The notes under the pieces are model-generated. The model saw only the letters and a program-made list of their open reading frames with translations. It was not told where the DNA came from and searched no databases. From positions 62,001 through 126,000 of the forward strand of contig NHBK01000009.1 in NCBI GenBank assembly GCA_002173095.1: DNA of 64,000 bases, written 5' to 3'. A program made the translations under genes and the position numbers. Positions 1 through 64,000 of the stretch are shown in pieces. Source of the stretch: Hyphomonadaceae bacterium TMED5. Its GTDB lineage: Bacteria; Pseudomonadota; Alphaproteobacteria; Caulobacterales; Hyphomonadaceae. Each line of letters opens with the position of its first letter. Positions within the stretch are counted from its first letter, which is position 1.

Positions 1-341
1 AGATACCAGGACAATGGCAAATCGTCTGGCAGATTGGTGCCAAGCCAGGGCGCGAGTAGAGATTCTGTGACGTCACGGTCTTCGGCCTCAACCGATCGAA
101 TGCCGGGTAGGTCACTCAAAAGGCGCGCGAGAGATTCGGCGTCTTCTTCGCCGCCGTCGACGAGGCGAATGGTCATTTCGCCTTGCACCTGTCCGGCCCA
201 GCTTTCAGCAGCGCCATAGGCAGCGCGTGTCGCAAGGCCCGTGAGGGCTGCAAGAAAGCAAAGCGCCGCGACTACAAAGAAGAGTGCCGCTTCACGGGCA
301 TCTTCGCGTGGCAATAGGGGAGAGCGTTTCAGATCAGGCAT
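1..341 (-). CDS. ftsX: Cell division protein FtsX, N-terminal part (runs off window)
   Basis: Membrane partner of FtsE in the FtsEX complex, which controls peptidoglycan hydrolysis at the division septum. Only about 113 N-terminal residues lie in the window; the gene continues beyond base 1. The ATG is at 341-339, 11 bases after the ftsE stop, so the two are co-transcribed. The translation starts MPDLKRSPLLPRE, has one hydrophobic segment at roughly residues 18-38, then the start of the extracytoplasmic domain with the pattern GEMTIRLVDGGEED and LLSDLPGIRSVEAE, typical of FtsX. Identification rests on this pattern and on adjacency to ftsE; the transmembrane core is outside the window. Confidence 0.85.
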   Translation of the reverse strand, partial: MPDLKRSPLLPREDAREAALFFVVAALCFLAALTGLATRAAYGAAESWAGQVQGEMTIRLVDGGEEDAESLARLLSDLPGIRSVEAEDRDVTESLLAPWLGTNLPDDLPLSWY

Positions 342-352
342 TTAACGTACTC

Positions 353-1069
353 TCACCCTCCTGAAAAATCGCCGCGACGGTCATGCATAAGCAAGCCGTT
401 CTCAAGGCGAAGAATAGGGGCCTGAAGGCGCTCAACAAGTGCGATATCGTGAGTGGCGATCAGAACCGTTGTGGACAGGCGACGGTTCAGCTCCAGAATG
501 AGCCGAATCAGTCGCTCGCCCATTTCCGGGTCCACATTGCCGGTTGGCTCGTCTGCGATCAGGAGGTGAGGTTTGTTTACAAGCGCACGGGCAATTGCCA
601 CGCGTTGTTGCTCGCCGCCTGAAAGGGTTGTTGGTTTTGCCTGAATGCGGTCGCCAAGTCCCACCCAGTTCAGAAGGTCCAGAACATCGTCGCGATATTC
701 GCGCTCATGCTGACCCGTCACACGGAGAGGAAGAGCCGCGTTTTCATAAGCGGTAAGATGGTTAAGAAGGCGGAAGTCCTGATACACGACTCCGATGCGG
801 CGACGCAGGCGCGTTAGTGTTTGGCGGCTTGCCGTATTGGTTTCTACGCCGAACAGAAATACACGGCCATTGCGAGGCTTTTGAGCGGCATAAAGCAGTT
901 GTAACAGCGTGGTTTTACCCGATCCTGACGGACCTGTCAGAAAGGCAAATGAGCCAGCTTTTAACTCCATATTAATGTCGCCTAACACATGGTCTCCGGA
1001 TACATACCCATGGTTAACGCTATCGACGCGGATTGTGGGTTCATCGAGAGATAAAACAGGCTCGGTCAT
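353..1069 (-). CDS. ftsE: Cell division ATP-binding protein FtsE
   Basis: ABC-type ATPase that works with FtsX in septal cell-wall remodelling. It has a Walker A motif GPSGSGKTT near residue 46, a Q-loop (VVYQDFRLL), the signature LSGGEQQR, Walker B LLIADEPTGNVD and the switch histidine in IATHD, all in normal order. I place the start at ATG 1069 (MTEPVLSL), giving 238 residues, close to the usual family length; an upstream extension to 1120 would overlap the divergent gene's leader. It lies 11 bases upstream of ftsX and is divergent from the zinc-ribbon gene at 1153. This arrangement (ftsEX back to back with a zinc-ribbon gene and an hpt-like gene) is common in alphaproteobacteria. Confidence 0.95.
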   Translation of the reverse strand: MTEPVLSLDEPTIRVDSVNHGYVSGDHVLGDINMELKAGSFAFLTGPSGSGKTTLLQLLYAAQKPRNGRVFLFGVETNTASRQTLTRLRRRIGVVYQDFRLLNHLTAYENAALPLRVTGQHEREYRDDVLDLLNWVGLGDRIQAKPTTLSGGEQQRVAIARALVNKPHLLIADEPTGNVDPEMGERLIRLILELNRRLSTTVLIATHDIALVERLQAPILRLENGLLMHDRRGDFSGG

Positions 1070-1152
1070 ATTAACTCGTATCAGTCCGCTGCGAACTGTT
1101 GCAATGCGAAGTCCCGGCACAAAAGCGTGCCTTCCGAGAGGAGAGAACTGCA

Positions 1153-2112
1153 GTGATCCTCACATGTCCATCCTGTTCAGCACAATATTTTGCCGACGAT
1201 AAGGCAATTGGTGCGCAGGGACGTACTGTGCGCTGCGCTTCGTGCTCGCATTCCTGGTATGTGCGCCCGGAATTGTCTCTGGAAGAAGAAATCAGCAAAG
1301 CTGACTTTTCCCGTGAAAAAGTTGAACGCCAGCGTCAGGCCATGGGCACGACCAGTGCGCCGACTGCGCCTCATCTCGCGATTCGCGAGAAGAAGTTTGC
1401 GCGTCAGGCCAATGGAGCGCGAATGGCTGCAATTGGCGCATGGGCGGGAACCGCAGCCATTTTCTTCGCTATTGGGGGCGCTGCCATTGTGAACCGCGAT
1501 GCGGTTGTCCGCATGATGCCGGAAGCGTCGAGCGCTTATGCCATGGTCGGGCTTGAGGCCAATCCTTTCGGACTGGAGTTTGCCGATGTGTCGGCTGACC
1601 GCGAACTGGAAGGCACTATGCCTGTACTGACGGTTTCCGGGTCCATTCTGAATGTATCGAACCGCGCGCAGATTGTTCCGAATGTGCGCGTCGATTTGCG
1701 TGATGATCTTGGCGTTCAGGTGGAAAGCATTCTGATAACGCCGGATGAATCCAGCGTTGTACCGGGTGGTGAAGTTTATTTTACGACCCGCCTCGATTCG
1801 CCGTCTCTGGCGGCTTACGATCTGGCGGTCAGCTTCGTGCAGTCGGAAAGCAATGTGCGCCTCGTCGCAAACGGACATGGTGTTGAAGATGTGCACCATT
1901 CGACTGACGCGGCGCATGACACTCAATCCGATGGCGAACACGCAACTGACGGGCATGACGCCGCAGATGGGCATGAAACAGTAGACTCACATGCAGCGGC
2001 AGATGATCATGCTGTGGACATGTCTCACAATGACGGGCATGGCGAAGATACGGCCCATCATGACACAGTGGCAGATCATGGTGAGGACTCCCATGAACCC
2101 AGCCACCACTGA
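1153..2112 (+). CDS. MJ0042-type zinc-ribbon / DUF3426 membrane protein with His-rich tail
   Basis: Predicted inner-membrane protein of unknown role. The N-terminus carries a zinc ribbon with two CxxC pairs (CPSC and CASC, spaced about 21 residues) typical of MJ0042 domains. A hydrophobic segment follows near residues 95-118 (AAIFFAIGGAAIV), then a DUF3426-like beta domain (LTVSGSILNVSNRAQIVPNV). The last roughly 75 residues are unusual: almost only His, Asp, Glu, Ala, Gly, Ser and Thr, with repeated HD, DGH and ADH units, resembling a metal-binding tail. I chose GTG 1153 because AGGAGA lies just upstream and the zinc ribbon begins immediately after. The stop is 8 bases before the hpt-like gene, so they probably form an operon. 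Confidence 0.85.
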   Translation: MILTCPSCSAQYFADDKAIGAQGRTVRCASCSHSWYVRPELSLEEEISKADFSREKVERQRQAMGTTSAPTAPHLAIREKKFARQANGARMAAIGAWAGTAAIFFAIGGAAIVNRDAVVRMMPEASSAYAMVGLEANPFGLEFADVSADRELEGTMPVLTVSGSILNVSNRAQIVPNVRVDLRDDLGVQVESILITPDESSVVPGGEVYFTTRLDSPSLAAYDLAVSFVQSESNVRLVANGHGVEDVHHSTDAAHDTQSDGEHATDGHDAADGHETVDSHAAADDHAVDMSHNDGHGEDTAHHDTVADHGEDSHEPSHH

Positions 2113-2120
2113 TCGGGACT

Positions 2121-2651
2121 ATGACCAGTATAGACTTTGACGTTCTTCTGGATGAGACGGAAATTCAGGCCCGGATTGGCAAACTGGCAACCGAGCTAGC
2201 GCCGCGCCTCAAAGGCGACTGGACTGCGGTCACTATTCTTCTCGGTGCGACGCCCTTCACGACAGACCTGATGCGCCACCTTTCACGACTTGATATTCAT
2301 CCGATGATGGATGCCATCTGGCTGGAAAGCTATCGCGATGAACGCGAAAGTTCGGGGCGTGTGGTGGTTCGTGCGGACCTGTCGCGCAGTATTAAAGGGC
2401 GCGGCGTTCTTCTGATTGACGACGTGTTTGATACAGGCCGCACGCTTGCGTTTGCCCGTCAGCACCTTTTGACCAAGGGCGCGCGCGAAGTGGTGAGCTG
2501 TGTATTGGCGCGTAAGCCAAAAGCGCCGCGCGAAGGACTGGATGCCTTCGCTTATGATGCGCCAGACCGCTATCTTGTTGGTTACGGTATGGATGATGCG
2601 GGGCTTTATCGCGGTCTTCCGTATCTGGGCGCTATTCCAGACGGCGCATAA
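2121..2651 (+). CDS. hpt: Hypoxanthine-guanine phosphoribosyltransferase family protein
   Basis: Purine salvage enzyme that makes IMP or GMP from hypoxanthine or guanine and PRPP. The PRPP-binding loop is clear: VLLIDDVFDTGRTL near residues 93-106. The C-terminal YLVGYGMDDAGLYRGLPY is the HPRT flavodoxin-like ending. At 176 aa it has the family length. It starts 8 bases after the DUF3426 gene and is convergent with the DUF4175 gene, whose stop is only a base away. The exact base preference cannot be read from the sequence. Confidence 0.88.
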   Translation: MTSIDFDVLLDETEIQARIGKLATELAPRLKGDWTAVTILLGATPFTTDLMRHLSRLDIHPMMDAIWLESYRDERESSGRVVVRADLSRSIKGRGVLLIDDVFDTGRTLAFARQHLLTKGAREVVSCVLARKPKAPREGLDAFAYDAPDRYLVGYGMDDAGLYRGLPYLGAIPDGA

Positions 2652-2652
2652 C

Positions 2653-5334
2653 CTAGAAGCGATCGAGCAAACGTTCCAGATATTCGCGTTCTTCCGGATC
2701 TGTGGACTGGTTCAGGCGTTCTCGTAACGCGTCCAGAATATCGCGGGCGCGCTGACGTTCGCCCACATCGGGAACTTCAATCCCATCGCCATCATTTTGT
2801 TGTGCGCCGCCGCCAGCCCGGCCAAGCGGGTCGCGGCTGCCATTTTCGCCGCGCTCGCCAAGGCGTTGTGTGCGCAGCTCATCGAGGTTTTCAGACAGAC
2901 TGCCCGCCGCATCGCGCATTTCGCGGATCGCGCGTTCCTGATAACGCTGAGCGGTGCCAAGGTCGCCATTACGCAAGGCGCGCTCTGCAAACTCCAGAGC
3001 CTGCCGTGCGGAGCCCAGATTTTCATCCGTTTCACCGATTGAGCCAAAGCTTTCACCGGTTTCTTCTGATCGGCGGAAAGCCTCAAGGTCTTGGATCAGC
3101 TGGTCCTGACGTTCTGCAAGGCGGGTTTCAGGGCTTTCTCCGCTGCCGCCGGGACCGATTTGTGGTTCGCCGTCGCCACCTGGCATGCCTTGTCCCGGCT
3201 GGCCATTCTCGCCGGACTCTCCTGATTGACCGGATTGGCCAGGCTGGCTCTCTCCGTCCTGACCTTCTCCGGAATTCGGGTCCGGATTGGTGCCGAATTG
3301 CTCCTGAATGGTTTCGTCATTCAGGCGGCGCTGTTCTTCCAGAAGTTCGGCAAGGCGGTCGAGCGTGCGTTGCAGGCGTTGTTCTTCTTCAGGTGCGTCG
3401 TTTTCAGATTCCCCGCCTTCGCCCTGCTGGCCGAACATGTCACCGCCTTCGCCGCCAGACTGGAAGTCGAGATTGTTCAGCAGATTAGTGACATCAGACA
3501 GGAGCTGACGTGCGGCATCTGTTGCGCCTGTTTCGGTTAGATCCTGCAAGGCGTCCAGCATGTCAGCGAGGTCATTGCCGCCGAGCATATCATCAGGCGG
3601 AGGCCCGCCAGATTGTCCGCCGCTATTTGGGTTAGATAAGGCTTCGGCCATGCGCGCGGCGATATAGTCTTCAGCGGCATCCCGGAAGGCCTGCATCAGG
3701 CGGCGTATTTCATCTTCTGTCGCGCCATTGCGCAGTGCATTTTCGAGTGCTTCGCGCGCCGCATTCAGACGGCGAGCGGCATCAGCGACAGTGCCGTATT
3801 CGGCGCGCAGGGCGACCGACCATAGAAGGTCATCCAGCGGTTCCGCATCCGCTGTCTCATCTGCAAAGCGCAGCATTTCATGGGCGCGGCGCAGGCCGAA
3901 ATAAACCGTCAGATCCTGATAATAGCCATCCGGGCGATAGGTGACGGCATCCAGCATGAGGGCGGCGCGTTGCAGGCCATCAGGGGCCGCATCCAGCCGA
4001 TCGCCAAGGCCGACCATCTGGTCCTGCTCAAGCGCAGGGACGTTTTCGGCTTCAGTTTCATAAGGAGAGGTTTCGCGAATGACTTCCAGACGGATTTCCT
4101 GACTGGCGCGGGCAAGCGGTTCAAGGAACAGTTTTTCCGGCAGGCGCATCACAATAGTGTCGCTTGTTCCGGTCTGGTCGATTGCGTCTACCGCTTCGAG
4201 GGTTAGCTCTACTTCTGCGCCAGCCCATTTGTGGCGTGTCAGGTCCAGGCTCGCATTGTCACTGGCCTCCCGGAATGAGGAGGATGGCGTTTCAACGCTC
4301 ACACGGTCTGTCAGGTTCGCATCCAGACCAGAGGCTTCAGTGGGGCTGATGATGAGGTTTACGCCAATCACGCCATATTCATCAGAGGCAGACCAGTCAA
4401 AGATCAGCGCATCATCTTCACCAATACCGGGGTCTGAGCCGAACTCAATTTGAGGCGGCATATCGGGCTGAGTGTTCAAATCCCACTGCGCGCGCGTGCC
4501 CCAGTAATTCACTGCAATGGTCTGCGGGCCATCGACCTGCATCTGGAATTCCCAGGCGCCATCATCAGCGCGGTCAAGACCAAGGGATCGAGGGCCGCGC
4601 AAAGCGGCATCGTTCAGTTCTGAGCGGCGGATATTTGGTTTACCCGGCCCATGCACGCGAATGGTCAGTTCGGAGCCTTCAGGGATGGAGGTTTGTGGGC
4701 CGATTGAATCCAGAAAAACCGGGGCTTCACCGGTATGTTCAGGCGGCGTTACCCATGCCGTGATTTCGATATTCTGCGCACCGAATAGTGCGCCGATATC
4801 TGTGCGAGCGGCATTGTTTAGCCGCGAGGTCAAACCATCCTGAAAGAATATGCAGACGAGAATGAGAATGGCAGGTGAGATGACACGCAGATAGAACGGG
4901 TCGGCTTTTTTCCATTCATCAGCAAATTTCGGCAATGGGAGAGTCGCGACAATTGCGGTCAGCCTGTCTTTATGGCGGTCCCAATACGGGCGACTTTCGG
5001 CGGTGATTTTGGCCGGATGGTCTGAATAAGCGGAGACCGGACGTTCAGGGTGGGATGCATCAAGACGGTCGCGGGCTTCTGCTTTTCCCGGCGCGCGATA
5101 GTTTCGCCAGCCGCGCAGAACGCTCAAAGCGAAAACCGCAACCACGATCAGGAAAGTGAGTGCCTGAAGGAATGGGCTCAGGCGTTCAAAGCCGCCTGTG
5201 ATCACCAGAATCAGGGCCGCGAACGCAATAGCGGCAGGCACACCAAATGCTTCAAACAGCTTCAGCCGAGTGAGGCGGGCGTGCGTGCCGTCAATCTTGC
5301 GGCGCAGCAGGGTCTGGATCAGGTTGTCAGCCAC
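2653..5334 (-). CDS. DUF4175 / TIGR02302 family large membrane protein
   Basis: Large alphaproteobacterial membrane protein (893 aa) of unknown function. It has two hydrophobic helices at about residues 30-75 and a third near 150-170 (ISPAILILVCIFF), a long extracytoplasmic part with beta-rich segments, and a C-terminal third dominated by helical Arg/Glu/Gln-rich stretches. Between these is a Gly/Gln/Ser/Glu-rich low-complexity linker of about 80 residues. This matches the TIGR02302/DUF4175 architecture. Its start overlaps the 3' end of lysA by 16 bases, so it is translationally linked as the last gene of the argH-lptM-lysA operon. Its role there is not known to me. Confidence 0.85.
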   Translation of the reverse strand: MADNLIQTLLRRKIDGTHARLTRLKLFEAFGVPAAIAFAALILVITGGFERLSPFLQALTFLIVVAVFALSVLRGWRNYRAPGKAEARDRLDASHPERPVSAYSDHPAKITAESRPYWDRHKDRLTAIVATLPLPKFADEWKKADPFYLRVISPAILILVCIFFQDGLTSRLNNAARTDIGALFGAQNIEITAWVTPPEHTGEAPVFLDSIGPQTSIPEGSELTIRVHGPGKPNIRRSELNDAALRGPRSLGLDRADDGAWEFQMQVDGPQTIAVNYWGTRAQWDLNTQPDMPPQIEFGSDPGIGEDDALIFDWSASDEYGVIGVNLIISPTEASGLDANLTDRVSVETPSSSFREASDNASLDLTRHKWAGAEVELTLEAVDAIDQTGTSDTIVMRLPEKLFLEPLARASQEIRLEVIRETSPYETEAENVPALEQDQMVGLGDRLDAAPDGLQRAALMLDAVTYRPDGYYQDLTVYFGLRRAHEMLRFADETADAEPLDDLLWSVALRAEYGTVADAARRLNAAREALENALRNGATEDEIRRLMQAFRDAAEDYIAARMAEALSNPNSGGQSGGPPPDDMLGGNDLADMLDALQDLTETGATDAARQLLSDVTNLLNNLDFQSGGEGGDMFGQQGEGGESENDAPEEEQRLQRTLDRLAELLEEQRRLNDETIQEQFGTNPDPNSGEGQDGESQPGQSGQSGESGENGQPGQGMPGGDGEPQIGPGGSGESPETRLAERQDQLIQDLEAFRRSEETGESFGSIGETDENLGSARQALEFAERALRNGDLGTAQRYQERAIREMRDAAGSLSENLDELRTQRLGERGENGSRDPLGRAGGGAQQNDGDGIEVPDVGERQRARDILDALRERLNQSTDPEEREYLERLLDRF

Positions 5335-6584
5335 TCCGGTACAACTTCGTTAGCAATCATCTCGTCAAAAGTCGGGGGTTTGCGCACGAGTGCCGCTTTG
5401 TCCCCATCGACAAGCACTTCAGCACATATTGGACGCGTATTATACTGATTTGACATTACGGCGCCGTAAGCTCCGGCGGACATGAATGCGACCAGGTCGC
5501 CTGAATGGATTTCCTGCAGGGGATAATCCTTGGCAAACCTGTCAGTGCTTTCGCAGATGGGACCCACAATATCATAATCGATTACCGGGCTATCATCATT
5601 CGAGATAACAGGTTTCAGCTCGTGAACGGCTTGATAAAGCGCAGGGCGCATCAGATCATTCATGCCTGCATCGAGAATGGCAAAGCGTCGGCCATCGCGT
5701 TCTTTAATGTATTCGACTTTGGACACGAAGATGCCGGCATTGCCAGCAATCATGCGCCCTGGCTCAAGAATGAGCTCAACATCCAGATCGCCCAGAACGT
5801 CGCGGATCATTTCGGCGTATTGCGCCGGGGAAGCCGGTGTTTCGCCTTCGCGGTACGGAATACCAAGACCGCCGCCAAGATCGATACGTGTGATCGGCAC
5901 GTTCATTGAGCGAAGCTCGCGCACCAGCGAGACGACTTTTTCAAATGCGGCGCGCATAGGCGTAAGGTCTGTAATCTGGCTGCCAATGTGAACATCTACG
6001 CCTTTGACTTCGATGCCCGGAAGGCTCATCGCCAGTTCGTAAATAGATTTGGCTTCATGCCAGGCGATACCGAATTTGTGCTCTGCGGCACCGGTCGAAA
6101 TATGTGCGTGGCCACCAGCGCTGACATGCGGGTTTACGCGCAGGGCCAACGGCGCTTTGGTGTCCATTGAGGCCGCGATTTCGGAGAGGCGGTAGAGTTC
6201 AGGAACGGATTCCACATTGAACTGGTAAATGCCCGCTTCCAGTGCGGCTTTGATTTCTTCTGCGGATTTGCCAACGCCGGAAAACACGATTTTTGAGGCC
6301 GGAATACCGGCTTTCATCGCGCGAAACATTTCGCCCGCGCTGACAACATCGGCACCAGAGCCCATGGCGGCGAGCGTCGCCAGAACGCCCATATTGCTGT
6401 TCGCTTTCACGGAATAGGCAATCAGGGAACGCTGTGACCCGAACGCGTCTGCCAGCACTTTGAAATGACGCCTGAAAGTTGCCGTTGAATACACGTATAG
6501 CGGCGTGCCAAAACGCGCAGCGAGATCAGTCACGGACATATCTTCGCAATGGAGTACGCCATCGCGGTATTCAAAATGGTGCAT
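5319..6584 (-). CDS. lysA: Diaminopimelate decarboxylase
   Basis: PLP enzyme for the last step of lysine synthesis, meso-diaminopimelate to L-lysine plus CO2. The Schiff-base lysine is Lys60 in AYSVKANSN. Other family motifs are the HIGSQI segment, the glycine-rich DLGGGLGIPY, EPGRMIAGNAG and the C-terminal PICESTD (the active-site Cys of the partner subunit) and AGAYG. The length, 421 aa, is normal. It starts 10 bases after the lptM stop and its end overlaps the DUF4175 start by 16 bases. The argH-lptM-lysA order is typical for alphaproteobacteria and combines arginine and lysine synthesis genes. Confidence 0.96.
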   Translation of the reverse strand: MHHFEYRDGVLHCEDMSVTDLAARFGTPLYVYSTATFRRHFKVLADAFGSQRSLIAYSVKANSNMGVLATLAAMGSGADVVSAGEMFRAMKAGIPASKIVFSGVGKSAEEIKAALEAGIYQFNVESVPELYRLSEIAASMDTKAPLALRVNPHVSAGGHAHISTGAAEHKFGIAWHEAKSIYELAMSLPGIEVKGVDVHIGSQITDLTPMRAAFEKVVSLVRELRSMNVPITRIDLGGGLGIPYREGETPASPAQYAEMIRDVLGDLDVELILEPGRMIAGNAGIFVSKVEYIKERDGRRFAILDAGMNDLMRPALYQAVHELKPVISNDDSPVIDYDIVGPICESTDRFAKDYPLQEIHSGDLVAFMSAGAYGAVMSNQYNTRPICAEVLVDGDKAALVRKPPTFDEMIANEVVPEWLTT

Positions 6585-6594
6585 TCGGGGTCGT

Positions 6595-6906
6595 CTACTC
6601 GGCTAGAGGCGGAAGTTCTTCTTCCTGAATATCGGTGGTCGGGGCAGAAAGCGGAACAACGCCGCCGCCTTCATTCTGAGCCCAGACTGTTTCGCCTGTT
6701 TCCGGGTCACGATAGGACGTGCCTGCCGGATGTTCAGGCTCTGAACGGGGGCGAAGTTCCGGGGCAGGTTGTGCTTCTGCAACTTCTTCTTCGGCCGGAG
6801 GTGGGTCACCCCAAAGCGGGTCAGGGCGTTCCAGATCGCCTCGCAGGCCGCAGGCAGACAGGCTGGTCAGCGCAATAGCCGCGGTGAAGAATGCGATGCG
6901 TTTCAT
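6595..6906 (-). CDS. lptM: Small LptM-like lipoprotein
   Basis: Short outer-membrane lipoprotein of the LptM/YifL type; the Escherichia coli protein helps LptD maturation in lipopolysaccharide export. The signal peptide ends in a lipobox LSAC with the acylated Cys near residue 19, followed by the family pattern [15 protein letters not shown]. The rest (103 aa in total) is a Pro/Glu-rich, probably disordered tail. The ATG overlaps the argH stop by four bases (ATGA), indicating translational coupling. The LptM assignment is based on the short conserved post-lipobox motif and its position between argH and lysA; the function in this organism is inferred. Confidence 0.8.
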
Positions 6907-8300
6907 GACAGAAGCTCCTTCCAGCGGGCAATCTGTTCCCGCACTCGTACTGGTGACGTGCCACCATAACTCTGACGTGAGTTCACGGAGGCCTCGACAG
7001 TCAGCACTGAATATACGGCATCAGTAAGGCGCGGTTCAATGGATTTCAGGTCTTCAACGCTGAGGTCAGCCAGATCGCATCCTTTATCCTCAGCCAGTTT
7101 CACAGTCGCGCCCGTAACATGGTGCGCTTCACGGAATGGAAGACCAAGTTCGCGGACCAGATAGTCGGCAAGGTCGGTTGCTGTCGAGAAGCCGTGAGCT
7201 GCAGCCTGGCGCATGGCGTCTTTATCAACCGTCCAGCTGGAGACCATGCCTGTCATCGCCGCAAGGCACAGATCCAGTGCATCAAAGGCAAGGAAGGTAA
7301 GTTCTTTGTCTTCCTGCATGTCTTTGGAGTAGGCGAGCGGAAGACCTTTCAGCACGGTCAGCAGCGCCTGAAGCGCGCCATAGATGCGGCCGGTTTTTGC
7401 GCGAACAAGCTCTGCGGCATCCGGATTGCGCTTTTGCGGCATGATGGAAGAGCCGGTCGACCATGCATCGGACAAGCGGACAAAGTGGAATTGAGCGGAC
7501 GCCCAGATGACAATCTCTTCGGCAAGGCGTGACAAATGCATGGCGCAGATTGAACAGGCCGAAACCGTTTCAACGGCAAAGTCGCGTGCGGATACTGCGT
7601 CCAGAGAGTTTGCCATTGGGGCAGTGAAGCCAAGATCAGCGGCTGTTTTCTGGCGATTGATTGGGAAACCGGTGCCAGCCAGGGCAGCTGCGCCCAGCGG
7701 GCTTTCATTCAGGCGGTCCTTTGCGTCGGCAAAGCGAGAGCGATCGCGAGAAAACATTTCGACATAGGCCATCAGATGGTGGCCGAAGGTTACAGGCTGT
7801 GCGGTTTGCAAATGGGTAAAGCCCGGCATGACAGTATCTGCGTGCAGATCAGCCTGATCGAGCAATGCGCCCATTAAGGCTTCGGTCTGTGCGATACGCG
7901 TTTCCAGCGCCGAGCGCGTCCAAAGGCGGAAGTCCGTAGCCACCTGATCGTTCCGGGAACGTGCCGTGTGCAGGCGACCGGCAGGCTCGCCGATAATCTC
8001 TTTCAGGCGTGCTTCGATATTCATATGAATATCTTCCAGGTCTTTGCGGAACGGGAAGTCGCCAGCCTCAATTTCGGCTGCGACCTGTTCAAGACCTTTT
8101 AAAATGGCGTCCCGATCGTCTTCTGCGACGATGCCGCTTTCGGCCAGCATGCGAACATGCGCGCGCGAACCGGTGATGTCTTCGACGGCCATACGTTTAT
8201 CCACGTCAATGCTGGCATTGATCGCTTCCATGACCTGATCGGGCTTTGCGGCAAAACGACCGCCCCACATTTCCTGACCTGAGACTGGCTTTTTGGCCAT
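6903..8300 (-). CDS. argH: Argininosuccinate lyase
   Basis: Cleaves argininosuccinate to arginine and fumarate, the last arginine synthesis step. At 465 aa it has the normal length. The fumarase/aspartase superfamily signature [11 protein letters not shown] is present near residue 285, together with TARSRNDQ near 112 and the catalytic-loop serine within the signature. The N-terminus [11 protein letters not shown] is typical of the family. It is the first gene of argH-lptM-lysA-DUF4175 and is divergent from the TlpA-like gene, with 39 bases between the starts. Confidence 0.97.
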
Positions 8301-8339
8301 ATTTCCTATCTCTTACGCTGAAACAGATGAGATCGACTT

Positions 8340-8930
8340 ATGACCTACCTCACCCGTTATGGAATTCCGCTTCTGCTTTTGATCGGCCTTGCGGCGTTTG
8401 TCCATGCCTGTAGCAAGGCTGGTTCGTCCAGCCAACAGCTAGAAGGCGTTCGGGCGCTTGCGGTGGGGGAATTGTCCCGTTTGCAGTTCCAGCGCGCGGG
8501 TGAACCGGCTTCAGATGCCGAGTTTGTTGGTCCAGAAGGTGAACCGCTCACGCTGGCAGATTTTTCGGGCAAGGTGCTGGTGGTGAATTTCTGGGGAACG
8601 ACCTGTGCACCTTGCGTCATTGAAATGCCAACGCTGGGTGAATTGCAGGCGGCCTTCAGTGAAGATGAGCTTGTTGTGCTTCCGCTCTCGTTTGACAGGG
8701 TAGGCGATTACCCGGCTGCCGCCGAAGAACTGGCCGAACTAACCGATGGACGACTGAATTTCTATGGAGACAGCGCCCGTCACGTCATGTTCGATTCCTA
8801 TATTGGCGGTTTCCCAAGCACGATTATCTATGATCGGGCAGGCAATGAGATTGCGCGTTTTGAAGGCGATACGAACTGGTCGTCAGAAGAAAGCATCGCC
8901 TTCTTCGAACGGGTGACAGAGGCGGGCTAA
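8340..8930 (+). CDS. TlpA-like membrane-anchored thiol-disulfide oxidoreductase
   Basis: Thioredoxin-fold protein of the TlpA/ResA class, probably acting in the periplasm on cysteines of exported proteins such as cytochrome c or copper chaperones. Residues 7-24 form a membrane anchor. FVHACS follows, but the -2 residue (His) makes a lipobox unlikely. The active-site CxxC is TTCAPC near residue 92 in a FWGTTCAPC context, and the cis-proline loop is GGFPSTII. The length is 196 aa. It is divergent from argH (this pairing occurs in other alphaproteobacteria) and overlaps the convergent 571-aa gene by four bases. The exact substrate is unknown. Confidence 0.88.
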   Translation: MTYLTRYGIPLLLLIGLAAFVHACSKAGSSSQQLEGVRALAVGELSRLQFQRAGEPASDAEFVGPEGEPLTLADFSGKVLVVNFWGTTCAPCVIEMPTLGELQAAFSEDELVVLPLSFDRVGDYPAAAEELAELTDGRLNFYGDSARHVMFDSYIGGFPSTIIYDRAGNEIARFEGDTNWSSEESIAFFERVTEAG

Positions 8931-10642
8931 GCCGCCTTCTCCGCCTGAAGCATCGAAGCTTCGCGTGCCTTTTGAGAAAGCTCGCGCAGAACCAGTTTCA
9001 TATCCTGATTTTCGCGCAGGGATTCCTGAACGTCGCCATCTGACAGAAGTTTTCCGCCCGCACTGGCTGCCAGCATTGCGCATTGGCCACGCGGCATGGC
9101 TTCACAAGCGAGGCGGAAAAGAGCGACAGCGGCAAGTGCTGGGGAGCCCGCGCGTCTGGCGACTGAAGCGAGAATTTTCGAGCCAGAGATCAGGCGCATG
9201 CCCAGTGCATCCAGGCGTTCGGCACATTGGATGCGGTCGGCTTCCGGCAATTCGGAGTTCAGAAGTGTAATCTGGGTGGCGCGTAGTGTCATCAGGACGT
9301 TCACCTGGCGGGCGCTTGCATTCATTACGCTTTCTTCGAAACGCGGCTGACCGATTATGCCCCGGATGAGCGATGCCATTTTGAGCCGACCATCCGTACC
9401 AACAAGGTTGTCCTGAAGCTCCAGTAAGCGCAGGGGGCGTTCCAGAATATCGTATTGCTCAAGATAGGCATCCACCGTGTCGGTGGACATCAGGCGTTTG
9501 GACCGTGCGCAAAAGGCTTCGTACATTTCAGAATGTCGGTTCGCGAGCAGGATGCGTACCAGGCGGTCGCCGAAGTTTTTAAGCATCTGAAATTCGGTTT
9601 TCAGGCTGTCTTCAAACAAGCGACGGTTGGACGCGATTTCTTCAAAGACGCGGCTGACGATTGTCTGATGGGCACTTGGCAGAAGGCCGCGCTGAACGGC
9701 GTCCGCAAGTTTCTGTGCCGCCGGGAAATTACGCAAAGGGTCGCGTGCCAGCTTGTCTTCGGGTGGCTTTTCCAGCAGCGCAATCATGCGGTCGACATGT
9801 TCGCCCGTGGAGCGCGCTTCTCCCAGAATTGAATTGATCGCGCCCGGAGTGTCGATCCATTCAGAGAAAAAGTCAGACAGGAGACCATTGACGAATTTAC
9901 GGTCTTCGTCGGTCAACTCCTTGGCTTCATCCCAGATGGAAATCAGGCCATTGAGCTTTTTCTCCCAGGTGGTTTCCCGCATGAGGCGGTCTGAAACAGC
10001 TGAAAGGAAGGCCGTTTTCATATTTGGCTTGGTACGGCACTCGGCAACGACCTGAGCGAGCGTCTTGTCAAAACTTACAAACCCGCCAGCGCGTTTGGCT
10101 TTGAATATTTCGTTGATGCCCTGATTGACCAGTTCATGCAGTTTTCGGGCGATAGCATGTATCGTGTCTTCGCCGGTACCGGCGCGGGAAATCGCAACGC
10201 GCTGGATTGCCTGCGTGATTTCTGAACCGCTGGCTTCCAGTGTTTCCAGAAGATCCGTTCGATAGACCAGTTCGCCTGGCAGAACGCGATGACGTTCCAA
10301 AAAGCGCGGCATGACCTGAAGATAGGTTTTGCGCGCTGCGCTGGAACGTAGATCGGTCGGTGATAAACAGGAGGACGTTTCTTCCGGAATAAAGGTCCGT
10401 GACTTCTTCTGCCGCGGGGCTTCGCAATTGCCGAGTGTCGTGACGATGATCGAATTATAGGAGTTATCTTTCCCGCTTCGTTCTTCTTTTACGACTCGAA
10501 CGCCACCCTGCGGATTGCTCGCAAGAAGCTTTTTGCCTTTTTCGATTGCAGCTGCCCGATTGGGAGTTGCATCCACCAGCGCCCAGCCCGCTTTGGGCGT
10601 TTTGCGCAGAAAAAGTTCGAAATGTGTCTCGCGACCGCCCAT
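8927..10642 (-). CDS. Unrecognised 571-residue cytosolic protein
   Basis: I do not recognise a known family. The N-terminal 70 residues (FELFLRKTPKAGWALVDAT, then a Lys-rich segment) could be a small alpha/beta domain. After a Cys/Lys/Ser-rich linker around residues 75-95, the remaining approximately 480 residues look almost wholly helical, with many Leu/Ala/Glu/Arg heptad-like stretches and no membrane segment or signal peptide. An ATG with CAGGTGGG just upstream supports the start. It is divergent from chvI (about 140 bases between the starts) and ends within the last four bases of the TlpA-like gene. Its location suggests, but does not prove, a link with the ChvG-ChvI regulon. Confidence 0.7.
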   Translation of the reverse strand: MGGRETHFELFLRKTPKAGWALVDATPNRAAAIEKGKKLLASNPQGGVRVVKEERSGKDNSYNSIIVTTLGNCEAPRQKKSRTFIPEETSSCLSPTDLRSSAARKTYLQVMPRFLERHRVLPGELVYRTDLLETLEASGSEITQAIQRVAISRAGTGEDTIHAIARKLHELVNQGINEIFKAKRAGGFVSFDKTLAQVVAECRTKPNMKTAFLSAVSDRLMRETTWEKKLNGLISIWDEAKELTDEDRKFVNGLLSDFFSEWIDTPGAINSILGEARSTGEHVDRMIALLEKPPEDKLARDPLRNFPAAQKLADAVQRGLLPSAHQTIVSRVFEEIASNRRLFEDSLKTEFQMLKNFGDRLVRILLANRHSEMYEAFCARSKRLMSTDTVDAYLEQYDILERPLRLLELQDNLVGTDGRLKMASLIRGIIGQPRFEESVMNASARQVNVLMTLRATQITLLNSELPEADRIQCAERLDALGMRLISGSKILASVARRAGSPALAAVALFRLACEAMPRGQCAMLAASAGGKLLSDGDVQESLRENQDMKLVLRELSQKAREASMLQAEKAA

Positions 10643-10782
10643 AACCCACCTGTTTTTAAGGGATTATCTTATTCGTGCCTGTTTAAGGTCTCATGAAAGT
10701 CGGCTTTTAAGGTTGTGGTTTCCTCGTTATGGTCTTGTAAACCAAATGTCGCGCTTCACGGGTGAAATAGAAAGGAGCTGGG

Positions 10783-11472
10783 ATGGCAACGCTTGCACTG
10801 GTCGATGATGACGAGAACATCGTCGAGTCGCTGAAAATGTTTTTTGAGGCAGAGGGTTATAAAATCCGCTCCTATCACGATGGCCAGTCTGCGCTTACCG
10901 CTCTGACGGAAACGCCGCCTGATCTGGTTATTCTGGATGTGAAAATGCCTAAAATGGATGGGATGGAAGTTCTGCGCCGCCTGCGCCAGACCTCTGATAT
11001 CCCGGTAATTTTTCTCACATCTAAAGATGAAGAAATCGACGAAGTGATTGGCTTCAATATCGGCGCTGATGATTTTGTCCGAAAGCCATGTTCCAACCGT
11101 CTCCTGTCTGAACGTGTGAAAGCGGTTCTGCGACGCAGCCGTGGCACCAGCGAAATGGATGGGGATCAGAAGCCTATCGTCCGTGGACGACTGGTTCTCG
11201 ACCCGAACCGTCATGTCTGTTCATGGGATGGCGAACCCGTGCGCCTGACAGTGACGGAATTCCTTATCCTGCTGGCGCTCGCGCAGCGTCCTGGATTTGT
11301 TAAAAACCGCGATCAGCTGATGGATGCGGCTTATGACGATCAGATCTACGTGGATGACCGCACGATCGACAGTCACATTAAACGCCTGCGTAAGAAGTTC
11401 CGCGATGTAGACGGCGAGTTCGATGCCATCGAAACGCTCTATGGCGTCGGATACCGATACAAGGAGAGCTAA
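10783..11472 (+). CDS. chvI: Response regulator ChvI (OmpR type)
   Basis: DNA-binding response regulator of the ChvG-ChvI envelope and acid-stress system. The receiver domain covers residues 1-115, with acidic pocket DDDEN, phospho-acceptor Asp52 in [13 protein letters not shown], and conserved Thr/Lys (FLTSK and VRKPC). A winged-helix OmpR domain fills residues 130-229 (VGYRYKES end). A strong AGGAG lies 7 bases before ATG. It is followed immediately by chvG, and the ChvI-ChvG-PTS-ahcY neighbourhood fixes the identity among OmpR regulators. A weak TTAA-N7-TGAA in the upstream region is not enough to claim CtrA control. Confidence 0.93.
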
Positions 11473-11497
11473 GCTGGCCTCTTTGCGGGAAGTGCGC

Positions 11498-13075
11498 ATG
11501 TTTGCAAATTCGCGGATTGGGCGGCTGATTTTTGCCTCCAATCTGGCGGGTTTGCTTATCCTGATTGTAGGTGCGCTCGTCCTGAATGAAATGCGGGTGG
11601 GACTTGTTCAGGCGCGTATCGACAGTTTGAATACGCAAGGCGATCTGATCGTCTCGGTTCTGGCCGAAGGCGCCACGATTGGTGACCCGGAACCTGAGCT
11701 GATCGCAGTAAATGCCCGTCGAATTCTAAAACGACTGGAACTTCCGCCAACCATTCGTGCACGGCTGTACAATTCCAATGGCCGCCTTATCGGCGATTAT
11801 GACCTGCTTTCAGATCGCGTGGATGAATTGGCTTTGGGTTCGTTGGAAGAGCCTGGGTTCTGGGATTTTATCACACGGCCAGTCTCAGATTTTCTGGATA
11901 TGATCGCACGGGCGCTTCAGTCGAATGCGCGGCGATCTCTCCTGCAGCCTCAAAGTTTTGAAGAAGAACTCAGCGCGGCGCTCGTCGGAGAACGTGTATC
12001 GGGTGAACGTATCACTGATCAGGGTGAGCGCGTTGTGTCCGTGTCTCTGCCCATTCAGCATGTTTCGGCCGTCGTAGGTGTGCTGACAATTGAGGCCAAT
12101 GATGTGGCGGATGTTGTGCGCCGGGAGCGTGCGGCTCTTCTGCCCTTCATCGGTGTCGCGATTTTCGTGAACCTGCTGTCAGCCTCACTTCTCGCGCTGA
12201 TGATCGCCCAGCCCTTGCGGCGTCTTGCCTATTCCGCAGACCGGGTGCGCACTGGCGCGACGCGGAAGCTGGAACTGACTTCACTCACCAATCGCAAAGA
12301 TGAAATCGGTGAGCTTGCGATCTCTCTTGAAGCGATGACAAACACCTTATTTGAGAGGATTGTCGCAAACGAAGCCTTTGCAGCCGACGTGGCTCACGAG
12401 CTAAAGAACCCGCTGACATCGATTCGAAGCGCTGTTGAGACGACTGAACGGGTCACCGACCCCGAAGCGCGCGAAAAGCTTCGTAAAGTCATCGCGTCAG
12501 ATGTGCGCCGGCTTGATCGCCTTATCACTGACATCTCTAATGCGACGCGTCTTGAAGCCGAAACCGCCCGCCTGCCGAATGAGCCGGTAGATATCGGCCA
12601 GCTTCTGACAGACCTGAGCGAAAGCTATGATGCGATCCGTGATGAGGGCCAGCCGCATGTCCGGTTTCAGCGCGAAGACGGCGCAGGCGAGCTTCTGGTG
12701 CTTGGCCGGGAAGGCGCGCTGGGGCAGATTTTCCGAAACCTTATTGAGAATGCGCGCTCCTTCTCTCCGCCCGATGGTGAAGTGCTTCTGACGGGCCGGA
12801 CGCTTGTGTCTAAAGGGCGTGCGACTGTCGAGGTGATGATCGAAGATGAAGGTCCCGGTATTCCGGAGGACAAGCTCGAGAAAATCTTTGAGCGCTTCTA
12901 CACGGACCGCCCAAAGGGCGCGAAGTTTGGTCAGAATTCAGGGCTTGGCCTCTCAATCGTGGCTCAGATCGCCGAAAGTCACAGGGGCAGTGTCACGGCT
13001 GAAAATCGACTGAATAGTGCCGGCGAAATTCAGGGTGCGCGTTTTGTCGTAAAGTTGCCGAGCGCGAACAGTTAA
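11498..13075 (+). CDS. chvG: Sensor histidine kinase ChvG (ExoS type)
   Basis: Membrane sensor kinase that phosphorylates ChvI. Two transmembrane segments (about residues 10-31 and 205-230) enclose a periplasmic sensor domain. HAMP, HisKA with His300 in AHELKNPLTSIRS, and HATPase with the N box (IFRNLIENARSF), G1 (DEGPGIP) and G2 (GLGLSI) follow. The frame is open upstream to 11423 and overlaps chvI, but the conserved region begins with MFANSRIGRLIF at ATG 11498, preceded by GGGAAG; I use that start. A CTG at 11474 behind AAGGAGAG is a less likely alternative. Overall length fits ChvG. Confidence 0.92.
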   Translation: MFANSRIGRLIFASNLAGLLILIVGALVLNEMRVGLVQARIDSLNTQGDLIVSVLAEGATIGDPEPELIAVNARRILKRLELPPTIRARLYNSNGRLIGDYDLLSDRVDELALGSLEEPGFWDFITRPVSDFLDMIARALQSNARRSLLQPQSFEEELSAALVGERVSGERITDQGERVVSVSLPIQHVSAVVGVLTIEANDVADVVRRERAALLPFIGVAIFVNLLSASLLALMIAQPLRRLAYSADRVRTGATRKLELTSLTNRKDEIGELAISLEAMTNTLFERIVANEAFAADVAHELKNPLTSIRSAVETTERVTDPEAREKLRKVIASDVRRLDRLITDISNATRLEAETARLPNEPVDIGQLLTDLSESYDAIRDEGQPHVRFQREDGAGELLVLGREGALGQIFRNLIENARSFSPPDGEVLLTGRTLVSKGRATVEVMIEDEGPGIPEDKLEKIFERFYTDRPKGAKFGQNSGLGLSIVAQIAESHRGSVTAENRLNSAGEIQGARFVVKLPSANS

Positions 13076-13137
13076 CCTGAAGCTGCATCGTCGCTGTCGC
13101 AAATACGCCACATCTTCTGTCGGAAAGGTATAGAAGA

Positions 13138-13160
13138 CAGTGAATTAGCGGATTTCACTG
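13138..13160. promoter_or_regulatory. 7-bp inverted repeat between chvG and the EIIA gene
   Basis: CAGTGAA (13138-13144) and TTCACTG (13154-13160) form a perfect inverted repeat with a 9-base spacer, 79 bases before the EIIA start. There is no T-run after it, so it is more likely an operator or promoter element than a terminator. No protein can be assigned to it from the sequence. Confidence 0.35.
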
Positions 13161-13238
13161 AAATTCATGTCATGTTTGCTCTTGCCAACCTAAATAGTCT
13201 GACCTCACTCTGGTGTTTTGAGTGGTAAGAGGTTTCTC

Positions 13239-13643
13239 ATGATCGGTGTGGTCGTGGTCAGTCACGGAAAGCTCGCACGCGAATTGGTCGCGGCAACGGA
13301 GCATGTTGTCGGCGAACAAAGGCGTTTTCGCTCTATCTCCATCGAGCCCGATGACGATATGGATGCGCGACGGACTCAAATTCTGGAAACCGCACAGGCT
13401 TGCGACGATGGCGACGGGGTTATCCTGCTCACTGATATGTTCGGTGGAACGCCATCTAATCTTGCTATTTCCGTTATGGGCCAGGGCAAGATCGAAGTCA
13501 TTGCTGGCGTAAACCTGCCTATGCTGATCAAGCTGGCCGAAGTTCGCGAAAACTCAACGATGGAAGCTGCGGCTGAGGCTGCTCAGGAAGCCGCACGGAA
13601 ATACATTTCCATTGCTTCCAAGGTTCTGGTCCGATCGCAGTAA
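13239..13643 (+). CDS. PTS EIIA component, mannose family (PTS-like regulatory EIIA)
   Basis: Phosphocarrier of the short regulatory PTS found in alphaproteobacteria, receiving phosphate from HPr. The mannose-type EIIA fold is clear: MIGVVVVSHGKLA with catalytic His9, GVILLTDMFGGTPSN near residues 60-75, and VIAGVNLPML. Length is 134 aa with the start at ATG 13239, behind AAGAGG; seven upstream in-frame codons are not conserved-looking. It is 5 bases upstream of the HPr gene. No sugar permease accompanies it, consistent with a regulatory rather than transport role. hprK, normally between chvG and this gene, is absent here. Confidence 0.92.
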   Translation: MIGVVVVSHGKLARELVAATEHVVGEQRRFRSISIEPDDDMDARRTQILETAQACDDGDGVILLTDMFGGTPSNLAISVMGQGKIEVIAGVNLPMLIKLAEVRENSTMEAAAEAAQEAARKYISIASKVLVRSQ

Positions 13644-13648
13644 ACACC

Positions 13649-13921
13649 ATGCCTGTCACGCGCCGCGTAGAAATCTGCAATCAAAAAGGCCTTCACGCGC
13701 GGGCCTCCGCCGCGTTTTCCAGAACAGCTCAGGAATTTGAGGCCGCGATTGTGGTCATGCGCGCCGGTATGGAGGCTGATGGCAAATCCATTATCGAGCT
13801 TTTATCCCTCGGCGCGGGGATTGGCTGTGAAATAGAGATCACGGCAGACGGCGTCGACGCAGAACCTGCCGTCACCGCTTTGATGGATTTGGTGAATAAT
13901 CGTTTCGGTGAACCAAACTAG
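13649..13921 (+). CDS. ptsH: Phosphocarrier protein HPr
   Basis: Small phosphotransferase carrier (90 aa) between EI and EIIA. The phospho-histidine is His16 in QKGLHARAS. A serine equivalent to the HprK target Ser46 is kept (Ser47, in ADGKSIIELLSLGAG). It follows the EIIA gene by 5 bases and is convergent with the EF-hand gene, with only two bases between them. Retention of the regulatory serine suggests that HPr kinase exists elsewhere in the genome, although the usual hprK position is empty. Confidence 0.95.
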   Translation: MPVTRRVEICNQKGLHARASAAFSRTAQEFEAAIVVMRAGMEADGKSIIELLSLGAGIGCEIEITADGVDAEPAVTALMDLVNNRFGEPN

Positions 13922-13923
13922 AT

Positions 13924-14502
13924 TTAGCGAGAGCCGTTTGGGCGGCCTTCACCTGTAATGACCGGGCGCTGAAGGCGTTCCAGTCCATCGTCGCCAAACT
14001 CATCTAATGGTGGATCACGGTTCTCACGGGCATCGCTGACCAGATCGCGGATGAAAATCCGGTCATTCTCATCCTGAAAATGTTCGGACAAGGTGATGAG
14101 GCCCATTAAGAACTCATCTTCAGTAACCTGATTGGGTATGGCCGCTGGAAAAACGCTTGGATTGGCGAATACATCGTTTTCGCTGGCGAATTCGCTCGCC
14201 CAATTGCGTTGTTCGATCGGCGTGAGCGTGTTGTTGTTATCGGCATCAGCGTGCTGAAACGCGCTGCGCGCACCAAGCTCAATTTCGTCTGGCGTAATTT
14301 CGAAATCATGATTGGCATCAAAGGTGATGAACAGCAGAGCGCCAGGTTCAATTAAAAGCGCGCCCGCCCGATTACGGTCATGACCGCTCTCGCGCGCGGG
14401 AAGCCGTTCCTGCGCAGATGCCAGTCCGGTGGTCATCATGCCAGCCATCAGGGTGATTGCAGACAGTGCTCTCATCGGTGTCGTCCGGAATTGATTCACC
14501 AT
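13924..14502 (-). CDS. Secreted EF-hand calcium-binding protein
   Basis: Predicted exported protein (192 aa) with two EF-hand loops: DANHDFEITPDE near residues 62-73 and DADNNNTLTPIE near residues 84-95, both with acidic residues at canonical calcium positions. A signal peptide ends around GLASAQ. I use ATG 14502, directly behind GGAGGAGT; GTG 14499 has better spacing, and an upstream ATG at 14547 is also possible. The rest is acidic and unlike a known enzyme. It is convergent with ptsH and divergent from ahcY. Calcium binding is inferred from the motifs only. Confidence 0.78.
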   Translation of the reverse strand: MVNQFRTTPMRALSAITLMAGMMTTGLASAQERLPARESGHDRNRAGALLIEPGALLFITFDANHDFEITPDEIELGARSAFQHADADNNNTLTPIEQRNWASEFASENDVFANPSVFPAAIPNQVTEDEFLMGLITLSEHFQDENDRIFIRDLVSDARENRDPPLDEFGDDGLERLQRPVITGEGRPNGSR

Positions 14503-14593
14503 ACTCCTCCATACGCCAGTCCGTGAGACTATGCTCACATCCACCACCCGGAAAGTATTTTGTGTCCTTCTGACTGAAATGTCATCTCAGAAT

Positions 14594-14619
14594 ATCATAT
14601 AAAGGAATATTTATATGAT
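14594..14619. promoter_or_regulatory. AT-rich 10-bp perfect inverted repeat between EF-hand gene and ahcY
   Basis: ATCATATAAA (14594-14603) and TTTATATGAT (14610-14619) are perfect inverted copies separated by six bases, located 92 bases upstream of the EF-hand start and 72 upstream of the ahcY start. There is no adjacent T-run or GC stem, so it looks like an operator for a dimeric regulator rather than a terminator. Confidence 0.45.
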
Positions 14620-14690
14620 TTGATGATTATAATCAGAGCTGCTATAGCGCGCGTCAGAATTTACTATTCCCGATTTGAAAGGGCTCCCCC

Positions 14691-16085
14691 ATGTCACAGG
14701 ATTATCAGGTCGCCGACATTTCTCTGGCTGACTTTGGTCGCAAGGAAATTGAGATCGCAGAAACCGAAATGCCCGGCCTTATGTCCGCCCGTGCAGAATA
14801 CGGTCCGTCTCAGCCATTGAAGGGCGCACGCATTGCGGGCTCTTTACATATGACCATCCAGACGGCTGTTCTTATCCGGACGCTGGAAGCCCTTGGCGCA
14901 GAAGTGCGCTGGGCGAGCTGCAATATCTACTCAACGCAGGACCACGCGGCTGCGGCTATCGCGGCCAATGGTACGCCGGTTTTCGCGCATAAGGGCGAAA
15001 CGCTGGAAGAGTACTGGGATTTTGCTGACAAAATCTTCTTCTGGCCGAATGGCGAGCTCGCAAACATGATCTTGGATGATGGTGGCGACGCGACCATGTA
15101 CATCCTGCTCGGTGCGCGTGCTGAAGCTGGCGAAGACGTGCTCTCCAATCCGGGCTCTGAGGAGGAAGAAGTTCTGTTCGCGCAGATCAAGAAGCGTATG
15201 GAGCTGTCTCCGGGCTTCTTTACCAAACAGCGCGACACCATTCAGGGCGTGACTGAGGAAACCACCACGGGCGTGAACCGTCTCTATCATCTGATGAAAA
15301 AAGGTCAGCTGCCTTTCCCTGCCATCAATGTGAACGACTCCGTCACCAAGTCTAAATTCGACAACAAATATGGCTGTAAAGAATCTCTCGTAGACGCGAT
15401 CCGTCGCGGTACAGACGTGATGATGGCAGGTAAAGTTGCTTTCGTTGCAGGCTATGGCGATGTGGGCAAAGGCTCTGCTGCGTCTCTGGCAGGTGCTGGC
15501 GCGCGCGTTATCGTTTCTGAAGCCGACCCAATTTGCGCCCTTCAGGCGGCAATGGACGGTTTTGAAGTGAAGCGCCTTGAGAGCTCACTTGATCGCGCAG
15601 ACATTTTTGTCACCTGCACGGGTAACCGGGACATCATCACCATCGACCATATGCGTGCGATGAAAGACATGTCGATCGTTTGTAATATCGGCCATTTCGA
15701 CAATGAAATTCAGATTGAAGCCCTGCGGAACTATAAGTGGACGAACATCAAGCCACAGGTCGACATGATCGAGTTCCCGGATGGCAAGCGCATCATCCTT
15801 CTGTCTGAAGGTCGTCTGGTAAACCTTGGCAACGCAACCGGCCACCCAAGCTTCGTTATGTCTGCAAGCTTCACCAACCAGACGCTCGCTCAGATCGAGC
15901 TCTGGACGAAAGGTGATGAGTACAAAAACGAAGTTTATGTTCTGCCGAAAGAACTGGATGAGAAAGTGGCTGCGCTTCACCTGGCGAAACTGGGTGTGGA
16001 GCTGACTGAGCTGGATCCGGTACAGGCCGATTATATTGGCGTGAGCCCAACCGGCCCATTCAAGCCGGAACACTATCGCTATTAA
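14691..16085 (+). CDS. ahcY: Adenosylhomocysteinase
   Basis: Reversibly splits S-adenosylhomocysteine into adenosine and homocysteine, removing the product inhibitor of methyltransferases. It has 464 aa, the normal bacterial length. The NAD-binding Rossmann motif is [10 protein letters not shown] near residue 246; family signatures [16 protein letters not shown] and the C-terminal PFKPEHYRY are present. The inserted loop between about residues 150 and 190 is as in alphaproteobacterial enzymes. It sits downstream of ptsH on the same strand, separated by the opposite-strand EF-hand gene. A strong hairpin terminator follows. Confidence 0.98.
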
Positions 16086-16107
16086 TCTATAGCCATAGAG
16101 ATTTAAG

Positions 16108-16137
16108 AAGAGCGCTGGGCGACCAGCGTTCTTTTTG
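16108..16137 (+). terminator. Rho-independent terminator of ahcY
   Basis: An 11-bp stem (16108-16118 with 16123-16133, one G-T pair), GCGA tetraloop and a following T-run (TTTTTGTTTT), 22 bases after the ahcY stop. Confidence 0.85.
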
Positions 16138-16144
16138 TTTTCGG

Positions 16145-17578
16145 CTAAGCTTCAGCCGCCATACCGGCGCCAATTTCGGCGACGGCTTCGATCAGAATAT
16201 CGATATCGCTCATCTGCGTACGATGATTGGTGATGTTCACGCGAATGGCGAGCTTTCCATCGATCCGGGTGGTGGACGGCGCAGCTATGCCCTGTTCCTG
16301 AAGAGCGATGACGATGTCATTGTTCAGCGTATCAAGCGCGTCGTCTGGCGTGCCTTCGGGTGTATATCGGAAACAACAGATATTGAGACCGGCATAGCTG
16401 AGCAGGTCAAACTCCGGCAACGCCGAAACGCGCTCTGCCAGATAGGCGGCCTGTTCAATATTCTGATCGACAATCTGGGCTAGTTTTTCAGGGCCAAACT
16501 CGATCATCTGTGTCCAGACTTTCAGGGCGCGGAAACCGCGCGACAGCTCTGGGCCAAAATCGACGGGCCATGGCATATCCGAGCCTAGGCCGCGACCTGC
16601 ATCTGCCAGATAGTCCGGGCGATCAGAGAAGGCGCGCAACTGGTCTTCGCGATCGCGGATCAGCACGCAGCCCGCATCATAATTGACCTGCAGCCATTTA
16701 TGGAAATCAAAGCCAATGGAATCGGAAAGCTCGATACCGTCCAGCTTACTGCGATGGGTATCGCTTAGTTGGAGAGCTGCAGCGAATGCAGCGTCCACAT
16801 GATACCAAATGCGCTCGGACTGGGCGATCTCGCCAATCGCGCGCAGATCATCAATAGCGCCGCGATTTACGCTGCCAGCCGTCGCGCAGATGGCGAAGGG
16901 CGTTTTTCCTGCTGCCCGGTCTTCAGCGATGGCCTTTTTAAGGGCCTCCGGACACATGCGATGATTTTCATCCTGAGGCAGTTTGCGCAATGCGACCCGG
17001 CCAAGGCCCAGCATGTCGAAGGCGCGGTCGAAACAGGCATGAATGCCGCTGGAGGCGTATCCGACCAGATCCGGAGCATTGTTAAGTCCGGTCTCGCCGA
17101 TTGAGAAATTGGCTGCTTTATCCCGCGCGGTTTTGAGGGCGATAAAAGTCGCCATGCTTGTGCCGCTGGTGATCAGACCAGACCCGGTATCCGGCAGGCC
17201 GAATGTACGCAAAGAATAATCAATAATATCCCGCTCAATGCGGATGGCGGCATGTTTACGTCCGCCGCAATTGGCGTTCAGGGCGGAGGCTGTCATCTCG
17301 GCCATCAGGCCTGCTGGCGTGCCGGCGCCATGAACCCAGCCGAAGAAGCGCGGATGGGTATTTCCCACGCCATAGGGAAGCAGCGCGCGCAAAGCGGCAT
17401 CACTCGCCTCTGCGCCCGCGCCAGCTTCTGCGTTTTCCAGAGCGGATTGAAATCCCGCAGGGTCGTTCCAGACAGGCCCTTCGCGATACCCTTCCATATA
17501 ATCGAGCACATCTTCCAGCATGCTTCGCGCGCGTTCGCGAAAAGCCTGCCAGTCATCTGGGTCCAGAGTGTGCGTCAT
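16145..17578 (-). CDS. PLP-dependent (aromatic-L-amino-acid type) decarboxylase family protein
   Basis: Group II pyridoxal-phosphate decarboxylase of the aromatic amino acid/glutamate decarboxylase superfamily; the substrate cannot be told. The PLP-lysine lies in GFDFHKWLQ near residue 290, the cofactor-stacking region is HVDAAFAAA near 255, and ITSGTSMATF near 140 resembles the phosphate-binding loop. I choose ATG 17578 (MTHTLDPDDW), giving 477 aa, because this matches where such proteins begin; the frame opens further upstream with ATG 17602 and a TTG at 17644. It is followed on the opposite strand by the ahcY terminator. The L,D-transpeptidase gene ends about 80 bases upstream of it on the same strand. 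Confidence 0.86.
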   Translation of the reverse strand: MTHTLDPDDWQAFRERARSMLEDVLDYMEGYREGPVWNDPAGFQSALENAEAGAGAEASDAALRALLPYGVGNTHPRFFGWVHGAGTPAGLMAEMTASALNANCGGRKHAAIRIERDIIDYSLRTFGLPDTGSGLITSGTSMATFIALKTARDKAANFSIGETGLNNAPDLVGYASSGIHACFDRAFDMLGLGRVALRKLPQDENHRMCPEALKKAIAEDRAAGKTPFAICATAGSVNRGAIDDLRAIGEIAQSERIWYHVDAAFAAALQLSDTHRSKLDGIELSDSIGFDFHKWLQVNYDAGCVLIRDREDQLRAFSDRPDYLADAGRGLGSDMPWPVDFGPELSRGFRALKVWTQMIEFGPEKLAQIVDQNIEQAAYLAERVSALPEFDLLSYAGLNICCFRYTPEGTPDDALDTLNNDIVIALQEQGIAAPSTTRIDGKLAIRVNITNHRTQMSDIDILIEAVAEIGAGMAAEA

Positions 17579-17656
17579 GTCGGTGTCCGCCGGGTGGTGC
17601 ATTAGAAAGGCTGCTGTGTAGCGGGCGAGCGATATGAACTGCAAGGTATTGTTTGA

Positions 17657-19177
17657 TTATTCCACCTGAGGAGGTTCTCCCAGGCCACGCAGAACCCGGG
17701 CGTCCCGGTCATAGATATCATCCAGATAGCGAACGCCGCCCAGACCATCATTCACTGCGGTGAAGTAGAGGATGTGGACAGGCACGCGCGCGGCGAGCGT
17801 CGCTCGGGTTTCTCTGCCGCTGGCGACGGCCTGATCGACGCGTTCGCTTGTCCAGTCTGTTGTTTCTTCTAAAAGCCAGCGGGACAGCTCAATCGGATAT
17901 TGCGTGCGCAGGCAGCCGGATGAAAAGGCGCGCTGGCTCTGTGCGAATAGGCCACGCGATGGCGTGTCGTGCAGGTAAACATTGTGCACGTTCGGGAACA
18001 TGATTTTCACCTGGCCCAGTGCATTGTCCGGCCCCGGTGCCTGACGCAGTCGGAATGGGAAGTTTGACGCCGAATAGTCATTCCAGTTGATCGTTGACGG
18101 GTCGACGACTTGTCCAGCGGCATTCAACACTTGAAAGCCGAGGCGGGTTACCGCGCCCGGGTCACGTTGGAACATTGGCAGTTTGTCTGCGCGAGCGAGG
18201 CTGGTTGGTGTTTCCCACCATGGATTAAACACGATGTATTCGATCTCATCAGAGAAAACCGGCGTGCGACGATAATTGCGGCCAACAATAGTCAGATGGG
18301 TTTGAACTGGCTGGCCATCTTCATAGGCCGTGACTTCAAACCCGGCGATGTTCGCGCGCAGATGGCGACGGCCGAGATCGGCCGGAAGCCAGCGCCAGCG
18401 TTCCAGATTGACCCGTACCTGATTGATACGCTCGGTGACGCCGCGATTGAGAGCGGTGATGGTCGCCGTGCCGACAATGCCGTCAGCTTCCAGTCCTTGC
18501 TGTGCCTGAAAGGTCTCCACGGCGATGACAGTGTCTTCGCCAAACACGCCGCTGATTTCAAACTCTTCGGCGAGGAAGCCCAGTTGTTTCAGGCGTGTCT
18601 GAAGCGCACTGACGCGAACGCCCAGATCATTTTCGCGCATGGTCGGCCCGGCGGGCACCTGGGTCATTGGGATTTCAGCTTCGGCGCGCAGGTTTGCAAG
18701 TTCGCTCACCAGCGCACGATAGCCCGGTTGAATGGGCGCGAACTGTTCAAGGCTTCCCGCAATGTTTCCGGTTTGAAGTGCATAGCGCAGCACTGAAGTG
18801 AAGTCGGTCGGGTGGTGAATGACGGTCCAGTCTGGCTCAACCGAAACGGCATCCAGCTTGCCATAGGCGAGGTGCGCGGCTGCCATCAGCCAGGCGCTTG
18901 TGGCGACCCGGTCACGGCCAACAGATTCATGACGAAGCTCACGAAGGCGCGCCAGACGATAGTGAGCAGGTTCAAGGCCGTGAGCGCTCAGGCCCTCAAT
19001 GGCGGCGATCAGAGCATCATAATTCGCGTCGTTCCAGACTTCGGAGGTGCCTTGGTCTTCGTAAAAGCGGGCTGTCGCTTCAGTCGCGATGCGCTGTCCC
19101 TGAACGATCTGGGCATGTGCGCTTTGAGCCAGTCTCAGAGTGAAGATGAAAGCGAGACAAAGGCCGGGTAATTTCAT
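17657..19177 (-). CDS. L,D-transpeptidase, YcbB/LdtD-like, periplasmic
   Basis: Cell-wall enzyme that forms 3-3 crosslinks in peptidoglycan or attaches proteins to it. A signal peptide covers residues 1-23 (ending SAHAQ). A peptidoglycan-binding domain at about 185-250 shows VSALQTRLKQLGFL and VFGEDTVIAVETFQ. The catalytic YkuD domain has HDTPSRGLFAQSQRAFSSG followed by CLR, with the nucleophilic Cys. The 506-aa length and large N-terminal scaffold fit the YcbB type. ATG 19177 is preferred because GGAG lies six bases upstream; ATG 19189 is also in frame. Confidence 0.93.
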   Translation of the reverse strand: MKLPGLCLAFIFTLRLAQSAHAQIVQGQRIATEATARFYEDQGTSEVWNDANYDALIAAIEGLSAHGLEPAHYRLARLRELRHESVGRDRVATSAWLMAAAHLAYGKLDAVSVEPDWTVIHHPTDFTSVLRYALQTGNIAGSLEQFAPIQPGYRALVSELANLRAEAEIPMTQVPAGPTMRENDLGVRVSALQTRLKQLGFLAEEFEISGVFGEDTVIAVETFQAQQGLEADGIVGTATITALNRGVTERINQVRVNLERWRWLPADLGRRHLRANIAGFEVTAYEDGQPVQTHLTIVGRNYRRTPVFSDEIEYIVFNPWWETPTSLARADKLPMFQRDPGAVTRLGFQVLNAAGQVVDPSTINWNDYSASNFPFRLRQAPGPDNALGQVKIMFPNVHNVYLHDTPSRGLFAQSQRAFSSGCLRTQYPIELSRWLLEETTDWTSERVDQAVASGRETRATLAARVPVHILYFTAVNDGLGGVRYLDDIYDRDARVLRGLGEPPQVE

Positions 19178-19250
19178 GCCCATCTCCATAGCTGGGATAT
19201 TATACGCCTATGTGGATTAGCGGCCAGTTTCGTCAAGCAGATTAAACAGC

Positions 19251-19967
19251 TTAGCGCGCGAGCAATGTGCCCGTTTCCGAAGACAAAAGAAGCGCGCCCG
19301 TTTCATCCACGCTCGCCTGCACAGGGCTGGCAAGCACGCTCAGAAATTTGCTTTCCATGTCCATAAGCGCTGGTGGGCAGGCCCGGCGCGTGGTGGCGAG
19401 CGCAGAGAAGGTGATCAGCCGATCAGACATTTCATATGTGCCGGTGAACTGGTTGCAGCCGGTGCGGCCGGATACAGCGCCAGTGTCTTCGAAATGTAGT
19501 TCTGCGCGCGCCATATCAGGAATACCCTGACCCATCAGGTCTTCGACCACCCAGACATGTCCTGTCAGATTCATATTATCCTCTGTGGCGAACATAGTGG
19601 AGGACTGGATAAAGCATTGATCCAGCGCGACGCCGTTGATTTCCAGACCGGCATCGCGCCCCTTTGCCCAGAAGGTGACAAAGCCGTGCTGTGTTTCGGC
19701 TTCATAGCGAATGCCAGAACCGGAGGGGACCTGAGGCAGTGTCATCATGCCGATATTGGTCTGGATCATCGCCGCGTTGGCATAGACGTCTGCTGTCACG
19801 GTTTCAGTGCCGCAGCTGTAAATGGTCGTGCTGATTGGCGTTTCATTCTGTCCAATCAGGGATTCATCTGCCGGGCCTGTAGGTGTCGCCTCTTCCGCCG
19901 GGTCACTGCCGCAAGCTGCGAGAAGTAAAGCAGATGCCATAATGGCCAAAGTCGCGCTGAGTTTCAT
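19251..19967 (-). CDS. MliC-like plus META (HslJ-like) domain lipoprotein
   Basis: Predicted outer-membrane lipoprotein (238 aa). The lipobox is LLAAC with Cys19. Residues 47-115 resemble the MliC family (membrane-bound lysozyme inhibitor: IYSCGTETVTADVY, then a GSGIRYEAETQHGFVTFW stretch), and residues 135-235 a META/HslJ domain (HVWVVEDLMGQGIP, TGCNQFTGTYE, ATTRRACPP). Combining a lysozyme-inhibitor-like and a META domain in one polypeptide suggests an envelope protection role, which is inference. It lies just upstream of the L,D-transpeptidase on the same strand. Confidence 0.8.
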   Translation of the reverse strand: MKLSATLAIMASALLLAACGSDPAEEATPTGPADESLIGQNETPISTTIYSCGTETVTADVYANAAMIQTNIGMMTLPQVPSGSGIRYEAETQHGFVTFWAKGRDAGLEINGVALDQCFIQSSTMFATEDNMNLTGHVWVVEDLMGQGIPDMARAELHFEDTGAVSGRTGCNQFTGTYEMSDRLITFSALATTRRACPPALMDMESKFLSVLASPVQASVDETGALLLSSETGTLLAR

Positions 19968-20044
19968 GTCTGCCCCTTGTGAAGCCGTGAAATGCGTACC
20001 GGCTCCACAATATGACAGACTTCTCTCTCTCAGGCGAGTTCGGG

Positions 20045-20776
20045 CTAGTTTGCTAAACTGCGGGATAGACGAAATTGGAAGACGGCGTCTGGTGCCGCGT
20101 CGGATAGCCCGGTCAGGGCGCCGATGGTCCAGTTTGTGTCGACGGGGCCCGGCCCTGAAAGGGTCGCGCCGCCCAGATGTCTCTGATTGCTGAAATCGTC
20201 TTCGGTGCGCCCCCAGGATGAGTAAAGATCGAATCCCAGCCGCATATCATTTGGCAATCGCCGGGACAGTCGCGCACGTGTTTCCAGTGTCACGCCGTCA
20301 TCATTGGCAGAGTTGAACTCCTTATCGACGGAGGCCATGAGTCGTGTACGCCAATGGGGCGTAAGGTCGATCTGGTTCAGCCAGTTCACTCCAATGCGCT
20401 GTTGCTCGCGGCGTTCATCCTGACGCACATCAATGCGCAGCGCTGATTTGTAGGGGGCGTACGGTTCGCGTCCGTAAAACTGCCAGAGAAGGTCTGCTTC
20501 AATGTAGGAGAATTGCGGGCCGGTGTTTTCACCATCCTGCCAGCCGGCAATCGCTCGGACCCGCAAAGTGTCCGTGATGGCGTGTGCGCCGCTCAGTCGG
20601 TAGGAAAATACGGTATCGTCATTTGTCTCAGCGGCACCTGCGCGGAATTCGATGGCGGAACCGGGAGATACTTGCGGGCCTGAAACGCTGCTGGTGGATT
20701 GCGCAAAGGCGGCCTCACCAGACAGTATTAAGGTCGCCATAGCGGCAATCCGGCGGAAGAGTGATGCGATTTCCAA
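20045..20776 (-). CDS. Exported, probably outer-membrane beta-barrel protein
   Basis: Function unknown. A signal-like N-terminus (LFRRIAAMATLILSGEAAFAQ) is followed by alternating polar/hydrophobic strands with many aromatic and Arg/Asp residues (SAIEFRAGAAETNDDTVFSY, RVRAIAGWQDGENT, TRARLSRRLPNDMRLGFDLY), typical of outer-membrane barrels. The C-terminus FQFRLSRSLAN is strand-like but does not end in Phe. The start is uncertain: TTG 20776 gives a complete signal peptide, TTG 20812 is upstream, and the first ATG (about 20740) would leave a very short signal. It is divergent from trmD. Confidence 0.65.
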   Translation of the reverse strand: MEIASLFRRIAAMATLILSGEAAFAQSTSSVSGPQVSPGSAIEFRAGAAETNDDTVFSYRLSGAHAITDTLRVRAIAGWQDGENTGPQFSYIEADLLWQFYGREPYAPYKSALRIDVRQDERREQQRIGVNWLNQIDLTPHWRTRLMASVDKEFNSANDDGVTLETRARLSRRLPNDMRLGFDLYSSWGRTEDDFSNQRHLGGATLSGPGPVDTNWTIGALTGLSDAAPDAVFQFRLSRSLAN

Positions 20777-20957
20777 GCAGGTCGGCCTATAAATATTACA
20801 GTTTTGTGACAATCAAACATAGGGATGTGATGCGCCGGGCCAAGGCCGTGATGGGGTTTTGTGGGCGACTTTTATTTTTCAGCTACGAATGTTAGGGGTC
20901 CGCGCTGAGCTTAAGTGGGGCTTGTCTGCCATCCGCTTTGCGTATTGAGAGCGTGAA

Positions 20958-21659
20958 ATGTCCTATCGCACCACTGTCTTATCTCTCTTCCCGGAGGCTT
21001 TTCCGGGCATATTGGGCACCTCCATTATCGGTCGTGCGCTGGAAAATGACATTTGGTCGCTAGAAACACTGGACATTCGGAGTTTTTCCGATCATAAGCA
21101 CCGCTCTGTTGACGACACCCCTGCTGGGGGAGGTGCCGGTATGGTACTTCGACCCGATGTGGTGGCGACAGCGATTGATGCGGTTGATCGTCAGGACCGA
21201 CCGCTCATTTATCTGAGCCCGAGAGGTAAAACGCTTACTCAGGCCCGGGTGCGAGAATTGTCTTCTGGCCCTGGGGTTATCCTGATTTGCGGACGCTTTG
21301 AAGGCCTGGATGAGCGTGTGATTGAGGCACGTGATATTGAGGAAGTCAGTATCGGGGATTACATCCTCGCTGGCGGTGAAGTGGCGGCCATGGTCCTCCT
21401 TGAGGCGGTTGTCAGACTTCTTCCCGGTGTCGCGGGTAATGATCTCTCGCTCGAAGAAGAAAGTTTCGAGTCCGGCTTGCTCGAATATCCTCATTATACA
21501 CGACCGCGTGTATGGGAGGGGCGGACAACTCCGGACGTATTGCTATCGGGTGACCATGGCGCCGTTGATAAATGGCGACGTGAAAAGTCCGAAGAACTGA
21601 CAAGAATTCGCCGACCAGATCTCTGGGACGCATTTAAGGAACGTAAAGAGCAAGGCTGA
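20958..21659 (+). CDS. trmD: tRNA (guanine-N1)-methyltransferase TrmD
   Basis: SPOUT methyltransferase that methylates G37 of tRNAs to prevent frameshifting. The SAM-binding trefoil knot is visible in [34 protein letters not shown] and [11 protein letters not shown]; the length of 233 aa is normal. It is 32 bases upstream of rplS, as usual, but the other usual partners rpsP and rimM are not upstream; instead the neighbour is an opposite-strand outer-membrane gene. Confidence 0.97.
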
Positions 21660-21691
21660 GAAGCCTGGTTTGAGAGGCCGGAGTAAAGAAG

Positions 21692-22237
21692 ATGACGAAC
21701 ATCATCGCAGAGCTTGAAAAAGAAGAGATTGCCCGCGTTGCTGGTGACAAAGAGATCCCGAACTTTTCTCCGGGTGACACCCTCACGGTCAACGTGAAGA
21801 TTAAAGAGGGCGACCGTGAGCGCGTTCAGCGTTACGAAGGCGTCTGCATCGCACGTTCAGGCGGTGGCCTGAATGAAAGCTTCACCGTTCGCAAAATCTC
21901 TTTCGGCGAAGGTGTTGAGCGCGTATTCCCACTTTACTCTCCAAACATTGAGAGCATTGAAGTGAAGCGTAAGGGTAAAGTTCGCCGTGCGAAACTTTAC
22001 TATCTGCGTGACCGTCGCGGTAAATCTGCTCGTATTGCTGAGCGTACAACCGGCCACGGCATCGAAGTTCGCGAGAACATTCTCGGCAAAACTGAGCGTA
22101 AGCGTAAAAACGAAGCTGCTAAAGCTGAGCGTAAAGCTCGCGCAGCTGAAGAGCGCGCAGCTCAGGCTAAAGCAAAAGAAGCTGAAGCTGCAGCAGCGGC
22201 TGAAGCGGAAGCAAACGCTGAGGGCGGCGAGGAATAG
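21692..22237 (+). CDS. rplS: 50S ribosomal protein L19 with long alanine-rich tail
   Basis: Large-subunit ribosomal protein at the 30S interface. Residues 1-115 form the standard L19 ([54 protein letters not shown]). After about residue 125 the protein has an extra segment, rich in Ala, Glu, Lys and Arg, ending [10 protein letters not shown]. At 181 aa it is some 55-65 residues longer than typical bacterial L19. It follows trmD by 32 bases and is followed by a strong terminator. Confidence 0.96.
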
Positions 22238-22273
22238 GATCCTCTCTGAACTTCAGAGTTCTGAATTCAAGAT

Positions 22274-22304
22274 AAGGCAGGTACCGCAAGGGCCTGCCTT
22301 TTTC
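22274..22304 (+). terminator. Rho-independent terminator of trmD-rplS
   Basis: AAGGCAGG (22274-22281) pairs with CCTGCCTT (22293-22300), followed by TTTTCTTT. It lies 36 bases after the rplS stop. Confidence 0.88.
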
Positions 22305-22434
22305 TTTGCCCGAAACCCGACATTTTTCCTTACACTGTCACGTAGGGGAACAAACCGCTTTCCAAAACGTCGATTGCCTGCATAGATTTTACATCTGTCG
22401 CTAATCATAGCGCTTAACCATCTGGGGCAAAAAA

Positions 22435-22860
22435 ATGTGTTTTATCAAAGAGTTCAAAGAGTTCGCCGTTAAGGGCAATGTGGTTGACCTGGCGGTTGGC
22501 TTTATTCTGGGCGGCGCGTTTTCTACCATAGTTAAGTCACTGGTGAACGACATCATCATGCCGCCGATCGGGCTTGTTTTGGGTGGCGTAGATTTCTCAA
22601 ATCTGGCCGTCGTTCTGAAGCCTGAAGTCCTTGCCGAGGACGGCACCGTAGCAACCGAAGCTGTGACCATTGGCTATGGTCTTTTCATCAATAACGTTCT
22701 TTCTTTCGTCATTGTGGCGCTTTGCCTGTTCTTCATCATTAAGGGGATGAATTCCCTGAAGAAGAAAGAGGAAGAGAAACCTGCTGAGCCTGAAGTTCCA
22801 CCGCCGCCGCCGCGCGAAGAAGTTCTTCTGGAGGAGATCCGGGATCTTCTGAAAAAGTAG
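22435..22860 (+). CDS. mscL: Large-conductance mechanosensitive channel MscL
   Basis: Homopentameric inner-membrane channel that releases solutes on hypo-osmotic shock. The N-terminal helix [20 protein letters not shown] and first transmembrane segment with the pore glycine motif ([18 protein letters not shown]) are typical, a second membrane helix is near residues 78-100 ([19 protein letters not shown]), and a charged cytoplasmic C-terminal helix ends [11 protein letters not shown]. Length is 141 aa. It has its own terminator and seems monocistronic. Confidence 0.97.
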
Positions 22861-22888
22861 CGCCTCTTCTGTTTTGTCAGAATTGATG

Positions 22889-22920
22889 AGCCTCCGGTGC
22901 GTTGCGCCGGGGGCTTTTTT
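22889..22920 (+). terminator. Rho-independent terminator of mscL
   Basis: GCCTCCGG and CCGGGGGC form the stem around a TGCGTTGCG loop, followed by six T. It begins 29 bases after the mscL stop. Confidence 0.88.
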
Positions 22921-22937
22921 AATCTCGATTAAATAAT

Positions 22938-22951
22938 ACAGAAAAATCTGT
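22938..22951. promoter_or_regulatory. Short palindrome upstream of the ACR3 gene
   Basis: ACAGA-AAAA-TCTGT, a 5-bp inverted repeat within an AT-rich stretch about 55 bases before the transporter start. Together with the inverted repeat at 22964-22989 it may be part of a regulated promoter. No regulator gene is adjacent. Confidence 0.3.
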
Positions 22952-22963
22952 AATATTGTCATC

Positions 22964-22989
22964 ATAGTGTTATAGAACGCTCACACTAT
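22964..22989. promoter_or_regulatory. 7-bp inverted repeat upstream of the ACR3 gene, possible operator
   Basis: ATAGTGT (22964-22970) and ACACTAT (22983-22989) are perfect inverted copies around a 12-base spacer, 15 bases before the start of the transporter gene, where an ArsR-type repressor could act. No arsR gene is present next to it. Confidence 0.45.
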
Positions 22990-23004
22990 GAATGGTTCAC
23001 CGCA

Positions 23005-24075
23005 GTGATTGGGAGAGCTGGTGTGGGTTTTTTTGAGCGATTTCTATCTGTTTGGGTTGGGCTTTGTATTGTAGCCGGCATTTTGCTTGGCTCGTTGCTG
23101 CCGGGCGTGTTTTCGCTTCTGGCCTCATTCGAATATGCCAATGTAAATCTGCTCGTCGCACTGCTGATCTGGGCGATGGTCTATCCGATGATGGTGTCGG
23201 TGGATTTTGCCAGCCTGAAGGGCATTCATAATCGCCCGAAAGGTCTCATCATTACGGTCGTTGTGAATTGGCTGATCAAGCCATTCACCATGGCGGCGCT
23301 GGGCGTTCTGTTCTTCCGTTATGTGTTCTCAGGCTTCATTCCGACTGAAGATGCGAGCCAGTACATTGCCGGTCTGATCCTTCTCGGCGCGGCGCCGTGT
23401 ACCGCCATGGTGTTTGTCTGGTCTCAACTGACAAAAGGTGATCCGAATTACACGCTCGTCCAAGTCTCCCTCAATGATGTGATTATGGTGTTCGCGTTCG
23501 CGCCTATTGTCGCCTTGTTGCTTGGCGTGACGGATATCGCCATTCCATGGTCGACGCTTATTCTTTCGGTTGTTCTTTATGTGATCGTGCCGCTCGCGGC
23601 GGGTATTCTGACCCGAGTGATGCTGCTCAAGGGCGGAGATGCGGCGGCTGTGGATCGCTTTACCGGTTCTGTGAAACCATTCTCTGTTCTGGGTTTGCTC
23701 GCGACTGTTGTCTTGCTCTTTGGCTTTCAGGGCCGCGTTATTCTTGAAAATCCGATGTTGATTGGACTGATCGCCATTCCAATTCTGGTTCAGTCATATG
23801 GCATTTTCGCGATTGCCTACGGCGCCGCTTTTGCTTGGAAAGTGCCTCACCGTATCGCAGCGCCATGTGCGCTGATTGGGACGTCTAACTTTTTTGAGCT
23901 GGCCGTAGCGGTTGCGATTGGGCTTTACGGACTGAACTCGGGTGCGGCGCTGGTCACCGTGGTTGGCGTTCTTGTCGAAGTGCCGGTGATGCTGTCGCTC
24001 GTGGCGTTTGCTAATCGCACGCGCGAACGTTTTGAAAGTCAGGCTGCGGCAGGCAGCCCGGCTGCTGCTGAATAA
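23005..24075 (+). CDS. ACR3-family arsenite efflux transporter
   Basis: Predicted inner-membrane exporter (356 aa) of the bile acid:sodium symporter/ACR3 superfamily, which expels As(III). About ten hydrophobic helices are visible. The ACR3 signature region is [19 protein letters not shown] near residues 126-144, with the conserved Cys; another conserved stretch is [19 protein letters not shown]. The start is GTG 23005 ([19 protein letters not shown]). An arsenic resistance operon is absent: no arsR, arsC or arsH adjoin, so the role rests on family membership. Confidence 0.88.
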
Positions 24076-24081
24076 GAAAAA

Positions 24082-24103
24082 CCTCCGCTTTTTGGGGCGG
24101 AGG
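24082..24103 (+). terminator. Hairpin after the ACR3 gene
   Basis: CCTCCGC (24082-24088) pairs with GCGGAGG (24097-24103), 6 bases after the stop. There is no long T-run downstream (CTTAAGG), but on the minus strand the stem is followed by TTTTTCTT, so it may also stop the opposite-strand transcript of the next gene. Confidence 0.6.
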
Positions 24104-24128
24104 CTTAAGGTGTGGAGTGTGTTGAACT

Positions 24129-24911
24129 CTATTTCACGAAAGTGAAAAGGAACTGATCCGTGCTGCCTCGAATAGTGGGATCGAACACATTTCGCGTGCC
24201 GTCGTCTTCCGGGTTCGCAAACAGATCCGATGTATCAGCGAGCGTGAGCCCTGCGCCTTCAGCAAGGCTGGTAATAATGTCCGGATCAATGCGGTGCGTG
24301 TCGCCGCCTGTGGATGCTGGTGCGCCTTCCGGTGCAGCGTGATCGAGAACGATCAGTTTTCCGCCATCGCCAAGAATGCGGGCAATCTCAGCGAAGGTCT
24401 CTTCCGGGTCGCCAAAGCCCTGTGGCCGGTTATCCGGCATGAACCAAAGCTCGTGCGGGCCTTGCATTCAGGTGACAAAATCGACGCTTCCATCTTCAAT
24501 AGATGACATGTCATAGAAATCTGATTCCAGATAAATGACCGTGCCGGGCAGTGTGCCATTATCGATACGCGGATGGATGTCTGCTTCCCAGAATGCCGCA
24601 AATTCTGCCGGGTTCTGCATATAGACTGTGCCTTCCGGGCCGACCACATGGGCTAGAAGCGGGGTGAAATATCCGCCGCCTGCTTCCATTTCCACGACGG
24701 TGTCGCCCGGTTCAATGCCGGCGAATATCAGCGCGCTCAGCGGATCACGCGCAGCATCGCGTTCAAGGTCTTCTTCCGTGCGGGTGTCGATCATCACGGC
24801 TTCCTCATAAAGCGCGAGGTGATCTGGACTTGTTGTGGTGCTTTCTGTTGGCGTGGTGCAGGCACCAAGCGCGAGCAGGGCTGCGCTTGCCGTCATCAGG
24901 GTGAATTTCAT
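24129..24911 (-). pseudogene. Methyltransferase-like lipoprotein gene interrupted by an in-frame TGA
   Basis: One continuous reading frame with a single internal TGA at 24470-24468. The first part (147 aa) has a lipobox (LLALGAC) and the start of a SAM-methyltransferase-like fold (GDTVVEMEAGGGYFTPLLA), ending SVDFVT. The second part starts with the codon right after the stop (MQGPHELWFMPDNRPQ) and continues to DQFLFTFVK. Together they give about 260 residues, like COG4798-type predicted methyltransferases. One base change (for example TGG to TGA) would explain it. Whether the gene is dead, suppressed or a sequencing error cannot be told. Selenocysteine is unlikely: nothing supports it. Confidence 0.8.
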
Positions 24912-25154
24912 AATGCGTCCTCCGAAATTGCTGGCAGCTTAAGCTGAACATTTCAGATGCGCATGTCACATGCGTGTGAGAGTGGCGTTATCTGAACCTA
25001 TTTATAAGTCGGCCTTATCCTGTGGGCATGAACCCGCATCAGATGAGGCAGGTCTGCGCAGAAGCCGTTCAGGCGAATGACAATCGCCACGCAAGGCTCG
25101 ACAGATAAGCCGCACCCGTCTTAGCTCGCTCTCAGTGATATCCGGGGAGTTGGT

Positions 25155-27569
25155 ATGCGCCGTTCTTTTATAGCCGCTATTTCGATGTGTATGAGTTTGT
25201 GTGTGCCAGCCTTCGCTGAAGCGCCAGATTTTGCCGGTGAACAGTTTGAAGCGCGCGAGGGCTTTTTCACGCTTCAGGTCGATACAGACACGAACAAAGT
25301 CTATGCGGTTCTGCCCGAAGCAGATGAAGACGGCGTGGTTCTGCGCATGATCCATACGGCGGCGTTGACAGCGGGCCTTGGCTCTAACCCGGTGGGTTTT
25401 GACCGCGGAAACTGGAATCCGGGTGAGATTATGGTGTTCCGCCAGATTGGCGACCAGCTCATTCTGGAGGTCGAAAACCTGAGCTATCGGGCGTCGCCTG
25501 AAAATCCGCTTGAAGAGCGCGCTGTACGTGAAAGCTTTGCGACCTCCTTCGTTGCGGCGACAGATATTCTCTCGGATGAGGGCGAGATTGTTGTCGATCT
25601 GACCGGCTTCCTGACGAGCGATAATCTGAACCTTGTTCAGCGTCTTGCTGATCGCGGGCAGGGCCGGTTCTCTATTGCGGGCAATCGTACGCTCGTTGAT
25701 ACGGAAAACACTTTTGCCTTTCCTGATAATGTCGAGATTGATGCCTTCATCACGCTGACGAGTGCCGATCCGGGGCGGGAAGTCTCAACAACGGCTGCAA
25801 ACGGACAGGATGTAACGCTCACTCAACACCATTCCTTCGTGCGTCTGCCGGAAGAGGGCTATACGCCTTTGCCGGCCGATCCGCGCACGGGTGCGGTGAC
25901 GATCAGCCATTATGATTATAGCGCAGATTTGAGCGCGCCTCTGGAGACCGTTGTTGCGCGTCGCTATCGCCTCGAACACGACGCGCAAGGCAATACGATC
26001 AATCCGATCGTCTTCTATATTGATCCGGGTGCGCCAGAGCAGATCCGCAATGCGCTGCTTGATGGCGCCCGTTGGTGGCAGCAAGCGTTTGCGGCTGCGG
26101 GTTTTCCTGATGGATATCGCGTAGAGCTTCTTCCGGAGGACGCGCACCCGCTGGATATTCGCTATAACGTGGTTCAATGGGTGCACCGCCAAACACGCGG
26201 CTGGTCTTATGGTGGCGGCGTACATGACCCGCGTACGGGTGAGATGATCAAAGGCCATGTCATTCTTGGGTCGCTGCGCGTGCGTCAGGACCGGATGATC
26301 TTTGAAGGTCTCGCTGGAACTGAGAATGTGGATACCGGCCTGCCGGATGACCCGGTTGAGCTGGCTTTGTCGCGCATCCGCCAGCTTTCAGCGCATGAGA
26401 TCGGTCACTCGCTTGGTTTTGCGCACAACTTCGCGGCCAGCACATATGGTTTCGGCTCCGTCATGGATTATCCAGCGCCGAATGTGCAGGTCACGAATGG
26501 TGAGCTCGATTTCTCGGAAGTGTATGGCGTTGGCGTTGGTCCCTGGGATGAGTTCGCTGCGACCTGGCTTTATGGAGAGATGACAGATGCTGAGCGCGAA
26601 GCTCTGATTCAACTCGCCATTGCGCGCGGATTGGCCTTTGTCGATGACAGCCATGCGCGCAGTCCGGGCACAGGTCATCCGCTGGGTAATGTCTGGGATA
26701 ATGGTCCGGACCCTGTCGCCGCATTGAACGAGACGATGGAGGTCCGCCGGATCGCGCTGGAAAACTTCGGTGCAGACCGTGTGTCTCCGGGCCGTCCGAT
26801 TGCGGATCTGAATAATGTGATCGTTCCGATCTATCTCTATCATCGCTATCAGGTCGCGGCCGCTGGTAAAGTCGTTGGCGGTATGACCTTCAATTATGGT
26901 CTGAGCGGTGATGGTCAGCCGGCCGGCGCTATGGTGCCAGCTGAAGATCAGCGCGAGGCGCTGTCTGCTATTCTTGCGACGATTGAACCAGAAGTGCTCG
27001 ACCTGAGTGATGACGTGCTTGCGCTTCTGACGCCATCTCTCGATTCTCGAATGCCAGCGGATCCGCGCCGCGAACTGTTCGGGCGTATGGCTTATCCGGC
27101 TTTTGATACCGTCAGTGCCGCCGATACCGCCGCCGATATGACGTTCAGCGTGCTGCTACACCCACTTCGTGTGGCGCGCCTTGTCGAGTTTGGTCGCCGT
27201 GACCCTGACCAGCTGAGCGCAGAGGATATGTTCTCTTCTGTCGCCTGGGCTGTTATGGCGCCAGCCGCCTCAGACCGTCTTGAAGTGATCGCCGAAACCG
27301 TACGGGCCAGATACGCCTATGCGCTGATGGATCTGATCGAAGCGAATACGTCATCTGCCGTTGAGGCGGCGAGTTATGGCGCGCTCTCAAGCTTTAAAAT
27401 CATGCTGGAAGATGATGGTTCGACCCATTCTGAATGGCTCGCCCGCCAGATCACAGCATTTGAGGATCGCCCGCTTCAGGCCGCGCCGACCACAATTGAT
27501 GCAGGTGATCTGCCTCCGGGTGGACCAATTGGCATGGATGCTTACGAGACCTGCTGGTTCTGCGAGTAG
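25155..27569 (+). CDS. Secreted zinc metalloprotease, DUF5117/DUF4953 type
   Basis: Large exported protein (804 aa) with a signal peptide (CVPAFAEA). The zinc-binding metzincin-like motif HEIGHSLGFAH lies near residue 414, and the Met-turn-like SVMDYPAPN follows about 25 residues later. The N-terminal 200 residues are beta-rich (GFFTLQVDTDTNKVYAVLPE), as in the DUF5117/DUF5118 family of secreted zinc-dependent metalloproteases. It begins behind GGGGAG at 25155. Its substrate is unknown. The gene is followed after about 95 bases by a small secreted protein gene on the same strand. Confidence 0.88.
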   Translation: MRRSFIAAISMCMSLCVPAFAEAPDFAGEQFEAREGFFTLQVDTDTNKVYAVLPEADEDGVVLRMIHTAALTAGLGSNPVGFDRGNWNPGEIMVFRQIGDQLILEVENLSYRASPENPLEERAVRESFATSFVAATDILSDEGEIVVDLTGFLTSDNLNLVQRLADRGQGRFSIAGNRTLVDTENTFAFPDNVEIDAFITLTSADPGREVSTTAANGQDVTLTQHHSFVRLPEEGYTPLPADPRTGAVTISHYDYSADLSAPLETVVARRYRLEHDAQGNTINPIVFYIDPGAPEQIRNALLDGARWWQQAFAAAGFPDGYRVELLPEDAHPLDIRYNVVQWVHRQTRGWSYGGGVHDPRTGEMIKGHVILGSLRVRQDRMIFEGLAGTENVDTGLPDDPVELALSRIRQLSAHEIGHSLGFAHNFAASTYGFGSVMDYPAPNVQVTNGELDFSEVYGVGVGPWDEFAATWLYGEMTDAEREALIQLAIARGLAFVDDSHARSPGTGHPLGNVWDNGPDPVAALNETMEVRRIALENFGADRVSPGRPIADLNNVIVPIYLYHRYQVAAAGKVVGGMTFNYGLSGDGQPAGAMVPAEDQREALSAILATIEPEVLDLSDDVLALLTPSLDSRMPADPRRELFGRMAYPAFDTVSAADTAADMTFSVLLHPLRVARLVEFGRRDPDQLSAEDMFSSVAWAVMAPAASDRLEVIAETVRARYAYALMDLIEANTSSAVEAASYGALSSFKIMLEDDGSTHSEWLARQITAFEDRPLQAAPTTIDAGDLPPGGPIGMDAYETCWFCE

Positions 27570-27664
27570 CGCGATCGTGGCTGCCCTATAATTGCGCTTC
27601 TTGGTTTACAGGGTGCCTTAACAGGGTAGGCTTTTGCGAAGGAAAGATTTTCGGGGGAAAGAGC

Positions 27665-28120
27665 ATGATGAAAACGAGCCTGACCTGCAGCATCATTTTG
27701 GCTGGTGCTTTTGCCGTCACGGGAAGTCCGGCTGCCGCACAGTCTCTTGATGAAACTGTGTCTTACATTCAGGGCAGGTGCGTGAACTCCACGATTTATC
27801 ACAATTACCCAACAGGCTCTCAGCCCGTCACGGCCCTCTCTTTTACTGTGCAGAACGGTGTCATGTCATGGCGTTATAGAAACGACATGCGCGCACATAC
27901 ACTAACTGTGCCTTTGGCTGACATATCTTCGATAACCCATTCTGGCGACGAGATCACAATTCGTTCAAGCAGAAGGTCAGTGGCTATGGACTTGTCCGAT
28001 GACAGTGTCGGAGCGGCTAACTACAGCGAAGGTTGGATGTATTGCCCCAACCCGGATCGCATCGTTCGGGCTCTGGAGCACCTTGTGTCTTTGGAGGGAG
28101 ATGACCCGTTCGCCGATTGA
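27665..28120 (+). CDS. Small secreted protein, unknown
   Basis: I do not recognise the family. The protein has 151 residues, a signal peptide ending GSPAAAQS, and two Cys residues (CVNSTIYHN near residue 39 and MYCPNPDRIV near residue 121) that could form a disulfide. The middle is beta-rich with Ser/Thr/Arg (VQNGVMSWRYRND, ADISSITHSGDEITIRSS), resembling a PH-like or small beta sandwich. It lies downstream of the secreted metalloprotease and is convergent with the phosphatase gene. Confidence 0.6.
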   Translation: MMKTSLTCSIILAGAFAVTGSPAAAQSLDETVSYIQGRCVNSTIYHNYPTGSQPVTALSFTVQNGVMSWRYRNDMRAHTLTVPLADISSITHSGDEITIRSSRRSVAMDLSDDSVGAANYSEGWMYCPNPDRIVRALEHLVSLEGDDPFAD

Positions 28121-28135
28121 GCGGGCGGTCTTAGA

Positions 28136-28987
28136 TTAATCAATCCCGATGCGGGATTTTCGGCCTGCCGAGCGTCGCAGGGAGATAATCGCCTGATCCA
28201 TGATTTGTTGCGTTGCAGCACAAACGAGTTGCGGGCCAAGTTTTGCGGGCGCGCCCGTCCAGTCACATGCAATGCCGCCAGCGCCGCGAACGACAGGGAT
28301 CAGCGCGGCGATATCATGTGGCTGAAGGCCGGTTTCAGTGACAATGTGCATATCGCCCGCAGCGACGCGCGCATAGGCATAGGCATCAAGGCCATAGCGA
28401 GTCAGGCGTACGGTCTGGCGAATATGCTCAAACGCGCCGCGTTCTGATGGGGTCAGAATGAAAGGGTCTGTGGTGGAAAGAATGGCATTGGTCAGCTTTT
28501 CTTCCGGGTCGACTTTAAGCGGGCTTATCTCGCCGCGAATATGGCTCTCAGCGCCATCCGTCCATCCGACATAGCGTTCATCCAGCCATGGTTGGTCGAT
28601 AATGCCAATCTTCGGGTCGCCGTCATATACGCAGCCAATCAGACTGGTCCATGAAGGCAGGCCAGAAATGAAAGCGCGCGTGCCATCGATTGGATCCAGA
28701 TACCAGGTCCAGCCGGATGTGCCGTCTTTCACGCCGAATTCTTCGCCATTAATGGCGTCCTCTGGCGCTTCTTTTTCCAGAGTATCGCGCATCACCATTT
28801 CGGCATCGCGATCTGCCTGCGTGACGGGGTCAAACCCTTTATCACCCAGTTTATTATCGGTTTTTCCGTGTTGACGGAAAAGACCAAGCGATACCGTACG
28901 GGCGGCATCCGCCAGTTTGTGCGCAAGGGTCAGTCGCGCCTGAAGCTCAGGCGACGCTGGAGAGGAGGCAGAAGAAGGCTCAGTCAT
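28136..28987 (-). CDS. hisN: Inositol monophosphatase family protein, HisN-like histidinol-phosphatase
   Basis: Mg-dependent phosphatase of the IMPase fold, probably acting on histidinol-phosphate, the last-but-two step of histidine synthesis. Metal-binding motifs are NGEEFGVKDG near residue 80 and YLDPIDGTRAFISGLPSW near 94-112, with WDAYAY-like YGLDAYAYARVAAGDMHI and the C-terminal CDWTGAPA. The GLPSW after DPIDGT is common in HisN-type members. I prefer ATG 28987 (MTEPSSASS), with an alternative ATG at 29005. It is followed upstream on the same strand by an XRE regulator, and the pair lies beside the MmgR-like RNA. Confidence 0.88.
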   Translation of the reverse strand: MTEPSSASSPASPELQARLTLAHKLADAARTVSLGLFRQHGKTDNKLGDKGFDPVTQADRDAEMVMRDTLEKEAPEDAINGEEFGVKDGTSGWTWYLDPIDGTRAFISGLPSWTSLIGCVYDGDPKIGIIDQPWLDERYVGWTDGAESHIRGEISPLKVDPEEKLTNAILSTTDPFILTPSERGAFEHIRQTVRLTRYGLDAYAYARVAAGDMHIVTETGLQPHDIAALIPVVRGAGGIACDWTGAPAKLGPQLVCAATQQIMDQAIISLRRSAGRKSRIGID

Positions 28988-29018
28988 AGCCTTCCACTGC
29001 CTCATTGGCGCGTTTCAA

Positions 29019-29411
29019 TCAAGCAACGTCTGAAGAGGTTGACTCAAGAGACTTTGCAAGTTCGAGGAGACGGCGACGTGGACGCTCTTCCAGGCGGTAA
29101 TAAGCACGCACGAGTTCCAGCGTTTCTTTCTGGGAAAGGATGTCACCTTCCAGAGCTTCACTGTCATTGGCTGCAGTCACGTCGTTTTCCAGCGCTTCGA
29201 GACCGTCAAAGAAGTATTGTACTTTAACGTTCAGGGCGCGAGAGAGGTCGTAGAGACGACCAGATGTGACGCGGTTGGCACCGCATTCGTATTTCTGAAT
29301 TTGCTGAAAGCGTACGCCGACCTGAGAGGCCAGTTCCTGCTGGGTGAGACCGAGCAGGCGACGACGCCAGCGCAGACGCTTACCTACGTGCAGATCAATA
29401 TCAGTTGCCAT
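29019..29411 (-). CDS. XRE-family transcriptional regulator
   Basis: Small DNA-binding protein (130 aa) with an HTH_3 (XRE) domain near residues 6-65: VGKRLRWRRRLLGLTQQELASQ, VRFQQIQKYECGANRVTSGRL. The C-terminal 60 residues are acidic and helical and contain ERPRRRLLELAKSL, as in a well-conserved alphaproteobacterial family. The start is ATG 29411, eight bases after GGAGAG; an upstream frame extension to 29468 is non-conserved in appearance. It is followed on the same strand by the hisN-like gene. Confidence 0.9.
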   Translation of the reverse strand: MATDIDLHVGKRLRWRRRLLGLTQQELASQVGVRFQQIQKYECGANRVTSGRLYDLSRALNVKVQYFFDGLEALENDVTAANDSEALEGDILSQKETLELVRAYYRLEERPRRRLLELAKSLESTSSDVA

Positions 29412-29605
29412 TTTACTCTCCGAAACACTGCTGTCCCATTCGGGGACTGTTCGGGGTGTAAGGAGCAAGCCGCGTGCCGCCTGAAGGGGGAATCAGAAAA
29501 GTCTGAAATGTTGCGGCGCACAAAAAAATAGAGCTTACTTACCTAAACTGTGACAATTTTCTCACGAAATTTGCCGTATATGCGTAATTGTCGCAGTTAA
29601 AGCAG

Positions 29606-29634
29606 TTGCAAGTTTTTGCATTGCAGCGTATACA
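29606..29634 (+). promoter_or_regulatory. Promoter of the MmgR-like small RNA
   Basis: TTGCAA (29606-29611) and TATACA (29629-29634) are separated by 17 bases, a sigma70-type arrangement. Transcription would begin about 7 bases later, at the first hairpin of the RNA (29641). Confidence 0.6.
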
Positions 29635-29640
29635 GAGTTC

Positions 29641-29723
29641 ACAACGTTTTGCGTTGTCGCCCTGTTTTGGGGCGTTTCCTCCCTATGACTTTTCGCCGCG
29701 CCTTCTTGGCGCGGCTTTTTTTT
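29641..29723 (+). ncRNA. mmgR: suhB/MmgR (alpha-r8) family small regulatory RNA
   Basis: An 83-base RNA with three stem-loops. Stem 1: ACAACG/CGTTGT (29641-29657). Stem 2: CGCCC/GGGCG (29658-29674). Then a single-stranded TTTCCTCCCTATGACTTTTC with an anti-Shine-Dalgarno CCUCC, and a terminator hairpin GCCGCGCC/GGCGCGGC followed by eight T. Known from family descriptions, not tested here: the suhB RNA (Rfam RF00519, alpha-r8, MmgR) has this three-stem form and this exposed CCUCC loop, is in alphaproteobacteria, and is named after proximity to an IMPase gene. The hisN-like IMPase and XRE genes lie on the other strand, 230 bases away. Confidence 0.8.
29695..29723 (+). terminator. Terminator hairpin of the MmgR-like RNA
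   Basis: Perfect 8-bp GC-rich stem (29695-29702 with 29708-29715), TTCTT loop, eight T. It is the third stem of the small RNA. The rest of 29412-29640 holds only the RNA promoter and no coding sequence that I can support. Confidence 0.92.
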
Positions 29724-29771
29724 GCCTGAAATTGCGGGTTTCGATAGACTGGTCAGGAGTGGAGGGGCGTT

Positions 29772-30218
29772 ATGAAAAGTCTTAAAGTAAATACCATCGT
29801 GCTTACATTGGCGCTGTCAGCCTGCGGTGGACCCGGTTCAGATTCTGCTGCACCTGCACAACAGCTCGCATTTGACGATCCGGTCTGTGTCGAAGCGATT
29901 GGCGAGGCTATCGATAATTTTGAATATATGCCGGTCGATAATTCGGGCCGGGCCGTAATTGATGGCGAGGCTGCGACGGTCGATGATTATTGGGAAATGC
30001 AGTGTGACGACCTGCGCATGGTGCGCGAGATTGAAGAAGAAACCGGCTGCAATCTCGTCGACAATATGAACTTCCCGACGGATCCGAATGAATGGCCGTA
30101 CGTCTCGCCGGCCGATCGGGAGGAAACGCTCCCACAATATTGTCCGGAATTGCTTCAGGACCGACGGCGTTCGGCCCAGTTCATGATCGCGCCTGCGACG
30201 GACTTCAGGTCTGACTGA
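29772..30218 (+). CDS. Small lipoprotein, unknown function
   Basis: Exported lipoprotein of 148 residues; the lipobox is ALSAC with Cys near residue 18. The mature part has four or more Cys residues (DPVCVEAIGE, MQCDDLRMV, ETGCNLVDN, LPQYCPELL) that could form disulfides, and a Ser/Ala-rich linker. No family is recognised. Its 3' end overlaps the convergent N-formylglutamate amidohydrolase gene by 64 bases, which is long for convergent genes. Confidence 0.65.
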   Translation: MKSLKVNTIVLTLALSACGGPGSDSAAPAQQLAFDDPVCVEAIGEAIDNFEYMPVDNSGRAVIDGEAATVDDYWEMQCDDLRMVREIEEETGCNLVDNMNFPTDPNEWPYVSPADREETLPQYCPELLQDRRRSAQFMIAPATDFRSD

Positions 30219-31039
30219 AGTTTGTAAAACCCCGTCTTCAGGCGCACTTCACGTTCGTCCATATAAAGACGGCGATTAATCTCGATCTGGAGGGCCTGAC
30301 GGTCTTCCATAGGCCGGCCATGCATTTGGGTCACATATCCGCCTGCATAAGGGGTGTTGCGCAGGACGCGATAGCCGAGTGCGGCAAAGGCGTTTTCGAC
30401 CAGTCGGGCAAGGCTTTCATCGCAGGCGCTGCCATGACGATTGCCAATGATGATGTCGGCCTGAATGCGCCGCCCAGCCAGAAGTGATGGCATGGAATGG
30501 CAATCAATCAGCACGGACTTCCCGAACCGACCGTGTAGAATGTTCAGCCAATTGGCGAGCGCACTATGATAAGGGCGATAGGCGACATCGAGCCGGTCTT
30601 CGGCTTCCTGCCTCGTGAGTTTGCGTTGGTGAATGTCCTGCCCGGAAGCTGCAATGCGCGGAATGCAGCCAAGGCCAGCTTCAACGCGCGGTGACCGCTC
30701 CCCTGCCGGGTTGGGCGGACCATCGCAGAACATGCGGGAGTCCAATTCATCCTGAGAGCGGTTCAGATCTACATAAGAGCGCGCATATACGGCGCTGATC
30801 AGGCCAGCGCCCAATTTTGAAATGGGCGAGATAAGCTGGTCGACATAAGCGTCTTCTACCCGGCGCAAATCCATAATCGGGACGCAGAGCAGGTCCTGAA
30901 AATCCTGCGGATAATAGCGCCCACTGTGAGGTGAAGCGAAGAAGACGCTGCAGGTTTCATCAGGTGGGGTAAGCACAAAGGCAGGCTTGCGCTGAATCTC
31001 AGCGCTATTCTCTTGGATTATTGTGTGCTCAGTTGTCAT
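30155..31039 (-). CDS. N-formylglutamate amidohydrolase family protein
   Basis: Predicted zinc hydrolase (294 aa) that cleaves N-formyl-L-glutamate to glutamate and formate or a related substrate. Motifs are FFASPHSGRYYP near residue 34, RVEDAYVDQLI near residue 60, and the metal-site region VLIDCHSMPSL near residue 172. It is divergent from cpdR; the pairing of this family with cpdR is common in alphaproteobacteria. No other histidine-degradation genes are near, so a HutG role in histidine catabolism is not supported by the context. Confidence 0.9.
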   Translation of the reverse strand: MTTEHTIIQENSAEIQRKPAFVLTPPDETCSVFFASPHSGRYYPQDFQDLLCVPIMDLRRVEDAYVDQLISPISKLGAGLISAVYARSYVDLNRSQDELDSRMFCDGPPNPAGERSPRVEAGLGCIPRIAASGQDIHQRKLTRQEAEDRLDVAYRPYHSALANWLNILHGRFGKSVLIDCHSMPSLLAGRRIQADIIIGNRHGSACDESLARLVENAFAALGYRVLRNTPYAGGYVTQMHGRPMEDRQALQIEINRRLYMDEREVRLKTGFYKLQSDLKSVAGAIMNWAERRRS

Positions 31040-31150
31040 GTGCCTTAGTATGTAAACTGAAAATAAGGCCGCGGGAACAGGCTAGCGTTCACGGTCGATT
31101 TACAATGCTGGCCGATAGTCCTTCGGGTTTGGTGATTTACGGGTTTGAAC

Positions 31151-31510
31151 ATGACAAAAATCCTCCTGGCAGAAGATGATGACTCCCTGCGCAGCTTCCT
31201 GACGGCGGCGCTGCGACGCGCGGGGCATGATGTTCAGGCTTATGAAGATGGCGATCAGGCGCTGACCGCGTTGGAACGCGAAGTCTTTGATCTGCTGCTG
31301 ACGGATATTCAGATGCCGGGCATTGATGGGATTGAGCTTGCGCGCCGCGGCGCTGAGCTGGACCCTGCCATGAAGATCGTGTTCATCACCGGCTTTGCGG
31401 CTGTTGCACTTTCTAACAAGGCCAACACGCCTGCGGGCGCTAAAATCCTCTCCAAACCGTTCCACCTTCGCGAACTCGTGGATGAGGTTGAGCGGGTTAT
31501 GGCGGCATAA
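31151..31510 (+). CDS. cpdR: Cell-cycle response regulator CpdR
   Basis: Single-domain response regulator. When unphosphorylated, CpdR directs ClpXP to degrade CtrA and other cell-cycle proteins; the CckA-ChpT phosphorelay controls it. Residues 1-119 form a receiver domain only, with acidic DDD at 8-10, phospho-acceptor Asp52 in LLLTDIQMPGIDG, FITGFAAVAL and the conserved Lys in ILSKPFHLREL. The C-terminal hydrophobic VERVMAA is typical of CpdR. The ATG at 31151 is used; a TTG six bases earlier is also in frame. Its position opposite the N-formylglutamate amidohydrolase supports the assignment. Confidence 0.9.
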   Translation: MTKILLAEDDDSLRSFLTAALRRAGHDVQAYEDGDQALTALEREVFDLLLTDIQMPGIDGIELARRGAELDPAMKIVFITGFAAVALSNKANTPAGAKILSKPFHLRELVDEVERVMAA

Positions 31511-31530
31511 GCCGCCGTCAGACTTTGTTT

Positions 31531-31806
31531 TTATTTTTTCAGCGGAAATGAAACGCACCAGCCATCCTGCATGAAGCCCTCATCAGGGGCATTATGCATG
31601 TCGCCGCCATTGCGATAGAACTCAAGATCTGGGTGCTGCATCAGTGCAGGCGCACGCAGCTCATCTGGCAGTCCGCCCTTCATATGCACGACACGCGCCT
31701 CGCTCCATTCCGCAATAATTTCTACCTCTATGCCGAGAGCAATGGCCTGATCCACCACCCAGCGAATGCCGGGTGATGAAACGGAGTTGAGGTCATGCTT
31801 TGGCAT
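31531..31806 (-). CDS. Small hypothetical protein
   Basis: 91 residues, unknown family. It is cytosolic in character, with a strand-helix start (IRWVVDQAIALGIEVEIIAEW) and an unusually Asn/His/Pro-rich middle (MQHPDLEFYRNGGDMHN). It begins six bases after the VOC-family gene stop on the same strand, so the two are probably co-transcribed. It is convergent with cpdR. Confidence 0.6.
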   Translation of the reverse strand: MPKHDLNSVSSPGIRWVVDQAIALGIEVEIIAEWSEARVVHMKGGLPDELRAPALMQHPDLEFYRNGGDMHNAPDEGFMQDGWCVSFPLKK

Positions 31807-31812
31807 GCTCGG

Positions 31813-32190
31813 TTAGCCGCGCATCATTGTGCAGATTTTATTGCCATCCGGGTCGCGCAGATAAGCAAGGTGTAGGCGCATGCCGCCACCTTCACGCCAG
31901 CCTGGCGCATCTTCAATTGGCGTTCCGCCATTTGCGCAGCCAGCCGCATGCCAGGCTTCAGCCTGTGCCTCAGATTCAGCCGCGAAACCGATTGTGCCGC
32001 CATTTGCGTGCGTTGCCGGTTCGCCATCGATCGGTTTGGTCACGATGAAGATAGAGCCGTTATGCATGTACATAAGGCGGCCTTTAGGGTCGATGCGTCC
32101 CTCTTTGCCACCGAGTGCCTCAAACAGCGCATCATAGAATTTTTTAGAGCGTTCAATGTCGTTTGAGCCGACCATAATATGTGTGAACAT
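31813..32190 (-). CDS. VOC-family (glyoxalase/bleomycin-resistance-like) protein
   Basis: Small metalloenzyme-like protein of 125 residues with the paired beta-alpha-beta-beta-beta fold of the vicinal oxygen chelate superfamily. Motifs: MFTHIMVGSNDIERSKKFYD at the start and LAYLRDPDGNKICTMMRG at the end; a His near the start and Asp/Asn near the end are possible metal ligands. The reaction is unknown. It is followed by a 91-residue unknown gene six bases away. Confidence 0.85.
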   Translation of the reverse strand: MFTHIMVGSNDIERSKKFYDALFEALGGKEGRIDPKGRLMYMHNGSIFIVTKPIDGEPATHANGGTIGFAAESEAQAEAWHAAGCANGGTPIEDAPGWREGGGMRLHLAYLRDPDGNKICTMMRG

Positions 32191-32309
32191 GGATTTTCCC
32201 TCCTCAGATTTTGATCAGATTGCACGGCTTTGTGTTGTGCGCCACCAGAAATGAACCGGCACGGGCATTCATGCGTTTTAATTCCAGACGCAAATGCTGG
32301 GAGAGAGTT

Positions 32310-32471
32310 ATGTCATTGATTGCAAGCCGTAAGAAAAAAGCCGTGATGTACACGGTGGGCGTACTGGGCATTGTGATGGTTGTGCTCGGCATCGCGCCGC
32401 TGCCACATATCAGCCTGCCGCCATTGGTGACGGGTCTTGGCTTCCTGACGCTCGCATGGGGCATGAAATAG
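32310..32471 (+). CDS. Small membrane protein, unknown
   Basis: 53 residues, starting with MSLIASRKKKAVMYTVGVLG behind GGGAGAG, with one or two hydrophobic helices (VGVLGIVMVVLGIAPLPHI, LVTGLGFLTLAWGMK). A longer upstream frame to 32211 exists but has no sign of being translated. It is convergent with the YrdB/DUF2568 gene. No family recognised. Confidence 0.6.
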   Translation: MSLIASRKKKAVMYTVGVLGIVMVVLGIAPLPHISLPPLVTGLGFLTLAWGMK

Positions 32472-32480
32472 GCGGTCAGC

Positions 32481-32834
32481 TTATTGTTTCAGAAGCCAGC
32501 CGACCCGCTGGGCAGAAAACGCATAGTGCAGGGTAATAAGCCATGCATGCGAGAGCGCTATCCATGCATATCCCGCCAGATAGAAGGAGAGGGATCCTCC
32601 GAACAGAATAATCAGTTCGAGGGAAAGTCTCACCGGTCCGGATACGCGAACAGGCGCATGACCTGATCGGCTCGGGTCGCCGGGGACATTGAAAACGCCC
32701 CAAAGCGTGGCTGCGGTGGTGACGCAAAGGATGGACGCCAAATAGGCGATTACACCATCGCTGAACTGAAATGCGGCCATGCCTATGCCTGCGAGCGCGG
32801 CCAATTCCAGAATAAAGCGTAGGATGAGGTTCAT
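32481..32834 (-). CDS. YrdB/DUF2568 family membrane protein
   Basis: Small membrane protein of 117 residues with three to four hydrophobic segments. The pattern LWGVFNVPGDPSRSG, then VRVSGPVRLSLELII, is typical of the DUF2568 (YrdB-like) family. No function is known. The start ATG 32834 lies behind AGGGGC; an alternative is five codons earlier. Confidence 0.82.
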   Translation of the reverse strand: MNLILRFILELAALAGIGMAAFQFSDGVIAYLASILCVTTAATLWGVFNVPGDPSRSGHAPVRVSGPVRLSLELIILFGGSLSFYLAGYAWIALSHAWLITLHYAFSAQRVGWLLKQ

Positions 32835-32849
32835 GGCTGCCCCTAACAA

Positions 32850-32879
32850 AAAGCCGCACGCTTTATAGCATGCGGCTTT
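32850..32879 (-). terminator. Terminator of the class III alcohol dehydrogenase gene
   Basis: AAAGCCGCA (32850-32858) and TGCGGCTTT (32871-32879), a perfect 9-bp stem. Reading the minus strand it is followed by TTTTTG. It lies 39 bases after the adhC stop. Confidence 0.82.
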
Positions 32880-32917
32880 GATGAGGTGATGGATAGCGAA
32901 ACCGAAATGGTTTGGCT

Positions 32918-34024
32918 TTAGAACGTCACAACAGAGCGGATCGACTTGCCTTCGTGCATCAGGTCGAACGCGTCATTGATTTTCTCAAGCGGCATGACGT
33001 GGGTGATCATCGGGTCGATCTGAATTTTGCCATTCATGTACCAATCGACGATTTTCGGAACATCCGTGCGGCCTTTTGCGCCGCCAAATGCTGTGCCGCG
33101 CCAGTTACGGCCGGTGACGAGCTGGAATGGGCGGGTTGAGATTTCTTTGCCCGCTTCCGCAACGCCAATAATGACACTCGTACCCCAGCCACGGTGACAG
33201 CATTCCAGCGCCTGACGCATCACATCTGTGTTGCCCGTACAGTCGAAGGAGTAGTCCGCGCCGCCATCTGTCAGTTCAACAAGTGCCGCGACCACGTCTT
33301 TGGTCTCGCGCGGGTTCACGAAATGGGTCATGCCGAATTTCTCGCCCCATTCCTTTTTGTCATTGTTGATGTCAACGCCGACAATCATGTCTGCACCGGC
33401 CATTTTAGCGCCCTGGATGACATTGAGACCGATGCCGCCAAGACCGAAGACAACCACATTGTCGCCGACCTGAACTTTGGCCGTGTTGGTGACGGCGCCA
33501 ACGCCAGTCGTTACGCCGCAGCCGACATAGCAGGCTTTGTCGAACGGTGCGTCTGTGCGGATTTTCGCTACAGCGATTTCTGGCAGAACCGTGAAGTTTG
33601 AGAAGGTTGAGCAGCCCATATAGTGATAAATAGTCTCGCCCTTGTAAGAGAAACGAGATGTACCATCTGGCATCAGGCCTTTGCCCTGCGTTGCGCGGAT
33701 GGCTGTGCAGAGATTGGTTTTGCCAGACAGGCAGGATTTACACTTGCGGCATTCCGGCGTGTAGAGCGGGATAACGTGATCGCCCGGTTTTACAGACGTC
33801 ACGCCAGCGCCAACTTCTCGCACAATGCCGGCGCCTTCATGGCCCAGAACGCTTGGGAAAAGGCCTTCAGAGTCGAGGCCATCCAGCGTGTAGGCATCGG
33901 TATGACAAATGCCGGTCGCCATGATCTCGACCAGAACTTCGCCTTCCTTCGGGCCTTCCAGATCAAGTTCGACGATTTCTAGCGGCTTTTTGGCTTCGAA
34001 GGCGACAGCTGCGCGGGTTTTCAT
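32918..34024 (-). CDS. frmA: S-(hydroxymethyl)glutathione dehydrogenase / class III alcohol dehydrogenase
   Basis: Oxidises S-hydroxymethylglutathione (formaldehyde plus glutathione) to S-formylglutathione, using NAD. At 368 aa it has the normal class III length. Catalytic zinc ligands are in [12 protein letters not shown] and GHEGAGIV; structural zinc cysteines are in [17 protein letters not shown]. The cofactor loop is [19 protein letters not shown] followed by Asp of VDINN. Its product is the substrate of the S-formylglutathione hydrolase at 35120-35965, with a divergent LysR gene between. A terminator follows the gene. Confidence 0.97.
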
Positions 34025-34119
34025 GCGGGTACTCCTCAGATTTTGCGCGACTTTAATATGGGCCGAATTTGCGATAAATGGTATAATTGGAAATTCATCA
34101 TTGCAGATGTGGGATAGTA

Positions 34120-35004
34120 ATGAGCCAGTGGGATGGAATTGAAGAGTTTGTGGCGGTCGCGCAGCATCAGAGCTTCAAGCGAGCAGCAGAAGCGCTCAAT
34201 TCTTCCACCAGCCATGTGTCCCGCGCGGTGATGCGACTTGAGGAGCGTCTAAAAGAGCCGCTTTTTTTTCGAACGACGCGGCAGGTCACACTCACTGATA
34301 CAGGACGTTCGCTTCTGGACCATTGCGCGCAGCTGGTGCGTGACAGGGATGAGGCCTTTGCCCTGATTGGCGGAGATACTGCGCCCCAGGGAGAGCTGCG
34401 TGTGACATGCGCCACGGCACTGGGTGAACGGTTTGTCTCACCCATCGTTCGGCGGTTCATGCAGGACAATCCAAAACTGACAGTTTTTCTAGATCTGTCG
34501 AACCGCCAGAAAGACCTCGTTGCGGAAGGCTTCGATCTGGCCATTCGAACCGGGGAATTGGAAGATTCCAGGCTTATAAGAACGCGACTGACGACACGCC
34601 GTTGGCGGGTATGCGCTTCGCGCGATTATGTCTCGCAATTCGGTGTGCCGGATACAATTGAAGATTTACGACAGCATGATTGCGTGATCGGGTCAGATGG
34701 GCTCTGGCATTTTGCCGTCGATTGCGCGCCGGTTGATTTTCAGCCTAAGGGACGGCTTCGATGTAATTCTGGCGCATCTGTTCTGGATGCTGTCCGGGCT
34801 GGGCTGGGGTATTGTCAGTTGCCTGATTTTTATGTGCGCGAGGGCGTAGAGCAGGGGCGGCTCATCCCCGTTCTTGATGCCTATCAGGCTGAGCCGGAGC
34901 CGATCTGGGCGCTTTACCCGCACCGAAGGCATTTGCTGCCCAAGGTTTATATGCTGGTCGAATTGCTGAAGGCCGAACTGCCAAAGGCGGTAAATGGAGC
35001 ATGA
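34120..35004 (+). CDS. LysR-family transcriptional regulator
   Basis: 294 aa, with an N-terminal winged helix-turn-helix ([35 protein letters not shown]) and a LysR substrate-binding domain ([17 protein letters not shown] to [15 protein letters not shown]). I use ATG 34120 ([10 protein letters not shown]), 95 bases from the divergent adhC start; the upstream extension to 34087 has no clear ribosome-binding site. Its location between adhC and fghA makes it the candidate regulator of formaldehyde oxidation, though it could also respond to another signal. Confidence 0.92.
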
Positions 35005-35119
35005 GAGCCATCGTCCCTGAAATGGGATTGTGTGTTTCTGATTTTTCCGATTGTTGCGTTTAGCGCTTGCTTACATAACTAGCTGGTCTACCCAAACATT
35101 TCTGAACCGGAGCCCCGCC

Positions 35120-35965
35120 ATGACCATTGAGACCGTATCCACGAACAAGGCATTTGGCGGCGTTCAGGGCGTTTATAAGCACGCATCCAATGCAACGGGC
35201 ACTGAGATGACGTTTTCCGTTTATGTGCCGCCGCATGAGCCGGGCGCCAAACTCCCTGTCGTCTGGTATCTGTCTGGTCTCACCTGTACGCATGCAAACG
35301 TCACTGAAAAGGGTGAGTTTCGTGCCGCATGCGCTGAGCTGGGGCTGATCTTTGTGGCGCCGGATACCAGTCCGCGCGGTGAAGGCGTACCGGACGATTC
35401 AGAAGGTGCTTATGATTTTGGACTTGGCGCAGGCTTTTATGTGAATGCGACTGAGGCACCTTTCGCGACGCATTACCATATGCGCGACTATATCGAGAAA
35501 GAGCTGCCTGAAATTATCGCTGCCAATTTCCCGGCCGATATGAGCCGGCAAGGCATTACCGGCCATTCCATGGGCGGCCATGGCGCGCTGACGATTGGCC
35601 TGCGTAATCCTGATATTTATAAATCTGTTTCAGCTTTTGCGCCGATCGTCTCTCCGCTGAATTGCCCATGGGGCGAGAAAGCCCTCACTGGGTATATCGG
35701 CTCAGATAAGACGGCATGGGGTGAGTATGATGCGGTCGCGCTGATCGAAAGTGGCGCGCGCGTTGAAACTGGTCTTCTCGTGGACCAGGGAAAGGGCGAT
35801 AATTTCCTGGAAGGTCAGCTGAAGACGCATCTTCTGACAGAAGCATGTGAAAAGGCCGGGCAGGACGCCGTCATTCGCATGCAGGATGGTTATGACCATT
35901 CATACTATTTTATCTCAAGCTTTATGGCAGAGCATCTGAAATGGCATGCAGAGTGTTTGGGCTAA
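35120..35965 (+). CDS. fghA: S-formylglutathione hydrolase
   Basis: Esterase-fold hydrolase that releases formate and glutathione from S-formylglutathione. The nucleophile is Ser in GHSMGGHGALTI near residue 150, with the catalytic Asp in DQGKGDNF near 225 and His in DHSYYFISSF near 258. The N-terminus has the family pattern LSGLTCTHANVTEKGEF and APDTSPRGEGVP. It starts at ATG 35120 behind GGAGCCC, giving 281 aa. It is downstream of LysR and completes the two-step formaldehyde pathway. Confidence 0.97.
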   Translation: MTIETVSTNKAFGGVQGVYKHASNATGTEMTFSVYVPPHEPGAKLPVVWYLSGLTCTHANVTEKGEFRAACAELGLIFVAPDTSPRGEGVPDDSEGAYDFGLGAGFYVNATEAPFATHYHMRDYIEKELPEIIAANFPADMSRQGITGHSMGGHGALTIGLRNPDIYKSVSAFAPIVSPLNCPWGEKALTGYIGSDKTAWGEYDAVALIESGARVETGLLVDQGKGDNFLEGQLKTHLLTEACEKAGQDAVIRMQDGYDHSYYFISSFMAEHLKWHAECLG

Positions 35966-35969
35966 GCGG

Positions 35970-36323
35970 TTAGGCCTGGTCGTCTTCGAAAAGGCCCCAG
36001 ACTTCTCTCACTTCAATACGCGTATTGCTCAGCTCAAGTGCTGGGTGTCTTGAGGCAAGCTCCAGCGCCTCTTCCATCGTTTTGCACCGGACATATTCCG
36101 TGCCTGAAACGACATGCGTTTCGTTTGAAACCGGGCCTTCCTCGATTTGCGGACTGCCAGAGTCGCGATGCACATAATTGGCCGCCCCGGCAGGGTAAAG
36201 TGGCCCGGCAAAAATGAGAAGATCTTGTGCCCGGAGATCGTCCAGCCAGTTTTTCAGCCGTTTACGCATGGCTGAATCCATGTCCGCACCATCCGGCGGA
36301 TATATGAGAAGTTCGAATGCCAT
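35970..36323 (-). CDS. YCII-related (DGPF) domain protein
   Basis: A small protein of 117 residues in the YCII-related/DGPF family, with the core patterns LYPAGAANYVHRDSG, GPVSNETHVVSGTEYVRCKTM and LELASRHPAL. Members of this fold often accompany ECF sigma factors, but none is nearby. Convergent with fghA, five bases between stops. Function not known. Confidence 0.75.
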   Translation of the reverse strand: MAFELLIYPPDGADMDSAMRKRLKNWLDDLRAQDLLIFAGPLYPAGAANYVHRDSGSPQIEEGPVSNETHVVSGTEYVRCKTMEEALELASRHPALELSNTRIEVREVWGLFEDDQA

Positions 36324-36452
36324 TGCATCTCCAACTCTTCCCGTCCCGCTGTGCAGTGTATATCGGGTCCGTTTAGAAAGTGTTCTCCACCGCCAATATA
36401 CCTGCCTGACATTCTGATTGATTAACGCTGGGGTGTGCCTAGTGTGTGCGTC

Positions 36453-37667
36453 ATGACGGATGAGATCATGGCTGAAGCCACAGGCCCGCTAAAAGGCCTT
36501 CGCGTAATTGAGTTGGGCGTTTTGCTGGCTGGGCCGTTTTGCGGCCAGCTTTTAGGTGATCTGGGCGCTGAAGTCATCAAGGTCGAACCTCCGGGTCAAC
36601 CTGATCCTCTGCGCGATTGGGGACAGGCTAAACCAGACGGCAAATCGCTTTGGTTCCCGGTCGTAGGACGAAATAAAAAGCCGGTCACTTTGAATCTGCG
36701 CACGCCGGAAGGGCAGGCGCTTCTGAAAGAGCTGGTCGCAAAATCTGATATTCTGGTTGAGAATTTTCGTCCCGGTACGATGGAGAAGTGGGGCCTTGGA
36801 TATGATGTGCTGTCTGAGATCAATCCCGGCCTCATCATGGTGCGCGTCTCCGGCTATGGGCAAACCGGGCCACATTCGAAAAAGGCAGGGTATGCCAGCG
36901 TCGGAGAGGCCTTTGGTGGCCTGCGCTATGTGATGGGCGAGCCTGACCGCATGCCAAGCCGCGCAGGTATTTCTTTGGGCGACAGTCTGGCGGCAACGTT
37001 TGGCGCGTTGGGCGCTATGGCGGCGCTGCATCATCGTCATGTGACAGGGCGTGGCCAGATGGTGGATTCTGCGATTTACGAGGCGTGTCTCGCTATGATG
37101 GAAAGCCTTGTTCCGGAAGCAGGCGTTGCTGGCTATGTGCGTGAGCGTACGGGCAGTTTTCTACCCGGTGTAGCGCCCTCGAATATATATCCGACCTCTG
37201 ATGGCATGGTGATTATTGGTGCCAATCAGGACACGGTCTGGCGGAGACTGGCCGCTGCTATGGGTGAGCCAGAGCTTGCCAGTGATCCGCGCTATGTCGA
37301 CCATTATGCGCGGGGCGATCATCAGGAAGAGCTGGATCAGCATATCTCTCGCTGGAGCGTGAAGCTTACCTCAGACGAGGTGATGGCGGCGTGTGAGGAG
37401 CATGGCGTGCCGTGTGGTCCGATCTATCGCGGGCCTGAAATGCTAGCGGATGCACATTATGCAGCGCGCGAGGCCATTACCAAAGTGGCTCATCCGCATT
37501 TTGGTGAGATCCCGATGCAGAATGTCTTCCCGAAATTCTCTGAGACACCCGGAAATATCCGCTGGTCTGCGCCAGAACCCGGCGCGTTCAATACGCAAGT
37601 GTTTGGAGAATTGCTCGGAAAGACTGATGAGCAGGTATCGCATCTGAGAAGCTTAAGTGTGATTTGA
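36453..37667 (+). CDS. CaiB/BaiF family III CoA-transferase (chimeric 3' end)
   Basis: Formyl-CoA transferase-like enzyme of 404 aa; the substrate cannot be told. Family motifs: LKGLRVIELGVLLAGPF at the start, GDLGAEVIKVEPP, VVGRNKKPVTLNL, and the catalytic Asp in RGQMVDSAIYEA near residue 200. The start is uncertain: GTG 36435, ATG 36453 or ATG 36468. The last 45 codons match a second, 96-percent-identical copy at 38995-39132 for 105 bases and then differ, ending DEQVSHLRSLSVI here and DEQLRDLKAENVI there. The present end looks like the product of a recombination with a related gene. Confidence 0.88.
   Translation: MTDEIMAEATGPLKGLRVIELGVLLAGPFCGQLLGDLGAEVIKVEPPGQPDPLRDWGQAKPDGKSLWFPVVGRNKKPVTLNLRTPEGQALLKELVAKSDILVENFRPGTMEKWGLGYDVLSEINPGLIMVRVSGYGQTGPHSKKAGYASVGEAFGGLRYVMGEPDRMPSRAGISLGDSLAATFGALGAMAALHHRHVTGRGQMVDSAIYEACLAMMESLVPEAGVAGYVRERTGSFLPGVAPSNIYPTSDGMVIIGANQDTVWRRLAAAMGEPELASDPRYVDHYARGDHQEELDQHISRWSVKLTSDEVMAACEEHGVPCGPIYRGPEMLADAHYAAREAITKVAHPHFGEIPMQNVFPKFSETPGNIRWSAPEPGAFNTQVFGELLGKTDEQVSHLRSLSVI
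37530..37634 (+). repeat. Direct repeat, left copy (inside CoA-transferase 3' end)
   Basis: 105 bases, 101 identical to 38995-39099 without gaps; mismatches lie at three places near the start and middle. It ends within the codon run GKTDEQ of the CoA-transferase. The two copies flank the glycosyltransferase insert. Confidence 0.92.
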
Positions 37668-37672
37668 AGGGC

Positions 37673-38764
37673 TCAAACATTTGCGAGGCGTTTAAATGCG
37701 CCTGCTCTAGCTTCAAATGTATACTTGTTTTGGAAAGTCACTTTTGCGGTTGAAGCAATCATTTCGAGTTTATCTGGATTTTCTTTAAGTGTGTGTATCT
37801 TCTCGATCCAATCTGAAAGAGAGTTGGGGTCACAGAGTAAGCCATTTTCATCATGCGTTATGACGTGGCGGATTGGTTGGATGCTTGATGAGATGACCGC
37901 ACATCCTGCAGACATGTATTCAATCACTTTCAGAGAAGAAAGCCATTTAATCGAGTAGAATGGCGTATCTTTTCCACCAAATCCTTCTTCCGAATAGGGC
38001 GCTAACCCGATTTTGAAGGAATTTAGTGCAACTCCAATATGCGCTTGGTCGACGAACCCCCCGAGTTTTACGTTCGGCAGATTACGAAATTTTTTTGAGA
38101 TATCTGGATTCTTGGTATGATCTCCGTAGACTACGAAGGTAGTATCCGTCATTGAGATGGCTATTTCGTAGACCATCTCAATGCCTTTTCCTGGCAAAAA
38201 GCTCCCCACATAACCGCAGTCATATGACCTGTCTCGCATTGAGGTGATGGGAAATGAACGCGCAGCACTCGGAATTACCTGGACCTTGGAGCTTTTTTTC
38301 AAAACAAGAGTGTCTAAAGAGCTTTGAATCTCTTGGGTTAATGATGCAACTAAAAGCTTTTGGGGCGGCACAAGGTGCAAAAGGTGCCGCCAGAATTTCC
38401 AATGTCTCGCATTATCAATTTTATGGTGTAGTTCTAAAATGGTTTTGCGTCTGAGAGTCGCAAGTATGACAGCCAGCACCGGCATACGTGTTATGAATAC
38501 ATCAGTTTCCTTGTTAGCGGCACATTTAAAGGCCATTCGTATAGCTGACAGTTTGCGCTGGGGAAACAGAAGCGGCCGGAAGTGTAAGGTGTCAGGTAAA
38601 TCGTATTGACACCTTATTTCCGCATCTGTGTTACTATCGCTAGGTATCACCACTTCTATTTGAACATCAGCGTTTAGAAGTCCTTCGCAAAGACTAAGTA
38701 CAGCTCCTGAGTTAGCTAGCTGATTAGGCAAGGTCTGCCCGTAGACGTACATCCATTTGTTCAT
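37673..38764 (-). CDS. Glycosyltransferase, family 4-like (accessory insert)
   Basis: Predicted glycosyltransferase (363 aa) of GT-B fold. The N-terminal half has Rossmann-like segments (SGAVLSLCEGLLNADVQI, DVFITRMPVLAVI, TILELHHKID), and the C-terminal half has the donor-binding pattern SLKVIEYMSAGCAVISSSIQPIRHVI with a preceding GYVGSFLPGKG and ALNSFKIGLAPYSEEGFG. It probably acts on a surface polysaccharide or glycan. The gene is visibly more AT-rich than its neighbours, is on the opposite strand and is flanked by direct repeats, so it looks acquired. No transport or partner genes accompany it. Confidence 0.82.
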   Translation of the reverse strand: MNKWMYVYGQTLPNQLANSGAVLSLCEGLLNADVQIEVVIPSDSNTDAEIRCQYDLPDTLHFRPLLFPQRKLSAIRMAFKCAANKETDVFITRMPVLAVILATLRRKTILELHHKIDNARHWKFWRHLLHLVPPQKLLVASLTQEIQSSLDTLVLKKSSKVQVIPSAARSFPITSMRDRSYDCGYVGSFLPGKGIEMVYEIAISMTDTTFVVYGDHTKNPDISKKFRNLPNVKLGGFVDQAHIGVALNSFKIGLAPYSEEGFGGKDTPFYSIKWLSSLKVIEYMSAGCAVISSSIQPIRHVITHDENGLLCDPNSLSDWIEKIHTLKENPDKLEMIASTAKVTFQNKYTFEARAGAFKRLANV

Positions 38765-38994
38765 CAGCGCCCCTCCAAAGGAATCATATTTCGAAAGTGT
38801 TGTAGATTCAATGCTGGATCGAATATTTTCGTCACTCGTGCAGTCTTGGTAGAAGAATTGACTATATAGCAGTCAGTTTCTCGATTGGTTCTTAGGCTTT
38901 CTTTACTAGGGCGCTGCAAGTGCTTTTGTAGAAGGACATTTACTATTGGTCTTAGTTTGATATATTTCGCACCAGATGCAGCACCATCAGCAAT

Positions 38995-39099
38995 CCGAAA
39001 TTCTCAGAAACACCCGGAAATATCCGCTGGTCTGCGCCAGAACCCGGGGCGTTCAATGCGCAAGTGTTTGGAGAATTGCTCGGAAAGACTGATGAGCAG
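38995..39099 (+). repeat. Direct repeat, right copy
   Basis: Right copy of the 105-base repeat; 101 of 105 bases equal those at 37530-37634. It lies downstream of the glycosyltransferase insert. The stretch 38765-38994 holds no gene that I can support and is AT-rich like the insert. Confidence 0.92.
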
Positions 39100-39132
39100 T
39101 TGCGCGATTTAAAAGCCGAAAACGTGATTTGA
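38995..39132 (+). pseudogene. Displaced 3' end of the CoA-transferase gene
   Basis: The last 45 codons of a CoA-transferase gene without a start or upstream part. In frame it reads KFSETPGNIRWSAPEPG and later DEQLRDLKAENVI then stop. The ending with Leu-Arg-Asp-Leu-Lys-Ala-Glu is closer to the usual family C-terminus than the ending of the current intact gene (DEQVSHLRSLSVI), so this is probably the original 3' end, separated when the glycosyltransferase segment entered. It is not expressible by itself. Confidence 0.88.
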
Positions 39133-39176
39133 TGGAATAGCGGAAAAGCATATTGCATTTTCTCAGACATAAATAT

Positions 39177-39208
39177 AGGGAGTTATATAACATGATATAT
39201 AACCCCCT
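39177..39208. promoter_or_regulatory. 32-bp near-perfect palindrome, probable MarR operator
   Basis: Left arm AGGGAGTTATATAACA (39177-39192) and right arm TGATATATAACCCCCT (39193-39208) match as inverted copies at 14 of 16 positions, with no spacer. It sits 24-55 bases before the start of the MarR-GNAT gene, overlapping where a -10 (TATAAC) would be, so it fits an autorepressor site. Confidence 0.75.
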
Positions 39209-39231
39209 GTATAGGTCATTGGAGATGCGGT

Positions 39232-40185
39232 GTGCGGGATGTTCTGAGCGAGAAAACCCATCTGTTCCTTGGCAGCCGGATGAAGCGTCTGGCAGAACGC
39301 ATGCAGGCAGATGCGACGAAAATTTTTGAAGTGAACGGCCATGGAAAGCTTTTGCCAGCCTTCAATACGGTGATGGCGGCTCTCGACCTGAACGGTGAAG
39401 CGAAGATTGGCGAACTTGTTGATCTTATCGGCATTTCTCAACCGGCTATCACGCGAACCGTTTCGGGCATGGTCGAAAAAGGGCTCGTTGAACTCCAGCC
39501 TGACCCGGAAGATCAGCGTGCAAGGATTGTCTCCCTGACGGATGAAGGTGTGCGGCTGGTTGCGCATCTTAAATCGACGGCCTGGCTACAGATTGAACGG
39601 GCGGCGCGACACATTACCGAGGGAATTGAGGGCGGGCTTGTTGATCAGATTGCTGAGATGGAGCGTCGTCATGCAGATATGCCGCTAACAGAGCGCATTC
39701 AGCCGGCCAACGGTCTGAAAATTGTGCCATATCGCCCCGAACTGGCAGAGGACTTCTACCGGATCAATGCTGAATGGATCGAGTCTATGTTCGTCATGGA
39801 ACCGTCAGACCTTGAAGTTCTGAAAGACCCTCAATCCTTCATCATTGATAAGGGCGGTGACATTCTTTTTGTGGCCAATGCCGAAGGCGAAATTATCGGA
39901 GCGGGCGCGTTACAGCCCGTGGGCGATGAGGGTGCCTTTGAGTTTACAAAGATGGGCGTGTCATCAGTCAGGCGAGGAGATAAGGCAGGCGAACTTCTTC
40001 TGGTCTCGCTGATAAACCGCGCCCGCGAAATGGACGTGAAAAAGCTCCACCTTCTTTCGAACAAAAATAATGCTGCCGCCATCCATCTCTATGAGAAATT
40101 TGGTTTCAGACATGATGCGGAGATCATGGAGAAATACGCCGCTAAATATGAGCGGGCGAATGTCGCCATGAAGTATCCAATGTGA
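39232..40185 (+). CDS. MarR-GNAT fusion: bifunctional helix-turn-helix regulator / acetyltransferase
   Basis: A 317-residue protein with two domains. Residues 1-145 form a MarR-type winged helix (GEAKIGELVDLIGISQPAIT, RTVSGMVEKGLVELQPDPED); residues 163-317 form a GNAT acetyltransferase (FYRINAEWIESMFVME, GEIIGAGALQPVG, RRGDKAGELLLVSLINRAREM, NNAAAIHLYEKFGFRHD). The gene has a GTG start behind GGAGATG. The palindrome at 39177-39208 lies just upstream, and a bidirectional terminator follows. The acetyl acceptor is unknown. The fused architecture is known in bacteria. Confidence 0.92.
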   Translation: MRDVLSEKTHLFLGSRMKRLAERMQADATKIFEVNGHGKLLPAFNTVMAALDLNGEAKIGELVDLIGISQPAITRTVSGMVEKGLVELQPDPEDQRARIVSLTDEGVRLVAHLKSTAWLQIERAARHITEGIEGGLVDQIAEMERRHADMPLTERIQPANGLKIVPYRPELAEDFYRINAEWIESMFVMEPSDLEVLKDPQSFIIDKGGDILFVANAEGEIIGAGALQPVGDEGAFEFTKMGVSSVRRGDKAGELLLVSLINRAREMDVKKLHLLSNKNNAAAIHLYEKFGFRHDAEIMEKYAAKYERANVAMKYPM

Positions 40186-40189
40186 AACA

Positions 40190-40222
40190 AAAAAAACCCG
40201 CCTTTATGAGGCGGGTTTTTTA
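40190..40222. terminator. Bidirectional terminator between MarR-GNAT and bioY
   Basis: ACCCGCCT (40196-40203) pairs with AGGCGGGT (40209-40216), with A-run before and T-run after. It serves both convergent genes. Confidence 0.92.
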
Positions 40223-40241
40223 TGTTCAGAATGACCTGCGC

Positions 40242-40784
40242 TTAACGAGCGCGGAAAGACGGCAGTACAGAAACCAGAGCCGCTGCGAGGCCGGATTTCA
40301 GAACAGCCCCGAGGAAGAATGGTGCGACGCCACCAATCCATGCTGCCTCTGTGCCGACCAGGCTGGAGAGCCAGAGAAAACCCATACCCAGAATGATCGC
40401 ATGAAGGCCGGTGAAGGCTGCTGCGCGAAGACCCGTCGCAGCAAAAGATTTTTTGGATGTCACAAGGCCCGCAAGAAAGGCAACGATTGGGAAGCTTGCA
40501 AGATAGCCAGCCGTCGGGCCGACAAATGCGGCAGGAGAGCCATTTCCGTCCGCCAGAACAGGCGCGCCCATAAAGGCAAGGCCGAGCCATGCCATTACGA
40601 TTCCAGCACCAAAGCGTGGGCCGCAGAGTGCGCCCATGAGCAGCACGACAGCCGTCTGAAGCGTTGTCGGGACTGGGTACATTGGGACTGCAATCCAGGA
40701 AGAGGCCGCAAGTGCAGCGATACCGCAAAAACCAATCGCCATAGGGCGCAGAAGGGTAGAACGGGTCAGTGTGCTTGCAGACAT
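40242..40784 (-). CDS. bioY: Biotin transporter BioY
   Basis: Substrate-binding membrane subunit (S component) of an ECF-type biotin uptake system; BioY alone can act as a transporter. About six hydrophobic helices. Family signatures: VPMYPVPTTLQTAVVLLMGA near residue 32, GGVAPFFLGAVLKSGLAAAL near residue 150, and GPTAGYLASFPIVAFLAG. Length 180 aa from ATG 40784; the upstream extension to 40847 is less likely. No energy-coupling genes bioMN are next to it, and no biotin synthesis genes are seen. Confidence 0.94.
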   Translation of the reverse strand: MSASTLTRSTLLRPMAIGFCGIAALAASSWIAVPMYPVPTTLQTAVVLLMGALCGPRFGAGIVMAWLGLAFMGAPVLADGNGSPAAFVGPTAGYLASFPIVAFLAGLVTSKKSFAATGLRAAAFTGLHAIILGMGFLWLSSLVGTEAAWIGGVAPFFLGAVLKSGLAAALVSVLPSFRAR

Positions 40785-40905
40785 TGTGAACAGCCTCTCG
40801 TGATTTGAATCTGATTGTTTTGTGCGTTGCAGAAAAGGCGAGGTCAAGGCGCAACAAAAAAGGCTGGCAGGTGCCAGCCTTGAAACTGCTCAATTCAGCG
40901 TGAGG

Positions 40906-43347
40906 TCAGGCCGCGGACTGATAAGCGTCATCGTCGCCATTGGTCGCTGCGTCGCTGGCGTTTTCCGGCATCATGCAGATCACGGTTGTGCCTTCACCCG
41001 GCGCGGACTGCATAAGGACCTGTCCGCCATGAAGTTCGACGAAAGAACGTACCAGTGCGAGGCCAAGGCCTGCGCCCTGACGGTCCCCGGACGAGAAGCT
41101 GTCAAACACAGATGGCTGCTGGTCGTACTCAATGCCCTTGCCGGTGTCAGATACAGACAGCCAGACCATGCCTTCCTGTTTGTGACCTTTAATGGTGATG
41201 CGCCCGCCGGATTCAGTGAAGCGCATTGCATTGGTCATGAGGTTGAAAAGGATCTGACGCAGGCGACGCTCATCGGCCATCATGGTGCCGATATCTTCGT
41301 CCAGCTCGCAGGACACATCGACTTCCATGTCTTCAACATTGGAGACGACCATGTTGATGCTGTCACGGACGACTTCGGTCAGGTCGACTTCGGAAATGTC
41401 GAGGTCCAGACGACGCGCTTCGATCATGGCAAGGTCGAGAATATCGTCAATCAGCTTGGACAGATTGTTGGACGCAGAGAGAATGGACTGAACAAACCCT
41501 GACTGTTGTTCATTCAACTCACCCATCTGGCCGCTTTCCAAGAATTGGGTATAGCCAAGAATGGTCGTTAGCGGAGACCGCAACTGATAACTGACATTGC
41601 GGACAAATTCCGTACGCAGTTTATCCGCCGCCTCAAAGGCCTCAGCGCGCTCGCGAAGGGCTTCTTCGACGCGGCGAGCCGCTGTCATGTCAACAAAGGC
41701 GACCAGCGTTGCGCCATCTGGTAGAGGCTGGGTGAGATAGGTGACGACCGATCCATCAGAGCGTTTCATTTCGCCGGTTGTTTCGCGGCGCGCTTCTGAG
41801 GACGGGTTGGTGATATGGCCCTTAATGTTCGCCCAGATATCCTGATCGTGGAACAGCTTGGTGCACAGGCCCGAGATATGATCGTAATCGACCTCGCCTT
41901 GAAGATTGCCTGGTTCCAGCTCCCAAAGGCGCAGGAAGGCTTCATTGTGCAGTCGCAAACGGCCATCTGAGCCAAACACAGTGACCGCTTCATGCAGATT
42001 GTTCAGCGTGGCTGTCTGCGTCTTGATCAGCATTTTGTATTTGGATTCGAGCGCCAGCTCGTCTGTCATGTCTTTGAAGAGCACGAGCAGCCCGCCCAGC
42101 GGGTGATGCTGGCGTGTGACTTTCAGCGTACGACCATCTGGCAGGCGCCAGATGTCTTCAGCTGTAGAGGACTTCATCTGGTAATAGGCCAACTCTTCAG
42201 CGCGCCATTCACCAAAATTCGCCCGTGCTGGCAGTTTGCGACCTGCGCGCAGTTCGTCCAGAATCTGGCCGTGGCTTGGCTTTTCAAGAAGGAAGCTCTC
42301 TTTAAGCCTCCACATGCGAGAAAAGGCGCGGTTGTAATAAATCAGGCGTCTGTCGGCGCCGAAGATCATCACGCCTTCATCAATATTGTTTAGCGTTTCA
42401 TCGTGCGCGCGCACATGGCGGGAAAGCGTCTCGCGGGCTTCGACTTCATCAGTGACGTCAAAGGCCATTGCGCCTGCGCCACCGGATAGCGGGAAGGTCA
42501 GAACGCGCATGGAACGGCGCTCGCCATTGATCGAAATCTGGCGGGTTTCGGAAATGTCTTTATTGCCATCAAGCGTCGCGCGGACCTGATCATTCACCTG
42601 GGAATCCAGATGAACCTGCTTTTCCAGCGCGACATCGAGATTTCGTGCTTCAACGGCTTCCAGGTATGCGCCATTCGCCCATTGCAGACGGCCTGTGCCA
42701 GACAAGCGCCAGGCCGGGAATGGTGATTTTGAAAGCATATCGAGAAAGGCAGTCGGATCGCGCGCTACCACCTGACGCGCTTCTTCGATGCGGAAGCGGG
42801 CAGAGCTTTCTTCCAACCCTTTAATCGTGGAATCTGTGAGCCACATGACTGCACGCGCGCCAGCGGTGCGGCCATCGGCTTCGAGAAAGCGCCCGGATGG
42901 GCCGATAATGGTCAGAGAAAACGGTGAGCCAGACAGACGAAGTTCGCGCAGGCGTTGGCGAAGCGTAGCGTCCTTGCCGGATGCGTCGCGGGCTTCAAGG
43001 TCGGCCAGTCCTTCTACAATGCGAACGGCTGGGTCGTCAGAAAGAGAATCGTCGGTGAAACGCAAAAGACCGGCCAGCGCGACAGGTGAGCCATACACTT
43101 GCGGGTGACCAATATCGTCATCATCCAGCGCGGTCTCTTCCCAGACGAGAATAATACCGGGATGCGCATCGAAAATGCTTTCAGCGCGCGCGAGCTTTTC
43201 CTCGGATTTGTCGGACCGTTCACGGAATTTGCGCGCAGCGCCGCGATGGCCATCCGTGATGCGAAGTGACCACAGCATGGAAGACAGTGCCAGAGCGGAT
43301 GCTCCGACGGCTACCATGACCGGGATTTGATCTGCACTCAGCGCCAT
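40906..43347 (-). CDS. divL: Cell-cycle pseudo-histidine kinase DivL
   Basis: Regulator of the CckA-CtrA phosphorelay. The N-terminal membrane anchor is at residues 10-28, followed by several PAS domains (residues about 40-560, visible in repeated EEGVMIFGADRRLIYYNRAF-like and NLHEAVTVFGSDGRLRLHNE segments). The kinase core begins near residue 580, but the phospho-acceptor is Tyr587 in NVSYQLRSPLTTI where other kinases have His. The HATPase N, G1 (SDTGKGI) and G2 (GAGLGLALV) boxes are present. These traits define DivL (Tyr550 in Caulobacter). It is 813 aa. A CtrA box lies upstream. Confidence 0.93.
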   Translation of the reverse strand: MALSADQIPVMVAVGASALALSSMLWSLRITDGHRGAARKFRERSDKSEEKLARAESIFDAHPGIILVWEETALDDDDIGHPQVYGSPVALAGLLRFTDDSLSDDPAVRIVEGLADLEARDASGKDATLRQRLRELRLSGSPFSLTIIGPSGRFLEADGRTAGARAVMWLTDSTIKGLEESSARFRIEEARQVVARDPTAFLDMLSKSPFPAWRLSGTGRLQWANGAYLEAVEARNLDVALEKQVHLDSQVNDQVRATLDGNKDISETRQISINGERRSMRVLTFPLSGGAGAMAFDVTDEVEARETLSRHVRAHDETLNNIDEGVMIFGADRRLIYYNRAFSRMWRLKESFLLEKPSHGQILDELRAGRKLPARANFGEWRAEELAYYQMKSSTAEDIWRLPDGRTLKVTRQHHPLGGLLVLFKDMTDELALESKYKMLIKTQTATLNNLHEAVTVFGSDGRLRLHNEAFLRLWELEPGNLQGEVDYDHISGLCTKLFHDQDIWANIKGHITNPSSEARRETTGEMKRSDGSVVTYLTQPLPDGATLVAFVDMTAARRVEEALRERAEAFEAADKLRTEFVRNVSYQLRSPLTTILGYTQFLESGQMGELNEQQSGFVQSILSASNNLSKLIDDILDLAMIEARRLDLDISEVDLTEVVRDSINMVVSNVEDMEVDVSCELDEDIGTMMADERRLRQILFNLMTNAMRFTESGGRITIKGHKQEGMVWLSVSDTGKGIEYDQQPSVFDSFSSGDRQGAGLGLALVRSFVELHGGQVLMQSAPGEGTTVICMMPENASDAATNGDDDAYQSAA

Positions 43348-43420
43348 AAAGTCGCTCCACTTCGAATCACAGGCGAAATCTTACAGACTCCCCCAAGTAT
43401 TACGAAATGAAGCGTATCGG

Positions 43421-43435
43421 TTAACGCCCCGTTAA
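43421..43435. promoter_or_regulatory. CtrA box upstream of divL (TTAA-N7-TTAA)
   Basis: The perfect CtrA consensus TTAA-CGCCCCG-TTAA is at 43421-43435, 74 bases upstream of the divL start (minus strand). A GANTC methylation site (GAATC, 43437-43441) directly adjoins. A second GAATC lies closer to divL at about 43364. CtrA and CcrM control is inferred from these motifs and knowledge of Caulobacter. Confidence 0.75.
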
Positions 43436-43478
43436 TGAATCTTTACAAGGTGCTTAACACTTTGAACGGGGCTGTGAG

Positions 43479-46028
43479 TTATTCGGCCGCGTTCACATTC
43501 CGCCGACTTGCTATCAGCATGTCCCGAATTGCGTTGATCAGGCGTTCAGGCGTGACAGGTTTGCCGACATGGATATCCGCGCCAGCTTCGATCGCTGCAT
43601 TCTTGTGATCGGCCATCGCATTGGCGCTTAGAATTATGATCGGCGTATGAGCTTCATCTCGACGCTCTTCAAGCTCTCTGATCGCCCGAGTAGCTTCAAG
43701 CCCATCCATTTCAGGCATGCGGATGTCCATCAGAATGATGTCGTATTTCGTCGTCTCGCAGGCTTCGAGCGCCGCCTTACCGTTCTCGACAATATCGGGC
43801 TTCAGGCCGAAAGGCTGTAGAATGAGCTGAACCACACGCTGGTTGACCGGATGGTCTTCGGCCAACAGGATTTTCGTGCCACCCTTAATGTCTTTGGCTG
43901 CGCTCATCAGCGCTTCTGCATCGGGAAGATCGCGCAGTTTTGCCGTCTCGCAGCGAGTCATTGGCAGTTCAAGAATGAAGCGGCTGCCTGTGCTTTGTGT
44001 AGACTGGGCTGAAATCTCTCCACCCATGAGTTCGACCAGGGATTTGGCGATTGTCAGACCAAGGCCGGTGCCGCGGTTCGGTTCGGCAAGTTGGCGGGTT
44101 GGCTGGCTATAAGGCTCGAAAATATGTTTCAGCGCGTCATTGGTCATGCCGACGCCGGTATCGATAACCTGAAAGATCAGGCGGAAATGATTGCGCTGAA
44201 CGGCGCCGCCGGACATGGAGACGGTAATCCCTCCCGTCTGGGTGAATTTGATCGCGTTTGAAATCAGATTGTTGAGCACCTGTTTGAAACGAATTTCATC
44301 GGCGAGGAAATAGCCCTTCACCGCGTCATCAATCTCGACTTTCAGATCCAGATTCTTTGCGCGCGCCGTATGGCGATGAAAATCGCACAGGTCTTTCAGG
44401 CAATGAGCAATGTCGACCGCGCCTGGGACAAGTTCCATGCGACCGGCTTCGACCTTGGAAATATCCAGAATGTCAGAGAGCTGGCGTTCGAGCACTTCGC
44501 TCGACTGATGGATCAGATTGACCATCTCAATCTGTTCTTCATTCAGATCGGAGCAACGCAATGCGCCAGCAACACCCAGAATACCGTTCATTGGGGTGCG
44601 CAGTTCATGGCTCATCGTCGCCAGGAAAGTCGATTTCGTTTCATTGGCCAGATGCAGTTTTAGTGTGCGTTCTTTGACCTTCTCTTCCAACTCGCTCAGA
44701 TGGGCGTCTGTACGTTCCTTGTATGTGGTGAGCGTGCGGGCCAGTTCTCCGATCTCGTCCTGACGTTTCAGAAGGGGTTCCACCTCGTCCGTGACTTTGA
44801 ACTTATCCATGCGGGACATATCGAACGTCGTTGCCAGTGCATGAACGGGATGAATGGCAATGCGACGCACATACAGGACCATGAAAACCAGGCAGACGGC
44901 CCCAATCAGAAAGCCCATCAGCACGATGGGTGTCACCTGCTGCAAAGATGCAAACAGCAAGGTTTCTTTCGGGGTCGAAAGCGCCAGATACCAGCCGGGC
45001 ATTTCCAGATGATAGAAAGCGACCGCTTCGGACATGAGGTCGTCCGGGTCACGGAAGATGACGCCGCTGTCTTCGCCCTCTGCGGTAAATCTCTGGATCA
45101 GTTCGTCCGGCAGAATACGGGTTTCCAGCGAGTTTAATTCTTCCGGGGTGACATGCATGTCGATGATCAGCCCCTCATGGGCGATCATATGACCGTCAGA
45201 ATCGATGAAGAAGAGCTCAGTATCTTCGGTAAGGGTGTCGCCGAATGCGAAACTCATAATCTCTTCGACGGGCAGGGTGGTCCCGAAAACGGCAATTTGT
45301 TCGCCATCAATACGCACAGGCGACTGACATCCTGTAAAAAGCGTTTCGCCTGTCTGATCATAGGCGGCGTGGGTGAGAGGTGTGCATCGGGTTGCGCCCT
45401 CTGGATTGGCTTCGAGTGTAGAAAGTTGCGCTACTGACTGTTCCGTAACGAGGAACTCATCATCTGCTTCATGGCGATAAAAGGTGAGTTGGTCTGTCCG
45501 GTTCGGGGCGAAAATGATGAGATCATTGTCGGGAGAGAAAAACCACAGGCTTTCCAGCGAATGCACATTTGCCGGGCCATGGCGTAAGAGGGTCATGAAC
45601 GCGGCATAAAATACACGGTCTCGGCGCGCAGATTGCTCGCCTCCGGAATACATTAAACCGCCAAGCCCAAAAGCCTGGCCCGTGCCCTGAATATAAATGC
45701 CGTCAAACAGTTCATCGCTGCTGCGGCGCGAACCATCCGGCTGTAGAGGAAAATAGCGGTCCAGCCCTTCGGAGATTTCCTCGTCCGTCAGATGGATCAG
45801 ATTGTTGCGAAAGGTTTCAGTCGCTGAAAGCTGGGCGTCTTCAATGTCAACAAAATGGTGTTCCACGCGTTCGCCGCGTGCCGCCACAAATGTCTCAAGC
45901 TCATTGCTTAAATCATATCTCAATTGCCAGTTCACGGTGATAATGGCGACCAGAGTGCACACAATGACAGCGAGGAAAATCATCGCAATCATGAACTGTG
46001 TCAGCCGTGACTGAAGATTGTTTTGCAT
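43479..46028 (-). CDS. Hybrid sensor histidine kinase with periplasmic dCache-like domain
   Basis: 849 residues. A first membrane helix at 12-34, a long periplasmic double-cache-like sensor domain (about residues 40-370, with [10 protein letters not shown] at its end), a second membrane helix at 375-395, HAMP, then HisKA with His474 in [12 protein letters not shown], HATPase ([31 protein letters not shown]) and a C-terminal receiver (LAEDHPVNQ, phospho-Asp in [23 protein letters not shown]). The ligand and output partner are unknown; no response regulator gene adjoins. It is upstream of divL on the same strand with 130 bases between. Confidence 0.9.
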
Positions 46029-46160
46029 GCCTGGCTGGGCCCCAAAAGCTCACTCGAACGAACATCCGCAACGGGCGGAAAGAGAGATTTTCGCCAGAAC
46101 AGCTAAAAATTGCGTGAAACTCTTGAGTGAATTCGCCGGATCTCTGAATTTTTGGGCGTA

Positions 46161-46607
46161 TCAGTCCGGACGCCAGTCCTCCGGGGCGAGTTCGAAACCT
46201 GCAAACTCAAACCCGGGTGCTACGGTGCAACCAACCAGCGTCCATGCACCAAGGGTTTCAGCTGTCTGCCAATAGTCTTTTGGGATGGTGTGTTGAGGGC
46301 GTTGCCCTGCGCGTAAATCCGGTCCAAGTGTCATGCTGGCGGAGCTTACGCGTGTGCCATCAGCAGACCAGGTGAGCGCTAATGGACCGCCAGCGTACCA
46401 GTGCCAGGTTTCGTGCGCATCAACCCTGTGCCAGTGCGACAGGTCACCGGCTTCAAGCAGATAATAAATAGCCGTTCCGGGCGAGCGCCCACCCTGTTCA
46501 GAGGCCGCTCGATAGGTCTCGGCATACCAACCGCCCTCAGGGTGTTTCTCCATGCTCAGCATACGGATTATCTCGCGAACGCCGAGATCACCGGACCGCG
46601 CAAACAT
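46161..46607 (-). CDS. DUF985 cupin-like protein
   Basis: 148 residues of the DUF985 (cupin_5) family, with the patterns PEGGWYAETYRA, IYYLLEAGDLSHWHRV and HETWHWYAGGPL, and VAPGFEFAGFELA. Family members bind metal or small ligands but the reaction is not known. I use ATG 46607 because it starts right at the gloB stop (one base between), though the frame is open further upstream through gloB. It is co-transcribed with gloB. Confidence 0.85.
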   Translation of the reverse strand: MFARSGDLGVREIIRMLSMEKHPEGGWYAETYRAASEQGGRSPGTAIYYLLEAGDLSHWHRVDAHETWHWYAGGPLALTWSADGTRVSSASMTLGPDLRAGQRPQHTIPKDYWQTAETLGAWTLVGCTVAPGFEFAGFELAPEDWRPD

Positions 46608-46608
46608 A

Positions 46609-47376
46609 TCAGAAATTGTCCTTACGCTTGCGGATCTCTGCAAAGGTCGCAACGGCGTCCCCTGAATGCCCCATGGCGCTTTGAAGTGCCGGCACGTCAG
46701 CGCGCAGGAATGGGTTGGCCGCCAGTTCTTTGGCGATGCTTGTCGGCACGGTTGGTTGGCCGTCGGCGCGCAGGGCATCCACACGCGCGGAATAGGCTTT
46801 CAGATCGGGATTTTCAGGCTCGATTGTGAGCGCGAATTTCGCATTCGCGGCCGTGTATTCGTGTGCGCAGTAAACCATTGTTTCTTCTGACAGGGCTTTG
46901 AGTTTGGACAGGCTTTGCCACATTTGTTCGGCTGATCCTTCGAACAGGCGTCCGCACCCCAGAGCGAACAATGTATCGCCGACGAACGCTACAGGTTCAT
47001 CTTCCATAATATAGGCGATATGGCCCAGCGTGTGGCCCGGGAGGTCAAAAATTCGCGCGGTATACGCGCCCAGATTGACGATGGAGTCCTGCTGGACCGC
47101 GCGATCGAGGCCCGGAATTTTCTCTTCTTCTCCGGCCGGACCAATGATGACACAGCCTGTTTCGTCTTTGATTTTGAGATTCCCACCTGTGTGATCAGGA
47201 TGCCAGTGCGTGTTCCAGATTTGGGTGATGTCCCAGCCTTTCACTTTCGCTTCGCTGAGGATTTTATCTGCGTCCGGCGTATCGATGGCGGCGGTCTCTC
47301 CAGACACTTTATCGTGCACCAGATAGCCATAATTGTCCGACAGGCAGGGGAATTGATGGATTTCTAACGCAGACAT
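46609..47376 (-). CDS. gloB: Hydroxyacylglutathione hydrolase (glyoxalase II)
   Basis: Metallo-beta-lactamase-fold enzyme that hydrolyses S-D-lactoylglutathione in methylglyoxal detoxification. The double-metal motif is THWHPDHTGG near residue 59, with LPGHTLGHIAY near 115 and the C-terminal CAHEYTAANAKFA. Length 255 aa is normal. It is divergent from a SAM methyltransferase gene, an arrangement also seen in other alphaproteobacteria, and is followed by a cupin gene. Confidence 0.96.
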   Translation of the reverse strand: MSALEIHQFPCLSDNYGYLVHDKVSGETAAIDTPDADKILSEAKVKGWDITQIWNTHWHPDHTGGNLKIKDETGCVIIGPAGEEEKIPGLDRAVQQDSIVNLGAYTARIFDLPGHTLGHIAYIMEDEPVAFVGDTLFALGCGRLFEGSAEQMWQSLSKLKALSEETMVYCAHEYTAANAKFALTIEPENPDLKAYSARVDALRADGQPTVPTSIAKELAANPFLRADVPALQSAMGHSGDAVATFAEIRKRKDNF

Positions 47377-47444
47377 TTAGGAACTTTCCTTCTGATACAC
47401 CAATCTATGATAGACCCTAACACGGCAAAACACTGTGAGACGAG

Positions 47445-48188
47445 ATGCGACTGGACGTAACCGAGCTGATCAATTTTTACGAGACGCCTCTCGGAAGGTG
47501 TGCGACACGCGCCATACTTGAACGGGTGAACGGTCTTTGGGGCAGTCTGTCCGGTCTGGATGTTCTGGGGGTTGGATATCCGTCGCCTTATCTGGAGCCA
47601 TTGCAGGGCACGCCGCGTCGCCTCGTCAGCTTGATGCCTGCTGCTCAGGGCGGCCATGCCTGGCACCCGACGGAGCGAGGTTCCGCCAGTGTGGTCTCAG
47701 ATGATCGCGAATTGCCATTTCAGGATTCCGTATTTGATCGGGTTCTGGTCATTCACTCGCTGGAAGAAACCTCGAATTATGCGCGATTCCTGCGTGAAAT
47801 CTGGCGCGTCAGCGCGCCTGAAGCCCGCATCCTGGTCGTTGTGCCAAACAGAGCAGGTGCCTGGGCGCTTTCCGACAACACACCCTTTGGCCATGGGCGT
47901 CCGTTTTCACGTCGACAAACCAAGCATTTGATGCGTGATGCATTGATTGAACCATCTGCATGGACCCGTGCGCTATACACCCCGCCGGTCGACTGGAAAG
48001 TCTTCACCTCTGCGAGTGATGGCTGGGAACGAGTTGGCGAATTATTCGTTCCAAATCTTGGAGGCGTTAATCTGGTTGAGGGTGTGAAACGTGTCCGGAT
48101 TGACCCATCAACGCCTGAGAAAGTGCGTGTTGTGGCGCCTGTGAAACTGCGCCCCGCACTTTCGCGAGAACAGGGGTTGCAAGAGTAA
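47445..48188 (+). CDS. Class I SAM-dependent methyltransferase
   Basis: 247 aa, with a methyltransferase_11-type fold: LDVLGVGYPSPYLEPL near residue 38, SDDRELPFQDSVFDRVLVIH near residue 85, FLREIWRVSAPEARILVVVP near 113. The substrate is unknown. It is divergent from gloB, 68 bases from it; this gene is a conserved partner of gloB in related bacteria. The glycine-rich SAM loop is not canonical (GVGYPSPY), so ligand binding may differ. Confidence 0.85.
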   Translation: MRLDVTELINFYETPLGRCATRAILERVNGLWGSLSGLDVLGVGYPSPYLEPLQGTPRRLVSLMPAAQGGHAWHPTERGSASVVSDDRELPFQDSVFDRVLVIHSLEETSNYARFLREIWRVSAPEARILVVVPNRAGAWALSDNTPFGHGRPFSRRQTKHLMRDALIEPSAWTRALYTPPVDWKVFTSASDGWERVGELFVPNLGGVNLVEGVKRVRIDPSTPEKVRVVAPVKLRPALSREQGLQE

Positions 48189-48232
48189 TTCGCATATGTT
48201 ACACACCTAACACAGGAAACGGAGATTGATCC

Positions 48233-48577
48233 ATGAAATTTGTAACTGCGGTTTTCAAACCATCCAAACTTGACGCTGTACTCGATTCTCTCACCGAACT
48301 TGGCGTAACGGGCCTGACGGTTACGGAAGTTCGTGGTTACGGTCGCCAGCAAGGTAAAACAGAAGTCTATCGCGGCACTGAATATGAAGTGCGCCTTCTC
48401 CCTAAAGTGAAAATTGAAATCGCTTGCGGTGATGAAGCTGTAGACAAAATCGTTTCTGCGATTTCTGAAACTGCTAACACCGGCAAAATCGGCGACGGCA
48501 AGATTTTCGTCACAGGTCTGGAAGCGGCTATGCGTATCCGCACAGGCGAGCGTGACAACCAGGCCATCGAAGCCTAA
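48233..48577 (+). CDS. P-II nitrogen regulatory protein (GlnB/GlnK type)
   Basis: Signal-transduction protein that senses 2-oxoglutarate and ATP/ADP and controls nitrogen metabolism. It has 114 aa. The T-loop carries uridylylation Tyr51 in VYRGTEYEVRLLPKVKIE, and the C-terminal signature TGKIGDGKIFV is intact. Whether it is GlnB or GlnK is not clear: no glnA or amtB is adjacent. A hairpin and a strong bidirectional terminator follow. Confidence 0.95.
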   Translation: MKFVTAVFKPSKLDAVLDSLTELGVTGLTVTEVRGYGRQQGKTEVYRGTEYEVRLLPKVKIEIACGDEAVDKIVSAISETANTGKIGDGKIFVTGLEAAMRIRTGERDNQAIEA

Positions 48578-48672
48578 CCCCCATCCCCCCGTTCAAGGCT
48601 TCGATATTCATCCGCTGGAGGCGTTCTTCTTCAGCGGATGTACCACTCTCAACCCCCCAGACGAGAGCAAGC

Positions 48673-48704
48673 AAAACCCCGGCACTTTAAAGTGCCGGGG
48701 TTTT
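48673..48704. terminator. Bidirectional terminator, perfect 32-base palindrome
   Basis: The whole 32 bases are self-complementary (arms 48673-48688 and 48689-48704), with A-run and T-run ends. It lies between the P-II gene and the opposite-strand Gly-rich gene. An additional hairpin CATCCGCT/AGCGGATG is at 48609-48640. Confidence 0.9.
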
Positions 48705-48745
48705 AGTTTGTCAGGGTTTGTGTGTTCGCGGTGCGCTGGGTGGCT

Positions 48746-49954
48746 TTAGCAGCCACCACCACATGAGCCGCCGCCAGAGTGTCCGCCGCCATTATGGCCG
48801 CCGCGACCACGGCCGCCGGAATGACCGCCGCCACCAGAGTGACCGCCATTATGGCCGCCATAGTGGCCACCACCGCCGCCACCGCAGCCGCCCGTGGAGC
48901 AGCCGCCGCCGCAACCACCACCACCGCCGGTGCAACCGCCGCCGCCAACATCATGGCCGCCGCCACCGCCGCCGCGACGACGATAGCGGAAGGTATAGTT
49001 AGATGCTGCGTGGTTGAGAACGCCGGAATAGGTTGCGCTGCCTTCGATGAAGGTGCCGCCGCCGCCGTAGTATTCGCCGTTAACGCCAGACCCCACGCCG
49101 CCAAACATTGCGAAGACTGTGCCGTCCGTCAGACGCACTGTCACTGGTTCAGGCTGAACATACTGAATTTGTGGGGCAGGCTGGCATGGTGGCACGGCTG
49201 TGTAGGTGACAACCTGACCACAAGGGGTAACCCATACCTCTGAGCCGGAAGAGGCGTATCCGCCACTCGTATACCCTGCGCCATAAGCCTGCGTGTAGCC
49301 GCCTGTATGGCCGCTGCCCGCATAATGCGCGCCGGTCGTGTAACCCGCTTGTGTATTGCTATATACCGTGCGGGAGCTTGCCTGAGCTGAGCTCGTATAC
49401 TGCTGACCATAGCCATAAGCAGCGCCAGCATATTGTTGATGAGAGTATCCATCATAAACCGGTCCGCCCTGATAAGGTGGCAGACGGTCAGCGATCGATC
49501 CCATGCCTTGTGCGCGAAGGGCTTCATCAAGTCCCGGCACAGAACCGCAAGGCACTTCCTCGCCGTGCAGAACGCAAACGATCTCGTCGCTGTAAATGTC
49601 GACAGGGCCGTTCGTATTCATCACGATGTTCTGGTCATGGTTGTAACCGGACGTTTGTGAGTAGCCCTGGCTATAACCGTATTGGGTAGCATGGCCACTG
49701 GCGCATCCGGTCACATGAGTTGAGCAGCCCGTTGATGGGGCGGGATATCCGTGTTGAACGGTTTGAGTGCTGGATGCGTATCCGCCCTGAAGTATGCTCC
49801 CCCCGCCAGATGAGTAAGATGAGCTTCCATACTGGGCATAATAGCCCGGATGAACGCCCGCACGGGACGCTGTGCCCGGTGCGTCTGCGGCAGCAGTCGT
49901 TACAAAAGACGACGCTAACATCGCAGCAGCGAAGAATGTGTTCAGTTTTGGCAT
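48746..49954 (-). CDS. Secreted Gly/Tyr/Ser-rich protein with Gly-His-Cys-rich tail
   Basis: 402 residues, no known family. A signal peptide ends around TTAAADA. Residues about 25-130 and 165-245 are rich in Tyr, Gly, Ser, Gln, Thr and Ala and repeat GYxxGY-like units (ATQYGYSQGYSQTSGY, AYGYGQQY), with Cys at several places. A compact middle part (VVTYTAVPPCQPAP, VTVRLTDGTVFAMFGG) looks folded. The last about 75 residues are almost only Gly, His, Cys and Arg/Ser (GGGGCTGGGGGCGGGC-like, GGHNGGHSGGGGHSG). It could be a metal-binding or adhesive surface protein; that is inference. Confidence 0.7.
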   Translation of the reverse strand: MPKLNTFFAAAMLASSFVTTAAADAPGTASRAGVHPGYYAQYGSSSYSSGGGSILQGGYASSTQTVQHGYPAPSTGCSTHVTGCASGHATQYGYSQGYSQTSGYNHDQNIVMNTNGPVDIYSDEIVCVLHGEEVPCGSVPGLDEALRAQGMGSIADRLPPYQGGPVYDGYSHQQYAGAAYGYGQQYTSSAQASSRTVYSNTQAGYTTGAHYAGSGHTGGYTQAYGAGYTSGGYASSGSEVWVTPCGQVVTYTAVPPCQPAPQIQYVQPEPVTVRLTDGTVFAMFGGVGSGVNGEYYGGGGTFIEGSATYSGVLNHAASNYTFRYRRRGGGGGGHDVGGGGCTGGGGGCGGGCSTGGCGGGGGGHYGGHNGGHSGGGGHSGGRGRGGHNGGGHSGGGSCGGGC

Positions 49955-50051
49955 GGCTGCAGCTCCCTGACTTAGCCGAAATCCGGTTTCAGCAGGTGTG
50001 CTGCAAGGCTTGGGCCAATTAAGCGATTTTTACCAACGGCTTCCCCTGCCG

Positions 50052-50267
50052 CTAGAAATCGTAGGCAATTCCTTTACGTTCCCAGTCGCCATTCCGGGTC
50101 GGCTCTAACCCGCGTGGGCCGTTATATTCCTTTGGAGAGTCATCACTTTGCGCAGCCTGTTCTGCCTCGCGGCGCCGTTCTGCCGCTTCTTCCAACGCGC
50201 GAAGTGCGTCTTCGGGAATGTCTTTGTCCGGCGCGGCGTTCTCAGGAAGTGGGCGTTGGTCTGTCAT
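50052..50267 (-). CDS. DUF1674 protein (succinate dehydrogenase assembly factor 4-like)
   Basis: 71 residues, with the DUF1674 signature at the C-terminus: NGPRGLEPTRNGDWERKGI followed by AYDF. The eukaryotic SDHAF4 of this family helps assembly of the flavinated succinate dehydrogenase subunit. The N-terminal half is Ala/Glu-rich helical. It is divergent from htpX by 130 bases, the usual neighbourhood in alphaproteobacteria. Confidence 0.88.
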   Translation of the reverse strand: MTDQRPLPENAAPDKDIPEDALRALEEAAERRREAEQAAQSDDSPKEYNGPRGLEPTRNGDWERKGIAYDF

Positions 50268-50397
50268 TTTTAAATCTCAAAGCGTTTGTGACGATTTTTA
50301 TGATCGCGTTAAGGTTTGAACAGGTTTTGTTAATCAAAGAGTGGAAGTGTTCCTTAAAACAAAATTCTATCCGTCCCAAAGTAAAAAGGTGACAGTC

Positions 50398-51219
50398 ATG
50401 CAATTGTTCAAGGTCAACCTTGTCGCACTCATTCTCGGTGCAATTGCTGGATACCTTATCGCCGGTCCTGTCCTTGCTGTTATTTTAGCTGCATCTGCAG
50501 TGGCGGGCGTCATGGTCTGGTACAATTTCGCGACCGGTTTTGTCCTCACAAAGCTGAAAGCCGTTCGCTTGACGGAGGCTTCTGCCGGCAATCCGATTTA
50601 CCGAACTTTTCTCGGCGATGCGTATAAGCTGGTCGAAAAAGCGGGGCTGCCACGTACTAAATTCGCAGTGATTGACGCACCATTGCCGCTGGCGTTTTCG
50701 CTCGGCTCTGCGGGATCTGGTGGCTGGATTGTTGTAACGACAGGTTTGTTTAAAACACTGACGCGTCTGGAAATGGCGTCCGTGACCGCGCATGAGCTTG
50801 GCCATATCAAAGCCGGCGAGCGCACGACGGCTGCTATGCACCTTGGGTTTTCGCTCATGCTGTCATCGACCGGCTTGCGTCCTGTCTTTCATATTCTCAC
50901 GCTTGGTCTTTTCCGGGCTGCTGATCATAAATTCCGCCGTATCAGCCAGGGCATGCTTCGCCCGGATTGTCGCGCAGATGCATTCGCAGCAGAGCTTTGC
51001 AAAGATAGCGCTATTCTGGCTTCTGCGCTTCACAAGCTGGAACGTGGTGTACGTGCTGCCAGCTGGGACGCGCTGGAAGGGTCTCCATTGCTGGCGCGTC
51101 TCGCCATCGTGAACCCACGCCAGGCGGTTTATTCCTTTGACAATCCTGAGCGGTCTCCGCTCGGCCATCGCGTAGCTGAATTGAAGCGTCTCACGCTGAC
51201 CGACGCAAAAGCAGCCTGA
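50398..51219 (+). CDS. htpX: M48-family membrane zinc metalloprotease HtpX-like
   Basis: 273 residues. Hydrophobic helices near residues 8-45, and again near 155-180. Zinc-binding HELGH at His132-His136, in SVTAHELGHIKAGE. The third zinc ligand position of the family (Glu in ExxAD) here reads Asp190 in DCRADAFAA, which is a conservative change. It is placed in the DUF1674-htpX-rsmB group typical of alphaproteobacteria. ATG 50398 follows AAGGTGA; the upstream frame to 50341 is unlikely. HtpX in other bacteria degrades misfolded membrane proteins. Confidence 0.85.
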   Translation: MQLFKVNLVALILGAIAGYLIAGPVLAVILAASAVAGVMVWYNFATGFVLTKLKAVRLTEASAGNPIYRTFLGDAYKLVEKAGLPRTKFAVIDAPLPLAFSLGSAGSGGWIVVTTGLFKTLTRLEMASVTAHELGHIKAGERTTAAMHLGFSLMLSSTGLRPVFHILTLGLFRAADHKFRRISQGMLRPDCRADAFAAELCKDSAILASALHKLERGVRAASWDALEGSPLLARLAIVNPRQAVYSFDNPERSPLGHRVAELKRLTLTDAKAA

Positions 51220-51250
51220 CAGGGCTGAGCCGCTGTGCTAGGGGGCCGCG

Positions 51251-52534
51251 ATGAGCATTAAAGGCCCCCGACTGGCAGCGATTGCGCTGCTGACCCGCAT
51301 TCTGGATCACCGCCAAACCCTGGACGAAGCACTCGGCCAGGAAAAACTCTATGATCAGCTGGAAGGCTCTGATCGTGGGTTCGCACGCGCCATGACGTCT
51401 GCCGCTCTCAGATCACTGGGAAAACTCGAACTTATTTTGTCAAAACATGTCACGGGGCGAGGGTTCTCTCAGCTCGATCCGGATGTGAAGCAAGTTTTGC
51501 GCATTGGGGCGGCGCAAATCTGTGTCCTTAAGACGCCGGCTCATGCGGCTGTATCTGAAACGGTGGAAGCCGCGCGCGGTGTCGAAGGCGCTAAGCGCGC
51601 TGGCGGGCTGATCAATGCGGTCCTTCGCAAGTTGAATGAAGATGATCTGGAAACCCTGCCGGGGCCTTCCACAGAAATCTGGCCAGAAGGGTTTGCGGTC
51701 CGGCTTGAGGCGGCGGTCGGTGCAGATGCTGCCAATGCCCTCGCCGAGGCGCAAAGTGATACCCCGCCACTGGACCTGACCTGCCTGTCAGACCGAAAAT
51801 TGTATGCAGACCGGTTAGGCGGCGAAGAGATTGGTCCGGCGAGTATTCGCCTGGACGGTGGCATGGTCGAAAGCCTGATGGGCTATGAAGGCGGCGCATG
51901 GTGGGTTCAGGACGTAGCTGCGACACTGCCTGTGCACATTATGGCACCAAAAAAAGGTGAGCGCATTCTGGATATGTGCGCAGCGCCCGGTGGTAAAACG
52001 CTGCAGATTGCAGTGACAGGCGCGAGCGTGACGGCTCTTGATCGCTCCGCAAAACGCCTGAGACTGGTAAAGCAGAATCTGGAACGCACGAACCTTAAAG
52101 CTGAAACGCTCGCCGCAGACGCAACCAAATGGACGGCGCCTGAGCCTTTTGATGGGGTGCTTCTGGACGCGCCATGTTCGGCGCTTGGTACGCTGCGTCG
52201 CCACCCTGAAGGCCCATGGATCAAGTCTGAGGAAGACCTGTCCCGCTTCCCGCAGATTCAGGCGAGGCTCCTGCGCGCCGCGGCAGATATGGTCGGTCCA
52301 TCTGGTCGGTTGATCTATTGCGTGTGTACGCCGATGCCGCGTGAAGGCGTCGAAATTGTTGATGAGTTTCTCGAGGTTATGCCGGGTTGGAAGCGCGAGC
52401 CAGTCACTGCAGAAGAGGTCGCCGGTTTCGAAAAGGCCGTCACGGATAAGGGCGATGTGCTGACGTTGCCCGGCAGTTGCGAGTTTGAACGTGGGTGTGA
52501 TGCGTTTTATATTTCGCGACTTGTGCGCGCCTAA
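51251..52534 (+). CDS. rsmB: 16S rRNA (cytosine-967-C5)-methyltransferase RsmB family
   Basis: 427 aa. An N-terminal NusB-like RNA-binding domain (residues 1-140, ILDHRQTLDEAL, KQVLRIGAAQICVLKTPAHAAV), then the methyltransferase with SAM motif LDMCAAPGGKTLQIA near 240, DAPCSALGTLRRHPE near 310 and the catalytic Cys motif YCVCTPMPREG near 355. Starts 31 bases after htpX. The group htpX-rsmB-rpe-heparinase-purH is conserved. Confidence 0.94.
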   Translation: MSIKGPRLAAIALLTRILDHRQTLDEALGQEKLYDQLEGSDRGFARAMTSAALRSLGKLELILSKHVTGRGFSQLDPDVKQVLRIGAAQICVLKTPAHAAVSETVEAARGVEGAKRAGGLINAVLRKLNEDDLETLPGPSTEIWPEGFAVRLEAAVGADAANALAEAQSDTPPLDLTCLSDRKLYADRLGGEEIGPASIRLDGGMVESLMGYEGGAWWVQDVAATLPVHIMAPKKGERILDMCAAPGGKTLQIAVTGASVTALDRSAKRLRLVKQNLERTNLKAETLAADATKWTAPEPFDGVLLDAPCSALGTLRRHPEGPWIKSEEDLSRFPQIQARLLRAAADMVGPSGRLIYCVCTPMPREGVEIVDEFLEVMPGWKREPVTAEEVAGFEKAVTDKGDVLTLPGSCEFERGCDAFYISRLVRA

Positions 52535-52659
52535 TATTAAAACTTTGACATATTAGCTTATTTGTAGCTGCTAACATCAAAGCGCCATCATCAGTTCATA
52601 TATGGTTCATTTAGAGCGTCGCAAAATTGGGGCTCGTAAATGTCGTGGGAGCTGATGTT

Positions 52660-53145
52660 ATGCCCAATATGTCTAAATCTTTTCGATCAGTTGCTGTAGC
52701 GACTGGTGTTGCCTGTCTTCTCGCGATTGGTGGCTGTGCCAGCAATTATGGCGCGAGCGACCGCACCGTTTCCGGTGTGGGCGTAACCTCTACGGTGCGC
52801 GAAGGTGTTGTGATCTCTGTGTCTGAAGTCACCATTCGTCCAGACCGCAATTATCTTGGTGCTGCAACGGGCGCAGTGCTGGGTGGTATTGCGGGCTCTA
52901 ATGTAGGCGGCGGCGATGATGAGCGCGCAGCTGGCGCGGTTGCGGGTGCTGTCCTTGGCGGTGTCATCGGCAATGAAGTGTCTCAGTCTGCAAACACGCG
53001 TCCGGGTTATGCTTACATGATCGATTTCGGCAATGGTCAGATTCAGGAAATCGTTCAGGGTATCGACCCGTTCATCGCGCCAGGTACACCGGTTTATGTG
53101 ACCTTTGGCACTGACGCTGTGCGTGTGACCCCGCGCCCATATTGA
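52660..53145 (+). CDS. Glycine-zipper lipoprotein (Pcp/SlyB-like)
   Basis: Outer-membrane lipoprotein of 161 residues. Lipobox LAIGGC near residue 27. A glycine-zipper segment (LGAATGAVLGGIAGSNVGGG and AGAVAGAVLGGVIGNEV) lies near residues 68-110, and a C-terminal beta part follows (YAYMIDFGNGQIQEIVQG, GTPVYVTFGTDAVRV). This is the pattern of the Pcp/SlyB/OmlA-like family. It starts at ATG 52660 with GGAG nine bases upstream; ATG 52669 is also possible. The role is envelope-related, not proven. Confidence 0.85.
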   Translation: MPNMSKSFRSVAVATGVACLLAIGGCASNYGASDRTVSGVGVTSTVREGVVISVSEVTIRPDRNYLGAATGAVLGGIAGSNVGGGDDERAAGAVAGAVLGGVIGNEVSQSANTRPGYAYMIDFGNGQIQEIVQGIDPFIAPGTPVYVTFGTDAVRVTPRPY

Positions 53146-53205
53146 TGCCTATTCGGTGAGCGTTCTCTTCTTGTGATAGAGGGCGCTCACTGGTATCAGG
53201 AGAGC

Positions 53206-53868
53206 ATGAGCTCCGTACTGATTTCCCCTTCCATTCTTTCGGCTGATTTTGCTCGGCTGGGAGAGGAAGTCCGCGCCATTGATGAAGCTGGCGCAGACAT
53301 GATCCACGTTGATGTGATGGATGGCCATTTCGTGCCAAACCTGACCATTGGCCCGCCTATCGTAAAGGCATTGCGTCCACACTCTAAAAAGCCGTTCGAC
53401 GTGCATCTGATGATCTCGCCGGTTGATCTGTTCATCGCAGATTTTGCCGAAGCGGGTGCAGATATCCTGACGGTTCACCCAGAGGCCGGACCACACCTTC
53501 ACCGCACGCTGCAATCCATCCGGTCGCACGGTATGAAGCCGGGCGTAGCGCTGAACCCATCTACACCGCCTGAGGCGCTGGATTATGTCATGGATGATGT
53601 GGATATGATTCTCGTCATGTCCGTAAATCCGGGCTTTGGTGGTCAGAGTTTCATCGATAGCCAGCTTCGTAAGATCGAAACGCTCCGCAAGATGATTGAA
53701 ACGACAGGCCGTGATATCATTCTTGAAGTGGATGGCGGTCTTAAGCCGGAGAATGCACCTGCTGCGATCTCTGCTGGCGTGAACGCTATTGTCGCCGGAT
53801 CTGCTGTGTTCAAAGGTGGTCCGGATGCTTATGCTAAGAATATCGCCGCATTGAGACCGGGAGCGTAG
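53206..53868 (+). CDS. rpe: Ribulose-phosphate 3-epimerase
   Basis: TIM-barrel enzyme interconverting ribulose-5-phosphate and xylulose-5-phosphate (pentose phosphate pathway). It has 220 aa. Catalytic Asp and metal ligands are in [38 protein letters not shown] and VDGGLKPEN; the phosphate loop is AGSAVFKG. The start ATG 53206 lies behind CAGGAGAG. It is followed by the heparinase-like gene six bases later. Confidence 0.97.
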
Positions 53869-53873
53869 AACGA

Positions 53874-55562
53874 GTGCAGGATAGTACATCTGCGGAACTG
53901 GATCTTACCAACTGGCGCAAATATCGCGGCCGGATGGGTGAGGATGCCCGGGCGACGCCGGTGTACAAAATGAAGCTGACCGGCCCTGCGCCGACTTCAC
54001 TTTCGCTCTATCCTCAAAACCTTCGTTCTGGCGATGCCAGCATCGGTCAGGAAATCCTGAAAGGGCGCTGGCGCATTGGCCGTGATGTTCTGGACATTCA
54101 GCCCGGAACTCCGCCCTGGGATGTGCCGGGCCCTTCGCGCCATTTCGCTGACCGTTTGCACCGCTTTCATTGGCTGACCCATCTCCATGCCGTTGGTCCG
54201 GAAGGCCAGCGCTTTGCGCGGACAATGATTGCGGACTGGGTTGAAGAATTCGGGCGCTGGAATGGATTTGTCTGGCGGTTCCCGGTTGTTGTTGATCGGG
54301 TCTGGAACTGGCTGGGCGGCGGCCCGCAAATGCTGGATAATCTGGCCCCGGACAGTGAGGTGCTGGAAACGCTCTTGCGTCAGGGACGTCACATTCAGCA
54401 TGCGGCGACAGACTGCCCGGACCCGTCCATCGTATTGCGCTCTCTATTCGTGCAGCTTGTTCTGGCGTTTTCCGCCGATGAAGGCGAGCGACGCATTGCG
54501 GCGCTTGAAGGGCAAATCCAGTTTGCTCTGGACGACCAGATCCTAGCTGATGGTGGCCATATCAGCCGCAATCCGCTTTTCCTGCTTGATATTCTTCTCG
54601 ACCTGCAGACGATCGATGATCTTTATCTGCGAACGGGTCGGCCATCTCTGCCCTTTATTAGCAAGTTCGTGCCTCGCATTGCGGGCATGCTGAAGTTTCT
54701 GCGTATGGGAGATGGCGGGCTGCCCATTATGAACGGAAGTTCTGAGGGCAATCGCGCGGACATTAAGAACGCGCTCTTTCCATATGCAGGCTCTCGTGCC
54801 TTCGCATTCGCCACCAAGTCCGGCATTCAGAAAATTGAAGCTGGCGAAACGCGTCTCATGCTTGATGCGGGTTATGCGCCATCTCCGGAATATGGTGCAG
54901 CTGCGCATGCAGGGTGTCTGGCGATTGAGCTTGAAGACCATGGCGAGCGTATTGTCACCAATTGCGGTTCGCACCCCGATATCGGCCCTGAATGGCAGGC
55001 CGCGACCCGCCGGACGGATGGTCACTCCACATTGATACTGGCTGGTGAGGATGCCTCACAGTTTAATCTGGCCCGTTCCCTCGGGGTGGAAGCGCCATCC
55101 GGGCCAAGTGGTGTGACGGCCAAACGGATGGAAGAAGACGGCACCATTATGATTGATGCCCAGCATGGCGGCTGGAAAGCGAGCCATGGTCTGGTCTTTC
55201 GTCGTCGAGTTTTCATGGAGCCAGATGGGAAGCGTTTTACGGGTGAAGATTCTCTGTTCCGCCCGATCTCGGCAGGTATGGCGGAGAACACGGATGCCAT
55301 TCCGTTCAACATTCGGTTTCATCTGCATCCGGGCGTGACGATGACGCCGGAAGGCGAGCATTTGAAAATCGCGCTGCCAAGCGGCGCGTCCTGGCTGTTC
55401 AAGACAAAACATAAGCGGAAGACGATTGAACGTTCCGTTTATCTGGCGCGCGGACGGGTCGAAAAATGCTGGCAACTGGTCCTCGCAGGCGACGCCGATC
55501 CGAATGGCGATGCCAGCATGGACAGCAATGTCGTCAAATGGGCTTTCGTCAAAAACGAATAG
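53874..55562 (+). CDS. Heparinase II/III family protein
   Basis: 562 aa with an alpha-helical toroid-like N-terminal part (LHRFHWLTHLHAVGPEGQR, WVEEFGRWNGFVWRFPVV) and a C-terminal beta domain of the heparinase II/III type (GGHISRNPLFLLDILLDLQ, YGAAAHAGCLAIELEDHGER, FRRRVFMEPDGKRFTGED). There is no signal peptide; alphaproteobacterial members of this group are usually cytosolic. The substrate is unknown. GTG 53874 is six bases after the rpe stop. Followed by purH after 90 bases. Confidence 0.88.
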   Translation: MQDSTSAELDLTNWRKYRGRMGEDARATPVYKMKLTGPAPTSLSLYPQNLRSGDASIGQEILKGRWRIGRDVLDIQPGTPPWDVPGPSRHFADRLHRFHWLTHLHAVGPEGQRFARTMIADWVEEFGRWNGFVWRFPVVVDRVWNWLGGGPQMLDNLAPDSEVLETLLRQGRHIQHAATDCPDPSIVLRSLFVQLVLAFSADEGERRIAALEGQIQFALDDQILADGGHISRNPLFLLDILLDLQTIDDLYLRTGRPSLPFISKFVPRIAGMLKFLRMGDGGLPIMNGSSEGNRADIKNALFPYAGSRAFAFATKSGIQKIEAGETRLMLDAGYAPSPEYGAAAHAGCLAIELEDHGERIVTNCGSHPDIGPEWQAATRRTDGHSTLILAGEDASQFNLARSLGVEAPSGPSGVTAKRMEEDGTIMIDAQHGGWKASHGLVFRRRVFMEPDGKRFTGEDSLFRPISAGMAENTDAIPFNIRFHLHPGVTMTPEGEHLKIALPSGASWLFKTKHKRKTIERSVYLARGRVEKCWQLVLAGDADPNGDASMDSNVVKWAFVKNE

Positions 55563-55652
55563 TCTGAAAGTGCGGCCCTCAGGCACTGGAAATCTGGACA
55601 AAAAGGACTTAAGCAGCCGCTGTCAGAGTCTCTCCAGAAGAAAGCCCAGCCC

Positions 55653-57239
55653 ATGACCAATTTGCCGATCAAGCGCGCCCTGATTTCCGTTTCAGATAAA
55701 ACCGGTCTGATTGATCGCGCAAAAATGCTCGCAGATATGGGTGTCGAGCTGCTGTCCACCGGCGGCACCAAAAAGGCGATCGCTGAAGCGGGTATTCCGG
55801 TAAAAGACGTGTCTGAGGTCACTCAGTTTCCGGAAATGATGGATGGCCGCGTGAAAACGCTCCATCCGGTTGTACATGGCGGTCTGCTTCACCTGCGCGA
55901 CAATGCAGAGCATGTGGAACAGGCTAAAGCGCATGGCATTGAAGCCATCGACCTTCTGTATGTGAACCTCTACCCATTCGAAGAAACAGTCGCCAAGGGC
56001 GCTGACTTTCACACCTGCATTGAGAATATCGATATTGGTGGCCCGGCTATGCTGCGTGCGGCGGCGAAAAACTATGCCTTCGTTTCTGTGTGTACCGATG
56101 GCGACGACGTCGACGCTGTCATCGAAGACATGAAAGCCAATGACGGCGCGACCACTATGGAGCTGCGCAAAAAGCTCTGCGCGAAAACCTATGCGCGCAC
56201 TGGCGCTTACGATGCCGCGATTTCGAACTGGTATTTTGATCAGCTGGGTGAGGAGAGCCCGGAATGGCGCGCCTTTGGTGGCAAGCGCCTGTCTGTCATG
56301 CGTTATGGTGAGAACCCGCACCAGAAGGCGGCTTTCTACAAAACCCCTGAAATCCGCACGGGCGTTGCGACCGCTGAGCTTATTCAGGGTAAGGCGCTCT
56401 CTTACAACAATATCAACGATACAGACGCGGCGTTCGAACTCGTCAGCGAGTTTCCGGCAGATGGTGATGCGGCTGTTGCGATCATCAAGCACGCAAACCC
56501 ATGCGGTGTCGCGCTGGGGTCGTCTCCTCTGGATGCTTACCAAAAGGCTTATGATTGTGACCGCACCTCTGCCTTTGGCGGTATTGTTGCGCTCAACCGT
56601 CCGCTGACAGGTGAAACCGCGTCAAAAATCACCGAGATTTTCACTGAAGTTGTGATTGCTCCGGATGCGGATGAAGAGGCGCGCGCGATCTTCGCGAAGA
56701 AGAAAAACCTTCGCCTCCTGCTGACCGGTGGTCTTGCTGATCCGAAAGCGCCTGGCCTCTTCATGAAGGCGGTTGCCGGTGGTCTTCTGGTTCAGGATCA
56801 GGACCGTGGTTTCGTGGCTCAACAGGATATGAAGGTCGTTACGAAGAAACAGCCGACTGACGCGGAATGGAACGACCTTCTCTTCGCATGGCGCGTGGCA
56901 AAACACGTGAAGTCCAACACGATTGTGTACGCAAAAGACATGTCGACTGCAGGTGTAGGTGCGGGCCAGATGAACCGTCTGGATTCAGCGCGCATCGCAA
57001 CGCGTAAAGCTAAAGATGCTGCCGAGATCGCGGGTTGGGACGTGCCAAAAACCAAGGGCTGTGTTGCAGCTTCTGATGCGTTCTTCCCATTCCCGGATGG
57101 TCTTCTGCAAACGGCTGAAGCGGGTGCAACGGCTGTTATTCAGCCGGGTGGTTCGATCAAGGATGAAGATGTTATTGCAGCGGCAGATGAAGCCGGCCTT
57201 GCCATGGTCTTCACCGGCATGCGCCACTTCCGCCACTAG
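55653..57239 (+). CDS. purH: Bifunctional AICAR transformylase / IMP cyclohydrolase
   Basis: Last two steps of purine synthesis: formylation of AICAR and ring closure to IMP. At 528 aa it has the normal length. The IMPCH domain is at residues 1-200 ([29 protein letters not shown]) and the transformylase follows, with the [13 protein letters not shown] motif near residue 275 and a C-terminal [20 protein letters not shown]. It sits in the conserved rpe-heparinase-purH neighbourhood. Confidence 0.97.
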
Positions 57240-57302
57240 TCTTCTACGCAAACGATGCTCGCGGTTTTGCGGGCATTGGCTTTTCGCATCAGGCCGTTGG
57301 AT

Positions 57303-58109
57303 TTATTCGGTCGGCATGATCCGGGCATAGTGGTCATAGGATTGAGGCAGTTCATAATCTGTCTTCAATCCGCCTATGGACTCGGCTGTTTCTTCGGACA
57401 GATCACACGCGTTTTCCGTGTTGTAATAGTCAAACGATCGGCAGACGAAGTCCGTGGCACTAAGACAGGCGCGCATACAGTCATATCGTGACGCATAGAA
57501 CATCCGGGAGTTGTTATAACCTGAGATAGCTGCATCCTCAGTACGCGCAAATTGCGCTGACAAAGCGCGTTCATCGCTCGTTTTTTGCCAATACCAGCCG
57601 CCAGAGCCAATAGCGGCCGTCGCTATGACGACGGCGATCAGCAAGACGGTGTGTTTCATCACCCATTCCCGGACCGGTGCAGGTGACGGGGCGCGGACGG
57701 TTTTCACTGATACATCGCCGACAAACCGCAAGCCGACATTGGGAATGGTTTTGATCAGGCGTTGTTCACTGCCATTGTCGCCAATAATCGTACGGGCTGA
57801 TCTGAGCCGCGTTGTCAGCGAGGCTTCGGAAACCTGCCGACCTTCCCAGACAACCGCATTGATTTCATCGCGCGGGACGATCCGGTCATGGTGTTCAACG
57901 AGCAGTGAGATGAGGCGCAGCACTTGCGGTTCAATGTGAACTGTTTCGCCATTCTCAAGTAGCGTCATACGTGCAGGGTCCAGTTCGAATCGGTCGAATT
58001 GGAAAACCGTCCGTTCTGCCGAAGATGCTTGTGTGAAAGCCACGAATTCCCGCCCCGAAACCGTCTGGCTGAATGCCTGCCCCGTAAGTTGAATTTTCTT
58101 ATCCTTCAT
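57303..58109 (-). CDS. ToxR/CadC-like membrane regulator with a PAN/apple-like periplasmic domain
   Basis: 268 residues, three parts. Residues 34-132: an OmpR-type winged helix (VFQFDRFELDPARMTLLENG, VLRLISLLVEHHDRIVPRDE, TIPNVGLRFVGDV). Residues 152-174: one membrane helix. Residues 190-265: a domain with Cys211, Cys215, Cys223 and Cys235 in the order YDCMRACL, FVCRSFDYYN, ENACDLSEE, which matches the PAN/apple pattern Cx3C-Cx2FxY-CxL. Thus DNA binding inside and a possible protein- or carbohydrate-binding sensor outside. It is divergent from the modular secreted protein genes; ATG 58109 is the start. The combination is unusual. Confidence 0.85.
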   Translation of the reverse strand: MKDKKIQLTGQAFSQTVSGREFVAFTQASSAERTVFQFDRFELDPARMTLLENGETVHIEPQVLRLISLLVEHHDRIVPRDEINAVVWEGRQVSEASLTTRLRSARTIIGDNGSEQRLIKTIPNVGLRFVGDVSVKTVRAPSPAPVREWVMKHTVLLIAVVIATAAIGSGGWYWQKTSDERALSAQFARTEDAAISGYNNSRMFYASRYDCMRACLSATDFVCRSFDYYNTENACDLSEETAESIGGLKTDYELPQSYDHYARIMPTE

Positions 58110-58142
58110 TCCGGCGCAGATGTAACCCTCTGAAAACAGTGA

Positions 58143-58171
58143 TCTTCATATTTCTTCATCTACATCTTCAG
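58143..58171. promoter_or_regulatory. Three phased CTTCA direct repeats in the divergent promoter region
   Basis: TCTTCAT at 58143-58149 and 58153-58159 and TCTTCAG at 58165-58171 are direct repeats with 10- and 12-base periods, which puts them near one helical turn apart on the same face. They lie 34 bases upstream of the regulator start and about 77 bases before the first secreted-protein start. OmpR-type winged helices bind such direct repeats; the link is inferred. Confidence 0.45.
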
Positions 58172-58247
58172 ATTTCTCTATTTGTCGGGATTTCGCCCAA
58201 ATGACAGGCTTCGCGCACTTGTGTGTGGGATGCGGGCGGAGGATGAT

Positions 58248-60785
58248 TTGCGACATTTATTCAGTTTAACGGCGACGATCATTTCGGGAGCGATGATCTT
58301 AGGGGCAGGTTCGGCGCAGGCTCAAGGAGCGCCGGCAGATGAGATCAGTCCATCCGTTCCGGATGTGCTGTATCAGATGAGGCAGATGCAGGGACGGGAA
58401 TCGACCCTCGTGGATACTGAGATCGATGGCCTGGTCAGTGGATACAATGATGGCATGGGCGGGGGCGACCACGTTCAGGGCATAACCATGACGGCTTCGG
58501 GCCGCATTGTCCTGACGATATCGCGCCAGGAGGACGACCCTTCGACTGAGTGTGAGGGTCTTATCGCTTACTCAAGCGTATTTGATCAAGACAATGCGGA
58601 CGATGAGCTGGAGTGGTTCTTTTATTGCCCGTCGAGTGTGGACCCGCCGCAAACCAATCCACGCTCTAATCCTCCGCCTCGTTCACCAAGTCCGGAACCA
58701 CATCCAAGCAATGTGCAGGCGACGGGTGAGGTGATTATTGTCGGTACTGATGAGGGCTCGAGTTTTTATCACATCGCGGGTGATAACAATGTTGAGTATC
58801 TTGAACACCTCGATATGAGCTGGGCTGCGGGTCGAGGCCGTGATGCATCCGGCGTGGTTTACAACCAGGCGGAACGTAGATTCTACGCTATCAATGCGCC
58901 CGGAACGATCAGGCCGGGCATTGTAAGCGCGCAACTCTGCCGGACAGATCCGGGCGAATCGCTGCTCGATCCGGGTACGAGGTTTCGGGATTGCACGGTG
59001 TTTCATGTTTCCATTTCTGGTCAGGGATCGAACCTGATCATGCAGGATGATGGCAGGATGTTTCTTGTGTCTGCATATTCAACGCATGACATGTGGCCTG
59101 ACGATATGGTCGCAAGCGAAATCATCAAAGGTGGCTTGTATGGCACGACCTGTGGGAATGAAAGCGCTGCCGCGCTTGTCGCAGGCTGGGATATGACAAC
59201 CCTGTATGAAGACATACTCCACGTGTCGGAAATTCATTATCAGAATTTCTCGCGGGCTTCAGCGACACTCCAATACGAAGAGAATATCGGACGAACACAG
59301 CGTAACCAGTTGTGTGTGCATCTGCGCCCGTCATTCAGATTTTCAGGCGGCGCAGCAGTTTTGAATGATGGTGGTCTCATTGGTTTGTGGTCGGGGCGAC
59401 AGAACCCTCCGGTCGTGACGCAGACCGATGACTTCGAATTCGCATTTCAGATGTTACCAAATGCCGGGCAGCAGTCTCTCGATTTTGCCGTGGCGATCGA
59501 CTGTGCCACCGATGGGATTGATAATGAAGGCACAGGCAGCACCATCACGGCCACCTTCTATGACCGGAACTGGACGCAGCTTGGTCAGGCCAGCCGTAAT
59601 GATATTTCCAACAGCACATGCGTCTTCAACAATCCTACGTTTGAAACGACCCTTAATGCTGAAGCGGAATATGTGAAGATCAGCACGGATGGGGCCGATG
59701 CGTTCATGGTCGACCGCATTCTTATGTACCGTCAGGGCGTTGAGATTTCTGTCTTCGGTGCAAACAATGACCGCGGCTGGTGTCTGTCGACCGACGAGGC
59801 AGATGGACGCGGTAGCTGGGAATACGCAGCGGGCGGTATCTGTACATCAGAGCACACCTGGAGCTATTCGAATCTGCCGGTTGATAATCCGCGTGACCGG
59901 ATCGTCGCTCAGAATGGTATCAGAACGACGCAGCGTTATTCCGTTGGCATCGACTGTTCAACTGAGAACATTACGAATGACTGGACGAGTGCCACCATCA
60001 CGGCGACCTTCTATGACAGCAACTGGCGGCAGATCGGTAGTGCTAGCCGCAATGATCTGCATGAGAGAGCCTGCACCTGGACCACCCCGGAAATCGAAGC
60101 CACGACGAATGGTGATGCTGAATATGTGACGATCAGTACCGATGGCGGCGATGCCTTCATGATCGACCGTATTTTCCTCTATCGTAACGGTGATGAAGTT
60201 GCGTTATTCGGGGCGAATAATGACCGTGGCTGGTGTCTGTCGACTCAATCCGGCGACGGTGAGGGCGCATGGGCTTATGCGGCGGATGGCGTGTGCACAT
60301 CTGAGCACACCTGGAGCTATTCAAACCTGCCAGTTGATAACCCGCGTGACCGTATTATCGCGCAGCGTGGCAATACGACGACCCATCGCTATTCGCTGGA
60401 TATCGACTGCGACGTCGATGGTATTGAAAACGAAGGTACGGGCAGCCGTCTGACAGCTGTGTATCTCGACTCAAGCCGCAATGAGATCGGGCGGAGTTCT
60501 TTCCAGGAAGATACGAACGCTCCAATTCTGCCGATTTGCCGCGATATGGAGTGGGATACGATCGTCACCGGTACGCCGCGCTATCTTCAGATCCATACGG
60601 CTGGCAGTGATGGCGCAATGCTCGACCAGATCTTCGTCGAACGCGATGGCGTTGAGGTGAAGGTACTGGGTGGCAGCAACGACTCCGGTTGGTGCCTCTC
60701 CACACAGGAGAGCGATGCGCATGGCAGCTGGCAGGGACATGCCTACGAGAACACATGCCGGACCTATTGGGAATTTGACCTTTAG
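58248..60785 (+). CDS. Secreted modular protein A: shared N-terminal domain plus three GWCLS modules
   Basis: 845 residues, unknown family. A signal peptide ends at GAGSAQA. Residues about 25-405 form a domain shared with protein B (VQGITMTASGRIVLTISR, VQATGEVIIVGTDEGSS, SGQGSNLIMQDDGRMFLVSA, DILHVSEIHYQNF), perhaps beta-propeller-like. Three modules of about 151 residues then repeat, each with VxIDC, a mid Cys, a D-A-F-M-x-D-R-I-like core, GWCLST and a last Cys; two end CTSEHTWSYSNLPVDNP. TTG 58248 is chosen over ATG 58230 because CGGAGGA lies five bases upstream of the TTG and protein B has CGGAGG likewise. A terminator follows. Confidence 0.82.
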   Translation: MRHLFSLTATIISGAMILGAGSAQAQGAPADEISPSVPDVLYQMRQMQGRESTLVDTEIDGLVSGYNDGMGGGDHVQGITMTASGRIVLTISRQEDDPSTECEGLIAYSSVFDQDNADDELEWFFYCPSSVDPPQTNPRSNPPPRSPSPEPHPSNVQATGEVIIVGTDEGSSFYHIAGDNNVEYLEHLDMSWAAGRGRDASGVVYNQAERRFYAINAPGTIRPGIVSAQLCRTDPGESLLDPGTRFRDCTVFHVSISGQGSNLIMQDDGRMFLVSAYSTHDMWPDDMVASEIIKGGLYGTTCGNESAAALVAGWDMTTLYEDILHVSEIHYQNFSRASATLQYEENIGRTQRNQLCVHLRPSFRFSGGAAVLNDGGLIGLWSGRQNPPVVTQTDDFEFAFQMLPNAGQQSLDFAVAIDCATDGIDNEGTGSTITATFYDRNWTQLGQASRNDISNSTCVFNNPTFETTLNAEAEYVKISTDGADAFMVDRILMYRQGVEISVFGANNDRGWCLSTDEADGRGSWEYAAGGICTSEHTWSYSNLPVDNPRDRIVAQNGIRTTQRYSVGIDCSTENITNDWTSATITATFYDSNWRQIGSASRNDLHERACTWTTPEIEATTNGDAEYVTISTDGGDAFMIDRIFLYRNGDEVALFGANNDRGWCLSTQSGDGEGAWAYAADGVCTSEHTWSYSNLPVDNPRDRIIAQRGNTTTHRYSLDIDCDVDGIENEGTGSRLTAVYLDSSRNEIGRSSFQEDTNAPILPICRDMEWDTIVTGTPRYLQIHTAGSDGAMLDQIFVERDGVEVKVLGGSNDSGWCLSTQESDAHGSWQGHAYENTCRTYWEFDL
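59482..60782 (+). repeat. Three tandem ~452-bp repeats within the modular protein A gene
   Basis: Module starts at about 59482, 59935 and 60387 (period 452-453 bases). The first two units are the most similar, including near-identical 60-base ends at about 59860-59920 and 60310-60370. The third unit is more like the last module of protein C: 30 identical bases are shared between 60522-60551 and 63373-63402. Confidence 0.85.
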
Positions 60786-60793
60786 TTCTGGCT

Positions 60794-60837
60794 GACACCA
60801 GCTGGTACGCCCTTATGCCGGCTGGTGTCCTTTTTTT
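60794..60837 (+). terminator. Rho-independent terminator between proteins A and B
   Basis: GACACCAGC (60794-60802) and GCTGGTGTC (60821-60829), a perfect 9-bp stem, then seven T. It lies 9 bases after the stop of gene A and about 30 before gene B, so gene A is probably transcribed in excess of genes B and C or has its own end. Confidence 0.85.
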
Positions 60838-60869
60838 GCGAATGCGTGGGGACGCACGCGGAGGACCCA

Positions 60870-62513
60870 ATGAAATCACCTGTGAAACACCTGATGGCGG
60901 CTTGCGCGACATTCCTCGTGCCTGCAATCGGCGCGAGCTCTGCACACGCGCTTGGCCCTGATGAGTACACGCCGCCTGCAGAAAACCTGCTTCAGCAAGT
61001 TCAGTCTATGACCGGTACGCAGGCTAATCTGATACGAACCAGCCTAGAAAACCTGACCCGACAAGACGGGGGGCTGATCGGGCCGGATGATCGGGTGCGC
61101 GGCATTACAATGACCGCAACAGGGCGGATCGTCCTGAGCATTTCACGCGAGTTGGCTCCCAATGCGAGCGCCGATGAATGTCGCGGCCTGTTGGTGTTTT
61201 CGGACACGATCGACGCGCAGACATCGCTGGAAGAGCTGACTTGGACGGCCTTCTGCCCAACTGCCATTGGCATGCCGAGCTGGGAGGCCGGAAGCATTCA
61301 GGCGACTGGCGAGGTGGTTGCTGTCGGCACGCGCGGCATGACGCTGTTCTATAAAATTGAGCGGAGTGACTACGTCACGCATTTTGATCACCTCACCCTT
61401 TATCATGAGATGTCTGGCGAGCGGAATGTCGAAACCAGCTATTCTGCAGGCCTTGTTTTCAATGACAGGGACAACCGTTTTTACACAATCAGCGCTGTGG
61501 GCTGGGCTGAATCGCGCACTGTGACCGCACGTCTTTGCCGGACGCAGGCGACCGATGTTCTGGCCTACCATGCGACGCGTTTTGGCGAATGCACGGAATT
61601 TGAGGCCCCGGTTTCTGGTCAGGGAGCGAACCTGATCATGGACTTTGATGGCAAGATGTATCTGGTTTCAGCGTTTTCTGGTGATGGATTCTATCCGGAC
61701 CTGTCAGGCCGGACGCCAACCGGGCGACAAAGCGTTTATGCCGCTTCATGTGTTTTGCCGCCGCGCGAATGGACCGCTCAGGATGATGCAACCGTTCAAA
61801 TGCGCCCTCAGGACATGTTCGAGGACATTCTGCGCGTGTCGGAAATCGAATACTCCGATTTTGATAACACCTCAGCCCGCGATGTGTTTACCGCAGATAT
61901 TGGTAGTGCGGAGGAAGACGATATCTGCGTTCATGAGCGCCCTTCCTTCCGTCATGCTGGTGGCGTCTCGCTTCAGACGAATGGCAACATGCTCGGGCTA
62001 TGGGCGGGTAGCGGTGTCGATGAGGATGGCATGTTTGAGTTCGCGGTCCAGCCGCTCAGCGTGTCGCGGCCAGATGAGCTCAACTATACGGTGGGATTTG
62101 ATTGTTCTGTTGGTGATCTGACCAACGAATGGACGACCAGCACGCTTACCGCCACGCTCTACAGCCTGTATTGGGAAGAAGTCGGGCAGGCCAGTATTTC
62201 AGGTCCGGGGCAATATGCCTGCGATATGGGTGAGCCGACGATTGACGTCGCGGCGAGCGCCCGCGCTGACCATGTGAAGATCACGACCAGCGGTGATGAC
62301 GGCTTCATGATTGACCGGGTTTCACTTTATAGCGGCGGCGATGAAATCGCCGAATTTCTTGCAGGCGACGGGCGCGGCTGGTGCCTGTCGACCGATCCGG
62401 GTGATGCCAACGGACCATGGCTGGCGGCCGCTCTGACGGGCTGTGAGACCGAGCATGTCTGGAGCCTTTCAGACCTGCGGGTACAGCAGATCAATTCTCA
62501 ATTTCAGGAATAG
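60870..62513 (+). CDS. Secreted modular protein B: shared N-terminal domain plus one GWCLS module
   Basis: 547 residues, paralogue of protein A. The signal peptide ends at SSAHA. Its N-terminal 400 residues align with A: VRGITMTATGRIVLSISREL, IQATGEVVAVGTRG, SGQGANLIMDFDGKMYLVSA, LRVSEIEYSDFDN. The C-terminal module has FDCSVGDLTNEW, YACDMGEP, DDGFMIDRVSLY, GRGWCLSTDPGDANGPW and a last Cys, and ends with a short tail. ATG 60870 lies behind GCGGAGG. It is unknown as a family; role is inferred to be surface or secreted. Confidence 0.82.
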   Translation: MKSPVKHLMAACATFLVPAIGASSAHALGPDEYTPPAENLLQQVQSMTGTQANLIRTSLENLTRQDGGLIGPDDRVRGITMTATGRIVLSISRELAPNASADECRGLLVFSDTIDAQTSLEELTWTAFCPTAIGMPSWEAGSIQATGEVVAVGTRGMTLFYKIERSDYVTHFDHLTLYHEMSGERNVETSYSAGLVFNDRDNRFYTISAVGWAESRTVTARLCRTQATDVLAYHATRFGECTEFEAPVSGQGANLIMDFDGKMYLVSAFSGDGFYPDLSGRTPTGRQSVYAASCVLPPREWTAQDDATVQMRPQDMFEDILRVSEIEYSDFDNTSARDVFTADIGSAEEDDICVHERPSFRHAGGVSLQTNGNMLGLWAGSGVDEDGMFEFAVQPLSVSRPDELNYTVGFDCSVGDLTNEWTTSTLTATLYSLYWEEVGQASISGPGQYACDMGEPTIDVAASARADHVKITTSGDDGFMIDRVSLYSGGDEIAEFLAGDGRGWCLSTDPGDANGPWLAAALTGCETEHVWSLSDLRVQQINSQFQE

Positions 62514-62574
62514 GCCGCCCGTCAGGGGGGCGAAAATGCTCGCGATGTGTGTGAGGACGCAAGGAAGACGTTAA

Positions 62575-63639
62575 ATGAGAGACGTATTGAAAACACTGGC
62601 CGTGCTGGCCTCATGTTCTGCGGTGACGCTCAGCTCGGGCTCCGCATTTGCGCAGTCCAATCGCAAGCCGCCCGTACCCCGTGAAGATAATCTGGTACGG
62701 GATCGAACACAGTATAATGACCAGTACACCGGTAGCGACTTTGGGATAATCTCGGGTGAAATGATCGAAGCTTGGGATCCAGCTGCCCCAATTTTACGGC
62801 CGGGTCATTATCGGCTTCTCATGGATTGCGATGTAGCCGGTGTAGAAAACGAGGGTACCTCAGGATTTTATTTTCAGGTCTGGACTTCGGACCAATCGAC
62901 CGAACTTTATACGGATGGGAGGCGAGTTTCAGATGAACGTTGCAACGCTGACGAAGTTCAGTACGATTTTCAGGCATCCATGCACCCCGGGGCCATAACG
63001 TTCGAAGCCGATTCAAATGACGCACTCCTGATCGATCGAGTGAGATTAATAGACTCTCAGGGGGTTTTTCTGGACTGGGGTGAAGACGACGACAAAGGAT
63101 GGTGCCTCTCCCTAGACGAGGAAGATGGAAGTCGCTCCTGGCGATTTGCCGCTGATGATACTTGTAGCCCATACCTTACTTTAGGAGGGCACAACGCAAG
63201 CACCGTAGTCCAAGCCGGTCGAACCGATACCGTCTATCGGTATTCAGTAGATATTGATTGCGATGTTACGGGCGTTGAGAATGAGGGCACAGGGGACCAG
63301 CTGATGATCAGCTATCTGAACGCGCAGGGCGAGACGCTCGGCATGTCCTGGTTCCATGAAGATACCAATGCGCCAATTCTGCCGATTTGCCGCGATATGG
63401 AGGAAGAAACGCTCGTTCGGGGCATTCCTACGACGCTTGAGATCCGCACAACCGGCTCTGACGCGGCGCTGCTCGACCAGATTTACGTCTATCGCGATGG
63501 TGTTGAAGTAAAAGTTCTTGGCGAGAGCAACTCATCTGGCTGGTGCCTCTCAACTGATCGGGGTGATGCCAATGGCAATTGGCGCGGCCATATATTTCAG
63601 GATCAGTGTAGTACGATTTGGCAGTTTGATCTCCGGTAA
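62575..63639 (+). CDS. Secreted modular protein C: two GWCLS modules
   Basis: 354 residues with a signal peptide ending SGSAFAQS. No N-terminal domain like that of A and B, but two modules: first MDCDVAGVENEGTSG, DDKGWCLSLDEEDGSRSW; second IDCDVTGVENEGTGDQL, APILPICRDMEEE, GSDAALLDQIYVYRDG, SSGWCLSTDRGDANGNW. The second is strikingly close to module 3 of protein A. ATG 62575 follows AAGGAAG. The three genes are arranged A-B-C; the B-C gap (61 bases) has a small GC hairpin but no T-run. Confidence 0.82.
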   Translation: MRDVLKTLAVLASCSAVTLSSGSAFAQSNRKPPVPREDNLVRDRTQYNDQYTGSDFGIISGEMIEAWDPAAPILRPGHYRLLMDCDVAGVENEGTSGFYFQVWTSDQSTELYTDGRRVSDERCNADEVQYDFQASMHPGAITFEADSNDALLIDRVRLIDSQGVFLDWGEDDDKGWCLSLDEEDGSRSWRFAADDTCSPYLTLGGHNASTVVQAGRTDTVYRYSVDIDCDVTGVENEGTGDQLMISYLNAQGETLGMSWFHEDTNAPILPICRDMEEETLVRGIPTTLEIRTTGSDAALLDQIYVYRDGVEVKVLGESNSSGWCLSTDRGDANGNWRGHIFQDQCSTIWQFDLR

Positions 63640-63669
63640 TCGCCCAATCTTACCGTAGATCCCCCATGG

Positions 63670-63698
63670 GGGCGTCGGATTTCGGTCCGGCGCCCTTT
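63670..63698 (+). terminator. Hairpin after protein C
   Basis: GGGCGTCGG (63670-63678) and CCGGCGCCC (63687-63695), 9 bp with one G-T pair, followed by TTTCC. A 12-base palindrome CCCCCATGGGGG (63661-63672) overlaps it. It also lies 3' of the convergent prephenate dehydrogenase gene. Confidence 0.65.
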
Positions 63699-63700
63699 CC

Positions 63701-64000
63701 TTATTTGGAGGACGGTTTTCCGCGACCGAAATCGTCGTCTGCCGTGTCCTGCCCTGCATCAATAATGCTTTTACGAATGCCGCGAGACCGATCAAAGAAA
63801 CTGCGCAGCTGTTCGCCGTCACCCCAGCGGATTGCACGTTGGAGAGCTGATAAATCCTCATTGAAACGGCCCAGCATTTCCAGCACGGCTTCCTTATTGT
63901 TCAGGAAGACATCACGCCACATGACAGGGTCGGAGGCAGCGATACGGGTGAAGTCACGAAAGCCACCTGCAGAGAATTTGACGACTTCGCCCTCAGTCAC
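63701..64000 (-). CDS. Prephenate/arogenate dehydrogenase family, C-terminal part (runs off window)
   Basis: The last 99 or so residues of a tyrosine-synthesis dehydrogenase; the gene starts beyond base 64000. The pattern KFSAGGFRDFTRIAASDPVM, then WRDVFLNNKEAVLEMLGRF, is typical of the C-terminal helical domain of TyrA-type prephenate dehydrogenases of alphaproteobacteria. The stop TAA is at 63703-63701. The NAD-binding part is outside the window, so substrate preference cannot be stated. Confidence 0.88.
   Translation of the reverse strand: MTEGEVVKFSAGGFRDFTRIAASDPVMWRDVFLNNKEAVLEMLGRFNEDLSALQRAIRWGDGEQLRSFFDRSRGIRKSIIDAGQDTADDDFGRGKPSSK

Follow-up and report, generated by a model that had tools for sequence, protein, structure and literature searches.

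The locus lies within a 64,000-nucleotide stretch of contig NHBK01000009.1 (the window), from a genome that belongs to Ponticaulis, the same genus as Ponticaulis sp. SP186 (G085) and P. koreensis DSM 19734 (G080). In this marine bacterium a regulator with a PAN sensor is placed back to back with secreted repeat proteins, of which the small, patchily distributed cassette carries one to three and the window three, here termed A, B and C. Upstream lies purH, whose convergent end follows the regulator gene, and downstream a prephenate dehydrogenase gene. The features are as follows:

57303..58109, minus strand: ToxR-like regulator, with a winged helix (wHTH) at residues ~34-133, a transmembrane (TM) segment at ~149-174 and PAN_1 at ~187-263 (Pfam, PDB matches, hydropathy and alignments)
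58144..58181, plus strand: four direct half-sites, candidate regulator site (sequence and cross-genome conservation)
58248..60785, plus strand: gene A (longest ORF 58182-60785), with signal peptide, propeller-like N-domain and three modules
59484..59891, plus strand: module A1
59928..60344, plus strand: module A2
60384..60782, plus strand: module A3, a variant with an ILPICRDME insert
60794..60829, plus strand: intrinsic terminator separating A and B (stem of 14 bp, T7)
60870..62513, plus strand: gene B (longest ORF 60825-62513), with signal peptide, propeller-like N-domain and one module
62082..62492, plus strand: module B1
62575..63639, plus strand: gene C, with signal peptide and two modules, without the N-domain
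62803..63189, plus strand: module C1
63235..63636, plus strand: module C2
63668..63697, plus strand: terminator-like hairpin 3′ of C, with a weak T-run

The regulator is a 268-aa ORF that holds both Trans_reg_C (PF00486, residues 54-129, E 7e-11, above the Pfam cut-off) and PAN_1 (PF00024, residues 187-250, E 3e-10, 40.2 bits against a cut-off of 21.4), the four cysteines of the latter being invariant in an alignment of eight sequences. In a PDB search the nearest solved structures to its DNA-binding domain were those of ToxR (E 5e-7), of a response regulator (PhoB) and of CadC. Hydropathy places a single hydrophobic segment at ~149-174, between the winged helix and PAN, and likewise in the homologues; no receiver domain was found with Pfam/NCBIfam. 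The winged-helix, membrane and four-cysteine PAN-like architecture that had been put forward from the sequence alone is therefore borne out by PF00486, by the one hydrophobic segment and by PF00024. The PAN domain would lie outside the membrane and the winged helix inside, and the combination of a winged helix, one transmembrane segment, an outer PAN and no receiver would make the protein a one-component regulator of the OmpR/ToxR type. Within Ponticaulis the PAN domain is its most conserved part (82-84% identity), followed by the winged helix (70%) and the TM/linker region (26-29%).

Translation of A probably begins at TTG 58248, since this codon is preceded by the ribosome-binding site GGAGGA and is aligned with the ATG of the P. 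koreensis homologue; that of B probably begins at ATG 60870, because of an RBS-like GGAGGA and of its homologues. The N-termini of A, B and C, judged by eye, resemble Sec-type signal peptides. The sequence-only reading had described three consecutive signal-peptide proteins sharing six modules (3, 1 and 2), and a domain of about 380 residues common to the N-termini of A and B; the ORFs and alignments confirm the former, and the A/B alignment, which spans ~550 aa at ~37-40% identity, confirms the latter. With Pfam/NCBIfam neither a match above cut-off nor a catalytic family was found for A, B or C, and matches below threshold (fn2, Big_7, Zot and InlK_D2) were put aside as chance.

Eleven module positions (D-C, T, D, D, W-C-x-S, D, W and C) are invariant in 19 aligned copies from the window and its relatives, and the DNA copies are 60-87% identical. 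The Asp residues among them may bear on the Ca2+-dependent lipid or membrane binding of PLAT/LH2 domains. A model of a single module reached a pLDDT of 93.5, and its leading Foldseek matches in the PDB are PLAT-containing proteins, namely lipoxygenases, lipoprotein and pancreatic lipases, and clostridial alpha-toxins, with probability up to 1.00, TM-score up to 0.57 and a best E of 3e-3, none being below 0.001. At the sequence level PLAT membership is not claimed, the profile comparisons being non-significant: none of 12 modules matched PF01477 in Pfam, hhalign of the module against PLAT gave a probability of 4.5%, which is not significant, and the score of the module HMM against one bacterial PLAT fell inside the shuffle range. 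A scan of 299 genomes of the phylum with PF01477 matched nothing, controls included, and so carries no weight as to absence. The modules are a sequence family outside Pfam which, as modelled, probably extends the PLAT superfamily. The earlier claim of an undescribed module stands as regards sequence families, none of which it matches, but is weakened by the PLAT-like predicted fold. The model of the whole B protein is moderate (pLDDT 75.6), with a mostly beta N-domain whose Foldseek matches are propellers of many kinds at low TM-scores (by query length at most 0.28); in this model the N-domain looks like a beta-propeller. The modules may contain disulfides, and the secreted proteins may have a binding function.

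The terminator at 60794-60829, a 14-bp hairpin followed by T7 (-25.5 kcal/mol, z -4.7), is retained in Ponticaulis sp. SP186 with compensatory stem changes. Since it separates A from B, the three genes do not constitute one simple operon. Only ~30 bp lie between the terminator and the ribosome-binding site of B, so that expression of B and C probably relies on transcriptional read-through or on a promoter that lies within A.

The region between the divergent genes contains the block CTTCAT ATTT CTTCAT CTACAT CTTCAG ATTT CTCTAT, whose half-sites start at 58144 (CTTCAT), 58154 (CTTCAT), 58166 (CTTCAG) and 58176 (CTCTAT). The phased direct repeats noticed earlier in the shared promoter region are hence real, with spacing of 10/12/10 bp and conservation across genera. 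When the 120-bp region was shuffled, 0.6% of the shuffles showed a 6-mer clustered to this degree, and the conservation across genera places the cluster far beyond chance. The box CTTCATATTTCTTCA is kept upstream of the regulator in five of five Hyphomonadaceae genomes having it and is almost absent elsewhere in them. The pattern TCTTCATATTTCTTCA with a second copy 22 bp further is present in G085 and degenerate in G080; its first copy is also found in Henriciella mobilis M65 (G010) and before the solitary regulator of G084, another Ponticaulis. In Robiginitomaculum the box is partly conserved, with two CTTCAT at a distance of 20 bp. Each genome has one or two instances of the exact core CTTCANNTTTCTKCA, and the reversed control has none; in every one of the five regulator genomes, one instance is upstream of the regulator. 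Exact boxes elsewhere in G000, G084, G081 and G007 do not make up a regulon; in G084 the second one is inside an APC-type transporter ORF.

PMC4832192 and PMC3264566 describe binding of mycobacterial PhoP to direct repeats of 7 bp that are separated by 4-bp spacers, and of KdpE to direct repeats of 6 bp. Because OmpR/PhoB-type winged helices bind tandem half-sites of 6-7 bp, 58144-58181 is a plausible regulator site, and by analogy we infer that the regulator binds there, spanning its own promoter and that of A. Retention of the box before the G084 regulator, despite the absence of a secreted gene, fits autoregulation.

Intact modular genes occur in 4 of the 105 genomes of the GTDB family (that of the window, G085, G080 and G010), and each of these genomes carries the PAN regulator in a directly divergent position. 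A scan of 85k species genomes yielded the same divergent pair in a Robiginitomaculum MAG, as well as a Picosynechococcus protein matching the N-domain only and a Microscillaceae protein with one module only; a single-module secreted protein is present in G358, of another family. The regulator-type PAN was found in 5/105 family genomes, always in the regulator, and in addition on a Henriciella secreted protein and as a broken piece in G007. G084 possesses the PAN regulator and the box without a modular secreted gene, and given this genome the regulator can serve another role. The pair is located in three different neighbourhoods in the three genera: in Ponticaulis it is flanked by purH and the prephenate dehydrogenase gene, in Henriciella and in Robiginitomaculum by other genes. 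In the sister Ponticaulis G081, whose purH is 92% identical to that of the window, the cassette is absent, the flanking genes being 73 bp apart with nothing between. Small decayed pieces of the cassette in G007, G030 and G068 suggest that loss has also occurred. A class-wide search of 385 genomes gave no homologue outside the own genome, and a regulator search of genome contigs gave no related locus; neither modules nor PAN were found in viral contigs, and no plasmid matched the secreted protein of P. koreensis in tblastn. The functional link between regulator and secreted genes that the sequence-only reading had drawn is upheld by the divergent arrangement in 4/4 family genomes with modular genes and in the Robiginitomaculum MAG, and by the conserved promoter box. 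The comparison of genome neighbourhoods that it had suggested gave a mixed outcome: the divergent pair is constant for intact modular genes, whereas the regulator stands alone in G084, and modules or N-domain stand alone in other bacteria.

CadC, ToxR, TcpP and PsaE, like the regulator of the window, have an OmpR-type winged helix, one TM helix, an extracytoplasmic sensor and no receiver. The sensor differs, being an alpha/beta domain in the CadC/ToxR type and PAN in the window. The regulators of VtrA/VtrC and ToxR/ToxS are completed by a neighbouring periplasmic partner, and these systems, like the locus of the window, are fast-evolving cassettes in which a membrane-tethered transcription factor is next to an exported protein (PMC9214523). 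However, the partner of the VtrA/VtrC type is lipocalin-like, periplasmic and directly downstream, usually overlapping the regulator gene (PMC9214523), whereas the partners in the window are divergent, larger and propeller/PLAT-like, with signal peptides, and their fold matches are not lipocalins; by partner position and fold the cassette falls outside that type. The modules resemble the PLAT/LH2 domains of lipoxygenases and lipases and the C-domain of clostridial alpha-toxin in their predicted beta-sandwich, but show no detectable sequence homology to them, carry invariant cysteines and the motif GWCLSTD..DG..SW, and are attached to no recognised catalytic domain. Secreted PAN_1/apple proteins, for instance those of G119, have the same four-cysteine PAN as the regulator, where, unlike in them, it forms part of a membrane protein that binds DNA. 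The parts are known. Searches of the open-access literature found neither a PAN-ToxR regulator nor this cassette described; within the literature so covered the combination is undescribed.

Taking into account that: (i) in each of the five examined genomes with an intact secreted gene the regulator adjoins it in divergent orientation, with different flanking genes in the three genera, and the regulator-type PAN is rare in the family; (ii) no other part of the regulator is as well conserved within Ponticaulis as PAN, and a homologous PAN is present on the secreted protein in Henriciella and Robiginitomaculum, and (iii) winged helix and PAN exceed their Pfam cut-offs, the box is conserved and the module model is PLAT-like, we propose, as a reading that is probable though well short of certain, that the locus constitutes a self-contained one-component cassette for surface sensing, controlling itself and exported propeller/PLAT-like binding proteins. 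In the model, the regulator would sit in the inner membrane with its winged helix inside and its PAN in the periplasm. PAN would recognise a ligand, probably a carbohydrate, lipid or protein that is part of a surface or comes from one, and the winged helix would then engage the four tandem half-sites of 58144-58181 cooperatively. The regulator would thereby control, in a positive or negative sense, its own expression and that of the divergent gene A, and B and C would be expressed at a lower level through read-through past the A terminator. The exported products, a propeller-like platform with disulfide-bearing PLAT-like modules, would engage the same class of target as PAN.

The ligand might instead be the product itself, the regulator PAN binding the secreted protein on its passage through the periplasm and giving feedback or a co-component-like receptor, which we regard as possible but unlikely. 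The contacts proposed are PAN-PAN in Henriciella and Robiginitomaculum, and with module or propeller in Ponticaulis. The secreted proteins of the former two genera have a signal peptide and a PAN, then the N-domain and modules, and their PANs are 37-58% identical to those of the regulators, retaining the four cysteines and the motif GGLKT[DN]Y...YDHY. The tie between PAN and secreted protein suggested by the sequence-only reading is strengthened by these two genera. The constant neighbourhood of the two genes and the precedent of VtrA/VtrC and ToxR/ToxS (PMC9214523) also favour product sensing; on the other hand, A, B and C of Ponticaulis have no PAN, the analysis gave no sign of PAN-PAN contact, G084 retains the regulator without a partner, and a common external ligand explains the sharing of PAN equally well. 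In a small, weak tree secreted and regulator PANs split at 0.80 support, which points to an old pairing rather than to recent copying, with one secreted PAN of G119 falling, unsupported, among those of the regulators. G119, of another family, carries the same PAN type on two secreted proteins, one of which, of 1080 aa, has two PANs at its C-end and a weak PLAT match (E 0.013). A PAN common to regulator and secreted protein suggests a common ligand or mutual recognition. More tentatively than the cassette as a whole, and with low probability, the exported PAN might compete with, or bridge to, the membrane PAN in a self-limiting surface-sensing circuit, from which Ponticaulis would have dropped the exported PAN while expanding the PLAT-like modules.

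It is quite improbable that the secreted proteins are enzymes or effectors, with the propeller as a lyase or hydrolase, the modules targeting lipid or matrix, and the regulator sensing substrate or product. PLAT domains commonly direct lipases, lipoxygenases and phospholipases to membranes, in line with the fold matches of the modules, and GH43 and a lactonizing-enzyme propeller are among the Foldseek matches of the N-domain; nevertheless, those matches extend to propellers of all functions at low TM-scores, no catalytic family is matched in Pfam/NCBIfam, and C consists of modules only. That the regulator serves other genes and merely adjoins the secreted ones, as its solitary occurrence in G084 and the isolated modules or N-domain of unrelated lineages might suggest, is very improbable given the recurrence of the divergent pair at three unrelated sites, the same promoter box, the shared PAN domain and the clean joint absence from G081.

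The one-component surface-sensing cassette would add PAN to the sensors of one-component switches of the ToxR-like kind, along with a conserved candidate operator to match and putative secreted targets. The PAN domain has mostly been studied in eukaryotic secreted and receptor proteins. Its presence on both regulator and exported protein makes it possible to test directly whether the ligand sensed by a bacterium is also the one bound by the protein it exports.

The gap between A and B, the first two of the three secreted-protein genes, contains a strong predicted intrinsic terminator (window 60794-60829), which is kept in the sister genome, Ponticaulis sp. SP186, with compensatory base-pair changes. 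The terminator suggests that gene A would be expressed above B and C.

Judged by sequence, the module repeated in the three proteins is an unnamed domain family wider than the cassette of regulator and divergent secreted genes, since secreted proteins with a single module stand alone in a Microscillaceae genome (L077:4015-4674) and in G358, from another family (L078:8174-8749). A stand-alone secreted protein of the cyanobacterium Picosynechococcus PCC 7117 (L076:7992-9251) carries only the N-domain common to A and B, at 25% identity. In G119, also from another family, two further secreted proteins have the PAN subtype of the regulator (L117:4287-7529; L116:6063-6887); one of these two, of 1080 aa, has two PAN domains and a weak PLAT match, so that PAN and predicted PLAT-like domains are together again, without a regulator.

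The secreted gene of the Robiginitomaculum MAG has an in-frame stop between its two modules (L075:4942-4944), beyond which the second module is open in the same frame; the stop may be a real truncation or an assembly error. Short decayed PAN or module pieces in G007 (L096:7131-7328), G030 (L079:7935-8066) and G068 (L056:6342-6461), all Hyphomonadaceae, are apparent relics of lost cassettes.

The gap between purH and the prephenate dehydrogenase gene is possibly a variable site in Ponticaulis, because in other members it is occupied by genes of unrelated exported-looking proteins (L098:1722-5327, L099:1999-3366, L100:1234-2592), fibronectin-like or, in G082, caspase-like. Back to back in G012 lie two ToxR-type wHTH proteins (L059:4227-7273), one with an alpha/beta-hydrolase-like domain and the other with a TPR-like region. 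The diversity of predicted wHTH fusion partners in the Hyphomonadaceae is large.
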